A DNA stretch of 64,000 nucleotides from Synechococcus sp. KORDI-49 (GTDB lineage Bacteria > Cyanobacteriota > Cyanobacteriia > PCC-6307 > Cyanobiaceae): assembly GCF_000737575.1 (NCBI RefSeq), contig NZ_CP006270.1:1367163-1431162 (forward strand), read 5' to 3'. The notes beneath the pieces were generated by a model, which ran no database searches, had not been told where the DNA came from, and saw only the letters and a program-made list of their open reading frames with translations. This document shows positions 1-64,000 of this stretch, piece after piece. Made by a program: the position numbers and the translations under genes. The first letter of the stretch is position 1; every line of letters starts with the position of its first letter.

Positions 1-282
1 CACAGCTTCCCCGATGTGGCCCTGCCGGTGGTGCACTGCAGCACCGATTTCCTCGGACCGGTCCACGCAGGCGATGGTCTGGTGGTGACGCTCGAGCCCA
101 GGCGACTGGATCCCGGCAGTTTCGAGGTGAGCAGCAACTTTCTGCATGCCGGCTCCAGCGTGGCCCGCGGCCTGCTCCGCCATGTCGCGATCAAGGCGAC
201 GACCCGCCGGCGCTGCAACCTGCCGGAGGGCGTCGACCGCTGGCTGGAGGCCTCAGGCCTCGGCCGCATCAACCCGCTCTAG
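1..282 (+). CDS. 1,4-dihydroxy-2-naphthoyl-CoA thioesterase, C-terminal part (5' end outside window)
   Basis: The visible 93 residues run in frame from the first base of the window and end in TAG. They look like the C-terminal half of a hotdog-fold acyl-CoA thioesterase of the cyanobacterial DHNA-CoA hydrolase type: VVHCSTDFLGPVHAGDGL is a typical core strand region. The enzyme would release 1,4-dihydroxy-2-naphthoate from its CoA ester in phylloquinone synthesis. The function is supported mainly by the neighbouring convergent menE-menC-menA genes. The 3' end overlaps the 3' end of menE by 30 bases. Another 4-hydroxybenzoyl-CoA-thioesterase-like function cannot be excluded from this fragment. 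Confidence 0.75.
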   Translation, partial: HSFPDVALPVVHCSTDFLGPVHAGDGLVVTLEPRRLDPGSFEVSSNFLHAGSSVARGLLRHVAIKATTRRRCNLPEGVDRWLEASGLGRINPL

Positions 283-1425
283 CCAACGCCGCCAGTGATC
301 ACGGCGCCATTTGCCCGCATCACTGACCGCCAGGTCCGCACAGAGCACCCAGCGTCTTGGGCGTTCCGCGGCCATCCAATCAACCGTGACCGCCTGCAGA
401 GAGGCCAGCAGGTCCACCTCGGAGCAGCCCGCCTGCGGCCGGATCAGCGCCACCAGCCTCGCCCCCCACTCACCGTCGTCGACGCCCAGCAGCAGCACTG
501 CCGCAAGCGGCAGACGCTGCCTGCGGGCCGCCTCCATCAGACGTTGCTCGAGCTGCTCGGGGAACACCGTCTCGCCGCCGGACTGAACGGCTGAATCGAG
601 CCGTCCGATCAGCTGCACCCCCCCCTCTCCGAGGACGGCCCTGTCGCCGGAACTCCACCAGCCGTCGGCATCGGCCAGCGGGGCGATCCGATCCGGTTGA
701 TCAGGGCACCAGCAGCCCCAGGCAAGACGGTCCGTTCTGACCTGCAGGCCGCCGGCTTCCGTGAGACGCAGATCCACATCCGGGAGCGGATCACCGCAGC
801 CCGCTGCACCGGCAAGGAAGCGATCCGGGGGAAGCGCCGCCACCATCGCGGCCGTCTCCGTGGCGCCGTAACAGGGGGCCAGCCGGATGCCCCGCTCCCT
901 GGCCCGCGCGGCCAGAGTTGCCGGCAGCGCAGCGCCGCCCACCCAGATCACAGCAAAGCCCTGCAGCCAGGCCTCTGCGGCTGGTTGCCCCATCAGCCTG
1001 GCGAGCTGGGTCGGCACCAGCGAGAGCAGCCGCACACGCCCCTGCCAGTCCGGCAGGTCGCTGCAATGACGCACCAACGCTTCGGGGCGCTTCATCAGAT
1101 CGGGAGCCAGCGGAGCGTGCGGACTTCCCCAGCAGTGGCTGCGCCACCAGGGCATCAACCCGCTGACGTGATGCATCGGCAGGGGATTGAGCGTCAGACA
1201 GGCCGCCGGATCAATGCCGATGCTCCGCAGCCAATCCGCCGTGGCGGCAGCGGAGCGATCCAGGTGCGCCGCCGGCTGCAGGCAGAGGCGCCGTCCACCG
1301 GTGCTGCCCCCGCTGCCGATCACCACTCCGGGCCCCTTCGGCAACAATCGCTCCGGGACTGGCGGGTCTCCCAGCTGCAGCCATTCGGACTCCCCGGGAC
1401 GGCTGAGCAGAGCAGAGGCCTCCAT
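253..1425 (-). CDS. menE: o-succinylbenzoate-CoA ligase
   Basis: This is an adenylate-forming (ANL) enzyme of about 390 residues that activates o-succinylbenzoate with CoA before DHNA-CoA ring closure. Visible motifs are a P-loop-like SGGSTGG, YGATETAAMV in the middle, GDRAVLGEGG, the hinge-type GRLDSAVQSGGETVFPEQLE, and a C-terminal GKW that would supply the catalytic lysine. It is shorter than typical MenE (about 450), as often in marine cyanobacteria. The start chosen is the ATG that overlaps the menC stop as TGATG, implying translational coupling; a GTG 18 bases upstream is also open. It lies downstream of menA and menC on the same strand. Confidence 0.9.
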   Translation of the reverse strand: MEASALLSRPGESEWLQLGDPPVPERLLPKGPGVVIGSGGSTGGRRLCLQPAAHLDRSAAATADWLRSIGIDPAACLTLNPLPMHHVSGLMPWWRSHCWGSPHAPLAPDLMKRPEALVRHCSDLPDWQGRVRLLSLVPTQLARLMGQPAAEAWLQGFAVIWVGGAALPATLAARARERGIRLAPCYGATETAAMVAALPPDRFLAGAAGCGDPLPDVDLRLTEAGGLQVRTDRLAWGCWCPDQPDRIAPLADADGWWSSGDRAVLGEGGVQLIGRLDSAVQSGGETVFPEQLEQRLMEAARRQRLPLAAVLLLGVDDGEWGARLVALIRPQAGCSEVDLLASLQAVTVDWMAAERPRRWVLCADLAVSDAGKWRRDHWRRWLERVDAAEA

Positions 1426-2393
1426 CAGGTCGCCGCCTCCCACACCACCTGCGGGTCATCGCAGAACAGCGGGCCGGCAGGACACCAGCCTGGAGCCAGC
1501 CCCGGGGCCGCCGGGGTCGGACCCTGCATCTGGAGTGCTGCCAGGTGATGCAACCAACGGCGGCCGATCCCTGTTTCAAAAGCGGTGCTCACCATCCGCT
1601 GCGGCATGCCCTCCTGCAGATCCCGCAGCAGCAGACGCGGATCACCATCCACGGCTGGGCGGCGCACCTGCCAGCCGGGCCAGGTCTCCCGCAGCCTGGG
1701 ATCGCGCATCAGGGACTCGTCCAATGCCACCGGCCCCTGCTCCGCCAGCGATTCCAGTCCGTCCCGATCGTCCGGGGGCAGGGGCTGCTCCAGCCAGGCG
1801 AAGCGTGCATCTCCCACCAACGAGCGCATCCAGGCCAGCGCTGTCGTTCGGTCCCAACCGCCGTTCGCGTCCAACCGCAGACGCGCCGTCGACGGAAGGC
1901 GTTCCATCAACTGCTCAAGCCAGCGGCGCTCCAGCCCGTCTGCCTCTGCCGCGACCTTCCATTTCAGCGTCAGCGCCCGACGGCGTCCGCGCTGCTCCAG
2001 CAGACGATCCAGATGCGGCAGCATCAGGCCTCCGGCCGGCAGCAGCTCCGCCCCTTGTGGTGCCATCAGCCAGCCGCGCCTGGCGCGATCTCCAACCAGC
2101 CCATCCAGTTCCGCCAGCGCACCACCGAGGCCGAAACCGATGGCGCCGCTGAGTCGTGGCAACAGCGGCTCGAGCGTCTCCCGCGTCAGAGGGCTGGGCA
2201 GCGTCTCGAGCTCACGCCGGCAGCGGGGCAGCAGTGCCTGATCGAGCGGGGAGACCTCCCCCCAGCCGATTCGGCCACCCCTGCTCTCGAGCCGCAGCAG
2301 CCAGCCGGAACGATCCCGCAGCACCCCTGCAGCCGTGCGCAGCGGCTGAATCAGCGCAAACCGGAACGGTCGGATCTGCAGCTGAAGGTCCAT
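1425..2393 (-). CDS. menC: o-succinylbenzoate synthase
   Basis: Enolase-superfamily protein of 322 residues that dehydrates SHCHC to o-succinylbenzoate. Visible are the KxK pair (Lys144-Trp-Lys146), metal ligands Asp175 (RLRLDANGGW), Glu202 (WLEQP) and Asp225 (ALDES). Where the classic second catalytic lysine sits in the E. coli enzyme (IKP), this protein has RRP, so that lysine appears replaced by Arg245. The ATG start lies 7 bases after the menA stop; an upstream in-frame start inside menA is possible but adds residues outside the usual fold. It is sandwiched between menA and menE in one transcription unit. Confidence 0.9.
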   Translation of the reverse strand: MDLQLQIRPFRFALIQPLRTAAGVLRDRSGWLLRLESRGGRIGWGEVSPLDQALLPRCRRELETLPSPLTRETLEPLLPRLSGAIGFGLGGALAELDGLVGDRARRGWLMAPQGAELLPAGGLMLPHLDRLLEQRGRRRALTLKWKVAAEADGLERRWLEQLMERLPSTARLRLDANGGWDRTTALAWMRSLVGDARFAWLEQPLPPDDRDGLESLAEQGPVALDESLMRDPRLRETWPGWQVRRPAVDGDPRLLLRDLQEGMPQRMVSTAFETGIGRRWLHHLAALQMQGPTPAAPGLAPGWCPAGPLFCDDPQVVWEAAT

Positions 2394-2400
2394 GGCTTCA

Positions 2401-3342
2401 TCAATAGAGCCTGACCGCCGAGAGGGCCAGTCCCACACTCAGACCAAGACCGTTGAGGGCCTGAAAGCGCAATGCCAGGAACTTGCTGCCGACGATCCGC
2501 TCAGGCTGGTCATGGTGCTGATGCAGCAGACGGATCAACGCCGTGGCTGCCGGCAGACCGATGCCGGCCAGCAGAACGGTCGGAGGCCACTGCCCCCGCA
2601 GGACGGGGATCCATTCCAAGGCCAGGGTGAGGGCCACGAACCATGGGACCAGAGCCGCTGCCCTGGCGCTGCCGAGACGCACCACCGGCGATCGCTTGCC
2701 GTGGGCTGCATCCTCCTCCACCTGGTGGAAATGGGAGCAGAAGAGAACGAGCGTGGTCGCCAGCGCCGGCCCCGCGCTGAGGGTCAGCGCGATGCGCCAG
2801 GGAATCGCGGCGGTTCCCTCGGGAGCCAGCACCAGCAGGGCAGCCGACGTGGCGAGGGGGCCGAAGGCCAGCCAGCAGAGGGGCTCCCCCAGACCCCGAT
2901 ACCCCAGGCGGAGCGGTGGCCCCTGATAGGCGTATCCGATGCCGCAGCACAGCAGCACCAGCGGCAGAACGGCAGGACTGCTGCGCAGAGCCAGCCAGCC
3001 CATCAACAGCAGGCCGAGCAGCAGTGCCGTGCTGGAGAGCAGGGCCACCCAGTCGCGACGACCTGTGAGATTGATCACCGAGTGGGGCTTCCCCCGCTCA
3101 TCGATGCCGGTGTCGGCATCAAAGAGATCGTTGCTGAGGTTCTCCCAGAGCAGCAGCAGGATCGCCGCCAGCAGGAAACCAAGCAGCTGATCCCAGCGCA
3201 GGCCAAGACCGGCCCCGAGCCGCCAGCCGGCGGCCAGCAGCACCGGCATGACAGCGACCGAGTACATCGGCCATTTGATCGCTGCCATCCACAGACGACG
3301 GCGCTTGTCGTAACGGGATGCGACATCCTGAGGCTCTGGCAT
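2401..3342 (-). CDS. menA: 1,4-dihydroxy-2-naphthoate phytyltransferase
   Basis: Integral-membrane UbiA-family prenyltransferase of 313 residues. It attaches the phytyl chain to DHNA, giving demethylphylloquinone. The first aspartate-rich motif is visible as NDLFDADTGID near residue 60, and a second polar motif HFHQVEEDAAHG lies near residue 200. Many hydrophobic helices fill the rest. I chose the ATG that gives MPEPQDVASRYDK. An upstream GTG adds 29 residues but would run into the divergent isochorismate synthase gene, so it is less likely. First gene of the men unit menA-menC-menE. Confidence 0.9.
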   Translation of the reverse strand: MPEPQDVASRYDKRRRLWMAAIKWPMYSVAVMPVLLAAGWRLGAGLGLRWDQLLGFLLAAILLLLWENLSNDLFDADTGIDERGKPHSVINLTGRRDWVALLSSTALLLGLLLMGWLALRSSPAVLPLVLLCCGIGYAYQGPPLRLGYRGLGEPLCWLAFGPLATSAALLVLAPEGTAAIPWRIALTLSAGPALATTLVLFCSHFHQVEEDAAHGKRSPVVRLGSARAAALVPWFVALTLALEWIPVLRGQWPPTVLLAGIGLPAATALIRLLHQHHDQPERIVGSKFLALRFQALNGLGLSVGLALSAVRLY

Positions 3343-3413
3343 GGACTGGACCGCCTCGGTCCGGATGATGACCCATACATTTGAGCAGTCCCCCTGCACA
3401 GCCTTCGCCGCGG

Positions 3414-4832
3414 ATGCCGGCTGACTCACGCTTCTATGACCTGCTGAGTGCTGCCGAGTCCGGATGGAGGGACCGGAGCGGCGACGATGGCCTGCTCAGC
3501 CTGGCGCTGCCTCTCGACGGCATTGACCCCATGTGGGCGCTGACGGGGCTGGCCGGCGAGCAGACCTTCCGGATGCTGTGGGACTGTGCACCGGGGCTGA
3601 GTCTGGCGGCAGCTGGGCGTTGCCAGCAGCTGGAGTTGGCGGGAAGCCGCCGCTTCGAACTGGCCCAGCGCTTCTCCGATCTGACGCTGGGGCGGCTGGT
3701 GGATGGTCGGCCCGACTGCCCGCCCCAGGCCAGACCGCGGGTGCTGCTCAGCTTCAGCTTCTTCGATCAGACCACCGGACATCAGCAGGACCCGATGACG
3801 GTGCCCTCGGTCCAGGCGGTACTGCCCTGCTGGCAACTGAGCCGCCAGGGACGCCGCGGCTGGCTGCGCATCAACGGCGTCGTCACCGATGCCGCCGATG
3901 CCCGTCATCTGGCCGAACGGCTCTGGCTGAAGGCAACGGATCTGGAGGAGTCCCGGCCAGCCGAGCCCGTGGACAAGGCCGAACCTCTCTGGAGCCGGCA
4001 TGCCGCACTGCCCTGGCAGGACCAGTACAGCGGTGCACTCCACCGTGCCCTTGAGCTGGTCAACGGCGGCGATCTGCACAAGCTGGTGCTGGCGGTGCGC
4101 CAGTCGATCGATCTGACGCAGCCCTTCGATCCGCTACCTCTGCTGAGCCGCCTGAGGCGGCAGCAGGCGGGCAGCTGCCGGTTTCTGTGGCAGCGGGAAG
4201 CCGGGAATGTGTTCTTTGGAGCCTCACCGGAGCGGTTGCTGAGTCTTCGGGGAGGCTGCCTGCGCAGCGATGCCCTGGCCGGCACCGCCGGTCATGGCGA
4301 TGACGGTCAACAGCTGCTGCAGTCCGACAAGGACCGCAGAGAACATGAACTGGTGGTGGAGACGATCACCGATCAACTGCGCCAGGCGGGCCTGACGCCA
4401 TGGCGACGGCGTCAGCCTCAGCTGGCACGCCATGGCCGCCTCACCCATCTGCACACACCGATCACGGCGGAGACCGGCGGCCTCTCCGCTCTGGCGCTGG
4501 CGGACCAGCTCCACCCGACACCTGCTGTGGCGGGTCTGCCGCGTCGGGAGGCCATGGCCTGGCTTCGGACCCTGGAACCGTTCGAACGGGGGGGCTACGC
4601 CGCTCCGTTCGGCTGGATCGACAGCGCCGGAGATGCCGAGCTGCGTGTGGCCATCCGCTGCGGCCATGCCCGCGGCCAGCGTCTGGATCTCACCGCCGGT
4701 GCCGGTTTGGTGCGGGGATCGATCGCTGAGCGGGAACTCCAGGAAGTGGGTCTGAAGCTGGCCGTCCTCGCCGACCAGCTCGACTGGAGCTCCGACGCTC
4801 AGAGCAGTCCACGCAGCCGCTCGATCACCTGA
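3414..4832 (+). CDS. menF: isochorismate synthase (chorismate-binding enzyme)
   Basis: Chorismate-binding-fold enzyme of about 472 residues that converts chorismate to isochorismate, the first committed step toward phylloquinone. Motifs of the C-terminal catalytic domain are [53 protein letters not shown] and [21 protein letters not shown]. It is divergent from menA. The ATG giving [11 protein letters not shown] is taken as start; a TTG 33 bases upstream is also open. The 3' end overlaps gshB by 34 bases tail to tail. Salicylate synthase or anthranilate synthase component I are less likely given the men context. Confidence 0.88.
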
Positions 4833-5722
4833 TCCGCAAGCGGCTGCTGCATCAGCCGTTCCACCTCGCGGATGCCCGTCGGGCTGGTGACATTGATCTC
4901 GCTCAACATGCCGTCAATGACATCGATGCCCACGAAGAAGAGACCTTCCGAGCGCAGGGATGGCGTCAACGCCTCGCAGATGCGACGTTCCCGCTCGCTC
5001 AGGACCGTCGCCTCGGCCTGACCACCTACCGCCAGATTGCTGCGGAACTCTCCGGCGCTGGGACGCCGGTTCACCGCTCCAAGCGGCTCTCCGTCCACCA
5101 GCAGGATGCGCTTATCGCCCTCCATCACAGCCGGAAGAAACCGCTGTGCCATCACCGGCAGCCGCTCCTGATCGGTGACCAGATCGAGCAGGGCCTTGAG
5201 CCCGGGCGCATCGGCCGACACCCGGATCACACCAAGCCCGGCCCGACCACCGAGAGGTTTGAGAACGACCTCACCCTGCTCCTCCGCGAATCGGGTCAAC
5301 TCGCTGACACGGCCGGCCACCAGCGTCGGTGCCATCCAGCGACTGAAGCGCAGAGCTCCGAGCTTCTCGTTCCAGGCGCGGAGGGCACTGGGGCGGTTGA
5401 GCACGCGCACACCGGCGCGCTCGGCCACCTCCAGAAGATGGGTGGCGTACAGGTAGGCCTCATCCACCGGCGGGTCCTTGCGCATCCAGATCACGTCGAA
5501 TCCAGACAACGACTGACGCTCCGGAGATCCGACACCGATCCAGGGGTCCGGTGTCACCGGCAGCGCCACAGCCAGGGGCTCGTCCCCCCGGGCAATCAGA
5601 TCCGATGGTGTGCAGGCCCAGATGTCATCGCCCGCCCGCTGGGCCGCCTGCATCAACGCCGCCGTCGAATCCTTCTCCGGACGGACCTGCTGCAGGGGAT
5701 CCAGAACGAACAGCTGACGCAT
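4799..5722 (-). CDS. gshB: glutathione synthetase
   Basis: ATP-grasp ligase of 307 residues joining gamma-glutamylcysteine and glycine. N-terminal [20 protein letters not shown] and the substrate-binding [21 protein letters not shown] are characteristic, followed by the ATP-grasp core [17 protein letters not shown] and the C-terminal [19 protein letters not shown] with metal-binding Glu/Asn. Length fits bacterial GshB. It starts 3 bases after the glutaredoxin stop, so grxC and gshB form a thiol-redox operon. Convergent with the isochorismate synthase gene. Confidence 0.95.
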
Positions 5723-5725
5723 GGC

Positions 5726-5983
5726 TCAGGCGGCGAGCAGAGGATCAAGCTCGCCGGCCCGCTCCAGCGCATGCAGTTCATCGCACCCTCCGATGTGACG
5801 GTCATCGATGAAGATCTCGGGCACGCTGCGGCGGCCTCCACTGCGCTCGGCCATCGCATCGCGGGCGGCATTGTCACCGTCGATGGCGTACTCCGTGTAC
5901 GACACCTGCTTGCTGTCCAGCAGATGCTTTGCCCGGATGCAGAACGGGCAGGTGCGCCACGTGTAGATCTCGACCTTGGCCAT
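5726..5983 (-). CDS. grxC: glutaredoxin 3
   Basis: Small cytosolic thiol-disulfide oxidoreductase of 85 residues, using glutathione as reductant. The dithiol active site CPFC sits in the N-terminal strand-helix (YTWRTCPFCIRAKHLL), with the cis-proline SVPEIFI and the GGCDEL glutathione-binding segment following. Length and motifs match GrxC. It precedes gshB by 3 bases on the same strand, a functional pairing of glutathione synthesis and use. Divergent from prfB. Confidence 0.93.
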   Translation of the reverse strand: MAKVEIYTWRTCPFCIRAKHLLDSKQVSYTEYAIDGDNAARDAMAERSGGRRSVPEIFIDDRHIGGCDELHALERAGELDPLLAA

Positions 5984-6060
5984 GGCTCGAATGACACCGA
6001 TCTCCGGACTCTATGAAGCGAAGGCGCTGGTAGCGTCGATCCCTGATCAAGGACCCGTCC

Positions 6061-7189
6061 TTGCTGGACCTCACCGACTTCAAGCGCGATCTCTCCGAGC
6101 TCACTGACCGCCTGGGCCATGCCCAGGACTGTCTTTGACGTCCCCGCACTGAACGCCAGGCAGAGAGATCTCGAGCAGCTGGCTGCCCAGCCCGACTTCT
6201 GGGATGACCAGCAGAACGCCCAGAAGCAGATGCGCAACCTCGACGAGGTGAAAGCACAGCTGCAGCAACTGCAGAACTGGCGCGCGTCGATCGAGGACGC
6301 TCAGGCCACTCTTGAGCTGTACGACCTTGAGCCCGACGACGACATGCTCGCGGAGGCCCAGCAGGGCCTGGACGGTCTTCGCCTGGGCCTGGACCGCTGG
6401 GAGCTGGAGCGCCTGCTCAGTGGTGACTACGACAAGGAGGGCGCTGTTCTCACCATCAATGCCGGCGCCGGTGGCACCGATGCCCAGGACTGGGCTCAGA
6501 TGCTGCTGCGCATGTACACCCGCTGGGCCGAGGACCACGGCATGAAGGTGACCGTGGACGAACTCTCCGAGGGTGAGGAAGCGGGCATCAAGAGCTGCAC
6601 GATCGAAGTGGAAGGGCGCTACGCCTACGGCTATCTGCGCAACGAGAAAGGCACCCATCGCCTGGTGCGCATCTCACCGTTCAACGCCAACGACAAGCGC
6701 CAGACCAGCTTCGCCGGCATCGAGGTGATGCCCAAGATCGACGAGGAGGTCGACATCGACATCCCCGAAAAGGATCTGGAGGTCACCACCAGTCGTTCCG
6801 GCGGCGCCGGCGGGCAGAACGTGAACAAGGTGGAAACGGCGGTTCGGATCCTGCACATCCCCACCGGCCTGGCGGTGCGCTGCACCCAGGAACGCTCCCA
6901 GCTCCAGAACAAGGAGAAGGCGATGGCGCTGCTCAAGGCCAAGCTGCTGGTGATCGCCCAGGAGCAGCGAGCCGCTGAGATCGCCGACATCCGTGGCGAC
7001 ATCGTGGAAGCGGCCTGGGGCAACCAGATCCGCAACTACGTGTTCCATCCGTATCAGATGGTCAAAGACCTGCGCACCAGTGAGGAGACCAACGATGTGC
7101 AGGGTGTGATGGATGGCGCACTCGACCCCTTCATCGATGCCTCCCTGCGGCAGGGTGTTGACCGTCCCGGCGACGATGCCGACAGCTGA
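6061..7189 (+). CDS. prfB: peptide chain release factor 2, with programmed +1 frameshift
   Basis: Release factor 2 of about 375 residues recognises UGA and UAA. Reading starts at a TTG preceded by AAGGA at 6049-6053 and runs 25 codons to an in-frame TGA at 6136-6138 within CTTTGAC. A +1 shift there (skipping T6136) continues through 350 more residues. The join, QDCL then DVPALNAR, matches the E. coli RF2 join region RGYL/DYDA. An SD-like AGGA lies just upstream of the slippery CTT. The recognition tripeptide SPF (RISPFNAN) and the catalytic GGQ ([14 protein letters not shown]) are present. Annotation software may report only the downstream frame, from the ATG at 6119. Confidence 0.95.
6130..6140 (+). 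promoter_or_regulatory. prfB programmed +1 ribosomal frameshift site
   Basis: The sequence CTTTGAC is preceded by an AGGA element at 6125-6128, three bases before TGT. This is the architecture of bacterial RF2 autoregulation: when RF2 is scarce, termination at the UGA is slow and ribosomes shift +1. The zero frame ends at TGA 6136-6138; the release-factor frame resumes with GAC at 6137. Confidence 0.92.
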
Positions 7190-7194
7190 ATCCG

Positions 7195-7359
7195 ATGGCC
7201 ACGGAAACCTCGTCACCCCCCAGCTTCACCAAACAGGCGATGCGCAACATGGTGCGCAAGGGTCGTCAGAGCCTGGTGCATTTCGGCCTCACCGCCTTTG
7301 GATTCCTCGGGTTCATCGTTCTGGTGGCCTGGCTGGGGCGTCCGACCCTGCCGCACTGA
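7195..7359 (+). CDS. small membrane protein, DUF3285-like
   Basis: A 54-residue reading frame starting at ATG five bases after the prfB stop and ending in TGA. The N-terminal half is basic and polar (SFTKQAMRNMVRKGRQSL), followed by one hydrophobic segment of about 18 residues (GLTAFGFLGFIVLVAWLG), so a single-pass membrane protein with a positively charged cytoplasmic tail is expected. It resembles, from memory, the DUF3285 proteins of cyanobacteria found between prfB and ybeY. Function unknown. It sits in the prfB-ybeY-dgkA-trpG run of co-oriented genes. Confidence 0.75.
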   Translation: MATETSSPPSFTKQAMRNMVRKGRQSLVHFGLTAFGFLGFIVLVAWLGRPTLPH

Positions 7360-7372
7360 CCGGAAGCCAGCC

Positions 7373-7912
7373 GTGATCTCCCTCGACCTGGCCCTGGATC
7401 TCGGACCAGGCCTTCAGACGGGCCTGATTCCCTGGCCTGAACAACTGATCAGCTGGATCGAAGCGGTCCGAACCGATGCCCAGCTGACCTGCCCGGCACC
7501 GGTGCGCACCGCCGAGGAGGTGAGCCTCGGGCTGCGCTTCACCGATGACAGCACCATCGCCGGACTGAACGAGCACTGGCGGGATCGGGCGGAAAGCACC
7601 GATGTGCTCTCCTTCGCAGCGCTGGATCCCAGCGACGGCTGGCCCAACACCCCCTGCCTCGAGCTCGGCGACATCGTCGTTTCCGTTGAGACGGCTGAGC
7701 GCCAGGCGGAGGAGCAGGGCCACAGCCTGGAGCGCGAACTGCGCTGGCTGGTCAGCCATGGACTGCTGCACCTGCTGGGCTGGGATCATCCGGATGATCA
7801 ATCCCTGGCGGCGATGCTGGCACTGCAGGAGCATCTCCTGGACATTGGCGGTAGTGTTCAGCCCCGAGGTGAAGGCCTGGTGGTCACCGATCCCCTGCGA
7901 GATGCCCACTGA
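7373..7912 (+). CDS. ybeY: endoribonuclease YbeY (rRNA maturation factor)
   Basis: Zinc-dependent single-strand endoribonuclease of 179 residues, involved in 16S rRNA 3' maturation and ribosome quality control. The metal-binding motif is clear near the C-terminus: HGLLHLLGWDHPDD (three histidines). Upstream are STDVLSFA and LGDIVVS, typical of the family. A GTG start giving MISLDLALDL is chosen because it follows the small upstream gene by 13 bases; a longer frame exists but overlaps that gene. The stop overlaps the dgkA start by 11 bases. Confidence 0.92.
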   Translation: MISLDLALDLGPGLQTGLIPWPEQLISWIEAVRTDAQLTCPAPVRTAEEVSLGLRFTDDSTIAGLNEHWRDRAESTDVLSFAALDPSDGWPNTPCLELGDIVVSVETAERQAEEQGHSLERELRWLVSHGLLHLLGWDHPDDQSLAAMLALQEHLLDIGGSVQPRGEGLVVTDPLRDAH

Positions 7913-8360
7913 CACCCCCATCCCGGTGCCTGAGGAGGTCGCTGCCATGCCTGGTACAGGACAGCGCGGTGTCCGGCGGGGATCCTGGCGCATCGCCGGA
8001 GATCTGCCGGCCAGTTTCCGATACGCAGCTCAGGGGCTGGGTTACGCCTTCGTCAGTCAGCGCAACTTCCGGATCCACGTGATCATCGGATTGGTGGTCT
8101 TCGGTCTCGGGACCTGGCTGCAGCTGGATCTGATCCGGATGGCGGTGCTGGTGCTGACGGTGGCCGCCGTGCTGGTGCTCGAACTGCTGAACACGGCGAT
8201 CGAGGCCGTGGTCGACCTGGCCATCGGCCGCCGCTACCACCCGCTGGCCCGCATCGCCAAGGACTGTGCCGCCGCTTCCGTGCTGGTGGCTGCGATCAGT
8301 TCACTGCTGATCGCCCTGTTCCTGCTGCTTCCCCCCCTGCTGCTCCGTCTGGGGCTCTGA
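7902..8360 (+). CDS. dgkA: diacylglycerol kinase family protein (prokaryotic DagK type)
   Basis: Small integral-membrane kinase of 152 residues with three hydrophobic helices after a roughly 40-residue polar N-terminus. The family signature ELLNTAIEAVVDL with the catalytic and metal-binding glutamates is present, as is the amphipathic GYAFVSQRNFRIH entry. In bacteria this group phosphorylates diacylglycerol or undecaprenol; which substrate is used cannot be told from sequence alone. The ATG lies inside the ybeY end; an internal ATG 45 bases later is possible. Gene order ybeY-dgkA-trpG is co-oriented. Confidence 0.88.
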   Translation: MPTDTPIPVPEEVAAMPGTGQRGVRRGSWRIAGDLPASFRYAAQGLGYAFVSQRNFRIHVIIGLVVFGLGTWLQLDLIRMAVLVLTVAAVLVLELLNTAIEAVVDLAIGRRYHPLARIAKDCAAASVLVAAISSLLIALFLLLPPLLLRLGL

Positions 8361-8378
8361 TCCCCACCCCCTGAGACG

Positions 8379-8981
8379 ATGCTGCTGGTCATCGACAACT
8401 ACGACAGTTTCACCTTCAACCTCGTCCAGTACCTGGGGGAGCTCGCTCCGCAGCACCCGATCGCAGCTGACCTGAGGGTGCACCGCAATGACGAACTCGA
8501 TCTAACGGCGATCCGAGAGCTCATGCCCGACGCGATCCTGCTGTCCCCAGGCCCGGGGGATCCGGACCAGTCCGGCGTCTGCCTCGAGATTCTCAGGGAG
8601 CTGTCGCCAACGACTCCGACCCTTGGGGTCTGTCTTGGTCACCAGGCCATCGCCCAGGTGCACGGCGGGCGCGTGGTCCGTGCCGTCGAACAGATGCACG
8701 GCAAGACGTCCGCCGTTCTGCACCGGGGTGAAGGCGTCTTCGCCGGGCTGCCTCAGCCCCTCACCGCCACCCGCTATCACTCACTGATCGCTGAGCGGGA
8801 CAGTCTTCCCGAATGCCTTGAAGTGACGGCCTGGCTCGAAGACGGAACGATCATGGGGCTGCGGCATCGGAACCACCCTCACCTGCAGGGCGTGCAGTTC
8901 CATCCCGAAAGTGTGCTCACGGAGGCCGGCCATCAGCTGCTGGCCAATTTCCTGCGGGAGGCCGAGGGGCATCGCTGTTAA
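8379..8981 (+). CDS. trpG: anthranilate / aminodeoxychorismate synthase component II (glutamine amidotransferase)
   Basis: Class I glutamine amidotransferase of 200 residues that supplies ammonia to the chorismate-converting subunit for tryptophan and/or folate (PabA). The catalytic triad is visible: the nucleophile in LGVCLGHQAIAQVHGG (Cys), and HPES (His, Glu) near the C-terminus; the oxyanion-loop LSPGPGDP is present. Whether it serves TrpE, PabB or both cannot be decided, because no partner subunit is in the window. Starts 18 bases after dgkA. Confidence 0.92.
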   Translation: MLLVIDNYDSFTFNLVQYLGELAPQHPIAADLRVHRNDELDLTAIRELMPDAILLSPGPGDPDQSGVCLEILRELSPTTPTLGVCLGHQAIAQVHGGRVVRAVEQMHGKTSAVLHRGEGVFAGLPQPLTATRYHSLIAERDSLPECLEVTAWLEDGTIMGLRHRNHPHLQGVQFHPESVLTEAGHQLLANFLREAEGHRC

Positions 8982-8994
8982 CGTCCTTGGCCAC

Positions 8995-9729
8995 ATGTCG
9001 TTCCCGATGCCCGTGCTGCGCACCACCCTGATGGCTGCAACCGGACTGGCTCTGGGGCTTCAGGCTTCAGCTCTTGCCGGTACCGGCGTCACCATCAGCA
9101 GTTATGGACAGCGGGCGCTGCTGATCCGAGGAGGAGGGCAGTCTGTGCTGCTGAATCCCTATCGGGCGGTTGGCTGCGCTGCGGGCCTCGGAGAACCACG
9201 GGTCAACGCCGGGGTGATTCTGGCCAGTTCCGAACTGGCTGATGAAGGGGCCCGTGGGGTTGCCAGCGGCCGGTTTCTGGTGGCGCCGGGCTCCTATCGC
9301 GTCGGCGGGCTGGTGCTGGAGGGCTTCGCCAGCCCCCACGACCGCATCGATGGTCGCCGCTTCGGCGATTCCACCATCTGGCGCTGGCAGCAGGGAGGAC
9401 TCAACTTTGCCCATCTCGGTGCCACGGCAGGTCCACTCAGCGGGGCCGACCGGGTGTTGCTGGGCCGGCCGGATGTGCTGATCATCGGCGTGGGCGGCGG
9501 CAGCAAGATCTTCAACGCTGAAGAAGCCACCGCAGTGGTGAAGCAGTTGAACCCCAAGCGCGTGATTCCGGTGCAGTACGTCAACGGCGACGCCCCTGAA
9601 GGCTGTGATCAAGGGGGTGTGCAGCCATTCCTCGATGCCATGGGCGGAACCGCAGTGCGCCGTGTCGGCCAGTCGCAGACCCTGCCGGGCAGCCTCGACG
9701 ACACCACCGTGATCACGGTGATGCAGTAG
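8995..9729 (+). CDS. secreted metallo-beta-lactamase-fold protein with degraded metal site
   Basis: A 244-residue protein with an N-terminal signal peptide (hydrophobic stretch ending ALAG near residue 29). The rest resembles the MBL fold of the UPF0173/UlaG-like group: GQRALLIRGGGQSVLLNP at the start of the fold, FAHLGA later, and PVQYVNGD near the end. Where these enzymes usually carry HxHxDH, this protein has ASSELADEGARG (residues 77-88), so the main zinc ligands are missing. It is therefore probably not a hydrolase, or uses another chemistry. A second ATG lies 12 bases downstream. Follows trpG by 13 bases. Confidence 0.65.
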   Translation: MSFPMPVLRTTLMAATGLALGLQASALAGTGVTISSYGQRALLIRGGGQSVLLNPYRAVGCAAGLGEPRVNAGVILASSELADEGARGVASGRFLVAPGSYRVGGLVLEGFASPHDRIDGRRFGDSTIWRWQQGGLNFAHLGATAGPLSGADRVLLGRPDVLIIGVGGGSKIFNAEEATAVVKQLNPKRVIPVQYVNGDAPEGCDQGGVQPFLDAMGGTAVRRVGQSQTLPGSLDDTTVITVMQ

Positions 9730-9739
9730 CTGGAGCCAC

Positions 9740-11518
9740 TCAAACCGACCAAACTGGTCCTTGAGAGATGTATCCCAACTCGGCAAATCCAACTGCATCT
9801 GCCTCTAACTCTGAATACCCATAAGCACCAGTGTTGGGATTGAAATATCCAACGAATTGAACATCCCCTTCCATCGGTGGCAGTGCCCGAAAGGCTTTAT
9901 CAGAATCTGAATACCCACCGGCCTTCATGATGTCCTTCGCCCGTTGTTTTCCACGCACGATCCGGCTCGTTCCAGTGGCATCGTGGGTCATGGAATAATA
10001 GTTTCGACCGCCATCCTTTTTGGACACATTGAAAAAAGAGCTGGGCATCGACACATAACCAGCATCTTCCTCAGAAAGCAAGGCGATCGTCTCACCCAAA
10101 CTCTTGGAATAGTGGGTGTCAAACGTGGCGATCGAATCAGCTCGCGTGACCACTTTCTGACCAGTAATCACATCAGCTCGACTGGAAAGCCTTAGGTTCT
10201 TAGTCCTGTTCTTCGACTGATCATCGCCAAGAAAGCTCAACCGGGCTCCACCGTATTCATAGGCAGATCCAATGATCTGTCCGTAAGGATCTCCGGCGCC
10301 AGTTGCGGTGATCCAGAGTTGATACCCCGTTGCGTTAGCGATGCCGCCATGGGCCCGAAATCCAACAGGCAGCTGCTGAAGATCTTCCGAGAGATGGGGG
10401 ATATCCAATGCACCAGCAATGGTGTCGGTATACTCGACAACGTTTCCACCCATGTCGTAAGCAAGCCAGGGAGATGGACTATCGGAGCCGCCAACATCCG
10501 TAACATTTGCGTTCCCATAGGTCTGACCCGCTGGCGCATACCAAGGCTGCCAGAAAACACCAAAATCATAATTGGAATAGCCCTGATTACTCTTTACAAT
10601 TGATTCAAGATCTTCAGTCTGAACTTCACCTGTATCGCTGACATTCACTCGAGCAAAAGAGCTGTCAGCAGCTTCCCCCTTTGCTAGATCCTGACTTTTA
10701 CCTTCCTGAGTAAACAGGGGAATCGGGGCCTCGTTGCTAACGGTTGGAAAATAGAAGTAGTTCGTTCCGTTTCCCGTCTCCTCGCCCGCATAATAAGCAG
10801 CCTTGATCCACTCATCCTGGGAAGGGAAAAACAGACCATCGACATTCTGACGGGCCAGAAATGCATAATTCGAATCACTCAAATCATAAGAACCAGTATC
10901 AATCGTCTCGGAAAACTTATAATAACGATCTGTCACGTCAACATCAAATCCGAGAGGACTCTTTCGCTTGGACTGCTTATGCCCTACCGCTTCTCCATTA
11001 ACAAGAGAATTGATAAAATACGCGAATTGAAATCCGTTGATCATCATCACCGGCTTATCCGCCCACACCGGATCAGCCACGGCATAATGCTGGCCATCAT
11101 CAGCGTGATCTACATATAAAATCTGGCCCTGAAAGTGGTTCACCAAGGGGTTATTTTTTTCATTCCAAAGCTTAACCTTGGTCCACGGCTGCTTTGGATT
11201 CTCACCCTTAGAATCGACAGCATTGAGAAACGCGCAATACTGAGCTGCAGTAATTTCAAACTGACCAATATCATACTCATAGGGAACACCTCCAACGACC
11301 TGGTAGTTGAAGAGAAGCTCCGACGTTGTATCTATAGCAATGGGTGCCACTGCTGGTGGATTCACGGGATGGGCCGGAATGGTCTGCTCAGACGGAGGTA
11401 TGAAACCGCGAATCGCAACCCCTTCATTACCCGCTTGATCAACGCTCGCAAAACTAAGCTTGATGTCGTAGTTCTTTTTTCCCTGACCCCTCAAGCGTCG
11501 CTTTGTCTGGTTGCTCAT
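9740..11518 (-). CDS. formylglycine-generating-enzyme-like (SUMF1/FGE fold) protein lacking catalytic cysteines
   Basis: A 592-residue protein with FGE-sulfatase-like signatures: YDIGQFEITAAQYCAFLNAV (entry motif, residues about 80-100), FPSQDEWIKAAYYAG, DMGGNVVEYTDT (equivalent of GNVWEWT) and GGARLSF followed by LRLSSRAD. Only one cysteine (in QYCAF) is visible, so the two active-site cysteines of true FGE are absent; a binding or structural role is more likely than sulfatase activation. No signal peptide is seen, and about 140 residues follow the core. The gene is much AT-richer than its neighbours (20 of 60 bases are G/C at 10861-10920, against 36 of 60 at 9361-9420), suggesting transfer. 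It ends 10 bases from the convergent MBL gene. Confidence 0.7.
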   Translation of the reverse strand: MSNQTKRRLRGQGKKNYDIKLSFASVDQAGNEGVAIRGFIPPSEQTIPAHPVNPPAVAPIAIDTTSELLFNYQVVGGVPYEYDIGQFEITAAQYCAFLNAVDSKGENPKQPWTKVKLWNEKNNPLVNHFQGQILYVDHADDGQHYAVADPVWADKPVMMINGFQFAYFINSLVNGEAVGHKQSKRKSPLGFDVDVTDRYYKFSETIDTGSYDLSDSNYAFLARQNVDGLFFPSQDEWIKAAYYAGEETGNGTNYFYFPTVSNEAPIPLFTQEGKSQDLAKGEAADSSFARVNVSDTGEVQTEDLESIVKSNQGYSNYDFGVFWQPWYAPAGQTYGNANVTDVGGSDSPSPWLAYDMGGNVVEYTDTIAGALDIPHLSEDLQQLPVGFRAHGGIANATGYQLWITATGAGDPYGQIIGSAYEYGGARLSFLGDDQSKNRTKNLRLSSRADVITGQKVVTRADSIATFDTHYSKSLGETIALLSEEDAGYVSMPSSFFNVSKKDGGRNYYSMTHDATGTSRIVRGKQRAKDIMKAGGYSDSDKAFRALPPMEGDVQFVGYFNPNTGAYGYSELEADAVGFAELGYISQGPVWSV

Positions 11519-11648
11519 GAAATCATTTCAATTTCTTCAAACTAAAAGCACCCAACAAGAACGTCATGGAAGTGCAGAATTGATTCACATCGGCAATCAG
11601 AAAATCAACCAAAAGCTTCGGTGAGGCAGCTGATTGTGCTGAAGGCAA
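11519..11648. other. AT-rich intergenic region upstream of the FGE-like gene
   Basis: About 130 bases between the FGE-like gene start and the end of the asparaginase gene. The part at 11521-11580 has only 21 of 60 G/C. It probably holds the promoter of the FGE-like gene, but no convincing -10/-35 pair or terminator could be picked by eye. Confidence 0.4.
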
Positions 11649-12641
11649 TCAGTTCACTGGTTCGAGCTTGAGCAACCGTGCCGATAGCGCTGCGCGATCG
11701 AAACCCGCGACAACACACAACAACACCAGCACCCGTGCTTTCTGGGGATTGAGGTGGCCTGCCGCCAGCAGCCCCAGCCGTTCATCCTCAGGGCACCCAT
11801 GCACGGGCCCTGATCCACAGCGGTTGGCACGCAGCATCAGCGGCCGCTTCCCTTGCCAAGCCTGAAGCGCCGAACGCTCAGCGGCGGACAACTGGCCGGC
11901 ACCCGTACCGGTGAACACCAGCCCCTCAACACCGGCCTCGAGCAATGCCGTCAGCACACGAGCATCGGGCTCCACACACCCGTAAAAGATGGCCACCTGC
12001 GGCCATTGCTCCGGTAAAGCGAGCTCTGCAAAGGGCACTTGCCGTGATCCGCTCGCCGTTGACAGATGCACGCCAACATCATCCACCCAGCCCAGCGGTC
12101 CGCTGCCTGGACTGGCAAAGGCTCCCACCCCCTGGGTGGCCACCTTGGTGACCCGCTGGGCGCCATGGATCTGGCCATCCATCACCACCAGCACGCCGTG
12201 GCCATGGGCTTCGGGGCTCAACGCCACCTGCACGCCTTGAAACAGGTTGAGCGGCCCATCGGCACTGAGGGCCGTGGCCGGACGCATCGCTCCCACCAGG
12301 ACGACGGGTCGAGGGTCATCGATCAGCAGTTGAAGCAGCCAGGCCGTCTCTTCCAACGTGTTGGTGCCATGGGTGATCACCACTCCGGCCAGCTCTGGAT
12401 CTGCCGCAAAGGCATCACGAATGCGCCCCACCAACGCGCGCCAATGGTCAAACAACAGGTCAGCGCTGTCGACATTGGCGATCTGCACCACCGTGATATC
12501 CGCAAACCCCTGCAACTGCGGAAGCGCCGCCAGCAGGTCGTCTCCGGCCATGACACCGGCGGTGTAGGCATTGAGCTGGGTCGCCTCGGCAGCACGCCCG
12601 GCAATGGTTCCACCGGTGGCCAGCAGCAGCAGACGCGTCAC
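11649..12641 (-). CDS. ansA: L-asparaginase
   Basis: Hydrolyses asparagine to aspartate and ammonia. The 330-residue protein has both asparaginase signatures: LLATGGTIAG at the N-terminus (nucleophile Thr) and VVITHGTNTLEETAWLL near residue 90 (second Thr, with Asp expected nearby). It starts directly with the TGGTIAG strand and has no signal peptide, suggesting a cytosolic enzyme. The ATG overlaps the stop of the upstream aminotransferase gene by 4 bases, so it is the last gene of an argS-hisC-asparaginase unit. Type I versus type II is not resolved. Confidence 0.9.
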   Translation of the reverse strand: MTRLLLLATGGTIAGRAAEATQLNAYTAGVMAGDDLLAALPQLQGFADITVVQIANVDSADLLFDHWRALVGRIRDAFAADPELAGVVITHGTNTLEETAWLLQLLIDDPRPVVLVGAMRPATALSADGPLNLFQGVQVALSPEAHGHGVLVVMDGQIHGAQRVTKVATQGVGAFASPGSGPLGWVDDVGVHLSTASGSRQVPFAELALPEQWPQVAIFYGCVEPDARVLTALLEAGVEGLVFTGTGAGQLSAAERSALQAWQGKRPLMLRANRCGSGPVHGCPEDERLGLLAAGHLNPQKARVLVLLCVVAGFDRAALSARLLKLEPVN

Positions 12642-13756
12642 GGGTCGATGGCGAGGAAAGCCTCCAGGAAACGCTGCATCTGACTGCTTGTGCCGAGGCT
12701 GACGCGCAGGGAGCCATCGATCAGCGGTTTGCCAGCCATCGAACGCACCAGGATTCCGGCTGCGCGCAGATCCGCCTCCACCTCGAGGGGAGGACGCTTC
12801 GGCCAGATCAGCAGATAGTTTCCGCCGTCGCAGTGATGACGGAGTCCTGCAGCCTTCAGACCCTCCAGGGTCAAGGCGCGGGCGCGCAGCACCTCGGCGA
12901 CGTAGGCATCCACGTAGGACTGATCCGCCAGCGCCGCGAATGCCGCAGCCACAGCCACGCTGTTGACGTCGTACGGACCCGTGACGCGGCTCACCCGATC
13001 GACGACATCGGCATGACCAATGGCAAAGCCGATGCGCAGACCCGCCAGCCCGGCGGTTTTGGCCAGTGAGCGCAACACCAGCACATTCGGCGTGGCCGAG
13101 AAATCAGCGCACGGCAGCACACTGTCGCCGGTGAACGCCTCATACAACTCGTCCACCACCACCAGCGTGGTGGGGGCTGCGGTCGCCAGTTCAAGAATCC
13201 GCTGCGGCTCCAGACGTGTTCCCGTGGGGTTGTTGGGGTTGCAGATCAGCAGCAGCCGCGGCGATCGTGCCTCGAGAGCCTCACGAATCATCTCCAGAGG
13301 AAAGGAGAACCCCGCACCGTCGTAGGGAATCGCCTCGATCTCCATCCCCTGCATGCGCGCACAGGGGCTGTAGTAGCCGAAGGTGGGAGCCGTGGTCAGC
13401 AGACGGTCTCCGGCATCGCCATAGGCCTGAAACACCGCATGAATCGCGGCATCAACGCCGTTGAACACGCCGACTTGATGCGGCTGCAGTCCGGCACGGC
13501 AACCGGTCTCCAGCAGGTTGCGGACCACCGCCTCCTGCAGCCCGTCGTACTCGGGATAAACAGCGATCTCCTCGCTGCTGAAACTCCGCAGCACCTGGGC
13601 CACCAGCGGGCTGGGACCGATGGTGTTCTCGTTGAAATCCAGTCGCAGGAGATCACGACGTCCTTCCAGAGGTGCGCTGTAGCCCTTCAGGTTTTCAACG
13701 GCAGGACGGGCCGCAGGGGCACCGGCCGGCGTGAAGCGGCGCTCGGCTTGACTCAC
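12638..13756 (-). CDS. hisC: histidinol-phosphate aminotransferase-like PLP enzyme
   Basis: Fold-type I, class-II aminotransferase of 372 residues. Visible are [14 protein letters not shown] at the N-terminus, [31 protein letters not shown] and the PLP-lysine region [20 protein letters not shown]. These match HisC, which transaminates imidazole-acetol phosphate. It sits between argS and an asparaginase with 4-base overlaps on both sides. The window also contains a second HisC/CobD-like gene near 34 kb, so another amino-acid specificity remains possible. Confidence 0.85.
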
Positions 13757-15525
13757 ATGCGATCCAGGGTGGCGATGCCCAGCAGTCCGAGCCCCAGTCT
13801 GAGGGTGTCAGCGGTCAGGCGGCAGAGGGCCAGCCGAGACGGCAGTGCCTCGGTTGGCGCCTTCAGCACAGACACCTGGTCGTAGAAGCGGTTAAACACC
13901 TGGCTGAGCTCGAACAGATAGCTGCACAGACGATTGGGCAGTAACTCCTCCTCCACCTCCGCGATCACCGCATCGAACTTCAGCAGCTCCCGCACCAGGG
14001 CCCATTCCTGGGGCTCGGTGAACGCCAGCTGAGCCGTGGACGCCTCCAGGTCGCCCCCCTTGCGGGCAATGCCGGCGATGCGCACCACGGCATACAGCAG
14101 ATACGGCGCCGTGTTGCCCTGCAGCGCCAGCATCCGGTCGAAGGAGAACTGGTAATTGGTGATCCGGTTCTGGCTGAGGTCGGCGTACTTCACAGCCGCC
14201 AAACCAACAGTTCCCGCCACATGCTGGATGAACTCCTCCGACTCGCTGCGCTCCTCCTGCTTCAGACGCGAGCGCAGGTCGGCCTCAGCCCTCTCCACCG
14301 CTTCATCGAGAAGATCTCGCAGGCGCACCGTGTCGCCGGATCGGGTCTTGAGCTTCTTGCCGTCCTCCCCCTGAACCAAACCGAAGGGAACGTGCTCAAG
14401 GCGAGCTCCATCGGGGATCCAACCGGCCCGCTCGGCCACCTGGAACACCCCCGCGAAATGGTTCGCCTGGCCGGCATCGGTCACGTAGATGACGCGGCGG
14501 GCGCCATCCCCCTCAGGGCCATCACCGAATCGATAGCGGATCGCCGCCAGATCGGTGGTGGCGTAATTGAAGCCGCCATCGCTCTTGCGCACGATCACCG
14601 GCAGGGGTTGGCCGTCCTTGCCCTGCACTCCTTCGAGGAACACGCACTGGGCACCGTCATCGGTGACCAGCAACTCAGCGTCCTTCAAGCCATCCACCAC
14701 CGCCGGCAGGAACGGGTTGTAGAACGACTCACCGCGCTCGCTCAGGCGGATATCGAGGCGGTCGTAGATCTTTTGGAATTCACGGCGCGACTGATCGCAG
14801 AGCAGTCCCCAGGCCTTCAGCGAAACGGGGTCGCCCCCCTGCAGCTTCACCACCTCGTCCCGGGATGTGGTCTGGAAGGCTTCGTCCTCATCGAACCGCT
14901 TCTTGGCCTCGCGGTAGAACGCCACCAGATCGCCGAGATCCACGGCGTCCGCTGTCTCCAGCGCTTCGGGAGCCACCTGCTTGAGGTGGGTGATCAGCAT
15001 CCCGAACTGGGTGCCCCAGTCGCCCACATGATTGAGGCGCAGCACCGGATGGCCGCGGAACTCCAGCACCCGCGCCAACGAGTCGCCGATGATCGTGGAG
15101 CGCAGGTGCCCCACATGCATCTCCTTGGCGATGTTGGGGCTGGAGAAGTCCACCACCACCGGTGAGGTGTTCTCCGCCGCCGGCACCCCGAGGCGTGCGT
15201 CCCCGAGCCGGGCAGCCACCTCAGCCGCCAGCCGCTCCGGGCGAAGGGTGAGGTTGATGAAACCAGGTCCGGCGATCTGAGGCTCCAGGCAGAGATCGGT
15301 GAAGTCGGGGTCGGCCTGTAGCTGCTCCAGGATCGCTGAGGCGATCTGCCGCGGCGCCTGTTTCAGCGGCTTGGCCAGCGGCAGGGCACCGTTGGCCTGG
15401 AAATCACCGAATTCCGGCTTGCTGGCAGGCGCCAGCTGCGGATCTAATGGCCCATCGGCTTCGGGGAAGGCCCGTGCCATCGCCGCCCGCAGCTGGGCGT
15501 CCAGGGTGTGGGACAGGCTGAGCAT
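13753..15525 (-). CDS. argS: arginyl-tRNA synthetase
   Basis: Class I aminoacyl-tRNA synthetase of 590 residues charging tRNA-Arg. The N-terminal tRNA-recognition domain is followed by [16 protein letters not shown] (HIGH-type motif as HVGH), the catalytic Rossmann core, and the C-terminal helical anticodon-binding DALR domain ending [16 protein letters not shown]. In ArgS the KMSKS motif is often degenerate; here [14 protein letters not shown] occupies the place. Length fits. First gene of a tightly overlapping unit with hisC and the asparaginase gene; ATG start. Confidence 0.96.
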
Positions 15526-15559
15526 CCGCGCCGGAACATCCGGCTCCGATCATCCCTCT

Positions 15560-16399
15560 TCAGGTGAAGCGCATGCTCAGATCGAGCCAGCGGCTGCGGG
15601 TGACCGGTGCACTGGTGGAAATCAGATCGATGCCACTGGCCGCATAGGCCTTCAGATCTTCGGGTTGAACGCCAGAGGCCTCCAGCACCACGCCATTCGT
15701 CCTGAGCTCTCGCAGACGAGGCACCAGAACGATGAGCTGCTCTGGGGTGAACTCGTCCAGCAGCACCCCATCGGCTCCGGCCTGCACCGCTTCGCAGGCC
15801 TGGTGGTCGGTTTCCGCCTCCACGATCACCCGTGTCGGCCAGGGGGCCTGACGCCGCACCGCCGCGATCGCCGCCGTGATGCCCCCCGCCCAGGCGATGT
15901 GGTTCTCCTTGAGCATGGCCGCGTCATCCAGCCCCATGCGGTGGTTGATGCCGCCGCCGCAGCGGACGGCGTATTTCTCCAGCAACCGCAGCCCTGGTGT
16001 CGTCTTGCGGGTATCGGCCAGCCGCACACCCGAGCCCTGGAGCTGGGCCACCAGCTCGGCGGTGGCCGTGGCGATCCCGGACAGACGCATGGCCAGGTTC
16101 AAGGCCGTGCGCTCGCCAGCCACCAGAGCTTCGGCGGCTCCCTCCAGCTCCAGCAGGCGGGCATCCGATGCGACGGCAGCTCCCTCCTCCACCAGCAGTC
16201 GGACACGCACCCCGGGGTCCAGACGCTGGAACAGCCGCTCCACCAGAGGGCCTCCACAGAAACGGCCGGGCTGCTTGGCGATCCAGTGCGCCGCTCCCGT
16301 CCGGCCACGGAGAGCGGTCGCCGTGAGATCACCGCGACCGATGTCCTCCTCCAGCCACTGATCGAGGGCACGGATGAGTGCCGGAGCCTGCCAGTCCAC
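15560..16399 (-). CDS. nadC: nicotinate-nucleotide pyrophosphorylase (quinolinate phosphoribosyltransferase)
   Basis: Converts quinolinate and PRPP to nicotinate mononucleotide in NAD synthesis. The 279-residue frame carries the family core LADTRKTTPGLRLLEKYAVRCGGGINHRMGL, AMLKENHI, IVEAETDHQACEA and the C-terminal LEASGV and SGIDLIS. The GTG giving MDWQAPALIRALDQWL is chosen as start: a GGAG lies upstream and it clears the mnmE stop by 25 bases, whereas a longer open frame would run deep into mnmE. Lies downstream of mnmE on the same strand. Confidence 0.93.
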   Translation of the reverse strand: MDWQAPALIRALDQWLEEDIGRGDLTATALRGRTGAAHWIAKQPGRFCGGPLVERLFQRLDPGVRVRLLVEEGAAVASDARLLELEGAAEALVAGERTALNLAMRLSGIATATAELVAQLQGSGVRLADTRKTTPGLRLLEKYAVRCGGGINHRMGLDDAAMLKENHIAWAGGITAAIAAVRRQAPWPTRVIVEAETDHQACEAVQAGADGVLLDEFTPEQLIVLVPRLRELRTNGVVLEASGVQPEDLKAYAASGIDLISTSAPVTRSRWLDLSMRFT

Positions 16400-16424
16400 A
16401 CCGCGATCAGGAGCTCCGGCGAGC

Positions 16425-17795
16425 CTATTTGCCGATGCAGAACCGCGAGAACACGCGGTCCAGCACCGCCTCCGTGAGCTCCTCACCGGTGATCTCCCCC
16501 AGGGCCCGGATGGCGTCCCGAAGATCGATCGTCCAGAAATCCCAGGGCAGCTGCTGCTCCGCCACCTCACGGCTGCGGGCCAGAGCCGCGGCAGCCGCAG
16601 CGGCCAGATCCCGCTGACGCTCATTGAGAGCCAGCAACATGCCACCGGTGTCGGCAGCACCGCAGGCCCCCAGCAAGGCCTGGATCAGCTGCTCCTCCCC
16701 ATCGCCATGCAGCGCCGAGACGCTCACCTCCGCAGGCTCCTGACAGGGCCCTTGCTGCAGATCGGCCTTGTTGGCCACGATCAGGCGCGGCACTCCAACG
16801 GGAATCCTGGCCAGCAGAGCGGCATCAGCGGGGGTCCAGCCGATCGAACCGTCGATGATCAGCAGCACCAGGTCCGCCGTGGCGAGGGCCTGTTCACTGC
16901 GGGCGATGCCCATCTGTTCGACCACATCCTGCGTGGCACGAATGCCGGCGGTGTCGAGCAGGGTGATCGGCACACCGTCCAGAACGATCTCGCTCTCCAG
17001 CAGGTCGCGTGTGGTGCCGGGCAGTTCCGTCACAATGGCGCGCTCCCGCCGGCTGAGCCGGTTCAGCAGGGAGCTCTTGCCGACATTGGGGCGACCCACC
17101 AGGGCCACCCGCAGGCCGCTCCGCACGGAGTCGCTCCGCTCCCCGTCCGCCACCAGGGCGAGGAGCTCCTGGCGCACCGTCTGCAGCTCCAGCAGCAGGG
17201 CCTCACCATCCAGCGGCGGCAGGTCCTCCTCGAAATCCACCCGTGCCTCCAGCTCCGTGAGCTGGTCCAGCAACCGCTCCCGGAGTGCCGTGATCCGCTG
17301 CTGAATGCCTCCATCCAGCCCGGCCATGGCCAGATCCGCAGCCCGACGGCTGCGGGCCGCCACCAGTTCACTGATCGCTTCAGCCTGGGTGAGATCGAGG
17401 CGGCCATTCAGAACCGCCCGCTGGCTGAATTCACCCGGCAACGCCCGACGCACTCCGGGCTGGGCCAGCACACGCTCCAGCACCTGCTGCACGGCGATGA
17501 CGCCGCCGTGGCAGTGAATCTCCACCACGTCTTCGCCGGTGAAGCTGCGGGGGCCACGCATCAGCAGCAGCAGCACCTCGTCGAGGCGCCTGGATCGGCC
17601 TGCATCCAGCACGTGGCCGTACAGGATCCGGTGGCTGTTCCAGTCCTGCCGGCCGGGACAGACCACCACGGCCCGTCCGATCGCCTCAGCGTCAGGCCCG
17701 GAGAGGCGGATCACGGCGATTCCCCCCTGCCCCGGAGCCACCGCTGTGGCCACGGCAGCGATGGTGTCGGTCGGGTTCAGAGAGATCGGCTGCAA
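16425..17795 (-). CDS. mnmE: tRNA modification GTPase MnmE
   Basis: With MnmG it installs the cmnm5 group on U34 of several tRNAs. The 456-residue protein has an N-terminal formyl-THF-binding domain (DTIAAVATAVAPGQGGIAVIRLSGPDA), a helical middle, and an inserted G domain with GRPNVGKSSLLN (G1), TTRD (G2), DTAG (G3) and NKAD (G4), and it ends in CIGK, the family's C-terminal Cys-containing motif. Full length. Divergent from the DUF2062 gene. Confidence 0.96.
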   Translation of the reverse strand: MQPISLNPTDTIAAVATAVAPGQGGIAVIRLSGPDAEAIGRAVVVCPGRQDWNSHRILYGHVLDAGRSRRLDEVLLLLMRGPRSFTGEDVVEIHCHGGVIAVQQVLERVLAQPGVRRALPGEFSQRAVLNGRLDLTQAEAISELVAARSRRAADLAMAGLDGGIQQRITALRERLLDQLTELEARVDFEEDLPPLDGEALLLELQTVRQELLALVADGERSDSVRSGLRVALVGRPNVGKSSLLNRLSRRERAIVTELPGTTRDLLESEIVLDGVPITLLDTAGIRATQDVVEQMGIARSEQALATADLVLLIIDGSIGWTPADAALLARIPVGVPRLIVANKADLQQGPCQEPAEVSVSALHGDGEEQLIQALLGACGAADTGGMLLALNERQRDLAAAAAAALARSREVAEQQLPWDFWTIDLRDAIRALGEITGEELTEAVLDRVFSRFCIGK

Positions 17796-17848
17796 CGGGG
17801 AATCCCATTCCTAGGATCCACCCCATCCGCGGCGACACCCCCGATTCC

Positions 17849-18316
17849 ATGCTCCAGGGCACCGGCGAGCGACTGCAGCGGGGCCTCCAGTGGATCTGGG
17901 CACAGGAGGGCAGTCCTGCCTGCCGTGCCCGGGGGCTGGCCGCGGGGGTGTTCTGCGGTTGCTTCCCCTTCTTCGGGCTGCAGATGATCCTCAGCGTTGG
18001 GGTGGCCGCCATGATTCGCGGCAATCCACTGCTGGCCGCGGCCGGCACGCTGGTGAGCAACCCCCTCACCTACGTTCCGCTCTACTGGTTCAACTATCTG
18101 GTGGGCCGCCGGGTGCTTGGACCCGGCTCGGCGGACACCGAATGGGACGACATCACCCGCAGCACCCTCTGGGCCCAGGGCTGGGATTTCACCAACCGCA
18201 TCCTGCTGGGATCGGTTGTGGTGGGAGCCGTTCTGGCCCTGCTTCTGGGACTGCTGGCCTACGGATTGTTCCGACGCCGTCAGGCGCTCACAGAGGCCGG
18301 TCGCTCCCTGGACTGA
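17849..18316 (+). CDS. DUF2062 membrane protein
   Basis: A 155-residue protein with an amphipathic N-terminus and three hydrophobic stretches. The signature FCGCFPFFGLQMILSVGVAA followed by RGNPLLAAAGTLVSNPLTYVPLYWF is typical of DUF2062, a family of small inner-membrane proteins with no assigned function. It is convergent with the Rel/SpoT gene (22 bases apart) and divergent from mnmE, so it is probably a single-gene transcript. Confidence 0.85.
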   Translation: MLQGTGERLQRGLQWIWAQEGSPACRARGLAAGVFCGCFPFFGLQMILSVGVAAMIRGNPLLAAAGTLVSNPLTYVPLYWFNYLVGRRVLGPGSADTEWDDITRSTLWAQGWDFTNRILLGSVVVGAVLALLLGLLAYGLFRRRQALTEAGRSLD

Positions 18317-18338
18317 CTGGTCTGACGCGGCAGGGCAG

Positions 18339-20678
18339 CTATCCGACTCCGGTGCGAGCGATGTCGATGACATCCGCCATCGATCGGATCTGATTCATCG
18401 TGTGGGTGAGCTGGTCGGAACCGCTGAGTTCCACCCGCAGATCGATAGGGGCCGGACGACCCTGGGCGGTCTTGACCCTGGCGTCGCTGACATTGATGGC
18501 CCCGTCGGAAAGACGCATCAGGATGTCCTTGAGAATGCCGACGCGGTCGATCACCTCGATCCTCAGCTGCGCCGGGAAGCGATGCTGCCCCGTGCTGGCC
18601 TCGGAGTTCCAACGGACGGGCAGACGCCGTTCCGTGGGGATCGTCTCCACGTTGGCGCAACTCTGCCGGTGAACCGTGATGCCGTGGTTGCCGAGAGCGA
18701 CCGTGCCGACGATGGCTTCTCCCGGCAGCGGGCTGCAGCAGCCACCCAGCCGGTAATCCAGCCCCTCGATCCCGAGGATGGCCCCCTCACCGACCCCGCG
18801 GCGCTCCCTGTCCGCGCTGGCATCCCGCTGAGGCACGAGAGCCCGCGCCAGTTCCTCATCAGCGGCGGGAGGCACCTCACGTTCGGCCAGCAGCCGGATC
18901 TCTTCCCGCAGACGGTTGAGCACCTGATGCAGGGTGACGGCTCCAAATCCCAGTGAGGCCAGCAGGTCATCGGTGGAGGGCACATTGCAGCGCTGGGCCA
19001 CGCGGGCCATCGCTTCACCACTCAGCAGCACCTCGAAGCCGTCACGACCCAGCTCCCGTTCCAGCAGCTGCTTGCCGCGCTCGATCGTCTCGTCACGGTG
19101 GCTGCGCTTGTACCACTGTCTGATGCGATTGCGCGCTGTGGGTGTGGCGACGAAATTCAGCCAGTCCAGGCTTGGGTGAGCGGTCTTGCTGGTGAGGATC
19201 TGGACGAAATCACCGTTGTGCAGCGATGTCGCCAACGGACACAACCGATCGTTGATGCGCGCCCCGTGGCAGTGGTTCCCCACTTCGGAGTGAATGCGGT
19301 AAGCGAAGTCCACGGCCGTGGATCCCTTGCGCAGGCCCACCACATCACCCTTGGGTGTGAACACGAAGACCTCCTCATCAAAAAGGTCCTCCTTGATCGA
19401 TGCGAGGTAGTCGTTGTGGTCGTCACTGCCGCCCTCCTGCTGCCAGTCCACCAGCTGCCGCAGCCAGTTGAAGCGCTCGGCATCACTGCTGCTGCTCGCC
19501 GGTGACCCCCCCTCCTTGTATTTCCAGTGAGCGGCGATGCCGAATTCCGCCACGCGATGCATCTCGATGGTGCGGATCTGCACCTCGATCGGCCGGTGGC
19601 GGCCGATCACGGCCGTGTGCAGGGACTGGTAGCCGTTCGGCTTGGGGAGACCGATGTAGTCCTTGAAACGACCGGGAATCGGTCGGAAGCTGTCATGCAC
19701 CACCGCCAGAGCGCGGTAGCAGGCCTCGACACTGGGCGTGATGATCCGAAGAGCCGCCACGTCATAGATCTCGTGGAAGGCCTTCTGGTGGCGCTGCATC
19801 TTGCTCCAGATGCCGTAGAGGTGCTTCGGACGTCCGCTGACCTCACATCCTGAAAGGCCCGCCTGACCGAGGCGGTCATTCAGCAGCGACACCGTGACCG
19901 CCAGACGCTCCTCGCGCTCGCTGCGCTTGCTGGCCACCTCATGCTGAATCTCCCGGAAGGCCTCGGGCTCCAGCAGCTTGAAGGCGAGGTCCTCCAGTTC
20001 CCATTTGAAGCGGCCGATGCCGAGCCTGTTCGCCAGAGGCGCGTAGATCTCCCGGGTCTCGCGGGCGATGCGCTGCTGCTTCTCGGACTTGAGCGCACCG
20101 AGGGTGCGCATGTTGTGGAGGCGATCGGCCAGCTTCACGAGCACCACTCGGATGTCGCTGGCCATCGCCAGGAACATCTTCCGCAGGTTCTCCGCCTGGG
20201 CTTCGGTTCGATTGTTGAAGTGAATGCCGCCGAGCTTGGTCACCCCCTCCACGAGCTCTCGCACCTCAGCGCCGAAGTGCTGCTGGATCTGATCCGGCGT
20301 GACGTCGGTGTCCTCCACCACGTCGTGCAGGAAGCCGGCAGCGATGACACTGGCGCTGGCTCCGATGTCCCTGAGCAGATCCGCCACCGCCACCGGGTGA
20401 ACGATGTAGGGATCGCCACTGGCGCGGAACTGGCCCTCGTGGAGCTGGAATCCGAAATCAAAGGCCGAGACCAGCAGGGCCTCTGGATCCGTGGGGCAGC
20501 TCTGGCCGATTCCGGGGGGAACGTTGCTGATGCACTGACGCAGCCACTCCGGCAGCGGGATGGCGTAGTCGTCCGGATTGCGGATCGCATGTCGCCGCAG
20601 TTCAGGAAGGCCGCAGGAGACCGGAACGGGACCGGCATCGGTCCGGGGCACATCCGGTGTTGAAGCGGCGTCGAGCAT
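18339..20678 (-). CDS. spoT: bifunctional (p)ppGpp synthase/hydrolase (Rel/SpoT)
   Basis: Stringent-response enzyme of 779 residues. The HD hydrolase domain is intact (HDVVEDTD, His118-Asp119 and Glu122-Asp123). The synthetase domain carries RFKDYIGLPKPNGYQSLHTAV; the RFKD (RxKD) form is associated with bifunctional enzymes rather than RelA-type EXDD. A TGS domain (VFTPKGDVVGLRKGSTAVDFAY) and a C-terminal ACT domain follow. It appears to be the only such enzyme here and would both make and break (p)ppGpp. Convergent with the DUF2062 gene and divergent from the ABC ATPase gene. Confidence 0.95.
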   Translation of the reverse strand: MLDAASTPDVPRTDAGPVPVSCGLPELRRHAIRNPDDYAIPLPEWLRQCISNVPPGIGQSCPTDPEALLVSAFDFGFQLHEGQFRASGDPYIVHPVAVADLLRDIGASASVIAAGFLHDVVEDTDVTPDQIQQHFGAEVRELVEGVTKLGGIHFNNRTEAQAENLRKMFLAMASDIRVVLVKLADRLHNMRTLGALKSEKQQRIARETREIYAPLANRLGIGRFKWELEDLAFKLLEPEAFREIQHEVASKRSEREERLAVTVSLLNDRLGQAGLSGCEVSGRPKHLYGIWSKMQRHQKAFHEIYDVAALRIITPSVEACYRALAVVHDSFRPIPGRFKDYIGLPKPNGYQSLHTAVIGRHRPIEVQIRTIEMHRVAEFGIAAHWKYKEGGSPASSSSDAERFNWLRQLVDWQQEGGSDDHNDYLASIKEDLFDEEVFVFTPKGDVVGLRKGSTAVDFAYRIHSEVGNHCHGARINDRLCPLATSLHNGDFVQILTSKTAHPSLDWLNFVATPTARNRIRQWYKRSHRDETIERGKQLLERELGRDGFEVLLSGEAMARVAQRCNVPSTDDLLASLGFGAVTLHQVLNRLREEIRLLAEREVPPAADEELARALVPQRDASADRERRGVGEGAILGIEGLDYRLGGCCSPLPGEAIVGTVALGNHGITVHRQSCANVETIPTERRLPVRWNSEASTGQHRFPAQLRIEVIDRVGILKDILMRLSDGAINVSDARVKTAQGRPAPIDLRVELSGSDQLTHTMNQIRSMADVIDIARTGVG

Positions 20679-20746
20679 CCGACCCGGCGGGTCAATCCAT
20701 GGTATTCAGTGCTGGGGTCTTCGTCTCTGCTCCCCCTGCCCTGTCC

Positions 20747-22342
20747 ATGTCCCGGCCGGTTCTGGAGCTCGAGCAGCTGCGACTGCGCTACCCAGGCAAC
20801 GATCACTGGACGTTGAACGGACTCGATCTGACCCTCGAGGCCGGTGAAACCCTGGCCCTGGTTGGATCCTCAGGCTGCGGCAAGAGCACGGTGGCGCGTG
20901 CGGTGCTGCAGCTGCTGCCGCCGGGGAGTCGCTGCGAAGGGCGGCTTCAGCTCACAGGCAGCGACCCGAGAGAACTGGATCGGGCGGCTCTCCGTCATCT
21001 GCGTGGTCAGGCCGCCGGACTGGTGTTTCAGGACCCGATGACCCGCCTCAATCCCCTGATGCCGATCGGAAGCCATCTGATCGACACCCTGCAGGCGCAC
21101 CGACCGGAAAGTTCCGCCCGCTGGCGCCGTCAGCGCGCCGAGGAACTGCTGGAGCGGGTGGGAATCGGCACCGGTCGGATCCGGGCCTATCCCCACGAAC
21201 TCAGCGGCGGCATGCGGCAACGTCTGGCCATTGCCCTGGCGATCGCCCTGGAACCGCCACTGCTGATTGCCGACGAACCCACCACCAGCCTCGATGTGGC
21301 CGTTGCCGGTCAGGTGATGGCGGAACTGAGCGGTCTCTGCAAGGAGCTCGGCAGCGCCCTGCTTCTGATCAGTCACGATCTGGCGATGGCGGCCCGCTGG
21401 TGTGAACGGATGGCGATGCTCGATGGGGGCCGCAAGGTGGACGATGGCCCGAGCCGGCAGCTGCTCCGCGAGCCGCGATCGGATGTCGGTCAGCGCCTCG
21501 TCGCCTCGGCGCGGGCCAGAGAGGGGGGACGCTCCCCGAAGCGACCGGATCGGGAAACGGTTCTGCAGGTCGAGGAGATGCGCTGCTGGCATGCCATCGG
21601 AGGCATGCCCTGGGCACCGGTGTGGCTGAAGGCGGTGGAAGGGGTGAGCTTCAACCTGCGGGCCGGCGAGACGCTGGGAGTGGTCGGTGCCTCCGGCTGC
21701 GGCAAGAGCACCCTTTGCCGCGCCCTGATGGGCCTGAACAGCATCCGCGGCGGGCGGGTCGATCTGCTCGGACAAGACCTGCTGAAACTGCGCGGTGAGA
21801 AGCTGCGCAGCGCCCGGCGGGCGCTTCAGATGGTCTTCCAGGATCCACTGGCCTGTCTGAATCCGGCCCTGCCGGTGGTCGATGCGATTGCAGACCCCCT
21901 GCTGATCCATGGGATTGCAACGAAGGCTTCAGCGCGGGAACGGGCCCGCAGCCTGCTGGAGCGGGTCGGGCTCAGTCCGGTGGAACAGTTTCAGCACCGC
22001 CTGCCCCGACAGCTATCGGGCGGCCAGCAGCAGCGGGTGGCGATTGCCCGCGCCCTGGCCCTTGAGCCCAAGGTGGTCATCTGCGATGAGAGCGTCAGCA
22101 TGCTGGATGCGGAAGTGCAGGCCGAGGTGCTCAGCCTGTTGCGGGACCTGCAGCACCAGCTGGGCCTGGCGATGATCTTCGTGACCCACGACCTCTCCGT
22201 CGCCAGCGGCTTCTGTCATCGCGTGATCGTTCTCGACAAGGGGCGGATCGTTGAGGAGGGCCCCGGTGATCGGCTGTTCGAAGCCCCTCAGGCCCCGATC
22301 AGTCGCCTGCTCGTCGAGGCCTGCCCCCGGCTTCCGCGCTGA
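20747..22342 (+). CDS. fused dual ATP-binding ABC transporter subunit (peptide/nickel type)
   Basis: Cytoplasmic ATPase of 531 residues with two complete nucleotide-binding domains, equivalent to DppD and DppF fused. Domain 1 has GSSGCGKST, LSGGMRQRLAIA and IADEPTTSLD; domain 2 has GASGCGKST, LSGGQQQRVAIA and ICDESVSMLD. This arrangement energises binding-protein-dependent import of oligopeptides, nickel or glutathione-like substrates; no permease or binding protein lies next to it, so the substrate is unknown. The ATG giving MSRPVLELEQL is chosen over an upstream start that would overlap the divergent Rel/SpoT gene. Confidence 0.9.
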   Translation: MSRPVLELEQLRLRYPGNDHWTLNGLDLTLEAGETLALVGSSGCGKSTVARAVLQLLPPGSRCEGRLQLTGSDPRELDRAALRHLRGQAAGLVFQDPMTRLNPLMPIGSHLIDTLQAHRPESSARWRRQRAEELLERVGIGTGRIRAYPHELSGGMRQRLAIALAIALEPPLLIADEPTTSLDVAVAGQVMAELSGLCKELGSALLLISHDLAMAARWCERMAMLDGGRKVDDGPSRQLLREPRSDVGQRLVASARAREGGRSPKRPDRETVLQVEEMRCWHAIGGMPWAPVWLKAVEGVSFNLRAGETLGVVGASGCGKSTLCRALMGLNSIRGGRVDLLGQDLLKLRGEKLRSARRALQMVFQDPLACLNPALPVVDAIADPLLIHGIATKASARERARSLLERVGLSPVEQFQHRLPRQLSGGQQQRVAIARALALEPKVVICDESVSMLDAEVQAEVLSLLRDLQHQLGLAMIFVTHDLSVASGFCHRVIVLDKGRIVEEGPGDRLFEAPQAPISRLLVEACPRLPR

Positions 22343-22350
22343 AGGGATCG

Positions 22351-22476
22351 TCAGGCAACGCGGGGAAGATCCACAACGATCAGACGGCGGCGGATCGGCA
22401 GGGGAACGATCTCGTTGCGGATCGAACGCATCAACGAGGCCAGCCAGACCCTGCGGCAGCGGACACGGATGACCAT
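22351..22476 (-). CDS. possible small basic protein (41 residues)
   Basis: Between the ABC ATPase gene and the pseudouridine synthase gene a short minus-strand frame runs from ATG to TGA with an in-frame stop just before the ATG. The product is strongly arginine-rich and alternates basic and hydrophobic residues (NEIVPLPIRRRLIVVDLPR near its end), unlike the low-complexity look of shadow frames. It starts 82 bases downstream of the rlu stop on the same strand. No function can be given; without conservation data it may be chance. Confidence 0.3.
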   Translation of the reverse strand: MVIRVRCRRVWLASLMRSIRNEIVPLPIRRRLIVVDLPRVA

Positions 22477-22558
22477 CGATCAGCAGAGTGCGTAACGCCA
22501 CCATCCAAGGCGCGGCCAAGGAAATGTCCAGCCTCTGTGACAGCTGAGGGTCGGATTC

Positions 22559-23554
22559 TCAACCGGTTCGTCGGCGCAGCACCGCGAGCAGTTTCTCCAT
22601 CACCGGGGGCAAAGGGGCCTCGAACACCATCCGGTCGCCTGAGATGGGGTGGTCCAGTCCCAGCTGCAAAGCATGCAGAGCCTGACCTGGCAGGTCGATC
22701 GGCAGCTTGCGGCAGCGGCTGTAGCTGGGATCTCCCACCACCGGATGGTTCATGTGGGCGCAGTGCACCCGGATCTGATGCGTCCGACCGGTATCGAGCT
22801 TGAAACGCAACAGGGAGTAGTCGCCGAGCCGTTCCAGCAAGCTCCAGTGGGTGCAGGCATACCGGCCGGACTCACTGCTCACCACCGCATATTTCTTGCG
22901 GTCCGCCGGATGCCGGCCGATCGCACCAACGATCGTGCCGCTGTCCCCGTCAGGGACACCGTGAACCACGGCCAGATACTCCCTGGACGCGATCCGCTTC
23001 TGGATCTGAACCTGCAACCGCACCAGCGCCTCCTGGGATTTGGCGATGACGATGCAGCCGGTGGTGTCCTTGTCCAGTCGGTGCACGATTCCCGGGCGCA
23101 GCTTGCCGCTGATCCCAGGCAGATCAGGGCAGTGGTGCAGCAGGCCGTTCACCAAGGTGCCGTCTTTGTTGCCCGGCGCCGGATGCACCGTCAGCCCTGC
23201 CGGCTTGTTGAGCACGATCAGATGGTCGTCCTCAAACAGCACATCCAGATCCATCGGCTCCGGCTTGAGATAAGGCAGCGGCTCCGGTGGCGGCATCCAC
23301 AACTGCACCTCATCCCCCTGACGCAGGGGTGTTTTGGCCTTGCCGGTCTTGCCGTTGACGCGCACATACCCCGCGTCGATGAACTTCTGAATCCGAGCCC
23401 GGCTCTGCTCCGTGCGCTGGCTGACCAGCCAACGGTCCAGCCGCATCGGCAGTGGTTTGGGATACAGGAGCGACAGCAGCTCTCCCTCCCCTTCGCCAAA
23501 GCGGTCCGTGAACGTCTCCTCCGGCAACGGCGGACGTTTCCACTGCGGACTCAT
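22559..23554 (-). CDS. rluD: RluA-family pseudouridine synthase (RluD-like)
   Basis: 331-residue enzyme that isomerises uridine in large-subunit rRNA (RluD/RluC-type; the target base is not resolvable). An N-terminal S4 RNA-binding domain (RLDRWLVSQ, RARIQKFIDAGYVRVNG) precedes the catalytic domain with HRLDKDTTGCIVIAKS, containing the catalytic Asp. GRTHQIRVHCAHMNHPVVGDPSY near the C-terminus is also characteristic. Its ATG overlaps the ylqF stop by 4 bases, ending a usp-ylqF-rlu unit. Confidence 0.92.
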   Translation of the reverse strand: MSPQWKRPPLPEETFTDRFGEGEGELLSLLYPKPLPMRLDRWLVSQRTEQSRARIQKFIDAGYVRVNGKTGKAKTPLRQGDEVQLWMPPPEPLPYLKPEPMDLDVLFEDDHLIVLNKPAGLTVHPAPGNKDGTLVNGLLHHCPDLPGISGKLRPGIVHRLDKDTTGCIVIAKSQEALVRLQVQIQKRIASREYLAVVHGVPDGDSGTIVGAIGRHPADRKKYAVVSSESGRYACTHWSLLERLGDYSLLRFKLDTGRTHQIRVHCAHMNHPVVGDPSYSRCRKLPIDLPGQALHALQLGLDHPISGDRMVFEAPLPPVMEKLLAVLRRRTG

Positions 23555-24417
23555 GCCGGCAGCTCCAGGGCGATGCTGCCGAGGGCCGACCGGCGGAAAT
23601 CATCCAACAGCCGCTGGGCCATGCGCGCGGTTTCCCCGGATGTGTGACGGGCCGCTGCGGCATCCAGCCAAAGGGCTGGGTCCGCCGTTTCACCGCTCAG
23701 GGGAATGCCATAACGATCCTGCAGCAATGGAATCCTCACCCCAGCCGCAGCCATCGATTCCACATCGAGCAGCATTTGTAGAAAGGCCTGAGCCACCAGT
23801 TCACCGTCGTAGGCGGCCTGGCCGATGTCGTCGCACAAGGCGAGCCGCAGGGCCGCCTGCTGGTCATCGAGTCGGGGAGGCAAAACCCCTGGTGCATCGA
23901 GCAGATCCAGGTCCTGCCCCAGGCGGACCCAGCGCAACGTTCGCGTCACCCCGGCTCGCCGGGCACTGGCCACCACCTTCTGCCGCACCAGACGATTGAT
24001 CAGGGCGGACTTGCCCACGTTGGGGAACCCCAGCGTGAGGGCGCGCACGGGCCGCGGCCGCATACCCCGGCCGCGGCGGCGTTCGTTGAGCTGGTCGCCG
24101 GCACGGATCGCCGCCTGCTGCACCTGCTTCACGCCGGTCCCGGCCTTGGCATCACACCAAACCGTCTTCTGACCCTGGGCCTTGAACCAGGCCTCCCAGG
24201 CCTGCTTGGCGGCGGCGGTGACCATGTCGCGCCGGTTGATCACCAGAAGGTGCTGCTTGCCCTTCAACCAACGGTTGAGGTGGGGGTGGCCCGTGGCAAG
24301 AGGAATGCGGGCATCGCGCACCTCGATCACCAGATCCACCTTGTCGAGATGGCGTTTGAGCTGCTGCTCCGCCTTGGCGATGTGGCCCGGATACCACTGG
24401 ATGGCAGGTGTGCTCAC
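23551..24417 (-). CDS. ylqF: ribosome biogenesis GTPase YlqF/RbgA
   Basis: Circularly permuted GTPase of 288 residues needed for late 50S assembly. The motifs occur in permuted order: DARIPLATGHP, then NRRDMV (G4), then GFPNVGKSALINRL (G1), then DAPGVL (G3). The protein begins STPAIQWYPGHIAKA, the usual start of the family. The GTG start overlaps the upstream stop as GTGA; an earlier in-frame start adding seven residues is less likely. Coupled to the pseudouridine synthase downstream, fitting a shared role in ribosome maturation. Confidence 0.93.
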   Translation of the reverse strand: MSTPAIQWYPGHIAKAEQQLKRHLDKVDLVIEVRDARIPLATGHPHLNRWLKGKQHLLVINRRDMVTAAAKQAWEAWFKAQGQKTVWCDAKAGTGVKQVQQAAIRAGDQLNERRRGRGMRPRPVRALTLGFPNVGKSALINRLVRQKVVASARRAGVTRTLRWVRLGQDLDLLDAPGVLPPRLDDQQAALRLALCDDIGQAAYDGELVAQAFLQMLLDVESMAAAGVRIPLLQDRYGIPLSGETADPALWLDAAAARHTSGETARMAQRLLDDFRRSALGSIALELPA

Positions 24418-24797
24418 GGCACCACCAACACGGGGCATGGAGCGAACTGGATCACCCGGGCCGCCGTGCTCTCACCGTCACTGCTGAGATTCACACCTCG
24501 GGTGCCCATCACGATCACATCCACATTCATCTCGTCCGCCACATCACAGATGACAAAGGCCGGTTTGCCCTGCCGCTCCACCACCTCACAGGGGACTCCC
24601 GCCTGCTCCACCTGCTCACGGGTCTGCTGAAGAAGCTGTGCCACCACCCCATGGTCCTGCATCCCGGGCCGCTCCGCCTCCACCACAGACAGCAGCACCA
24701 GTCGACTGCTGTGACTGCGAGCCAGCTCCAGAGCCTTGGCGGCGGTCTCCAGAGCCTGACGGCTCCGATCGATGGGAAACAGGACAGTCTCGAACAT
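24414..24797 (-). CDS. universal stress protein family
   Basis: A 127-residue single UspA domain: MFETVLFPIDRSRQALETA at the N-terminus, LLSVVEAE, then the nucleotide-binding type motif VDVIVMGTRGVNLS and TAARVIQFAPCPVLVV. The G-2x-G-9x-G(S/T) motif is modified at the second half. Its precise role is unknown; such proteins bind ATP or signal in stress. The start is the ATG giving MFETVLF; the open frame continues upstream into the pgk promoter region but without family similarity. Divergent from pgk. Confidence 0.85.
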   Translation of the reverse strand: MFETVLFPIDRSRQALETAAKALELARSHSSRLVLLSVVEAERPGMQDHGVVAQLLQQTREQVEQAGVPCEVVERQGKPAFVICDVADEMNVDVIVMGTRGVNLSSDGESTAARVIQFAPCPVLVVP

Positions 24798-24864
24798 GGC
24801 TCCTCCCTGATCCAGGAACACGGGGTTAATCTCCTCCCGATTTCTTACCGCACGACACAACCCC

Positions 24865-26070
24865 ATGGCGAAGCGTTCCCTGGCCAGCCTCAATGCCGGA
24901 GACCTGAGCGGCAAACGCGTCCTCGTGCGGGTTGATTTCAATGTGCCCCTGAATGATGCCGGTGCCATCACCGACGACACCCGCATCCGCGCAGCGCTGC
25001 CCACGATCAATGACCTGACCGGTAAGGGCGCCAAGGTGATCCTCTCCGCCCACTTCGGACGCCCCAAGGGTCAGGTGAACGACGCCATGCGTCTCACCCC
25101 TGTGGCCGCCCGCCTGAGCGAGCTGCTGGGCAAGCCCGTGATCAAGACCGACAGCTGCATCGGCCCCGACGCCGAGGCCAAGGTGGCGGCCATGGCGGAC
25201 GGAGACGTGGTGCTGCTTGAGAACGTGCGCTTCTTCGCCGAGGAAGAGAAGAACGAAGCCGGCTTCGCCGAGAAGCTCGCCGGTCTGGCCGAGGTGTACG
25301 TGAACGATGCCTTCGGTGCGGCCCACCGCGCCCACGCCTCCACCGAGGGTGTGACCAAGTTCCTCAAGCCCGCCGTGGCCGGCTTCCTGATGGAGAAGGA
25401 GCTTCAGTACCTCCAGGGCGCTGTCGATGAACCCAAACGTCCCCTCGCTGCCATCGTCGGCGGTTCCAAGGTGAGCTCCAAGATCGGCGTGCTCGAGGCC
25501 CTGATCGACAAGTGCGACAAGGTGCTGATCGGCGGCGGCATGATCTTCACCTTCTACAAGGCCCGCGGCCTCTCGGTGGGCAAGAGCCTGGTGGAAGAAG
25601 ACAAGCTGGAGCTGGCCAAGGAGCTGGAAGCCAAGGCCAAGGCCAAGGGCGTCGAACTGCTGCTGCCCACGGATGTGGTGCTGGCCGACAACTTCGCCCC
25701 CGATGCCAACAGCCAGGTGGCCGATGTGACCGCCATCCCCGACGGCTGGATGGGTCTGGACATCGGTCCGGATGCGGTGAAGGTGTTCCAGGCCGCCCTG
25801 GGGGATTGTCAGACCGTGATCTGGAACGGCCCCATGGGCGTGTTCGAATTCGAGAAATTCGCCACCGGCACCAACGCCATCGCCACCACCCTGGCTGAGC
25901 TGAGCGGCAAGGGCTGCTGCACGATCATCGGGGGAGGTGACTCCGTGGCTGCTGTGGAGAAGGCCGGGCTCGCCGAGAAGATGTCCCACATCTCCACCGG
26001 TGGCGGCGCCAGCCTCGAACTGCTGGAAGGCAAGGTGCTGCCTGGCGTTGCTGCCCTGAACGAGGCCTGA
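24865..26070 (+). CDS. pgk: phosphoglycerate kinase
   Basis: Catalyses ATP-dependent phosphorylation of 3-phosphoglycerate, used in the Calvin cycle and glycolysis. The 401-residue protein has the substrate-binding VRVDFNVPL and SAHFGRPKG at the N-terminal lobe and [20 protein letters not shown] and [14 protein letters not shown] in the C-terminal ATP-binding lobe. Full length, with codon use typical of a highly expressed gene. A strong terminator follows 34 bases after the stop. Confidence 0.98.
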
Positions 26071-26103
26071 TCTCTGATCCGATTGCTCTCAGAACGACCA
26101 TCG

Positions 26104-26132
26104 GCCCGCCCCTCACCGGGGGCGGGCTTTTT
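26104..26132 (+). terminator. Rho-independent terminator after pgk
   Basis: Perfect 9-bp GC stem GCCCGCCCC / GGGGCGGGC with a 6-base loop, followed by TTTTT at 26128-26132. It closes the pgk transcript. It lies 14 bases from the end of the convergent DUF3604 gene; the minus strand lacks a comparable T-run, so it mainly serves pgk. Confidence 0.9.
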
Positions 26133-26145
26133 GCTGGCCTGAACC

Positions 26146-28059
26146 TCAGGAGGGGTTGTACCAGATGGGACTGGAGTAGGCCCGCTCCTGACTGGTGTAA
26201 GGCGCGTTGTCCGGCATCTCGTCGTAGAGATTGAAGTTCTTGCGGTCGTAGGCCAGCCAGGTGGGCGTCGGGATTTCCAAGACACGCACGTAATAGAAGG
26301 CCTTCTGGCTGGGATCAAAGGAGGGGTCGGTCCAGTGGGCCGTGAGGTTGGTGGCGCCGATGCTGTTGGTGTAGGTCGCCTCTCGAACATTCACGCTGGT
26401 GCCAACGGACGAAACCTTGCCGTCAGCGCCGCGGGTGCGCTGGTCGGCATCACTCCAGGAAACGTCAAACACCTGCTCGTGGGTCTTGCCGGCGTCATCC
26501 AGCCAACCTTTGACGATCTGAATGCGATCGAGATTGGCGCCATCAGGATCCTTGCGGGCCTGCACCAGCAACGACGGAACCTGGCCGTCGGCGGCCGCCA
26601 TCAGATCACCACCCATGGGAACCCCTTTGGCGCAGGCGGCCGACGCCCAGTCAGCACCTTTGATCTCATCACCGGTGTAGTCGTAGCCGCCGTAGACCCG
26701 CACGGTCAGGCGGGTGCCGCTGGTGCCGAACACCTCTTTGCGGGCCATGGCATCCCAGAGGGCGGTCCGGGTGTTCCCGGACGCCCAGACCCCTGCCAAG
26801 CCGGAGGCCCCCAGCTGCAGGGCGGTGAGGTCGAGGGAGGCATCCTTCGCAGACTTGATCAGGACGTCTTTCCAGCGCTCCGGAATGGGTTCAAGGGCCG
26901 GTGACTTGCCCCACCAGTTGTCCTCTGCGGTGGAGGGCAGCGAGGAGTGGGAATCCGTTGAGCCGACCATGCCGAACTTGAACGGGTTCACCCCAAGCTC
27001 CTGCTCAAGCTTCAGGCCGCGGCGCAGGGCAGCACGGGCGTATTCGTAGGGGATCATCTCCGGCGTTGTCGGCTTGATTCCGCCGAGGTTGGAGTTATCG
27101 ACGATGTTGAACCCGGCGAACTCATCCTCTGGAGACAGCAGGGGGTGGGTCTCCCCGGTGCCCTTGGCCTGCGTCACCTCGATCAGCGGCTCGAAGCGCT
27201 GGCGCATCCGCGCATAGTCGGCATCGATCGCAACACCGGTTTTCTGGTGCTGCGGCAGGAACATCGTGCCGCTGGAGAGGTTGCCGTTGTGGGGGATGGC
27301 CAACACACGCCCACCGGTCTGTTTCTCATAAGCCGCCATGAAGGCCCAGAGATCCTCAGCGTCTTCCGAATCGAAGGCGGAGAACGGAAGGATCTTGTCC
27401 GTCAGGGTTTTGTCATCCCGGAAGATCACGACACGGTGGAGGTTGCCGCCGCCGGGTTGGCTGGTCCACTCGTAGCCGATCAGGCTGGTGAAGGTGCCGG
27501 GGTCGTTGTAGCGCTCGGCCACCGTGTTGTTCATCTGCCAGACATTGGTCATGTAGGCGTCGTTGGAGATCAGGGCCTCAGATCCCTTGGCCATCCACTG
27601 GACAAGCAGATAGAAGGCTTCCCGGCCCTTGCCCGCCTTGAGCAGGTCGTGGAGTTCCTGACCCAGCGACGACTTGAGCAGTTCCGGGTTGGAGGTCTCG
27701 AGGCCCTGGGCGAGGCCAAGGTTCTCGGAATGGTCGGCCACCACCAGGAAATCAAGTGGGCGCTTCAGAGCCGCCTTCTGGCCGGTGTTGCTGGTGACGG
27801 TCTCACCGCGGGCAAAGCGATAGGCCTCGTCCAAGCCCAGCTTGGTGCCGGCCAGACCGGCATCCGGCGACAGGGCCGTGTGCAGGTGGGTGTCACCGAA
27901 ATAGGCACGGTTGCCGCTCATGCACTGGGCCTCCGGACCGGTGCGTGCCGCTGCCGAGGCCTTGCTGCCGAGCCCCGCCCCAGGATCATTGCCGCAGGCG
28001 GTCAGTCCGGGGAGCAGGGCGATGACGCCTGACAGCAGAACACCAGGAAGACGTTGCAT
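26146..28059 (-). CDS. DUF3604 lipoprotein (PHP-like fold)
   Basis: A 637-residue envelope protein. The start giving [18 protein letters not shown] is chosen because it yields a lipoprotein signal with lipobox LTAC (Cys22). The mature part opens with [15 protein letters not shown] and later has [19 protein letters not shown] and GMVGSTDSH, a histidine/aspartate-rich pattern of the PHP-type metal-dependent fold found in DUF3604. A phosphoesterase- or hydrolase-like activity is possible but unproven. The open frame extends 46 residues upstream without a signal-like character. Convergent with pgk, divergent from the metalloprotease gene. Confidence 0.8.
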
Positions 28060-28311
28060 CAGCAGCACCGGAACCAGAGATGAATTCAGCTTCGGAGTCG
28101 AAACAGCACAGTGACAACCGAAACGGGATCCAGCAGGCAAAATCTCAACCGATTTGGACGAACTCAGGGTCTCCTCGATGAGCTGTGCCGGCTCCAAGCA
28201 GCAGCCCAGGTGATCGAGTCAGCTCAAATCCACTTCGATCACACGGTTTCTGGCTGCCGGTGGTCTGCCTAGGTTGCCGATATCGGCCGAAGCGCTTGCG
28301 CGACTCCCCCC
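28060..28311. promoter_or_regulatory. divergent intergenic region between the DUF3604 and metalloprotease genes
   Basis: About 250 bases containing the upstream signals of both divergent genes. A perfect 12-bp palindrome GCCGATATCGGC at 28276-28287 lies 25 bases before the protease ATG, where an operator could sit. No confident promoter hexamers were identified. Confidence 0.4.
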
Positions 28312-30426
28312 ATGAGCACTGCGATCATCATCGAAGGCGGCTCGTCGCTGAGCGCTGAGCAACTGGCGGCGCAATATCTCTTCAGTGACGACGGGGTCAT
28401 CTACGTCTCGTTCGATGAGACGATCAGCGCCACCTCCAGCAAACGCAGCTGGTGGGATTACGTGCTGGCCTACACGGATACTCTGATCGAACCGGAGTTC
28501 GCGGTTGTTCCGCTGGGTCACGCGAAAACCCAGGTGATCATCCAGGAGGCGCCGAGAACTGACCCCAACACGCCAAGGACAACCTTGGATGGCGAGAGTT
28601 CGGGTATCTACCGTTCCTCATGGCTGACCTACGACGACGGCACGCTCGAGCGCGGTGATCCGCAGGATTACACGATCGAGATTGCCGCCGATGCGCACCA
28701 CGAATCCTCATCCTTCGCTGGATCGAGCGAGGCGGGTTGGACCGGCGTCGCCTTTCACGAACTGGGCCATGCTCTCGGACTCGAGCACCCCCATGAATCC
28801 GGTGATGGGGATGTCGATGCGGCGATCGATACCAACGGAACGGTGATGTCGTACGTCGATGCCATCGACTCCGACGGCAATCCCGCGTTCACACCCCTCG
28901 ATATTCAGGCTCTCCAGCAGCTGCACGGTCACGAAACAGGAGCCCGCTCCACCCCCGTCGAGGGCGTCAGTCTGCTGAGCGATTCCGGAAACCATGACTT
29001 GAACCGCACCTGGAAAACCCCCTCCCTGAGCGTTCAGTTCGAAGGCGGCAGCACCATCCAGGAACCCACGTCCGGAACGTCAACAGCCCGCCTGGTGTTC
29101 ACCCGCTACGACGGCGATCTCTCGGAAGCTGCCTCGGTGCTGATCGACTTCGACCGCCATGAGGATCTCAACTGGTATGGCAAGGATGGAGATCACCAGG
29201 ATTTCTTCCATGACGTCCTGCTGGACAACGCTGTTTTCGAAACCGGCCTGCGCGCAGAATTCGCCGCCGGACAGCGAACGGTCTCCATCGAGATCGACAT
29301 CGTCGCCAACGCCGACGCGGAAGCGGACGAATGGCTGGACATCACAGCCCGGGCCAGCCGCGATCCGGATTACTTCCAGCAGGCCCCGAGCGAGCCGCTG
29401 CGCCTCACCGTCACGGAAACAGCCGTCAGCCGATCCTCTCTGGTGATCGATGCACCCAGGACCACGCTCAGTGAAGGCGATGAAGCCTTTCTGATCACGG
29501 TCAGCGACAAGGCGGATGCAGGCAAAACCCTCTACTGGAGCGCCAGTGGAGACGGCCTGACCAGCCGTGACCTCGTCAGCGGTCAGCTCCAGGGCTCGGG
29601 AACCATTGACGACGACGGAGTCTTCGTTTGGTCCCAGTTGATCTCCAGGGACGGGGTCGCCGAAAACCAGGAGACGATGAACGTGGCGTTCTTCCGTGAT
29701 GCTGCGCGGACAACCCAGCTCGGCTCCGCCACTGCTCTGCAGATCACGGCATCCGAAGCGGTCCCGACCCTGATCAGCTCACGTTTCACGCGAACTGGTG
29801 GGCAGGACATCCTGGTGGGCAGCCACTCCGGTCTTCCGGTCCAACTCGCCAACCCTGGCAGCATTCGCAATCTGAGTGTGACGGTGCGCCATGACCCCGC
29901 GGCTCTTCTGCTCGACACCTCCCATCCCGTCAGCCTGGACCCCACGCTGGAGGAGGCTGGCTGGAACATCACCGCCAGCCACGCTGACACCAGCACCCAT
30001 CAGCTCACGGTGAACCTCAGCGGAACCAGCGACCTCCCGGTGGATCCAGTCACTAATCAGGCGACCCTGCTTCAGCTCAAGGCATCGGTGAACAGCGACG
30101 CCTCCACCGGCAGCACATCGATGCTGTCAGTCAGCGGCCAGGTGGATGCGGACAACACCCTCAACGGCTCGTCCAGCACCCAGCTCGTGGGACTGCTGGG
30201 GGACAGCGATGGAGATGGGAAACACTCCGTGTCCGACGCCATCTCAACGCTTCGGCACATCGTTGGGCTGGAGCACGATCTCGCTGCCTTCCCGGGTGTC
30301 GAGCCACGACTCGTGATGGATGTCAATGAAGACGGCTCCATCGGTGTGTCGGATGCGATCGAGATTCTCCGCAAGATCGTCGGACTCTCGGATGATCAGC
30401 GTCTCCAGTCGCCAACGCTGGCCTGA
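28312..30426 (+). CDS. secreted serralysin-like metalloprotease with cohesin-like and dockerin modules
   Basis: A 704-residue protein. Residues 149-159 are HELGHALGLEH, the zinc motif of metzincins, and TVMSY at about 177-181 is the Met-turn; TPLDIQALQQLHG after it matches the M10B (serralysin) region. The middle (about 240-480) has Calx-beta-like repeats, about 485-625 resembles a cohesin-type beta-sandwich, and about 628-695 holds two Ca-binding dockerin repeats (DSDGDGKHSVSDAI and DVNEDGSIGVSDAI, each followed by an I(V/L)-rich helix). There is no N-terminal signal peptide, so type I secretion is likely, although no GGxGxD RTX repeats are seen. Substrate unknown. Confidence 0.8.
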   Translation: MSTAIIIEGGSSLSAEQLAAQYLFSDDGVIYVSFDETISATSSKRSWWDYVLAYTDTLIEPEFAVVPLGHAKTQVIIQEAPRTDPNTPRTTLDGESSGIYRSSWLTYDDGTLERGDPQDYTIEIAADAHHESSSFAGSSEAGWTGVAFHELGHALGLEHPHESGDGDVDAAIDTNGTVMSYVDAIDSDGNPAFTPLDIQALQQLHGHETGARSTPVEGVSLLSDSGNHDLNRTWKTPSLSVQFEGGSTIQEPTSGTSTARLVFTRYDGDLSEAASVLIDFDRHEDLNWYGKDGDHQDFFHDVLLDNAVFETGLRAEFAAGQRTVSIEIDIVANADAEADEWLDITARASRDPDYFQQAPSEPLRLTVTETAVSRSSLVIDAPRTTLSEGDEAFLITVSDKADAGKTLYWSASGDGLTSRDLVSGQLQGSGTIDDDGVFVWSQLISRDGVAENQETMNVAFFRDAARTTQLGSATALQITASEAVPTLISSRFTRTGGQDILVGSHSGLPVQLANPGSIRNLSVTVRHDPAALLLDTSHPVSLDPTLEEAGWNITASHADTSTHQLTVNLSGTSDLPVDPVTNQATLLQLKASVNSDASTGSTSMLSVSGQVDADNTLNGSSSTQLVGLLGDSDGDGKHSVSDAISTLRHIVGLEHDLAAFPGVEPRLVMDVNEDGSIGVSDAIEILRKIVGLSDDQRLQSPTLA

Positions 30427-30443
30427 GATGGACCCAATCCGTG

Positions 30444-30824
30444 TCAACGCGTCCGACGCATCTCCAGAGGAGGCAGGCCGACCCGACGCCGAACCGGATT
30501 GATCACAGCTAAGTAGTCGGCGCGAAGCTGCTGACGGGCACGATTCTTGTTCTGCCGGCAGATCCGGAAAGCATCTGCATCGTTGGCCCGGTTGATGCAG
30601 CGCTGCTCACTCCGCAGGATTCCGACCCGGCGGTCGAAGCTGCTCTGCTTCCAGGATCGCCTGGCTCTGAACAGCTCGTCGCGCTGCGCAGCAGGAAGAC
30701 CGTTGTCGCGGCGCATCGCCACGTCCGTTCCATCGTCGTAGATGTACTGGGCTGATGCCGGAGGCATCGGCGCAGCGATGGTGAGAACGATCAGGCCAAG
30801 GGGAGCTAGGGACGTCAGGCGCAT
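30444..30824 (-). CDS. hypothetical secreted basic protein
   Basis: A 126-residue protein starting MRLTSLAPLGLIVL, with a clear signal peptide ending PASAQ. The mature part is rich in Arg and Gln (RARRSWKQSSF, NKNRARQQLRADY) and contains two cysteines (CINRAN, ICRQNK) that might form a disulfide. No recognised family. An upstream ATG adds nine residues, but the chosen start gives a normal signal peptide. Convergent with the metalloprotease gene, 17 bases apart. Confidence 0.65.
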   Translation of the reverse strand: MRLTSLAPLGLIVLTIAAPMPPASAQYIYDDGTDVAMRRDNGLPAAQRDELFRARRSWKQSSFDRRVGILRSEQRCINRANDADAFRICRQNKNRARQQLRADYLAVINPVRRRVGLPPLEMRRTR

Positions 30825-30880
30825 GGGGAACCGCAGATCAATGATTGTCAATGTGGCTGGATCACCCAGCGAAGATCTGA

Positions 30881-31780
30881 ATGAACTCAGAGCAAGGCAT
30901 GACCAGATCTGACCTGCGCGTTGGGATGGTGGGCCTCGGGGCGATCGGCCTGCCCATGGCGGTGAACCTGCGACGGGCCGGATTGGCCTTGAAGGTGCAC
31001 ACCCGCAGCAGAACTACGGAACAGCATCCGGACCTGGAGGGCAGTCAGGCCTGCAGCTCCGCGGCAGAGGCGGGCAGGGATGTGGACGTGCTGATCCTCT
31101 GCGTCAGTGACGATGCTGCCGTGGACTCCGTTCTCTTCGGTCGCCAGGGAGCCGCCGCATCACTCCCGAACGGGAGCGTGGTGCTCGACTGTTCCACCAT
31201 CGCTCCCTCCACGGCCGTGGCCGCCGCAGAGCGTCTGAGGCGACAGGGCGTGAGTTACATCGATGCCCCTGTGACAGGCGGCACCGAGGGAGCTCGGGCC
31301 GGCACCCTGACCGTGCTGGCCGGCGGAGACGCTGAGGCCCTGGAACGGGTGCGGCCTCTGCTGGAGATCATTGGCGGAACGGTTCATCACTTCGGAACGG
31401 TCGGGCGCGGACAGCAGGTGAAGGCCGTGAACCAGGTGCTGGTGGCAGGCAGCTATGCAGCCGTCGCCGAAGCGATGGCCCTGGGGACACGGCTCGGTCT
31501 GCCGATGCAGGAGGTGGTGGCGGCCCTGAGCAGTGGAGCTGCGGGATCCTGGGCTCTGCGCAATCGCGCCGACGGGATGCTCGCAGGGCGTTATCCCCTG
31601 GGATTCCGCCTGTCCCTGCATCACAAGGACCTCGGCATCGCCCTGAAGGAAGCAGACAGCGTTCAGTTGACGCTGCCCATCAGCAATCTGGTCCAACAGC
31701 AGGAGGCCGAACTGATCGGCCGCGGACATGGAGACGAGGACGTCTCCGCCCTGCATCGCCTTTTTGACTCGATATCGTGA
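30881..31780 (+). CDS. NAD(P)-dependent beta-hydroxyacid dehydrogenase family (GarR/3-hydroxyisobutyrate type)
   Basis: A 299-residue oxidoreductase with an N-terminal Rossmann motif GMVGLGAIGLPMAVNL, the substrate-binding DAPVTGGTEGARAGTL, and GRGQQVKAVNQVL containing the catalytic lysine; LHHKDLGIAL is also typical. Members reduce tartronate semialdehyde or oxidise 3-hydroxyisobutyrate or succinic semialdehyde; the substrate cannot be told here, but a photorespiratory glyoxylate role is plausible in a cyanobacterium (inference). A second ATG lies 18 bases inside. Convergent with the downstream hypothetical gene. Confidence 0.85.
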   Translation: MNSEQGMTRSDLRVGMVGLGAIGLPMAVNLRRAGLALKVHTRSRTTEQHPDLEGSQACSSAAEAGRDVDVLILCVSDDAAVDSVLFGRQGAAASLPNGSVVLDCSTIAPSTAVAAAERLRRQGVSYIDAPVTGGTEGARAGTLTVLAGGDAEALERVRPLLEIIGGTVHHFGTVGRGQQVKAVNQVLVAGSYAAVAEAMALGTRLGLPMQEVVAALSSGAAGSWALRNRADGMLAGRYPLGFRLSLHHKDLGIALKEADSVQLTLPISNLVQQQEAELIGRGHGDEDVSALHRLFDSIS

Positions 31781-31802
31781 CTCCTGAGAAACGATATCGT
31801 TA
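31769..31802. repeat. pair of GATATC-centred palindromes between convergent genes
   Basis: CGATATCG occurs at the very end of the dehydrogenase gene and again as the 12-bp perfect palindrome AACGATATCGTT at 31790-31801, between two convergent stops. Each is too short and lacks a T-run, so it is not a standard terminator. Confidence 0.4.
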
Positions 31803-31804
31803 CG

Positions 31805-32542
31805 TCACTGATCCAGCTCTTGTTTGGAGCTGACCACGCGAACCCGTTTGGTCATGGTCACGACTCCGTCCGGATGCACCAGCATCGCTGCCCAGAACTG
31901 GGATCCCGGTGTCTGCGGCGCCTGAACGGTCTTGAACAGACCGCCACCACCCATCGGCTCAAGACGCAGATTGGGACGTGCCTGCTCCGCCACCTCCTGG
32001 GGAGTCAGCGGAATCAGCCCACCGGCCACGATGGCCTGACCCAGGGGTTGTTCAAAAATCACATCAACGTCGTAGCGGCTGCCGGTGAGCACAGCATCGG
32101 GGATCTCAAGCGACACCGGCAGTGGCTGATCGCCACTGCGCAGCAGCGACTGTTCCTCCAGCAGCTGCTGGTCGAGGATCCGCCCGCCTTCGATGCTCAG
32201 AGCAAGTCGCTGGCTGGCTTCCAGCCGGTAGCGAAGCCCATCGGCTTCTCCCACCCCATTGACCGTGACCTCGAAGGTCGGGCGTCCGTCCTTGAGGGAG
32301 TCCGCAGGGCGAACACTCCAGCGGGCTTCAGGAAACTCCTTGCTGAATCTCGCGTAACGACGCTCGAGATCCGACGACTGATCACCGGCGACCAGGGCGG
32401 CCAGATCGGCTGAATTGCCGCCGTTCAACACCTGCTCCAGACGCGGACCGAAACCATCTGCAGCCCGAGCCCCCTCAACGGACAACGCGACCATCGTTCC
32501 GCTGAGGATGGAGAAGACCGCTGCCCGAATCAGTGAACGCAC
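31805..32542 (-). CDS. conserved hypothetical periplasmic protein
   Basis: A 245-residue protein with a signal peptide (MRSLIRAAVFSILSGTMVALS, cleavage near GARA). The mature part alternates beta-strand-like segments (TFEVTVNGVGEADGLRYRLEASQRLALSIEGG; ISLEIPDAVL-type phrases) and ends with VVTMTKRVRVVSSK. No catalytic motif is seen and I do not recognise the family. Divergent from murG, which suggests only shared upstream space, not shared function. Confidence 0.65.
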   Translation of the reverse strand: MRSLIRAAVFSILSGTMVALSVEGARAADGFGPRLEQVLNGGNSADLAALVAGDQSSDLERRYARFSKEFPEARWSVRPADSLKDGRPTFEVTVNGVGEADGLRYRLEASQRLALSIEGGRILDQQLLEEQSLLRSGDQPLPVSLEIPDAVLTGSRYDVDVIFEQPLGQAIVAGGLIPLTPQEVAEQARPNLRLEPMGGGGLFKTVQAPQTPGSQFWAAMLVHPDGVVTMTKRVRVVSSKQELDQ

Positions 32543-32600
32543 CAGTCGGAACCATTCAGTGGGCCTAAGTTAAGTCGCGCATGGGGGGACGTCTGCCGTC

Positions 32601-33656
32601 ATGACCCGGCTTCTGATCGCCGCCAGCGGCACGGGGGGGCATCTCTTCCCTGCGATTGCCGTGGCGGAAGCCCTGCCGGAAGGCTGGCAGGTGCGGTGGC
32701 TGGGAGTGCCCGACCGGCTCGAAACGCAGCTGGTCCCGGAGAGCATTCCCCTGACAACGGTTCGCGCAGGCGGGCTTCAGGGTCGCGGGCTCAACAAGCT
32801 CATTCAACTGATCCGTCTGATCGGCGCCATCGGTACGGTCCGGCGACTGATCCGACGGGAGCGAATCGAGGTTGTGTTCACCACCGGCGGGTACATCGCA
32901 GCTCCGGCGATCGTGGCCGCCCGCTGGTGCGGTGTTCCAGCTGTTCTGCATGAAGCCAACGCGATCCCGGGACGCGTGACACGACTGATGGGCCGGTTCT
33001 GCCGTGCGGTGGCCGTGGGGCTCCCCGTGGCGTCGGATCGCATTCCCGGCCATCGCCCGCTGCTCACAGGCATGCCTGTGAGAGCTGCGTTTCTGGAGAG
33101 CCAGCCGCTACCGGACTGGGTGCCGATCAGCGACGGCCCTCTGCTGGTGGTGATCGGTGGCAGCCAGGGCGCGGTCGGGCTCAACCGCATGGTCCGCGCT
33201 GTGGTCCCCGAGCTGCTGGAGCAGGGATGCCGGATCGTGCATCTCACTGGTCGCAACGACCCTGAAGTCGGACAGCTTCAGCATCCGAACCTGGTGGAAC
33301 TCCCCTTCAGTGATGAGATCCCCGGCCTGTTGCAGCATGCCGATCTGGCGGTCAGCCGAGCGGGTGCAGGCAGCCTCAGTGAGCTGGCCATCTGCAGAAC
33401 CCCCTCGATCCTGGTTCCATTTCCCCAGGCTGCCGATGGCCATCAGGAAGCGAATGCGGCCTGCGCCGCTCGCACCGGCGGTGCCGTGATCGTGCACCAG
33501 CACGCCCCCGAGGCAACGGCACTGCGGGACACCATCCTCAGGTTGCTCGGCACGGATGCGGAGCTGCTGCAGGAGATGCGAACGGGCATGGAGAAACTGG
33601 CCGTACAGGACGCCGATCAGCGATTGGTGGACCTGCTCAGCAGCCTTGTGGACTGA
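32601..33656 (+). CDS. murG: UDP-N-acetylglucosamine-N-acetylmuramyl-(pentapeptide) pyrophosphoryl-undecaprenol N-acetylglucosamine transferase
   Basis: Membrane-associated GT-B glycosyltransferase of 351 residues that makes lipid II. The N-terminal glycine loop [18 protein letters not shown] and the second GTGG-like [11 protein letters not shown] are present, followed by [13 protein letters not shown] and the C-terminal nucleotide-sugar site [13 protein letters not shown] and [14 protein letters not shown]. Length fits MurG. The 3' end overlaps the convergent CobD-like gene by 40 bases. Confidence 0.96.
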
Positions 33657-34708
33657 ACCCGACGCAAAGCCTCGACGATCCGACGGTTGCGTCTCCGCGT
33701 CTGCAGACCGATGCGCAGCCAACGTTCGCCCAGGCCACGGAATGAACCGCAATCCCGCAGCAGGATGCGATGACGCTGTTCCAGCTCCTGCCGCATCCAC
33801 GCCAGGGAGTGATCGCCGTGAATCAGCAGGTAGTTGGCTGCGGAGGGAAGGGCGGAGACTCCATCCAGACGGCTGAGCTGCTCCTGCATCCAGGCCCCCT
33901 CGCTGGCCGTCCAGCGCTGGACCTTGGCGCACCAGCGGCGGTATCGCGCCGGATCCGAGAGCAACCTCTCCCCGACGACAGCCGCCACACCGTTGAGGGG
34001 CCAGGGATCACGCCAGCCCGCCCAGCGCTGCAGCCGTTCAGGGCGCGTGAGGACATACCCAAGACGCAGCCCAGCGATCCCGAACAGCTTGGTGAGACTT
34101 CTGACCACCACAAGGTTGTCGTGATCAGCCAGAAGCGGAATCAGCGACTGGCGCTCACCCGCCGGCACCAGCGGCAGGAAGGCCTCGTCGCAGATCACCA
34201 GAGAGAACCGCTGCAGCAGCGGTTCGAGCGAAGCGCGACTCCACAGCTGACCCGTTGGGTTGTGCGGATTGCAAATCCAGAGCACGGCCGCCTCCGCCGG
34301 TGATGGAAAACGTTGTGGGAAGGTCGCTGACCAGTGCAGCGGCAGGCTCTGCTCGCGGCAGTCGGCATTCCAGCAACGCAGGGCGCGCCCGTAATCAGCG
34401 AACCCCGGCGCCGGGAGAAGATTGACACCGGCGGCGGCGGCATCCCGTGCCACCCAGGTGAACAGCTCAGCAGCACCGTTGCCCGGCAGCACCAGATCCG
34501 GATCAAGCCCGTGACAGGTCGCGATCGCCTGTCGTAGTGCGGCATGGCTGCGATCGGGGTAGTCGCGGATCGCACCGAGCGGCAACCGGCCCAGCCACGG
34601 CGTCCAGGGCACAAGGGAGGCACTGGCATCGAGCAGCTCCGAGGGACGACAGCCCAGCTGCGCCGCCAGAGCCACCCGGTTTCCGCCATGGCGCAGGTCG
34701 ACGCCCAT
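33617..34708 (-). CDS. cobD: PLP-dependent aminotransferase/decarboxylase, CobD-like
   Basis: A 363-residue fold-type I enzyme beginning [20 protein letters not shown], which resembles L-threonine-O-3-phosphate decarboxylase (CobD), the enzyme that makes the aminopropanol arm of cobamides. Visible are [28 protein letters not shown] and the PLP-lysine region [16 protein letters not shown]. HisC-like function is the main alternative; the CobD-like N-terminus (HGGN) favours CobD. No other cobalamin gene is nearby. The start is the ATG giving MGVDL; the upstream open frame covers a promoter-like region shared with the divergent pentapeptide gene. Confidence 0.65.
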
Positions 34709-34758
34709 CCCGACCCTCGATAGAACGCAGGGACGTGACCCCCTCACTCCATCCCACC

Positions 34759-35553
34759 ATGCCGCTTCGAGGCTGCCTGCTCTCGATCCTGCTGCTGGGG
34801 GCTCCTGTGGCAGCGCAACCCACCGATCCCGGGGATCTGATCCGGGTGCTGCAGCAGCGTCATTGCCCGGACTGCCGGCTGGCTGATGCGGATCTGGTGC
34901 ATGCGGATCTGCGTGATGCGCAGCTGGCCGGTGCCAGGCTGCAGCGGGCCAACCTCGGTGAGGCACGCCTGGATGGCGCCGATCTCAGCAGCAGCGATCT
35001 GAGCTTCACAAGCCTGAGGGGGGCCTCACTGCGTGGTGCGGATCTGCGTGGCAGCCGTTTGTACGGAACCGATCTGAGACATGCAGACCTCAGCGGCGCC
35101 CGCCTGGATGTCGGCGCCCTGGATCAAAGCCACTGGCAGGGAGCACAGGGCATCGATCGCGGCATCCGCAGCCACGCTTCCCTGCACAATGCGGGCGTTG
35201 ACGCTGCCCTCTCAGGTCGCTGGATCGAGGCGGAGCAGTTGTTCAGCGCCGCCATCCTGCAGGATCCGCAGGAGGCGTTGAGCTGGGTGGCGCGTGGGCT
35301 CAGCCGCGGAGAGCAGGGCAAGCCAGATCTGGCCGGGCGGGACCTTGCTCACGCCGGAGTGCTTTTTGAGCAGCAGGGTGATCCGATCAAAGCCGATCAG
35401 CTGAAGCGGGCCAGCAGCCGCGTTCAGGAGCCCGTCGCTGCAGCCACTCCGGCTGGCAACGGACTGGGATCGGCACTGCTGGGGAGCATGCTGTCGACCG
35501 TTCAGACCCTGGCCCCGATCGCCCTGAAGGCTCTGATGCCGATCCTTCCCTGA
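34759..35553 (+). CDS. periplasmic pentapeptide-repeat protein
   Basis: A 264-residue protein with a signal peptide (MPLRGCLLSILLLGAPVAAQ). Residues about 35-115 are tandem A(D/N)LxX pentapeptides (LADADLVHADLRDAQLAGARLQRANL and similar), which fold into a right-handed quadrilateral beta-helix. A second, helical part from about 130 (AALSGRWIEAEQLFSAAI, QEALSWVARGLSRGEQG) looks like a tetratricopeptide-type segment. The role is unknown; such proteins often act as scaffolds. Two cysteines (CPDCR) sit just before the repeats. It ends 6 bases before the convergent secretin gene. Confidence 0.8.
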   Translation: MPLRGCLLSILLLGAPVAAQPTDPGDLIRVLQQRHCPDCRLADADLVHADLRDAQLAGARLQRANLGEARLDGADLSSSDLSFTSLRGASLRGADLRGSRLYGTDLRHADLSGARLDVGALDQSHWQGAQGIDRGIRSHASLHNAGVDAALSGRWIEAEQLFSAAILQDPQEALSWVARGLSRGEQGKPDLAGRDLAHAGVLFEQQGDPIKADQLKRASSRVQEPVAAATPAGNGLGSALLGSMLSTVQTLAPIALKALMPILP

Positions 35554-35559
35554 TCGGAC

Positions 35560-37821
35560 TCAGGGGCGTGACTGCACCAGTTGACGGCTTGCGGAGGTGC
35601 CTGCTCGGTAGCCGTAACCGAAGCTGCCGCCCTGATCGTCATCGAGGATCCTGGGCGTGACGATGATCACCAGTTCATCCTTGACGCGCGAGGAGGCCGA
35701 CTGTCGGAACAGCTGTCCGATCAGCGGGATGTCGCCGAGGATTGGCCACTTCTGCACCTGCTGACGGTCCTGTTCGTTGATCACACCGGTGAGGATCAGG
35801 GATTGCCCATCCCGCAGGCGCACCCGGCCGGATCTGAGCTTTCGGGCCTGGATGTTGAAAATCGCGACGCCCTGCTGCGTGCCTGCGGGAATCGGAACGG
35901 AGATCTCCGGATCAAGCGTCAGCGTCACGAAGCCGTTGTCATCGATTTTCTGAACCGACACGTCAACGGTCAGTCCTGCGTTCTCACGCGTGTTCTGAAA
36001 CTGCGTCGAACCATTGGCGGTTTCCGTGGCATCCACACCCGTGATCACGCTCTGACCGGTCTCCACCTGCGCCTGCTCGCCTTCCTGCACGATCAGAGTC
36101 GGCTCGGCCAGTGTTTTGGCGCTGGAGGACGTGATCAGTGATTCGACGTAGGCATAGAACGAATCCTGTGGCTGCTGGAAACGGGACGGATCCTGACCCT
36201 CGACGTAGATGGGCCGGCCCTTGCTGTCCAGCACAGGTTTGAGTGCCGGAGCCGCCGCCGGATCGGTCGAGGGGACGTAGATCGGGCGACCGAATTGATC
36301 GAGACGGGGAACCAGCTCCGTTTCTCCCTCGGCATTGACCACCACCTGCTGCGCCTCAACGAACGGCGGATCAAAGACCTGCTGCTCCGCCACTCCGGCC
36401 GTCCCGGCGGCGTAGGTCCCCGGCTCCACGGGCCCGCCCTCCTGAATCAGGCCGGTGCCGGAACGGCTTCCCGGCCGGTATCGGCCGAAATTCATATGGG
36501 CCTTACCGCTCTCACTGACCACGTACTTGTCACCCATGCGCGCTGAAAAGGAAGCGTCGATGGTTTTGTCGTTGGTGAGCGAGACGCTGAGAATCTGCAC
36601 ATTCACGGCCACCTGGCGGTTCCGCAGATCAAGCTGCCGCAGATAGGACTCGGCGATGTTGATCAGGCCGGGATCTCCCACCAGCGTCACGGTGTTCAAT
36701 CGCGAATTGGTCACGCCGCTGAGACCCACCAGAGGCCCGGTGGCGCTCCCGTAGGTCTCGGTCTCAGTGACCTGGTTGGTGGTTTGAGAGGCGGCGTTGC
36801 TGATCTGAGTGGCCCCCGCCGTTGCCGCTTCCCCAGTGGTGATCTGAATGGTCTTCACATGGGTCATCGAGGCGCCCATGCTGGCCAGGTACTGGGCGGC
36901 TCCTTCCACGTCGACCTGATTGAGCCGGAACACCTTGGACATCTGAGGCCCAAAGGTCTTGGCGGCCACTGATGTCCCCACCAAAAGCGTGCGGCCATCC
37001 ATCTTTCCCTGCAGTCCGGACGCCAGCAGAACACTGTTGAGAGCCCGGTCGAATCGCTCGTTCCGGAAGGCCATGCTCACCGGTGTGCCACTGGCGTTCT
37101 CACCATTGCCACCGGCACCGTCTCCGACGAAGACGAAGCCGTACCCCCCCAGCCTCGCCAACGACATCAGCGCGTCCTTGGCAGGTGCATTGTTGAGGGT
37201 GAGCGACACCGAAGGCCCACTCACCTGCACGAAGCTGCGGTTGTTGATCAGCATCGTGCCGACGGCCATATCGCCCAGAGGAGGCGCCACGGCCCGGGGG
37301 CGCATCGGAGGCACGAAGCCAGGCTGGGCCACACGACCGGGCCGGGTCAGATCCAGACGACCGCTCGACTGCCCCGGACGCTGGGGGGACAGGCCCGTGA
37401 AACTGATGATCAGATCATCTCCGGAGGCTCTGATCTCCGGAGTGGAGAGAACCTGACCGGGACTTGCCTCCACCTGAAGCGTCGTCGCGGAACCTTCCGA
37501 ACGCAGCTGAACCATGGCCAGCCCCAGGGACTGCATCGACAGCTTCTGAGCCGACCCGACAGCGCCAGCTCCCTCCCCGAGGGTCAGCACACCCTGCCAG
37601 CTGCTCGCCTGTTGACGCTGCTGACGCACCCGTGCGCCGGGACCGGCCCCGGAGATGATCACATCAAGACGTCCGTCGCGCTGCAGCAGCTTCAGCTCAG
37701 GCTGAACCGTCCCACGGGCCTGGGAGGCAGGACTGGCATTGGGCAGAGCGCTGACGCCTGTCAGCGTCACGCCGAGCATGACCGCCAGGGGCAGCCATCT
37801 CCGGGATCCGTTGAAAAGCAC
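35560..37821 (-). CDS. pilQ: type IV pilus secretin PilQ
   Basis: Outer-membrane pore of the type IV pilus, about 753 residues. A signal sequence (WLPLAVMLGVTLTGVSAL) is followed by an N-terminal AMIN-like region, an STN/secretin-N domain (residues about 215-420) and the C-terminal secretin core with VQEGEQAQVETGQSVITGV, NAGLTVDVSVQ, and RSGRVRLRDGQSLILTGVI then IPLIGQLFR. A GTG start is chosen to place the signal peptide at the N-terminus; the frame is open 21 codons further. It closes a pilM-pilN-pilO-pilQ unit. Use for motility, buoyancy or DNA uptake cannot be told. Confidence 0.9.
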   Translation of the reverse strand: MLFNGSRRWLPLAVMLGVTLTGVSALPNASPASQARGTVQPELKLLQRDGRLDVIISGAGPGARVRQQRQQASSWQGVLTLGEGAGAVGSAQKLSMQSLGLAMVQLRSEGSATTLQVEASPGQVLSTPEIRASGDDLIISFTGLSPQRPGQSSGRLDLTRPGRVAQPGFVPPMRPRAVAPPLGDMAVGTMLINNRSFVQVSGPSVSLTLNNAPAKDALMSLARLGGYGFVFVGDGAGGNGENASGTPVSMAFRNERFDRALNSVLLASGLQGKMDGRTLLVGTSVAAKTFGPQMSKVFRLNQVDVEGAAQYLASMGASMTHVKTIQITTGEAATAGATQISNAASQTTNQVTETETYGSATGPLVGLSGVTNSRLNTVTLVGDPGLINIAESYLRQLDLRNRQVAVNVQILSVSLTNDKTIDASFSARMGDKYVVSESGKAHMNFGRYRPGSRSGTGLIQEGGPVEPGTYAAGTAGVAEQQVFDPPFVEAQQVVVNAEGETELVPRLDQFGRPIYVPSTDPAAAPALKPVLDSKGRPIYVEGQDPSRFQQPQDSFYAYVESLITSSSAKTLAEPTLIVQEGEQAQVETGQSVITGVDATETANGSTQFQNTRENAGLTVDVSVQKIDDNGFVTLTLDPEISVPIPAGTQQGVAIFNIQARKLRSGRVRLRDGQSLILTGVINEQDRQQVQKWPILGDIPLIGQLFRQSASSRVKDELVIIVTPRILDDDQGGSFGYGYRAGTSASRQLVQSRP

Positions 37822-37889
37822 GCCTGAACGGAACTCCGGAGGGTGGTGTCTGCGCGGATGGTATCGATGGCACCGGCAGGCCACCAGCC

Positions 37890-38588
37890 TCAGGCCGGAG
37901 GTGGTGTCGAAGTCTGCTGATCGGCTTCAGCAGCGGGCTTCTCAGACTCCGACGATGGTTGGCGGTCATAGAAACTCAGCCGCAGGCCGAGGCTGATCTC
38001 CCCGTCGTCACGACTCTCCAGGGCAAGATCACTGCTCTCCACCAGCACCTGCAGCGTTTCCATGCGTTGCAGGAACCTCTGCAGCCCGTCGTAGGGCCCG
38101 AGCACCCTCAGGGCGATCGATGTTTTGGTGTAGCCCAGGGCCAGCAGCGGATCACCGGACGGCTTGGCTGCCTTCTCCCCCTGGCCGGCCTGTGGGGGAG
38201 GAGATGCTGCCGCTGCCTGCGAGGCCATGGGCTCATAGAGCTGGATGGCCACACCCGAGCCCGCCGCCTCGCGATTGAGCAGGGCCAGGAAGGTACGAAT
38301 GCGATCACGTCCTGCGATCAGATCCACCAGCAGACCCTGCTGAAGCTGGGCACGACGCAGGGCCAGGGATGCCCCATCAAGCTCCCCCTCCAGATTGGGC
38401 AGCCGACGCTGGAGGGCCTGAAGATCCCCGACCCGCGTCTCCAGTTCTCCCACCCGCTGACGGGCGGGTTGCACCAGCAGCACCAGCACCGCGATGGAGA
38501 TGAGGACACCGGCGACAGCAGGGACGCCGACCAGCAGGTGATCGCGACGGAGGAACGGACGGCGGGCTGCGGGGTTGAGATTGGTCAC
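37890..38588 (-). CDS. pilO: type IV pilus inner-membrane component PilO
   Basis: A 232-residue bitopic protein: polar N-terminus, one transmembrane helix (LLVGVPAVAGVLISIAVLVLLV), a coiled coil (VGELETRVGDLQALQRRLPNLEGEL), and a ferredoxin-like periplasmic domain. The C-terminal tail is Pro/Ser/Glu-rich and probably disordered. It pairs with PilN to connect PilM in the cytoplasm with the PilQ pore. Its ATG overlaps the pilN stop by 4 bases, and pilQ follows after about 68 bases. Confidence 0.88.
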   Translation of the reverse strand: MTNLNPAARRPFLRRDHLLVGVPAVAGVLISIAVLVLLVQPARQRVGELETRVGDLQALQRRLPNLEGELDGASLALRRAQLQQGLLVDLIAGRDRIRTFLALLNREAAGSGVAIQLYEPMASQAAAASPPPQAGQGEKAAKPSGDPLLALGYTKTSIALRVLGPYDGLQRFLQRMETLQVLVESSDLALESRDDGEISLGLRLSFYDRQPSSESEKPAAEADQQTSTPPPA

Positions 38589-39265
38589 AGCGCCAGCCCG
38601 CGATCGCGCAGAAGGGCATAGCGGCGTGCCAGTCCGTCGGCACCGAGAGCACGAAGATCCTCCGGAGAGGTGCGTACCGCGGGATCGATGGCCACCTTCA
38701 GATTGAACGAGGTGAGCCCGTCCTCTTCTGCGGTCGCCTTCTGAACAACAGCACCATCGCTCAGCACCGCGGGCAGAGCCTCCAGATTCAGGGCCAGCGC
38801 ATTGATGCGTTCGTAGGCGCCGGTCCCCCCTGCGCTGCGGGCCACGCCGCTGATGCTGATCTCAGACGGCTGGACACGCACCGTCTTCAACTGAACATCA
38901 GCAGGGGTGACCCGTTGCAACTGCGCCAGGAAGGCTGAACCGGAGCGCACCGACACCAGCTGATCGACGATGCGACGTGTGTCCGCCTCAAGGGTTGTTC
39001 GTTGCTGCGTCAGCTGCGCCAGGCGCGCCTGAGCGCGCTGAACGCGCTGCTCCACGGACGCGAGAGTGTCGACCTGCTGCTGGAGCGCCTGTTCCCGGGC
39101 CGAGAGCAGCTGATGCACAGCAAGGCTGGCCAGCACTACCACCATCCCCAGACCACCCCCGAGCAGCAGCAGCCCGCGGGCGGGACGCAGCGGAGGAGGC
39201 AATGCCGGCAGGCCGAGAGCGAGACGATGCTCACGCAGCAGATCGGGGCGGAGGGGTTCGTTCAT
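38585..39265 (-). CDS. pilN: type IV pilus inner-membrane component PilN
   Basis: A 226-residue bitopic protein with a short N-terminal cytoplasmic tail, a hydrophobic helix (GLLLLGGGLGMVVVLASLAV) and a coiled coil (QQQVDTLASVEQRVQRAQARLAQLTQQ) leading into a small periplasmic domain with FLAQLQRVTPADVQLKTVRV and ISISGVA. These match PilN. The N-terminal PilM-binding motif is not obvious (LPPPLRPARG). Overlaps pilM and pilO by 1 and 4 bases. Confidence 0.87.
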   Translation of the reverse strand: MNEPLRPDLLREHRLALGLPALPPPLRPARGLLLLGGGLGMVVVLASLAVHQLLSAREQALQQQVDTLASVEQRVQRAQARLAQLTQQRTTLEADTRRIVDQLVSVRSGSAFLAQLQRVTPADVQLKTVRVQPSEISISGVARSAGGTGAYERINALALNLEALPAVLSDGAVVQKATAEEDGLTSFNLKVAIDPAVRTSPEDLRALGADGLARRYALLRDRGLAL

Positions 39266-40149
39266 CAGGCCCGTTCCCCAGGCAGTGCTGAAAGGAGCAA
39301 CTCCACCACAGGATCGAGCTCGGAGGAGTCCAGGGGATCCCAGGCCACCGGAGCTCCTGGGATCTCGTGATCCAGCCGGGTGTCACCCCTGGCCTGAACG
39401 CAGCGACCAGCCCATCCATCCCGCTCCTTCGCCGGAAGCGAGAGCCACCAGCCCAGCGGCGCAGCAGGGTTGATCTGCTGCCAGGCATCGACCACCTGCA
39501 CCAGCTGCTCCCAGGCTGCAAGGGGGTCGTCGACGTCCAAGGACACGCAGCGATCCAGTTCGGGCACGCCGGCGCGGATCAGCACAAGCCGCAGACCGCG
39601 GCAGCTGTGCAGCAGCCAGGCAAGATCACCGGTCCAATCAGGACAGAACCGGTTCAGGGCGCGCAAGCCCGCACTGAGACACCAGTCCATCCGCCGCAGA
39701 GGCAGATCCGCCATCTCAACCACCTCGATCCAGGCCTGCACGGTCGGACGCGCCGCTCCCAACGCCAGAACAGCATCAGCACAGGGGGAGAGCGCCAGCA
39801 CCGTGGCATCGGGATCGATCGACCACGTCAGTTCGGACAACAACTGGGACCGGTCCTCGGCCTGCTCCAGTCGACTCAGACTGGCCCCTTCGAGCACGCG
39901 CCAGTCGCAGGACGCCTCCGGCAACACCAGCAGGATCTCCGCGCCGAGGACGTCTGACTCAAACAGCAGATCGGCCAGCAGCTCCCCCATGGCTTCCCGC
40001 AGCAGGGGAACACCATCACGGCAGCTGTCCGGGGCCCAGTGGCCCAGTCGCCAGAACCAGGTCTGCCTGCGCTGCCAGCAGACCACCAGATGCTGATCGC
40101 TCACCACCGCCAGCACGGGCTGAGCCTTCAGCAGGCGCTGCACGGACAT
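39265..40149 (-). CDS. pilM: divergent PilM-like type IV pilus protein
   Basis: A cytosolic protein of about 294 residues, first of the pil block. Its position before pilN and partial resemblance to actin-like PilM (repeated beta-rich segments, RLEQAEDRSQLLSELTWSI) support the name, but I see no clear phosphate-binding loops of the actin fold: the N-terminus reads LAVVSDQHLVVCW instead of the usual GLDIGSSAVK, so nucleotide binding may be lost. The ATG giving MSVQRLL is chosen; a TTG 48 bases upstream is possible. Confidence 0.65.
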   Translation of the reverse strand: MSVQRLLKAQPVLAVVSDQHLVVCWQRRQTWFWRLGHWAPDSCRDGVPLLREAMGELLADLLFESDVLGAEILLVLPEASCDWRVLEGASLSRLEQAEDRSQLLSELTWSIDPDATVLALSPCADAVLALGAARPTVQAWIEVVEMADLPLRRMDWCLSAGLRALNRFCPDWTGDLAWLLHSCRGLRLVLIRAGVPELDRCVSLDVDDPLAAWEQLVQVVDAWQQINPAAPLGWWLSLPAKERDGWAGRCVQARGDTRLDHEIPGAPVAWDPLDSSELDPVVELLLSALPGERA

Positions 40150-40250
40150 CGTGAAGGCCTGCAGCTGCGGAATCTCAGCGAAGGAGAGCAGGGCCAAAGG
40201 TGGCGCACCACTGCGGGCAGAGTATCGGCTGTTCAGCGGCTGAACAGGTG

Positions 40251-41453
40251 TCAGCCACTCTCCGGCCAGTCCTCACCCCGCCAGGCCAGACCGCTGCCCA
40301 CCGCTTCGCTCACCGTGCGCAGGCCATGACGATCGAGCTGTTGCTGAAACCCTTCCAGGATGCGCGGCACCAGATCTGGACCCTGAAAAATCCATCCGGT
40401 GTACAGCTGGATCAGGGAGGCTCCAGCCGTGATCCGCTCCCAGGCGGACTCAGGAGAGTCGATGCCACCCACGCCGATCAGCGGGAGAGCGGGACCGGCT
40501 CCGGCCCGCAGACGGCGGATCACCTCGATGGCGCGCTGCCGCAGAGGGACGCCACTGAGACCGCCCGGCTCCTCCGCCAGGGTCCGCCCGGTCTGCACGA
40601 GGCGTCGGCGCTCGAGGCCAAGACGGTCGAGGCTCGTGTTGACCGCGATCACCCCTGCCAACCCCTCCTCGAAAGCGAGTCGGGCGATTCCGTCGATCGA
40701 CTCATCCTCGAGGTCAGGCGCGATCTTCACCAGCAGGGGCGGGCAACCTGCCAGACGACGCAACCGCTCCACCAGCCGGCGCAACTGCGTGGTGTCCTGA
40801 AGATCACGCAGCCCGGGGGTGTTGGGAGAGCTGACATTGATCACCGCGTAATCAGCCAGGGGAGCCAGCAGCTCGAGGGATGAGGCGTAGTCGTCGGGCG
40901 CTAGGTCAAGGGGTGTGATCTTCGATTTGCCGAAATTGATGCCGAGAACGGCAGGACGCTGTCCCCGGGCCGGCAGAACCTGCCGGTTCAGGGTCCGGAG
41001 CAGAGCCTCAGCACCGTCGTTGTTGAAGCCCATGCGATTGAGCGCAGCCTGCTCCTCCGCCAGGCGGAACAGACGCGGCCGGGGATTTCCAGGCTGTCCG
41101 TGCCAGGTCACCGTGCCCACTTCAGCAAAGCCGAACCCGAACTGGTCCCAGATGCCGGCAGCCACTCCGTTCTTGTCGAAACCGGCCGCAAGGCCGACCG
41201 GATTGACGAAGCGGCAGCCGAACAACACCTGTTCGAGGCGCAGATCCCGGCGCTGCAGATCCATGGCCAGACCTGCCAGAACCGTGGAGACTCCCGGCCA
41301 GCGGCGCCGCAGACTCGCCTGAGCGAGAGCAGCCAGGGCCATCCTGGACAGCTGCTCGGCATCCATCCCCTCATCCCGGGACAGCATCGGAGCCAGCCAG
41401 CGCCGATAGAAGGCGCCGCTGGTGATCGATCCTGCTGACGGTGATGGAGCCAT
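40251..41453 (-). CDS. pyrD: dihydroorotate dehydrogenase (quinone), class 2
   Basis: FMN enzyme of 400 residues that oxidises dihydroorotate with membrane quinone in pyrimidine synthesis. The class 2 motifs [52 protein letters not shown] (catalytic Ser), and [25 protein letters not shown] are present. The N-terminal helices (YRRWLAPML) that dock to the membrane are retained. Follows rnhA by 8 bases and precedes the pil block. Confidence 0.95.
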
Positions 41454-41461
41454 TCAGCTGA

Positions 41462-42184
41462 TCAAGGTTCTCCTGATCCTGCCTCGCGGCGTTGCAGCCG
41501 CCATCGCTGCCCCTGGAGAGGCTCCACCAGCCAGTCCCTCCAGATCCATGGTTCCTTGCGCTCCTCCAGCTGACGCATGGGTTGCTCCACCAACTGCGCC
41601 AGCTCCGTGACCTGAAGCGTGAAGCCTCCTGCGGCAAGCCGATCGGCCAGTTCGAGACGGCTGAGCAACTGTTGCAGCGGTGCTGGCGCGGGCTCGTCCG
41701 CTGCTTCGGAGGTCGTCTGAAGGTCAGGACCCAGGCCACGGGAGAACGAAACCGCGATGCGATCGACGCGATCGTTGTCAGGATCACCGCTGTGACCCTT
41801 CACATAGGTGAGCGGCACATCCAGGAGCCTCGCCTGATCCAGGGCCACCCAGAGATCCTGATTGAGCACCGGCTTACCGGCGGCGGTCTTCCAGCCCCTG
41901 CGTTTCCAGCCCTGCATCCAGCTGCCCAGGCCATCGATCAGGTATTTGCTGTCCGTGCGCAGGGTCAGATCGGGATGTCGGGGAAGCTCCTTCAACCGTT
42001 TCAGAAGCTCGAGGGCTGCCTGGAGTTCCATGCGGTTGTTGGTGGTCGCCGGGTCATGCCCGCCGAACTCCTCCACACTTCCGTCCTCGAACCGCAGCAG
42101 CGCACCCCAGCCCCCAGGACCGGGATTGCCGCTGCAGGCGCCATCCGTGGCTGCAGCCACCACGCGCCCCCGTCCATCAGCCAT
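41462..42184 (-). CDS. rnhA: ribonuclease HI with C-terminal extension
   Basis: Removes RNA from RNA-DNA hybrids. The first 150 residues carry the fold with catalytic carboxylates in [19 protein letters not shown] (Asp), [10 protein letters not shown] (Glu), [10 protein letters not shown] (Asp) and [12 protein letters not shown] (His, Asp). A Pro/Ala-rich linker and about 80 further residues ([20 protein letters not shown], then [19 protein letters not shown]) follow that are not part of the E. coli enzyme; they contain WRxW-type patterns. The ATG giving [15 protein letters not shown] is chosen although the frame is open far upstream. Confidence 0.92.
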
Positions 42185-42226
42185 TGGTTCCCGCCTGCGT
42201 CTTCCGGTACAACACGTGCTCCCGTG

Positions 42227-42940
42227 ATGGCGCACATGTGGCGAACCTACCGCCGAGCTGTGGGCGTGAGCGCAGTCGGTGCACTCTCGCTGCTGCTGCC
42301 GGCCGGGCTGGCGGCCAGGGGAGTCTTTGACAGCAAACCGCTGCGTCAGGAGAGATTCGCGGTTCTGGCGCAACCGGTCGGTCGAAGCGACTGGAAACTG
42401 CTGGTGCTGGAGCAGATCAAACAACGGCCGCTGTGCTGGACAGCACGAGCCGACGGACTGATGGATCCCACGCTGAACACCTTCAACTTCGCCGGCATCT
42501 GCAGCCGTTATCTCGACAGCAATGGCTACTCGCTGCGCAGTGGAGGAGAGGATCTGGGCACCCGCTACAGGCTGAGCCTGAGACAGAAAGGCAGCACACT
42601 GGAACTGCAGGCAGGCCATGGCGGCAGCACGACACCGGTCACCATCGGTCGTGCCGTCATCCCTGCTCGCGATCGCAACGGCTTCGTCAGGCTTCGTCTG
42701 GACGATGGCTGGCGCCTGGAGCGTCGTGTGTACAGAGGGCGGACCCTGAGTCATGTGTATTTCGCCCACCCTGACCCGATGAACCGCCTGCTTGCGCGGG
42801 CCGCGGGTGGTGACAGCGGTGACAGCTTCGCTCGGCTCGGTGCCCCGACGGCTCCCTCGGCTCCTCCCCGCCTGGCATCGCGGGGGACGCTCAGCCCTGG
42901 CCAACCGATCAGGCTTGAGGTGATTCCTTACGGGCGGTGA
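42227..42940 (+). CDS. DUF3747 secreted protein
   Basis: A 237-residue protein with an N-terminal hydrophobic segment ([22 protein letters not shown]). After it comes [39 protein letters not shown], the typical opening of DUF3747 proteins, and later [19 protein letters not shown] with a second cysteine. Two cysteines (in PLCW and GICS) may pair. Function unknown; the family is known from cyanobacteria. The ATG giving [10 protein letters not shown] is chosen to place the signal at the start. Divergent from rnhA. Confidence 0.8.
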
Positions 42941-42947
42941 AGCCGCC

Positions 42948-42966
42948 AAGTGTCACAGTGACACTT
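42948..42966. repeat. 19-bp palindrome AAGTGTCAC-A-GTGACACTT
   Basis: Nine-base arms around one central base, just after the DUF3747 stop. Such a symmetrical site is a typical dimeric-repressor operator, but no T-run follows, so it is not a terminator. Confidence 0.6.
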
Positions 42967-43021
42967 GAGAGAGCGACCTGAACGGCGCGTCACTGCCGTA
43001 TCGCGCTTCTAGTTTCTGAGT

Positions 43022-43117
43022 GTGTGAGGAGTGCTGTACGCCTCTTCAGGGTCGAAACAAGGACAGACTCCTGAATGCCTACCACCCGAAAAACCCTGCC
43101 TTTGGCGGGGTTTTTTT
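43022..43117 (+). ncRNA. candidate small RNA with Yfr1-complementary 5' end and terminator
   Basis: A noncoding stretch ending in a Rho-independent terminator. A -10-like TAGTTT (43010-43015) would start a transcript near 43022, about 95 nt long. Near that start (43020-43032) lies GTGTGTGAGGAGT, exactly complementary to the ACUCCUCACAC core of the cyanobacterial sRNA Yfr1. A hairpin TTCAGG/CCTGAA (43045-43050 and 43070-43075) encloses a loop containing GAAACAAGGACA. The length and hairpin-plus-terminator layout recall Yfr2-type RNAs, but the GGAAACA loop motif is not exact. A 3'UTR of the DUF3747 mRNA, without its own promoter, is the alternative. Confidence 0.5.
43090..43117 (+). terminator. 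Rho-independent terminator
   Basis: Stem AACCCTGCC / GGCGGGGTT (one G-T wobble), a loop of three Ts, then seven Ts on the plus strand. It ends the plus-strand candidate RNA or the DUF3747 transcript; the opposite strand also shows a T-run (GGGTTTTTC), so it may act in both directions. Confidence 0.85.
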
Positions 43118-43136
43118 ATTGCTGAACAAAAATCGG

Positions 43137-43166
43137 AAAAAAAACGGTCCCTGAAAGCAGGGACCG
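43137..43166 (-). terminator. Rho-independent terminator after rplL
   Basis: Perfect 9-bp stem CGGTCCCTG / CAGGGACCG with a 4-base loop (CTTT on the minus strand), followed on the minus strand by eight Ts. It lies 28 bases after the rplL stop and ends the rplJ-rplL transcript. Confidence 0.92.
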
Positions 43167-43194
43167 ATACCGGGCATCGAGCCGGCTGAAAGCA

Positions 43195-43590
43195 TCACTT
43201 GAGCGTGACCTTTCCGCCAACTTCTTCGATTTCCTTCTTGAGAGCTTCGGCTTCGTCCTTGGAGATGCCTTCTTTGATGGGCTTGGGAGCAGCCTCCACA
43301 AGCGCTTTGGCATCGCCGAGACCAAGACCAGTGGCATTGCGCACGGCCTTGAGGACTTTGATCTTGGCGGAAGCATCGAAGCTTTCGAGGATGACGTCGA
43401 ATTCCGTCTTCTCCTCAGCGGCCTCACCGCCATCACCACCGGCAGCAGCGCCGGGGGCAGCCATCACGACGCCGGCAGAAGCGGCGGCGGACACACCGAA
43501 GGCCTCCTCGATCTGCTTGACCAGCTCGGAAGCTTCAAGCAGGGAAAGGGACTTCAGCGATTCGAGAATTTCGTCGGTTTTTGCGGACAT
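43195..43590 (-). CDS. rplL: 50S ribosomal protein L7/L12
   Basis: A 131-residue stalk protein recruiting translation factors. The N-terminal dimerisation domain ([24 protein letters not shown]), an alanine/glycine-rich flexible hinge ([17 protein letters not shown]) and the C-terminal domain ([24 protein letters not shown] ... [19 protein letters not shown]) are all present. Last gene of the rplJ-rplL pair, with a strong terminator behind it. Confidence 0.98.
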
Positions 43591-43646
43591 GGTTGTGAAT
43601 GAAGAAGCAACAGATCAGTGAAACCAGTGATGTCGGCAGAGAGTGC

Positions 43647-44174
43647 TCAGCTTTCGCCGCCTTCGGCGTGCTGCTTGAGCGCTCGCGCGATGCCGGAGGG
43701 AACCTCGTTGATACCAACCGCGACCTTGGTGGCCACGGCATTGATCGCACCGGCGATCTGAGCCATGAGCTGCTCCTTCGAAGGGAGATCCGCGATGGCT
43801 TTGATCTCGTCCTGAGACAGGAGCTTGCCTTCGAAGAGGCCGCCCTTGGTCTCGGACTTCTTGGTGTCCTTCTGGAAGGCCTGAACAGCCTTCACACCAG
43901 CACCAACATCGCCTTTGATCAAGACAAAGGCGTTGGTGCCGGTCAGCAGGGAATCGAGGTTGGCCCAGGAGCTGTCACCATCAATGGCGCGGCGCATCAA
44001 GGTGTTCTTGGTCACCTTGCAGATGCCGTCGCCGGCCCGCAGTCGATCCCGCAGGTCGGACATTTCCTTGATGGACAGGCCCTTGTAATCAAGAACCAGT
44101 GCCAGCTCGGCCTCGGCGAGGAGCTCCTTGAGCTCTCCGACGATCTGCTGCTTGCTCTCCAGCGTGCGGCCCAT
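43647..44174 (-). CDS. rplJ: 50S ribosomal protein L10
   Basis: A 175-residue stalk base protein: [33 protein letters not shown] at the N-terminus, then [20 protein letters not shown] and the C-terminal helix that binds L7/L12 ([21 protein letters not shown]). The stop is 56 bases before rplL. A structured leader upstream fits autogenous repression by L10. Confidence 0.97.
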
Positions 44175-44337
44175 AGGGATTGGATCGGATCGAGGGGGAA
44201 CAAGCTGGACACGCGGCCGATCGAGTCTTCAAAACGAAGACGAGGCCGCGTGCCGATCCAAACCCAAAAGGGGAAAAAACCGTGTCGCGTCTGCCTCGGC
44301 AGGGATTACTTCGTTGAGCCCGAATGGAATCGGGCTC
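44175..44337 (-). promoter_or_regulatory. ribosomal L10 leader
   Basis: The minus-strand leader of rplJ contains a long stem CACGCGGCC / GGCCGCGTG (44210-44218 and 44244-44252) enclosing an inner stem GTCTTC/GAAGAC (44225-44230 and 44236-44241), the architecture of L10-leader RNAs to which the L10-(L12)4 complex binds to repress translation. A further stem GAGCCCGA/TCGGGCTC (44316-44323 and 44330-44337) lies 5' of it. Confidence 0.7.
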
Positions 44338-44360
44338 TGGAAATCCTGCTGTCTCTGGCC

Positions 44361-44392
44361 GGGCGCGTGCCCGAGATTTGGCTTTCGCCAAA
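44361..44392 (-). other. tandem small hairpins between rplA and the rplJ leader
   Basis: GGGC-GCGT-GCCC (44361-44372) and TTTGGC-GAAA-GCCAAA (44377-44392, GNRA tetraloop on the minus strand) follow the rplA stop. They could stabilise the rplA 3' end or be a processing site; neither is followed by a T-run on the minus strand. Confidence 0.45.
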
Positions 44393-44415
44393 CGTCAACT
44401 ATAGAACCAAGGGGT

Positions 44416-45123
44416 TCAGCCGTCCTGCTGGATGTCCTGCAGAGCCGAGAAATCCACCTCCACAGAAGGTCCCATCGTGGAGGTCACATACAGGCTCTTC
44501 CAGTAACGGCCCTTGGCACCACTGGGCTTGTTGCGATCGATCGTCTCCTGGAGTGTCTTGAGATTTTCCAGAAGCGCCTCCGCCGTGAAGCTGGCTTTGC
44601 CGAATCGCACATGCACGATTCCGGTGCGGTCGGCGCGGAATTCAAGTTTGCCAGCCTTGAATTCCCTGATCGCCCCGGCCAGATCCGCCGTCACAGTGCC
44701 GGCCTTCGGGTTGGGCATCAGACCGCGGGGGCCGAGCACACGACCGAGCTTGGCCACTTTGGGCATCATGTCCGGGGTGGCGATCAGCAGATCGAAATTC
44801 ATTTCGCCCTTGGCGATGGTCTCCACCAGGTCTTCATCGCCGGCGAGTTCAGCGCCAGCCGCCTTGGCTTCGGCGACCTTCTCTCCTCGGGTCACCACGG
44901 CGATGCGCACGGTCTGACCGGTGCCGTTGGGAAGCGCCACGGTGGTGCGCAGCTGCTGATCGGTGTATTTGGGATCGATGCCGAGGCGGACGTGAGCCTC
45001 CATCGTTTCGTCGAATTTTGCTGTGGCGTTTTCACGCACAAGCGAGATCGCCTCGAGAGGCTCGTAGGCACGATCTTCGATCTTGCTGGCCAGGCTGGCC
45101 ACGCGTTTGGAGATTTTTGGCAT
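44416..45123 (-). CDS. rplA: 50S ribosomal protein L1
   Basis: A 235-residue protein of the L1 stalk. Typical segments are [64 protein letters not shown] (the L1 signature) and [33 protein letters not shown] near the end. Located between rplK and rplJ, as usual. Confidence 0.98.
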
Positions 45124-45192
45124 GACAGATGTGGGGTGCGAACGACATCAGTGATGTCTCCCCCGGTAAGAGTGAATGAAGGAATCGCGACG

Positions 45193-45618
45193 TCAGTCGC
45201 TGATGGAGACGCCCATGTTGCGGGCGGTGCCTTCGATGATCCGCATCGCAGACTCAACACTGTTGCAGTTGAGATCTGGAAGCTTGGTCTTGGCGATTTC
45301 CTCGAGCTGAGCCCGATTGATCGATCCGACGTTGCCCTTGGCGGACTCACCGGAGCCCTTGTCGATCTTGGCGGCCTTGGTGATCAGCACCGACGCCGGA
45401 GGCGTTTTGGTGATGAAGGTGAAGCTGCGGTCTTCGTAGACCGAGATCTCCACCGGGATCACGAACCCGGCCTTGTCCTGCGTGCGGGCGTTGTATTCCT
45501 TGCAGAACATCATGATGTTCACCCCGTGCTGACCGAGGGCAGGGCCCACCGGTGGCGCAGGGTTGGCTTTGCCGGCCTGCAGGGCCAGCTTGATGACTGC
45601 TGTGACTTTCTTGGCCAT
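45193..45618 (-). CDS. rplK: 50S ribosomal protein L11
   Basis: A 141-residue protein of the GTPase-associated centre. [46 protein letters not shown] is the hallmark N-terminus, and the C-terminus [17 protein letters not shown] carries the rRNA-binding signature. Stop lies 69 bases before rplA. Confidence 0.98.
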
Positions 45619-45727
45619 CGGCTGGGGGGTTTGGACAGCTGCGGATCACCGGACCCTCAGGCCCGATGCGGCGAGGTGGGGAACCACCTCCAGGGCCGCC
45701 CTCCGCAGGGAGACGGCCGCCGCCTGG
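45619..45727 (-). other. rplK leader region with hairpin
   Basis: 109 bases between nusG and rplK. An inverted repeat GAGGTGG / CCACCTC with a GGAA loop sits at about 45674-45691. It may be an L1-type autoregulatory element or simple spacer; no promoter was identified. Confidence 0.35.
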
Positions 45728-46396
45728 TCAGTTCTGTTTGCTGATCTGGGAAAACTCCAGTTCCACAGGGGTCTCCCGTCCGAAGATCGACAGCAGCGCC
45801 TTGAGCTTGTTGCGCTCGCCGGAGACCTCGATCACCTCGCCCTGGAAGTCCTTGAACGGACCGCCGGTGACCAGGATCTGATCCCCCTCGGTGAGATCGA
45901 CCTTCACCACGGTCTTCTTCTCCGCAGCCCGCTTGAAGATGCGGTCCACCTCCGTGCGGCTGAGGGGACGCGGTTTGATGTGGCCGCGAGCCTTGCCCGT
46001 GGCACGACGATCCTCGGCACCCACAAAGTTGATCACGTTCGGGGTGCTTCGCACTGCCATCATCGTGTCCTCATCCAGCACCATGCGAACCAGCACATAG
46101 CCGGGGAAGACCTTCTCCTCCGTGGACTGCCGGCTGCCGTCCTTTTTCAGCTTCACAGCGGGCGTCTGGGGAATCTCGATCTCCAGGATGCGGTTGCTGA
46201 CGCCGAGGGTCACGGCACGCTGTTCGAGCGTGGCTTTGACTTTCTTCTCGCAACTCGATGCCACCTGAACGGCATACCAGCGGGCGATGGCCGTCTTGGC
46301 TCCGGTCTCCTCCGACAGCGTTCCCTCCTCCCCCTCGTTGGGAGCGGGAAGGTCGAGCACCTCGGCGGCGTCCGTTGTGATCAGATCGTCAGACAC
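45728..46396 (-). CDS. nusG: transcription termination/antitermination factor NusG
   Basis: A 222-residue protein. The NGN domain begins at IARWYAVQVASSCEKKVKATLEQR and includes EEKVFPGYVLVRM; the KOW domain has LTEGDQILVTGGPFKDFQGEVIEV and IFGRETPVELEFSQI. The N-terminal 30 residues are acidic and likely disordered. GTG start. It links RNA polymerase with the ribosome or Rho. secE precedes it by 20 bases. Confidence 0.97.
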   Translation of the reverse strand: MSDDLITTDAAEVLDLPAPNEGEEGTLSEETGAKTAIARWYAVQVASSCEKKVKATLEQRAVTLGVSNRILEIEIPQTPAVKLKKDGSRQSTEEKVFPGYVLVRMVLDEDTMMAVRSTPNVINFVGAEDRRATGKARGHIKPRPLSRTEVDRIFKRAAEKKTVVKVDLTEGDQILVTGGPFKDFQGEVIEVSGERNKLKALLSIFGRETPVELEFSQISKQN

Positions 46397-46416
46397 AGGG
46401 GAAGAGTGGGTGCGGA

Positions 46417-46680
46417 TCAGCGGAACACCTGGGATGAAGCCCAGCCGAAGAAGCGACTCACCGCAGCGATCGTGGCCGCCGACAGGCTGACCATGAGGAT
46501 CACGGCGATGGATTCGCTGAACAGCTGCTGACGACTGGGCCAGACCACCAGTTTCAGCTCATCGACCGTGGCGGCCAGAAACCCGCCCTGACGGGGGGAT
46601 TCGGCATCCATCTCTGAGCTTGCAGCGGTGGTGTCCTCGGAAGTGGGGCTGCTCACGGGGCTGGAACCGGGTGTTGACAA
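46417..46680 (-). CDS. secE: preprotein translocase subunit SecE
   Basis: A small SecYEG subunit of up to 87 residues. After a disordered Ser/Thr-rich N-terminus, the conserved amphipathic helix with FLAATVDELKLVVWPSRQQLF and one transmembrane helix (ESIAVILMVSLSAATIAAVSRF) follow. A TTG start with GAGG 7 bases before it is given; a GTG 24 bases further in, giving MSSPTSEDTT, is equally plausible. It precedes nusG as usual. Confidence 0.93.
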   Translation of the reverse strand: MSTPGSSPVSSPTSEDTTAASSEMDAESPRQGGFLAATVDELKLVVWPSRQQLFSESIAVILMVSLSAATIAAVSRFFGWASSQVFR

Positions 46681-46705
46681 GGGGCCTCAGCACCTCGCCA
46701 AACAG

Positions 46706-49483
46706 TCACCCTACCGGATGCACCTCTTCTCCCCATGGGCTGAAGGCGAGAGTGCCCGCCTCACCATCCGCCAGAGCGACCCGAACGCCCTGAACACCGC
46801 GGAAGCGGTCCTCCAGCAGTTCCGTGGCGAGAGGGTTCTCCAGCTGGCGTCGCAGCACCCTGCGCAGCGGGCGGGCGCCGTACTCCGGCTCGAAGCCCTG
46901 GCGGGCGATGAACTCCGCCACCGCGTCATCGACCTGCAGAGCGAGCCCCTGCTCGGCCAGCAGAGATGCAAGGTCGGCCAGCTGCAGACGCACGATGCGG
47001 ACGAGATCCTCGATCTGCAGGGGATGGAAACGGATCAGCTCATCGATGCGGTTGAGAAATTCGGGCCGGAACTGAGCCGCCAGCGCCGCCTCCACCTGCT
47101 GGTCCAGCCCGGAGACATCCGAGGTCTCGCGACGGGCGTCCTCAAGAATGGCGCGACTGGCCAGATTGCTGGTCATCACCACGACGGTGTGGCGGAAATC
47201 CACGGTCCGCCCCTGGGAATCGGTGAGACGTCCGTCATCGAGGACCTGCAGCAGCAGGTTGAACACATCGGGATGGGCCTTCTCGACCTCATCGAGCAGC
47301 AGCACGGCGTAAGGGCGACGCCGGACCGCTTCGGTGAGCTGCCCCCCTTCCTCGTAACCGACATACCCGGGAGGCGCTCCGATCAGACGGGCCACCGCAT
47401 TGCGCTCCATGAATTCGCTCATATCCAGGCGCACCAGGGCCTCTTCCTCATCGAAGAGCGCCGAGGCAAGGGCCTTGGCGAGCTCGGTCTTGCCTACGCC
47501 CGTGGGACCCAGGAACAGAAAGGAGCCGACGGGGCGACGCGGATCCTTCATGCCGGCCCGGGCCCTCCGGATCGCGGCGGCCACGGCAGCAACGGCTTCC
47601 ACCTGACCGATGACGCGCTCGCCGAGGTGGGCCTCCAACGCCAGCAGTTTGCGACGTTCGCCGGCCAGCAGTCGCTGCACGGGAATCCCGGTCCAGCGGG
47701 CCACAAGATCAGCGATGTCACCGGCTTCCACCTGCTCCCGGAGCAGGGCCGTGCCAGCCGCCTGAGCCTCCGCCAGAGAAACCTCTAGCTCTTCCTTCCG
47801 CTGCTGCACCGTGTGCAGCTGGTCGTACTGAAGCCGGGCGGCTTCCTCAAGATCCCCCTGACGCTCCGCCTCAGCGATGGCATGACGCAGGTCCTCGTCC
47901 TGCTGCAGCAACTGTGCAAGCTCCTCGAGCTGGCTGCGTTCCTGCTGCCAGCGGCGACGCAGACCCTCCAGGCGCTGCGAAACCTCCAACCGTTCGCGCT
48001 GAAGCTGGATCCGCTGCTCCTCCGGAGCCTGCTCCGCCGCCAGCAACGCCAGTTCCACCCGTCGCAGATCCGCTTCCGCCTCCTCCACCACCTGGGGTTT
48101 GGAGGTCACCTCGATCTTCAGCTGGGCAGCGGCCTCATCGATCAGATCGATCGCCTTGTCCGGCAGGCAGCGATCGCTGATGTAACGGTCCGCCAGACGA
48201 TTGGCGGTCTGGATCGCTTCATCGGTGATCGTCACCCCGTGATGGAGCTCGTAGCGCTCCTTGAGGCCTCGCAGGATCTCGAGGCTGAGAGCCAGATCGG
48301 GCTCTCGGATCAACACCTGCTGAAAGCGTCGGTTGAGGGCGGGATCCTTCTCAACGGTGAGCCGGTAATCCTCCGGCGTCGTGGCACCGATGCAGCGCAG
48401 ATCACCCCGAGCCAGAGCCGGTTTGAGCAGGCTGCCGGCATCGGTGCTGCTGCGGTCACTACCCACCACGGTGTGGAGTTCATCGATGAACAGCACCACT
48501 CCTGAATCGGAGCCACTCACCTCCTCCAGCACCGACCGCAGGCGCTCCTCGAACTGACCTCGGAACTTGGCTCCTGCGATCAAGGCACCGAGGTCCAGCG
48601 CCACCAGCCGGAGCCCCTGCAGAGACTCCGGCACCTCACCGGCAACGATGCGCTGAGCCAGAAGTTCGGCAATGGCGGTCTTGCCGACTCCGGGAGCGCC
48701 GATCAGCACAGGGTTGTTCTTGCTGCGCCGTGAGAGCACCTTGATCAGATTGCGGATCTCACCATCGCGGCCGATGACGGGATCGAGCTCACCGGCTTCC
48801 GCTTCGGCGGTGAGATCCCGGCCATAGCTCTCGAGCGCTGTTGGTGCCAGGGGAGCGAGCTCCTGCTCAGGGACTGGCTCAGGGGATGGTGTCGGCGCCA
48901 TGGGCACAGGTGCCGGAACCGGAATGGGGGCGGACCGCACGGGGCCTTCACTGACCGGTGGGTCCACAGGTCTCGGGCTCGGAGAGGGCTGCATCACCGG
49001 CTGACGCAGTTGGGCCTCCAGCCGATCCGCCGGCAGTCCGAGGCCTGCGAAGAGCTCAGCACCGATGCGGGGATCCCGACCGAGAGCGAGCAACACATGC
49101 GGAACATCGATCAATCGCGACCCCCAGCGCTGCCGGGCTCGCTCCGCCGCCTCCAGCAGTTCCTCAAGGTCCTCCCCGATGAACAACTCATCGCCGCGGC
49201 CGGCAGGCTGTTCGGCGAGGACGTCCTCCAGGCGATCGAGCAGATCCTCGGGACGCACCGACAGCGGCGCGATCCAGCGGCGAAAAGCGGGATCACTGAA
49301 GAGCACCTGCAGCAGATGCTCCACATCCAGCTGCTCATGGCGCCAGCGGCGGGCCACATCCTGCCCGGCGAGCAGCAGATCCCAGGCCTCATCGCTGAAG
49401 CGATCGGGCTCGTGCGTGAGGCTGCCCCGAGCGGGGGGGAAGTCGTCATTCAGCTCAGGTGTCCGCGCGGGAGGAAAGTTCAA
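46706..49483 (-). CDS. clpB: ClpB-type disaggregase with Pro-rich linker
   Basis: AAA+ protein of about 925 residues. An N-terminal Clp_N-like domain ([17 protein letters not shown]; about 25-160) is joined by a Pro/Ala/Val-rich linker (about 163-212) to NBD1 ([21 protein letters not shown]), a coiled-coil middle domain ([13 protein letters not shown] ... [20 protein letters not shown]) and NBD2 ([46 protein letters not shown]). The M-domain identifies ClpB rather than ClpC. TTG is the only clear start; it overlaps gloA by 29 bases. Likely the second cyanobacterial ClpB type, because the N-domain is divergent and the linker long. Confidence 0.88.
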
Positions 49484-49853
49484 TCAATTCCACCTTGTAA
49501 CCGTCGGGATCTTCCACAAAGGCGATCACCGTGGAGCCATGTTTCATCGGTCCCGGCTCGCGCACCACGCGTCCTCCCTTGTCGGCGATGCCGGCACAGG
49601 TGCCTCGGATGTCCTCCACACCGAGAGCGATGTGTCCGTACCCATCACCGAGGTCATAGGCATCGGTGTCCCAGTTGTGGGTGAGTTCCAGCACCGTGTT
49701 CTCCCGCTCCGATCCGTATCCGACGAACGCCAGCGTGAACCGTCCACCGGGGTAGTCCTTGCGGCGCAGCAGCTGCATGCCTAGCAGCTCCGTGTAGAAG
49801 GCGATGGAACGCTCGAGATCCCCGACCCGGAGCATGGTGTGGAGCATCCGCAT
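49455..49853 (-). CDS. gloA: lactoylglutathione lyase (glyoxalase I)
   Basis: Converts the methylglyoxal-glutathione hemithioacetal to lactoylglutathione. The 132-residue VOC-fold protein has all four metal ligands: His in [20 protein letters not shown], Glu in [10 protein letters not shown], His in YGHIALGV and Glu in GYKVELIE. The ATG giving MRMLHTM is chosen; the frame extends 11 codons upstream. The stop lies inside the clpB start region, so the two may be coupled. Confidence 0.94.
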
Positions 49854-49919
49854 GGGTTCGGATCCTTCCTCGACATCTACCGGCATTCTGGCTGCGTGCG
49901 TTCAATCACAACCCGGTAG

Positions 49920-51257
<1,338 letters not shown>

Positions 51258-51266
51258 GGCCCTGCC

Positions 51267-52115
51267 TCAGACCTTGAAGAGACGCTTCGATTGCACGGTG
51301 ATCGAAATGGTCTTCCGGGCCTCCACAGTGGCTTCGCCTGGATATTTCCCGTGAAAGGAATTGTCGGTCTTGCGAAACCCGAACACGAGGTTTTTGCGGT
51401 ACGGCGCCCGGAAGACTTCATCAAAATCATCAAACTTGAACTGTTTACCGTTCCAACTTCGAAACCCATTGTCTTTGGGCACAAAAACAGATGTTCCCTC
51501 CTGCTCCAGAGAAGGGTGACCAGAGCAATACAGCAGGAATGTTGCATATTTCTGAACACCATCGGTATGGGGGGAAATCTGAAATCCCCCTCGATCCATC
51601 CAGAGATCCTTGCGGACCTTGAATCCTGACTGAAAGGATTCAACTCGCATATCAGGAGCAGGATCGGGCAAGGCATGCATCATCTCGGGAGACAGGAGAT
51701 CGATGAATGCACTGAACACATCCCAGAAGGCGGCACGATCCACAGACAACCCTTCCAGTGACTCTGGATTGAGGCGAAACAGCTTTCTGTTCCTGCGGGC
51801 CATGGCATTACGCGTGCGCTCCACAGGCATGTCTTCCATGTCATCGGAGCCAGGAAAACTTTGGGACACCAACGTCATCATGCGCCCATCCAGAAAGCCA
51901 TCCACAACCACAACCGGATAGGGATCACGCCGACGCTCACATTGACGCAGATAACGAACGGAGTGAGACATCGACCGCATTAATTCGCGGGGAGACAAAC
52001 CACAGGCCTTCAGATTGCGACGGAAGTGGCGACTGCGGAGCAGCCATGCCAAGTGCAACCAACGGCCGATTGCAAGCTTCAGCTCAAGTGGAGAAGAAAG
52101 CCTTGGAGTCGACAT
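51267..52115 (-). CDS. 2OG-Fe(II) dioxygenase-like protein
   Basis: A 282-residue protein whose C-terminal half contains ISPHTDGVQKYATFLLY (first HxD of the iron triad), KNLVFGFRKTDNSFHGKYPGEA (second His) and the trailing ARKTISITVQ with the 2OG-binding Arg. The N-terminal half is helical and basic (LRSRHFRRNLKACGLSPRELMRS). It resembles small-molecule or peptidyl hydroxylases; the substrate is unknown. The gene is AT-richer than eno and the downstream ABC1 gene (24 of 60 G/C at 51421-51480), suggesting transfer. The ATG giving MSTPRLSS is preferred to a TTG 12 bases upstream. Confidence 0.7.
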   Translation of the reverse strand: MSTPRLSSPLELKLAIGRWLHLAWLLRSRHFRRNLKACGLSPRELMRSMSHSVRYLRQCERRRDPYPVVVVDGFLDGRMMTLVSQSFPGSDDMEDMPVERTRNAMARRNRKLFRLNPESLEGLSVDRAAFWDVFSAFIDLLSPEMMHALPDPAPDMRVESFQSGFKVRKDLWMDRGGFQISPHTDGVQKYATFLLYCSGHPSLEQEGTSVFVPKDNGFRSWNGKQFKFDDFDEVFRAPYRKNLVFGFRKTDNSFHGKYPGEATVEARKTISITVQSKRLFKV

Positions 52116-52182
52116 CCAGACAAACAAACAACTTCACTTTAAATGAATTTATCATCAACTCGAATGGGATGTGATCTTCAAC

Positions 52183-53865
52183 TCAGGAGCGACTGGAACC
52201 AGGCATCTGCTCCAGGCGCTGATCACGACGAAGCCGCAGCTGGATGGACATCCAGCCGAACGCGACGGGAACGGTCGCTGCAGCCGGCAGCAGACTCCAG
52301 AAGGGACGACTGCTGGCTGCAAGCAGCGCCGTGCTCAGGGCAAGACAGCCCAGCAGCACGGACTGACCGATCGACTGCTGGACTGTGATCATCCGCCGGA
52401 ACTGACGGTCGGACTCACCAAGGCGAACCTGCAGCTGCAGATCCCCCTGTTCCAGACGTTCCAGGCTGTCATCCAGCCGTTTGGGAAGGGCCACAGCCCG
52501 ACTGCTCAGAGCTCCCACCTGGCGGCTGATCTCATTGAACAGATCACTGGAGCCGGCTCCACTCGAGGTCATCAGAGGCAGAAGGTAGGGCTTGGCGATG
52601 GCGACAAGACTAAAAGCAGGATCCAGGCTGCGGCCGACCCCCTCGAAGGTGGACAGAGCCCGCATCACGAAAATCAGCTCAACCGGCAGTCGGAAGGGCT
52701 GGCCGTACACCAGCTCGTACAGATCGCCGGACAGCTTGTCGATCACATTGGAGCTGAAGGGGGGCGTGAGCGCGTCCTGAAGCATCAACCGGACGAGACG
52801 TCTGACAGGGCCCACGTCGATGTCAGCGGCGATCACTCCGGCTGCCTGCATCTGTTCCACCAGAGCAGCTGAATCGCGGGAAGCGGCGGCCCGGACCATG
52901 GCCCCCAGTCGACGACGCAGACCGTCTGACAGAAGCCCCATCATTCCGAAGTCGTAGTAGATGAGTGCGCCATCAGCGGCGACCGCCAGATTTCCGGGAT
53001 GGGGATCGGCATGAAAGAAGCCGAAGCGCACCAGCTGCTTCAGATAACTGGCAGCGCCGATCTCAGCGACGGCGGATGGGTCGATCCCGGCCTCCACCAG
53101 GGCCTCTCTGTCATTGACCTTGATGCCGGGGAGATAGTCGAGGCACAGCACCTTTCGGGTGCTCAGTTCCCAGATCACAGCAGGAATACGGATCTGTTCG
53201 TCATCCAGGAATTGCTGGCGGAACCGTGCGGCGTACTGGGCCTCCACACGGAAATCCAGTTCGCGCAGCAGGACGCGACGACATTCCCTTGCCATCGCAG
53301 GCCAGTCCCGACCCCTCCCCCAGCTGGGATGACGCTGCAACACCACCGCCACCTGATGCATGACATCAAGATCGAGACGGAACAGTGAATCCAGGCCGGG
53401 ACGCTGCACTTTGAGCACCACCTGGCGTCCGCTGCGCAGACTCGCCCGGTGGACCTGAGCCAGGGATGCCGCACCGAGGGGATCAGGATCCAGATCCACC
53501 ACTTCGGCACATCGCTGTCCCAGTTCTTCCTCAAGAACCGACTGGACCCGATCGAAACTGAAGGCTGGAACGCGATCCTGCAATTCCGCCAGCTCCGCAA
53601 CCCATCCCGCCGGGAGCACATCCGGTCGCGCGGAGAGCAGCTGCCCGAGCTTGATGAAGGCGGAGCCGAGCGTGAGGAGTTCAGCTGTCAACCATTGGGC
53701 TCGTTGCCTCTGACGCTCCTGCCGTCTCTCCGGGCTGACACCGCCGCGGTAGGTCCACGTCTGACCATCCCACCAGAGCAGGGCGATCAGGGTGAGAACT
53801 GTGCGCCAGATGCGCAGGGCTCTCCGGGTCCGCCGCAGGGGTGCCATGCGAACGGTTGGCGCCAT
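52183..53865 (-). CDS. ABC1/UbiB-family atypical kinase
   Basis: A 560-residue protein. The signature KxGQ helix (SAFIKLGQLLSARPDVLPAGW) and the atypical kinase motifs VVLKVQRPG (Lys), FFHADPHPGN and IYYDFGMMG (DFG) are present, followed by about 100 residues with two hydrophobic helices (LLGCLALSTALLAASSRPFW) near the C-terminus. Members support prenylquinone synthesis or lipid homeostasis in plastids and cyanobacteria; the exact target is unknown. It overlaps the preceding small gene by one base (TGATG). Confidence 0.88.
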   Translation of the reverse strand: MAPTVRMAPLRRTRRALRIWRTVLTLIALLWWDGQTWTYRGGVSPERRQERQRQRAQWLTAELLTLGSAFIKLGQLLSARPDVLPAGWVAELAELQDRVPAFSFDRVQSVLEEELGQRCAEVVDLDPDPLGAASLAQVHRASLRSGRQVVLKVQRPGLDSLFRLDLDVMHQVAVVLQRHPSWGRGRDWPAMARECRRVLLRELDFRVEAQYAARFRQQFLDDEQIRIPAVIWELSTRKVLCLDYLPGIKVNDREALVEAGIDPSAVAEIGAASYLKQLVRFGFFHADPHPGNLAVAADGALIYYDFGMMGLLSDGLRRRLGAMVRAAASRDSAALVEQMQAAGVIAADIDVGPVRRLVRLMLQDALTPPFSSNVIDKLSGDLYELVYGQPFRLPVELIFVMRALSTFEGVGRSLDPAFSLVAIAKPYLLPLMTSSGAGSSDLFNEISRQVGALSSRAVALPKRLDDSLERLEQGDLQLQVRLGESDRQFRRMITVQQSIGQSVLLGCLALSTALLAASSRPFWSLLPAAATVPVAFGWMSIQLRLRRDQRLEQMPGSSRS

Positions 53866-54173
53866 CAGGGTTTGACCTCGAGGGCTCGACTGATCTCCGC
53901 CACCGTTGCCCTCAGAAGATCAATCCGATCCTGGGATGACTGCTCCTGCGACGGTGCTGCGACAGCACCGTCGGCGGTGATGGTCTCACCGTGTTCCAGC
54001 CGTTCGGCCTCGGCCTGAACCTCCTCCTGAAACAGATCCCACTCCTGGCGAAGCCGTTCCGGAGCATCCTGCGCCAGCACTGCCAGTTCCGCTGCCGCAT
54101 CAGCCAGGCCGTGGCCGAGGCGGGCACCGAGTCGATTGACGGTGGCGCGGATCAGGGCATCCGGCGATCCCAT
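53865..54173 (-). CDS. conserved hypothetical protein coupled to the ABC1 kinase
   Basis: A 102-residue acidic, mostly helical protein (RLGARLGHGLADAAAELAVLAQDAPERLRQEWDLFQEEVQAEAERL) with a short C-terminal helix (DRIDLLRATVAEISRALEV). No signal peptide or known motif. Its stop overlaps the ABC1 kinase start by one base, so the two products are probably co-translated and may be partners (inference). Confidence 0.7.
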   Translation of the reverse strand: MGSPDALIRATVNRLGARLGHGLADAAAELAVLAQDAPERLRQEWDLFQEEVQAEAERLEHGETITADGAVAAPSQEQSSQDRIDLLRATVAEISRALEVKP

Positions 54174-54218
54174 GACGCTCAGAACGACAAACCAGACTGT
54201 GGCAGATCCAGACCCCGA

Positions 54219-54788
54219 TCAGGGAGCCATGACTGGGGGATCCGATGGAGTCGGCACCACAGGGAGCACAGGCTCCGGCGGAGGCAGCAGGATTGCGGAG
54301 GGCTGCAGAGGCAACTCTTCCGAGGCCACCGATTGAACAGGCGATCCGAGCAACGGGTCGGAATCCGACTGGATCCGCTCCTCCGGAACCGTCTCGACCA
54401 GGGGCTTCTCTTCCCATCTGGCCTCCTCCAAGAGCGGCTGAACCGCCTGATTGAGCTGCAGGGATTCCTCCACCCGTCGCTCAGCCTCCAGACGCGCTTC
54501 CTCCTCCGCTTTGCGTTCGGCCTCCAGACGCGCCTCGATGGCAGCCACATCCACCTGCAAGCCGCCGGACGTCTGACCATGGCGGTCGCGCAGTGACCTC
54601 AGCGAATCACCGGGAAATTCCGCAGGAGCGAACAGCTCAGGCTCCGGTGTTTCGGGATTGCTTTGCAGGGTCACCAATCGATGGGTGATGCCATAGCCGA
54701 GGGTGAAGCAGCAACCGGCCAGGAGTGGCCCGACCCAGAAGCGTGGCTTGCGAGCCACCGGCACGTCAGGGGTGCTTCCGGTCTCCAC
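54219..54788 (-). CDS. hypothetical single-pass membrane protein with coiled coil
   Basis: A 189-residue protein: short polar N-terminus, one hydrophobic helix (FWVGPLLAGCCFTLGYGI), a charged coiled coil (AAIEARLEAERKAEEEARLEAERRVEESL) and a Pro/Ser-rich tail. The layout resembles envelope tethering proteins, but no family is recognised. Downstream in the same direction are the hypothetical and ABC1 genes. Confidence 0.65.
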   Translation of the reverse strand: METGSTPDVPVARKPRFWVGPLLAGCCFTLGYGITHRLVTLQSNPETPEPELFAPAEFPGDSLRSLRDRHGQTSGGLQVDVAAIEARLEAERKAEEEARLEAERRVEESLQLNQAVQPLLEEARWEEKPLVETVPEERIQSDSDPLLGSPVQSVASEELPLQPSAILLPPPEPVLPVVPTPSDPPVMAP

Positions 54789-55036
54789 GGTTCATAAAAA
54801 AGCCACTCTGACAGTGATGGGCTCGATCCGATCGACATGTGGTCACGTTGTGGGGTCGTTGCCGGCCGGCGGATCGGGAACCACCACTCGCTTCATCAAA
54901 GAATGATCTCCGATGTCGCCCTGAATGAAAAGCCGTTGACAACAACATCATCTGGAATATTGGCTCAATCAAGCCGATGCAAAAAGGCAACACTTCTCAC
55001 ATTTGAAAGCCAACATCTTTTTGAAATTCAATTGAA
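54789..55036. other. AT-rich intergenic stretch
   Basis: About 250 bases without a convincing gene. The part 54961-55020 has 25 of 60 G/C. It marks the edge of the lower-GC block that follows; TTGACA with TATTGG 16 bases later occurs near 54937 on the plus strand but no gene follows it. Confidence 0.4.
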
Positions 55037-55645
55037 TCAGTGCCGATGATTGCGCTGATAAACGATAAGCATGTGACTGATCCAACCTGGGCCGATCAGG
55101 GCAAGAATCATGATGGTCAGTGACGTGGTCAGTCGGCTGGACAGTGTTCTCGCTTCTTCAAGCCCGTTCAAGACAAAGGCAATCGAAACAAGCACACCGA
55201 ACAACCCTGTGAATGTTCCACTGAGCGACTTCAGCAGGTCTCCGATCGAGCGTCCTCTCACAGCATTGGGATCGATACCAACGCGACGACCGGCAAGGAC
55301 ACCGGTAATGCCAAGCAAAACAACAAGCGCCAGTCGTTCCTGAGGTGAGTGGACCAACGCGGCGGCACTACCTTGCTGCATCTCATCCATCATCGAGGCA
55401 GCTGTACCAAGAAAACCCCCTGAGCAGAGGCCGATCCCTGTCCACCAAAGGGTTGGTGATTTCAGTCGATGACGCAACCGGCTGATCAGAATCAACAGAA
55501 TGCAGCTGATCGCTGCTGCCAGGAGCAACGGTAATTTGAGATTACAGATGTAGCCAACGGCAGATGTCAGCAGCAAGCAAGCCAAATCTGACGTTTGGCG
55601 TGGCTTCATGTAAAGCAGCTCTTGATGGCCTGATTCACGTTGCAT
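55037..55645 (-). CDS. hypothetical integral membrane protein
   Basis: A 202-residue protein with about six hydrophobic segments (LACLLLTSAVGYICN; LPLLLAAAISCILLILI; WTGIGLCSGGFLGTAAS; LALVVLLGITGVLAG; FTGLFGVLVSIAFVL; TSLTIMILALIGPGWISHML). No known motif. It follows the BASS-type transporter gene by 9 bases, so the two are likely co-transcribed. Confidence 0.65.
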   Translation of the reverse strand: MQRESGHQELLYMKPRQTSDLACLLLTSAVGYICNLKLPLLLAAAISCILLILISRLRHRLKSPTLWWTGIGLCSGGFLGTAASMMDEMQQGSAAALVHSPQERLALVVLLGITGVLAGRRVGIDPNAVRGRSIGDLLKSLSGTFTGLFGVLVSIAFVLNGLEEARTLSSRLTTSLTIMILALIGPGWISHMLIVYQRNHRH

Positions 55646-55654
55646 GGCTTTGAC

Positions 55655-56527
55655 TTAAACGTCCCCTGTGATTTGAGCCTGGGAAGCGTTCGCCTTGCGC
55701 CATTGCATGAAGGGTGCAGTGCCAACTGCCGTGACAAGCACATAACCAACCACGGCTGCTTTGAGGTCTACAGCGTTGGGTGCCATGCGTTGCACGATCA
55801 GCAAAGCAAGACCTGGATTTCGCATGGACAGCACCAGCGGCAACGTGCTGCGTTCCACCCCATCGTCGCCGGCGACGGCGAACCCCAGACCGAGAGCAAT
55901 CCAGGTCAAGATGAACATCAGCAAAGCACCTCTGAGGTTGCCAATTAACATCGGCGCCACCTGCGGCAACGCCACGATCAAGATCAAGGCCAGCAACACC
56001 AACAGCAGAATCTTGGAGGACTTCTGAATGACTGGATTCCACCGTTCAGACCACTCAGCGCACCACCGACGCAGTGACACGCCAACCAACAGTGGAATCA
56101 ACTGCACGGTGAACACCTGATAGGCGACCTCCTGAGCCGGAATGCTCCAGATCGTCTCTGATGCTTCGGTGGGCAGCTGACCAACCCAGAGCGGAACACT
56201 CAAGATGGCAGCGCAGGCCGACCAGAATTGCAACCGCGTAGCCAACTCAGGATTGGCTGCCAGCTTTGTGCTCTTCAGGGCAATCATCGGAGCACTGGGA
56301 CAGATCGCCATCAGCATCACGGCTGTTGAAACGGCGGCAGACAGCCCTTGCCCAAGTGGACTGTGCAGCAACAGCAAGGCCACAATCGGCAGGACCATGC
56401 AGGTGGCCAACAGGACACGCACAAGCAGCCATGGCCGACGTTTCAGCAGTCCGAACTGCAGGCTGGGCAGATTGAGACCCAGAGACATCATGATGAAAAA
56501 CAGGGCCAGTGAAATCAGCAGTGACAT
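55655..56527 (-). CDS. bile acid:sodium symporter (BASS) family-like transporter
   Basis: A 290-residue protein with about nine to ten hydrophobic helices. The region VSTAVMLMAICPSAPMIALKSTKLAANPELA resembles the crossover helix region of BASS/ACR3-type carriers, and LVLSMRNPGLALLIVQR resembles the second one. Such carriers take up anions (bicarbonate, pyruvate, sulfonates, steroid sulfates) or expel arsenite with sodium or protons. The substrate is unknown. Starts the pair with the downstream membrane protein; the sulfatase gene lies about 1 kb upstream. Confidence 0.7.
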   Translation of the reverse strand: MSLLISLALFFIMMSLGLNLPSLQFGLLKRRPWLLVRVLLATCMVLPIVALLLLHSPLGQGLSAAVSTAVMLMAICPSAPMIALKSTKLAANPELATRLQFWSACAAILSVPLWVGQLPTEASETIWSIPAQEVAYQVFTVQLIPLLVGVSLRRWCAEWSERWNPVIQKSSKILLLVLLALILIVALPQVAPMLIGNLRGALLMFILTWIALGLGFAVAGDDGVERSTLPLVLSMRNPGLALLIVQRMAPNAVDLKAAVVGYVLVTAVGTAPFMQWRKANASQAQITGDV

Positions 56528-56572
56528 GAAAAGAATGGGAGTTTTGACAGTGACGCGGGAGCCCCCTTGAGC

Positions 56573-56953
56573 TCAGAAAAATGCGGAAAGCATCCAGAGA
56601 AATGCAATCACCCCGATCGACAGAACAGCTGTTGCCGTGGCAATCGAGAGCGAAGGCTCATCCCGGTAGAGATAAGGATCGTTTCGTAAACGAACGAGCT
56701 CACGTTTATGCTGTCTCATGGCAATGAGCAGCGTGAAAATGCCAACCCCAATAAACACCATCGACATCAGTTGCACACCAATATCGTCGCGGGAGCTTGT
56801 TTCACCTCCTGCATCACGGATGGCACTGATGATTTGATCGAGACCGAATCCGAAACTGATCAGAGTCAGGGCGGTTCGGATCCAGGCCAGGGTTGTGCGC
56901 TCCGCAGCTGCTCGATTCCGTGTTTTGGCTAATTCCGTATTGGCATTGCTCAT
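56573..56953 (-). CDS. DUF202 membrane protein
   Basis: A 126-residue protein with three hydrophobic helices. The opening TRNRAAAERTTLAWIRTALTLISFGFGL is the DUF202 (YidH/YidG) signature. Function unknown. Same strand as the BASS-type gene, 45 bases upstream of it, so it may be part of the same transcript. Confidence 0.82.
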   Translation of the reverse strand: MSNANTELAKTRNRAAAERTTLAWIRTALTLISFGFGLDQIISAIRDAGGETSSRDDIGVQLMSMVFIGVGIFTLLIAMRQHKRELVRLRNDPYLYRDEPSLSIATATAVLSIGVIAFLWMLSAFF

Positions 56954-57117
56954 CCGAGCGGAAGGGACAGACCTCTATCCACAGGATAAATATCGCTGAA
57001 GACAAAGGCATCTCATCATGATCCCGATTGTGCTGAATTGCTGCACTCTGGGTTTTGACAACTCGTCATTCTCTTCTCCCTCCTCCACAATCGTCTCATA
57101 CCTGCAGCCAATGATTC

Positions 57118-57477
57118 ATGGACTGGGCCGAGCATCTGCTGACGCATACGGCGGAAGGATTGCGCTTGATTCTTGAGGGCCTTTCGATTCTTTCCGTAGG
57201 GATTGGGTTGATTGCTGTGTTCAGTCCGGGCGGACCACTTCGTCTGCGGGCGATCCCGCCGCGCCTGATGCAGCGTGGACCGCTGACGGCAGCGCGACTG
57301 ACATTTGGAGGCTGGGTAGCCCTGGCCCTTGAGTTTCAACTTGGAGCGGATGTCGTCCAGACCACCATCAGTCGTGAAGCATCAGCGTTGATCCAACTGG
57401 GAGCCGTGGCATTGGTGCGCACATTTCTGAATTACTTTTTGAGCCTGGAACTCCAAGAAAAAGAGCAGATCTCCTAA
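57118..57477 (+). CDS. DUF1622 membrane protein
   Basis: A 119-residue protein with three hydrophobic segments. The C-terminal pattern LEFQLGADVVQTTIS ... LIQLGAVALVRTFLNYFLSLEL is characteristic of DUF1622, an uncharacterised membrane family. Its stop codon lies in the loop of a strong minus-strand hairpin. Plus-strand orientation isolates it from the flanking genes. Confidence 0.82.
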   Translation: MDWAEHLLTHTAEGLRLILEGLSILSVGIGLIAVFSPGGPLRLRAIPPRLMQRGPLTAARLTFGGWVALALEFQLGADVVQTTISREASALIQLGAVALVRTFLNYFLSLELQEKEQIS

Positions 57478-57489
57478 CGAGATCTGCTC
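57453..57489 (-). terminator. Rho-independent terminator of the sulfatase gene
   Basis: Perfect 11-bp stem GAGCAGATCTC / GAGATCTGCTC with a 5-base loop (57463-57489), followed on the minus strand by TTTTTC. It sits 78 bases after the sulfatase stop and covers the stop codon of the convergent DUF1622 gene. Confidence 0.85.
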
Positions 57490-57566
57490 AAAGAAATACG
57501 GAAACAACTGGACGTCTCCCGTTGATTTGCACGAGAGACGTTGTTGCTGACTTTGGCTTGGCTGCT

Positions 57567-59885
57567 CTATTCGAGATACTCCACGTGCATGGTGTGAATG
57601 GATCCATTGAACTTGAATGGCGCACGTTCGTGGTAGTCGAGCGAAACAGGAGAACCAAGCGCCTGGCCGACATCCAGACAATCATTCGCCGTGAACAGCA
57701 CAGCTGCAACCCTTGGCACAGTGCCGTCGATCACTTGTGTGCCATTGAGGGACACCTTGATCGACAGCGGACCTCTTGGATCGTCGTCGGTGTGCTGGGT
57801 GACGATCTCCAGTTTGTGACGACCGGCCGGCAGTGGCTCAGCAGAGCGCAGCTTGGTGCGTTCAATGATGAACAGGTTGTATTCATAAATGAGAACCCCC
57901 TGATCCATGTACAAGGTGAGACCACCTGAATTGGCGCCGAGCTTGTAGAGCACACCACTGGCATTCTCTGGAATCTCCATGTCGATCGTGACTTTGTTGT
58001 TGAGGCAACCAAGTCGTGGAGCACAGGGTTCCGGAATGCGTGTGATGGTGCCTGGCAACTCCCAGGATGTTGCTGGCGGGGCAACCTTCAGCTCCGGGTG
58101 GAAGATGATGGTCCAGAGGCCACCGCCAATCGGCAGGTTTTTGTATTTGGCCGATTCCACCAGGAACAGATTTTTAAGCATCTGCAACTTCTCTGGATGC
58201 TGATCTGCGAGGTTCCTGCTCTGACTCCAATCCTCATCGAGGTTGTAGAGCTCCCAGTCATCGGTGTCGGGTGACCAGGTGAGGATGTCGGGGTCGACGC
58301 CCTTCACCCAGGGCAGCCGAGGCCCTACGGCCCCAGCCATCCAACCGTTGTGATAAATCGATCGAGAACCCATGATGTCGAAGAACTGGGTCTTGAGCTG
58401 ACCTGGTGCATCCGGGGCATTGAAGGCATAGGCGAAGCTGGTGCCGTGGATGGGATCCTGCTCAACGCCATTGACGATCTTGGGTGGAGTGATCCCCACC
58501 AGCTCATAGATCGTTGGCACGAGATCGTTGCAGTGGTGGAACTGCGACCGCGGCTTGGGATCCGGCTTGATGCCCTTGGGCCACTTGATCATCATGGGAT
58601 TACGGGTGCCGCCGAGATAGGAAGCCTGCAGCTTCATACCTTGGTAAGGCGTGCTGCCGGCCCAGGCCCAGCCTGCGTGATACATGTTGTCGACCAGCGG
58701 GGAGCCGAGCACATCCAGTCCGCCAAGTTCATTGAGAACCTCGATGTGCTGCTCAATTTCCGAGGCGACGGAGTTCTGAGCCAGCAGCTCGGAGATGGTG
58801 CCGTCCTGGCCTTCTCCGGAAGAGCCATTGTCACCCCAGATGTAAACAACGAGTGTGTTTTCCTCGTAGCCCAGCCGTTCAATTTCTGAGACGATGCGAC
58901 CGACTTGGTGATCGGTGTGTTCAGCAAAGCCTGCCAGCACTTCCATCAAACGTGACTGGAAGGGCTTCTGATCGTCAGGGATGGAATCCCAGGCTGCCAA
59001 ACGGGGGTGGCGTGGCGTGAGCTGGGCGTTCTCGGGGATCCAGCCTTTGGCCTTGGCATTTTTAAATGCCTTTTCGCGATACGCGTCCCAGCCCTCGTCG
59101 AACTTGCCCTTGTACTTGTCAGCCCACTCCTTATTCACATGGTGAGGACCATGCAGGGCTCCGGATGCCCAGTACATGTAGAAGGGCTGATCGGGGCGGA
59201 GCGCCTTGTGGGTTTGCAGCCAGTTGATGGCATCGTCGGCCAGGTCTTCACTGACGTGGTAGCCCTCTGCTGCTGTTTTCGGTGGCAACACCACCGTGGT
59301 GTTGCGCACCAGGTGTGGCTCATATTGAGAGCACTCACCTGCGAGGAATCCATAGAAGTATTCGAATCCAAGACCCGTTGGCCAATTTTCGAAGGGCCCT
59401 GCAGCCGTGGTCTCATTGGAGGGCGTGTTGTGCCACTTACCCCATGCTCCGGTGGCGTAACCGTAATTGCGCAGAACGTCGGCCTGCAGTGCACAGCTTT
59501 CCGGAATCCGTCCTGAATAACCGTCCCAGTCGTTAGCGAATTCACAGATCTGGCCGTTGCCCACGAAGGTGTGGTTGCGACCGCACAGCAGCGAGGAGCG
59601 TGTTGGTGAACACATCGCTGTGGTGTGAAAGCGATTGAAACCAACACCACCATCTTTGATCGCCTGAAGCGTGGGCGTATGAATTTCTCCGCCCAGGCAT
59701 TCCGGCATTGCCGGACCGGCATCGTCAATCAGCACCACAAGGATGTTGGGTGCGTCGTCTGGAAGCCTCTTGGGATCGGGGAGCGGGCTATACGTCGACT
59801 CCTGCATCGTCGTCCCGGCCTTGCTGCCCGACGGTTTTGCAGGAAACGGCAGAATCGATCCGTCGATTTGTGAATGGTTGGCCAT
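57567..59885 (-). CDS. arylsulfatase (Cys-type, formylglycine-dependent)
   Basis: Alkaline-phosphatase-superfamily sulfatase of 772 residues, cleaving sulfate esters. The metal-binding start NILVVLIDDAGPAMPE (Asp54, Asp55) and the CSPTR active-site motif (Cys92, to be oxidised to formylglycine) are clear; GAWGKWHN, YWASGALHGPHHVNKEWADKY and VVYIWGDNGSSGEGQDGT follow. The C-terminal third is a beta-sandwich-like extension typical of large AtsA-like sulfatases. No signal peptide is visible, so a cytosolic enzyme is likely. An AraC-family regulator gene lies upstream on the same strand. Confidence 0.93.
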   Translation of the reverse strand: MANHSQIDGSILPFPAKPSGSKAGTTMQESTYSPLPDPKRLPDDAPNILVVLIDDAGPAMPECLGGEIHTPTLQAIKDGGVGFNRFHTTAMCSPTRSSLLCGRNHTFVGNGQICEFANDWDGYSGRIPESCALQADVLRNYGYATGAWGKWHNTPSNETTAAGPFENWPTGLGFEYFYGFLAGECSQYEPHLVRNTTVVLPPKTAAEGYHVSEDLADDAINWLQTHKALRPDQPFYMYWASGALHGPHHVNKEWADKYKGKFDEGWDAYREKAFKNAKAKGWIPENAQLTPRHPRLAAWDSIPDDQKPFQSRLMEVLAGFAEHTDHQVGRIVSEIERLGYEENTLVVYIWGDNGSSGEGQDGTISELLAQNSVASEIEQHIEVLNELGGLDVLGSPLVDNMYHAGWAWAGSTPYQGMKLQASYLGGTRNPMMIKWPKGIKPDPKPRSQFHHCNDLVPTIYELVGITPPKIVNGVEQDPIHGTSFAYAFNAPDAPGQLKTQFFDIMGSRSIYHNGWMAGAVGPRLPWVKGVDPDILTWSPDTDDWELYNLDEDWSQSRNLADQHPEKLQMLKNLFLVESAKYKNLPIGGGLWTIIFHPELKVAPPATSWELPGTITRIPEPCAPRLGCLNNKVTIDMEIPENASGVLYKLGANSGGLTLYMDQGVLIYEYNLFIIERTKLRSAEPLPAGRHKLEIVTQHTDDDPRGPLSIKVSLNGTQVIDGTVPRVAAVLFTANDCLDVGQALGSPVSLDYHERAPFKFNGSIHTMHVEYLE

Positions 59886-60049
59886 GAATGAAGACAGCCC
59901 TATGGGGAGTTCACCCCTTCACTTTTAGTCAGACGATTGGGTGAGACAGGTCGGTTTCTCCAAGGTCTGAACTTTTGGGATCACGGCCGCGGATCCCCCG
60001 TCGTCGAGACAGGGTGTCTGGAATTGAGCCCATGAATGACCTGTGTGGT
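59886..60049 (-). promoter_or_regulatory. intergenic region between the AraC regulator and sulfatase genes
   Basis: 164 bases that should contain the sulfatase promoter and a binding site for the regulator encoded just upstream. No clear -10/-35 pair or repeat was recognised. Confidence 0.35.
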
Positions 60050-61063
60050 TCAGGCAGGGGCCTTGCTCAGCGTGACGCTTGGACTTTCGGAGAACAGCTC
60101 TTGATAGGCCCTCGCGAAATGACCGCGGCTGCGGAAGCCGAAATACTGAGCCACCTCTGAAACGGTGGTGAGTTGAGCTGTTTTGCGTCGCTCTTGGGAA
60201 CGCAGCATGCCGTTCACCTTCTCAAGACGGATACGCTTCAGCAGTTCCATCGGTCCGATGTCCAAGGCTTCCTTGGTGCTTTGGATCAACGTGCCCTTTG
60301 AGGCAAAAAGCATTTGGCAGATCTGGTCGAGGTTGGTATCTGCCGTGCCATGAAGAAAGCCCCAGCCGATCAGTCTTCGCACCAGCTCCTGACGAGGCGT
60401 GGAAACCATCGGAATAAAACAACCTTCTTCGTCGTGACAAGTTAGGCACTTCACGAAAAGGCCGTAAAGGCGATTACCTGCCTGCTGGGGACGGATGGTG
60501 TTTACAAATGAGTTCTGGATCAGAAACTCAAACTCTTTAGCCATATGCTGGTGCATCAGCGGGAAGCTTTGCAACGAATTGCTCATCTCCATCTCTCCAA
60601 TCATTGACTCCAAACCGAAATGCTCCAGATAGTCATTGAAGCGTCGGCCCGAGGTGATCGTCAGATAAGTGGTGGAGTCAGCGGAAAGTTCGAAGTGCGA
60701 TTCCAGCAATCCCTGCTTGAAACCATGAACGGAATAAGCCGACATGGGAACGCAGAAGACCTTGTGATCTTTGGCTTGACCGGAAGCTTCTATACAGAAA
60801 CTGATGCAGTCCGGACCCCGATCACCATTGAGAAGAATCCGATGCGTCGTGGTGATTTTGAGAAGCGTGACAGCCCCAAGCTGAGCAATCGACATCTCAC
60901 CTTTCAGCCTGCCGGGGGTGAGCTGCAAAGCATCAAAACGCTTACCCACCAAGTGAAACAGTTGACTCAGTTCAGATGCTGAATGAAATGAGTAAGAAGA
61001 GCCAGACACTCCTTGTTGAGACCATCTTTGATCCACGTTCATCATCCCTGGCGTCGCCTCCAT
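60050..61063 (-). CDS. AraC-family transcriptional regulator
   Basis: A 337-residue protein. The C-terminal 100 residues form the double helix-turn-helix (LDQICQMLFASKGTLIQSTKEALDIGPMELLKRIRLEKVNGML ... TVSEVAQYFGFRSRGHFARAYQELFSESPSV), typical of AraC/XylS activators. The N-terminal part (about 1-220) is a ligand- or dimerisation-type domain without clear cupin motifs. Placed 164 bases upstream of the sulfatase in the same direction, it is the obvious candidate to control it. AT-richer than the chromosome average (27 of 60 G/C at 60481-60540). Confidence 0.87.
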   Translation of the reverse strand: MEATPGMMNVDQRWSQQGVSGSSYSFHSASELSQLFHLVGKRFDALQLTPGRLKGEMSIAQLGAVTLLKITTTHRILLNGDRGPDCISFCIEASGQAKDHKVFCVPMSAYSVHGFKQGLLESHFELSADSTTYLTITSGRRFNDYLEHFGLESMIGEMEMSNSLQSFPLMHQHMAKEFEFLIQNSFVNTIRPQQAGNRLYGLFVKCLTCHDEEGCFIPMVSTPRQELVRRLIGWGFLHGTADTNLDQICQMLFASKGTLIQSTKEALDIGPMELLKRIRLEKVNGMLRSQERRKTAQLTTVSEVAQYFGFRSRGHFARAYQELFSESPSVTLSKAPA

Positions 61064-61228
61064 GCAGGATTGGCGTTCATACCCAACATCGTCAAAGTAG
61101 CCAGCATTGGCATCCCAGACCGAAAGTCATCGCACCTAAACACAACTGTGGCGCGTTGTGTTTAGCTTCAGTTTATGGATCCTCAGGATACCTGACGGGC
61201 ATGATCTGGTCACGCCAAGGCCTTGCGG
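61064..61228. other. intergenic stretch between argJ end and AraC start
   Basis: 165 bases, low GC, containing the region upstream of the AraC gene. No gene, tRNA or terminator is recognised. Confidence 0.35.
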
Positions 61229-62458
61229 TCATGTCGTGTAATCGGCGTTGATGCGTACATATTGATCTGACAAATCACATCCCCAGGCCGTACCCTGTCC
61301 GCCCCCGGAGCCAACGGCAAGACGGATCCGAACGGAATCATCCACCAGGTAGCGGCCATCGGCCCGCTCACTGAGATAAGCCGATGCCGCAGAACGATCA
61401 AATGCCAGGGGATGGCCTGCGTCCATCAACTGATGAGCCCCGATCCAGAGGGCAACTTCCTCTGGATCAAATGCCACCCCGGAACGACCGGCCGCTGCCA
61501 CGATCCGGCCCCAGTTGGGGTCACGACCATGGACAGCGGTCTTCACCAGCGAGGAACCGCAGATCGTCCTGGCGATCTGTCGTGCACCGGCCTCGGTGGA
61601 CGTTCCTTCCACCTGAACCTCAATCAGACATGTGGCCCCTTCCCCATCCCGGGCGATCGCCCGGGCGAGGTGTTGCGCCACCAGGGTGACTCCCTGCTCA
61701 AGCGTGGCGTGACAGGACTCCGGCAAGGGCTCACCGGCAGAGAAGGCCAGCACGGTGTCATTGGTGCTGGTGTCTCCATCCACGGTGATGGCATTGAAGG
61801 AGCGCTCCACCGCTCGCTGCACCATGCCTTTCCACACCTGGGAAGGCACCGCGGCATCACAGCTGATAGTGCCGAGCATCGTGGCCATATCGGGGTGGAT
61901 CATGCCCGACCCCTTTGCCATGCCACCGATCCGCACACTGCGGCCGTTGAGTTCCGCCTCAATGGCGATCTGTTTGTCCACCAGGTCTGTCGTCAGGATC
62001 GCCTCGGCAGCGGCTGAACCCCCCTCCGGCCTCAGAGCCTCCACCAGAGGATCAAAGCCAGCCAGCAGCACATCCATCGGGATCGGTACACCGATCACAC
62101 CCGTGGAACAGATCAGCACCTCCTCCGCATCCAGGCCAAGACGATCCGCCAGCGCCTGAGTGGCACGCTGACTGTCGATCAGACCACGGTCACCCGTGCA
62201 GGCATTGGCCTGGCCGGAATTGATCAACACCGCCCGCGCTGCTCCACCCTGCTGTTGCAGGCGATCTGCACACAGGTCAACGCAGGCGGCCCGCACACAG
62301 GATCGGGTGAAACTGCCGGCGCAGACTGCCCCCTGCGGTGCGAGCAGCAGGGCCAGATCGGGCTTGCCGGAGGGTTTCAATCCGGCCACGATGCCTGAGG
62401 CCAGAAAGCCCTGGGGTGCTGTGACACCGCCGGGCACCGGCTTCCAGGAGGACGCCAT
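61229..62458 (-). CDS. argJ: glutamate N-acetyltransferase / ornithine acetyltransferase
   Basis: Arginine biosynthesis enzyme of 409 residues that recycles the acetyl group between ornithine and glutamate and can also acetylate glutamate. The self-cleavage site is visible as KGSGMIHPDMATMLGTISCDA (Thr of ATML becomes the nucleophile of the beta chain). NSGQANACTGDRG and VDGDTSTNDTVLAFSAG are also typical. The ATG giving MASSWKP is chosen over a TTG nine bases upstream. Divergent from coaE. Confidence 0.96.
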   Translation of the reverse strand: MASSWKPVPGGVTAPQGFLASGIVAGLKPSGKPDLALLLAPQGAVCAGSFTRSCVRAACVDLCADRLQQQGGAARAVLINSGQANACTGDRGLIDSQRATQALADRLGLDAEEVLICSTGVIGVPIPMDVLLAGFDPLVEALRPEGGSAAAEAILTTDLVDKQIAIEAELNGRSVRIGGMAKGSGMIHPDMATMLGTISCDAAVPSQVWKGMVQRAVERSFNAITVDGDTSTNDTVLAFSAGEPLPESCHATLEQGVTLVAQHLARAIARDGEGATCLIEVQVEGTSTEAGARQIARTICGSSLVKTAVHGRDPNWGRIVAAAGRSGVAFDPEEVALWIGAHQLMDAGHPLAFDRSAASAYLSERADGRYLVDDSVRIRLAVGSGGGQGTAWGCDLSDQYVRINADYTT

Positions 62459-62497
62459 CGCCGTCAAGGGAGACTGTTCTCATCCTGCCTTTGCGGC

Positions 62498-63085
62498 ATG
62501 CAACGACGCATTGGACTGACAGGGGGAATCGCCAGCGGCAAAAGCACGGTTGGACGGTGGCTGGAAGCTCTTGGCTGGCCTGTGCTGGATGCGGATCATT
62601 TCGCCAGGGACGCCATCGGACCGGGACAGCCTCAGACCCTGGCCGTGCTGGAGCGCTACGGAGAGGTTGTGGCCATCGATGGATGCGCCATCAACCGAGC
62701 CGCTCTGGGCCGCATCGTGTTCAGGGACGCCTCTGAGCGGGCCTGGCTGGAGCAGCTGATTCATCCGGTGGTCCGAGAGCGGTTCGATCAGGCCCTCGAT
62801 GCCCTGGAGGATGAACCGGTGGTGGTGCTCATGATTCCCCTGCTGTTCGAGGCTGGACTCACGGGCCTGTGCAGCGAGATCTGGCTGGTCGACTGCGACG
62901 AGCAGCAGCAGCTGGCGCGGATGATGCAGAGGGACGGTCTCGATGCGGTGCAGGCCCGAGCCAGGCTCGGTGCCCAGTGGCCTCTGGCCCGCAAACGCCC
63001 GCTGGCAGATCGCTTGATCGACAACCGCGGCACCAAGGAGGAGCTGGAGGATCAGCTCAGCCGTTGCGTCCTGGCTCCGCCCTGA
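62498..63085 (+). CDS. coaE: dephospho-CoA kinase
   Basis: Last step of CoA synthesis. The 195-residue P-loop kinase has GLTGGIASGKSTV at the N-terminus, DADHFARDAIGPG, PLLFEAGLTGLCSEIWLVDCDEQQQLARMMQRDGL and a C-terminal [15 protein letters not shown]. Full length. Its 3' end overlaps the convergent hydroxylase gene by 29 bases. Confidence 0.96.
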   Translation: MQRRIGLTGGIASGKSTVGRWLEALGWPVLDADHFARDAIGPGQPQTLAVLERYGEVVAIDGCAINRAALGRIVFRDASERAWLEQLIHPVVRERFDQALDALEDEPVVVLMIPLLFEAGLTGLCSEIWLVDCDEQQQLARMMQRDGLDAVQARARLGAQWPLARKRPLADRLIDNRGTKEELEDQLSRCVLAPP

Positions 63086-63887
63086 ACCATTTCGTGATCA
63101 CCCACTTGCTGCCGGACTCGACCGGCAGAGCCTCATGCAGGGTGAAGGGGTTCGGCGTGCCATCGGCCTGCAGGTTGTTCCAGGCCAGCGCCATCCCGGG
63201 AACGGGGCTGAAATGCCGTCCGAGGCGACGGAACAGGGTTTCACCCCCTTCCTCCACGGCGTTGAGATAAACCATCACCGTCCAGGTGCGCTGGCCGCCG
63301 TTGCTGGTGTGCTGGGTGAACTCCTTGGTGCCGGGAGCGAACCAGTCGGTGTGCTCCTTGAAGTACTCCCCGGGGTCGTAACGCTGCCCCTGAATCGGCT
63401 CCGACAGCCGTGGGTCAACGCCCAGCAGGGCCGCGAAGCGTTGATCCAGGCGTGCGGCAAACCCTGGGTGGTCCTGCCGCAGATGGCAGGTGCGGCTGGT
63501 GCGGTAGTCGCTGCTTCCACGGGTGACGGTGGAAGGCTGGAGCGATCCGTTGATGGCCTCGATCAGCTCCCGGCATTCCTGACGGGACAACAGGCCGGGC
63601 AATTCATAGAGCTGGGCCAGGGGGGTGTCGAGCCGCCAGGCCCGCGGCAGATGGTCCGGTCGGGTGAGCGGGGCCTCGAACCAACGACGCCAGTCCGGTG
63701 TGGGGGCCGATGATCGCGGGACCGACGTCAGGACTGTTTCAGGCGAGTCGAGCACCGCTTCGATGGCTGCACGCTCGAACCCCTGAACCAAGGCGCGATC
63801 GATCAAGCCAACCGGATCGCAGCCGCGGTCACGATTGTGCAGCAACCATTCCCTCCAGGCATCAGGGATGGAGGGTCCGGTCGTCAT
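63057..63887 (-). CDS. 2OG-Fe(II) oxygenase, prolyl 4-hydroxylase-like
   Basis: A 276-residue protein. The C-terminal 180 residues match P4H-type dioxygenases: [17 protein letters not shown] (His, Asp), [24 protein letters not shown], and [21 protein letters not shown] (His and 2OG-binding Lys). The N-terminal 90 residues carry no recognised fold. The ATG overlaps the gatB stop as ATGA. Substrate unknown; peptide or protein proline is plausible. Confidence 0.87.
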
Positions 63888-64000
63888 TCCCCTTTGAGCC
63901 TGCGGCTGAGGATCTGATTGGCGAGCTTGGGATCAGCCTTGCCTCCCGTTTTCTTCATCAACTGCCCGACGAAGAAACCCTGCAATTTGGTCTTCCCGCC
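63884..64000 (-). CDS. gatB: Asp-tRNA(Asn)/Glu-tRNA(Gln) amidotransferase subunit B, C-terminal end (5' part outside window)
   Basis: The 38 visible residues read [20 protein letters not shown] followed by [18 protein letters not shown], the characteristic GatB tail (QxGFLVGQVMKxTxGxADPxxVNxLL). This tail helps bind tRNA. The stop overlaps the downstream hydroxylase start by 4 bases. Confidence 0.9.

Follow-up and report, generated by a model that had tools for sequence, protein, structure and literature searches.

In this study, we report that the spacer between a DUF3747 protein gene and rplL in Synechococcus sp. KORDI-49 very likely carries a yfr2 gene (Rfam Cyano-1), whose product would be an RNA of about 95 nt that titrates the small RNA (sRNA) Yfr1 with its 5' tip, with control by PlmA probable. 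The family, anatomy, conservation and complementarity are established for this locus, and we infer expression, start site, function and regulator in this strain. Yfr2 is nearly universal in cyanobacteria; the locus represents a known family with a known mechanism, and the original prediction of an RNA complementary to Yfr1 was a correct rediscovery. The only points found that go beyond what is in print are a split between paralogues in their complementarity to Yfr1 and the fixed geometry of an upstream palindrome.

In the window (the whole stretch of DNA analysed, 64,000 nucleotides), the rplL-linked Yfr2/Cyano-1 sRNA gene lies on the plus strand at 43022-43116 (start and end predicted). The upstream neighbour is the DUF3747 gene (42227-42940, plus strand; Pfam PF12565, E 6.8e-50), and the convergent neighbour is rplL, encoding ribosomal protein L7/L12 (43195-43590, minus strand; Pfam PF00542). 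A -10 element, TAGTTT, is located at 43010-43015, and almost every orthologue has TANNTT at the same position. Comparison of the orthologues revealed that conservation begins at 43022 and that positions 43016-43021 are variable; with a start near 43022, the RNA would be about 95 nt long. It comprises the 5' motif GTGTGAGGAGTG (43022-43033), which is perfectly complementary over 12 nt to the Yfr1 linker CACUCCUCACAC; a U-bulged hairpin, UUCAGGGUC-GAAACAAGGACA-GAC-U-CCUGAA (43045-43075), indicated by folding and by covariation among 74 distinct sequences from the loci compared; within it the conserved 12-nt loop GAAACAAGGACA (43054-43065), the second single-stranded motif of Yfr2; and an intrinsic terminator hairpin with a T run (43088-43116), which is present in the orthologues too. 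This is the plus-strand unit of about 95 nt after the DUF3747 gene, with its -10, hairpin and terminator, that had been described originally. The fold of the sRNA has an energy of -37.8 kcal/mol (z -3.4). The 5' motif is unpaired in the centroid structure and partly paired in the minimum-energy fold, and opening it costs 6.4 kcal/mol (about 6-8 overall), as the motif is able to fold back onto CGCCUC downstream. Such fold-back on the conserved CGCCTC, within 43022-43044, might keep the motif masked as long as Yfr1 is not bound.

Searching the whole window with Rfam 15 gave a single match above threshold, to RF01701 (Cyano-1) at 43018-43086; it scored 50.7 bits (gathering score 41), and its alignment covered the full length of the model (1-69). 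The Yfr1 model, RF01116, had no match within the window. Cyano-1 we take to be Rfam's name for the Yfr2 family, as the sequence and structure match at this locus also suggests. The genome has three RF01701 copies above threshold including this one, the second at G000:769175-769239 (62.3 bits; the 769 kb copy) and the third at G000:125727-125781 (41.4 bits; the 125 kb copy). Three features have been used to define Yfr2 (PMC2662882), namely a short 5' end that is single-stranded, a loop of 12 nt and a bulge in the stem at position -4, and all are found here, with the caveat that the 5' end may partly fold back. The central 12-nt loop contains GAAAC-AGG, GAAACAAGGACA being the commonest loop among the 74 sequences, and the bulge is a single U after three pairs (T in 70 of the 74). 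The locus also resembles the members of the family, Yfr2-5 of Prochlorococcus and Yfr2a-c of Synechocystis, in the single-stranded GUGUGAGGA 5' tip, in the bulged stem with a 12-nt GAAACAAGG loop followed by a terminator, in size (~80-100 nt), in the presence of multiple copies per genome and in being a lone intergenic gene.

Alignment of the 74 sequences gave a loop consensus of GAAAC[A/G/T][A/C]GGnnA, conserved to the same degree as the 5' motif. The covariation among relatives that had been proposed as a check was found: stem positions were paired in 95.8% of cells compared with 80% in shuffles, and 87 double-change cells were counted against at most 32 across 500 shuffles, which is support and not proof, since kinship among the sequences inflates such tests. 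The loop is closed by C-G in 53 sequences and by G-C in the other 21, which is a clean compensatory change; the Rfam consensus closes the loop with G-C (GUG...CAC), whereas this locus has C-G (GUC...GAC), like most distant cyanobacteria. Nearly all of the 20 Yfr2 copies outside the host's family have CGAAACAmGG together with a GTGAGGAG-type 5' motif. Judging from these sequences, the loop CGAAACAAGGACAG is the common form throughout the phylum, and, because CGAAACAmGG is near-general in distant cyanobacteria, this locus seems to have the ancestral form; the other paralogue class is that of GGAAACA with GTGAGGAAAA. The earlier view that the RNA was not obviously of the Yfr2 family is accordingly overturned by the Rfam score and by a loop, U bulge and 5' motif that are all those of Yfr2, and the inexact GGAAACA motifs behind that view are no ground for doubt, CGAAACAmGG being the phylum-wide form.

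Yfr1 is present as a single copy in the genome (G000:811146-811202; RF01116, 66.6 bits), with the linker CACACACUCCUCACACCCCCC. The core assumed in the original prediction is thus matched by the strain's own Yfr1, which holds an exact 12-nt partner, and the Rfam search then suggested recovers both RNAs. Contiguous pairing with this linker extends over 12 bp, at 43022-43033. The 13-mer GTGTGTGAGGAGT highlighted at 43020-43032 does occur there, but it is not the pairing segment: positions 43020-43021 neither pair nor are conserved, and they are probably untranscribed, lying upstream of the transcript start, because they face C in Yfr1, are variable and fall within six bases of the -10. The claim that a chance match is unlikely held up, as the 11-mer GTGTGAGGAGT and the 12-mer GTGTGAGGAGTG each occur once in the window, where 0.04 and 0.02 occurrences would be expected. 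Across the 2.59 Mb genome, ACTCCTCACAC and its complement have one occurrence each, in Yfr1 and at this locus respectively.

Computed on the Yfr1 linker, the accessibility-corrected pairing energy of this copy was -16.6 kcal/mol; the 769 kb copy scored -15.9 and the 125 kb copy -1.0. The background over 1,278 stretches of the window had a mean of +1.6 (sd 6.4), with three stretches matching the -16.6 of this copy, and none of 300 shuffles reached its energy. The 769 kb copy is nearly equal in energy despite only 9 bp of pairing because its motif is already unpaired, and the length of the complement alone is therefore no proof that this copy binds best. When full-length Yfr2-Yfr1 duplexes were computed with RNAduplex, ignoring folding, 511 of 2,000 shuffles were as good, the measure being uninformative in GC-rich sequence; the case therefore rests on the motif and not on global complementarity. 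With a complementarity of 12 nt, binding to Yfr1 is predicted for this strain, and the RNA could plausibly titrate its partner, as originally suggested.

A Yfr2 copy convergent with rplL was found in all 29 genomes of the genus with a readable rplL end (loci L155-L183), about 140-215 nt from the rplL stop codon. Some members of Prochlorococcus, Cyanobium and freshwater Synechococcus show this arrangement too; in many other Prochlorococcus loci, the same pattern search did not find it. The -10, motif, hairpin, terminator and palindrome keep a fixed spacing across 28-29 genomes. Of the rplL-linked copies, 28 have a Yfr1 complement of 12 nt and one has 11 nt; conservation of the motif in relatives, also anticipated, therefore holds for the 12-nt match and not for positions 43020-43021. 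In contrast to the 12 nt at this locus, the complement in the 47 other Yfr2 copies of the genus is 7 (17 copies), 8 (16), 9 (13) or 10 nt (one). One syntenic Yfr2 copy per genome has thus retained full complementarity to Yfr1, which the other copies have partly lost, and this difference suggests a specialisation of the paralogues by the strength with which they titrate another sRNA. No paper pairing Yfr2 with rplL was found in the literature searched, from which the RNA Biology 2009 family paper was missing, and the split between copies with full and partial complements may therefore be unreported. We put forward only tentatively, and with some doubt, that in marine picocyanobacteria the rplL copy retains the ancestral 12-nt complement and is the dedicated, strong Yfr1 antagonist, and that derived GTGAGGAAAA copies pair weakly with Yfr1 and act on other targets, the two classes differing in promoter layout (palindrome ~58 vs ~20 nt from the motif). 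At locus L025 (~1609-1640, minus strand), a Yfr2 copy is immediately followed by another GAAACAGGGACTCACAC-like stretch, possibly a decayed duplicate.

The palindrome CYGKCACAGTGMCAG is located 58-59 nt 5' of the motif in 28 of the 29 rplL-linked copies. At this locus it is perfect, AAGTGTCAC-A-GTGACACTT (42948-42966, plus strand), with its centre ~65 nt upstream of the predicted start, and is a candidate regulator site of the PlmA/CGRE1 type. It was also found within ~120 nt upstream of 21 of the 47 other genus copies, usually ~20 nt away, and in only 60 of 5,371 stretches of 150 nt from the loci compared, a count that includes the Yfr2 sites. The exact form TGTCAC-N-GTGACA occurs only three times in the genome, and two of these occurrences precede yfr2 genes (42948-42966 and upstream of G000:125727, locus L005). 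The third, at G000:2473689, was set aside, as it is embedded among coding-like repeats and has no Yfr2 in its vicinity. The GntR protein PMM1637 has been reported to bind CGRE1 upstream of yfr2, and a review ascribes the same regulation to PlmA (PMC6243067). The genome holds exactly one GntR-domain gene (G000:1715413-1715598). Together, these reports and the single GntR gene make it likely that the palindrome is CGRE1 and that the regulator is PlmA. The sole GntR-domain gene (L185:727-1821, minus strand) encodes a 364-aa protein, likely PlmA, near an infC-like gene.

Pairing with Yfr1 is a published property of Yfr2 and no novelty of this locus. The complementarity was pointed out, and pairing predicted, in 2008 (PMC2518516). 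In 2019, a Yfr2 pull-down recovered Yfr1 and Yfr10, and an E. coli reporter repressed by Yfr1 was restored by Yfr2 (PMC6778093); binding of Yfr1 and Yfr2 from Nostoc was shown by EMSA in 2020 (PMC6974561). By the work of others, binding has thus been shown in Prochlorococcus and Nostoc, and relief of repression in an E. coli reporter. The components of this circuit are present in the genome studied here. By the most likely mechanism, transcription of yfr2 from near 43022 would yield an RNA of ~95 nt with the exposed tip GUGUGAGGAGUG, the hairpin and the terminator; the tip would form 12 bp with the single-stranded linker ACACUCCUCACAC of the abundant sRNA Yfr1, and Yfr1 held in this way would be unable to repress its mRNA targets. 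The cyanobacterial GntR factor PlmA would probably control transcription through the upstream palindrome. Sponge or anti-sRNA RNAs of enterobacteria, such as 3'ETS-leuZ and SroC, likewise base-pair with a regulatory sRNA and relieve repression; they share no homology with Yfr2, which is an independent, conserved, multi-copy gene.

It is possible, though in our judgement rather unlikely, that this Yfr2 copy mainly regulates mRNAs through its GAAACAAGG loop and 5' tip, with Yfr1 as the antagonist of Yfr2. Published Yfr2 pull-downs enriched 302 mRNAs, so that Yfr1 may not be the sole or main partner; Yfr1 also shields Yfr2 from RNase E cleavage (PMC6778093), and the loop is as well conserved as the 5' motif. 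Rescue by Yfr2 of the reporter repressed by Yfr1 argues the other way, however, as does retention of the 12-nt complement in 28 of the 29 genomes in the rplL-linked class.

A separate, novel sRNA family that evolved as a Yfr1 sponge without kinship to Yfr2 would fit the lack of literal GGAAACA motifs in the loop, but it is refuted by the RF01701 match over threshold; the geometry of the 12-nt loop and U bulge is identical to that of Yfr2, a CGAAACA loop is usual in distant cyanobacteria, and we give this reading almost no credence. Just as improbable is that the match arose by chance in a spacer that is not transcribed, or that the locus is no more than the terminator or leader region of DUF3747 or rplL. 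A generic scan of the E. coli type did pick up neither a promoter nor a plus-strand terminator at the sRNA locus. Against this stand a motif expected only 0.02 times by chance, the five elements at fixed spacing in 28-29 genomes, and the possession by rplL of its own separate terminator, placed by a terminator scan at 43145-43166 on the minus strand.

The partner in the proposed titration was also followed among 98 relatives, of which 90 had Yfr2 and 89 had Yfr1. Yfr1 (RF01116) and Yfr10-type RNAs bear the complementary motif, in that their linker or loop ACUCCUCACAC is exactly complementary to this locus, which is itself neither Yfr1 nor Yfr10. Eight picocyanobacterial genomes lacking a Yfr1-model match were checked, and the 11-mer ACTCCTCACAC was present in all eight. 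In five of them (G039, G042, G045, G048 and G052) it occupies the loop of one hairpin, with another hairpin and a T run behind it, which is the published layout of Yfr10; the G016 match is simply the complement of that genome's own Yfr2. Where Yfr1 has been lost, another RNA thus seems to carry the motif in its place, as reported for Prochlorococcus SS120. A scan of viral sequences for the Yfr2 hairpin gave no matches, and 36 viral matches to the 15-base Yfr1 core were attributed to chance, as no Yfr1-like structure was seen on inspection. At two loci from genomes with no Yfr1 match (L271 in G052 and L272 in G045), a Yfr10-like hairpin with ACTCCTCACAC was observed directly 5' of a same-strand Yfr2, an arrangement published for Prochlorococcus MED4.
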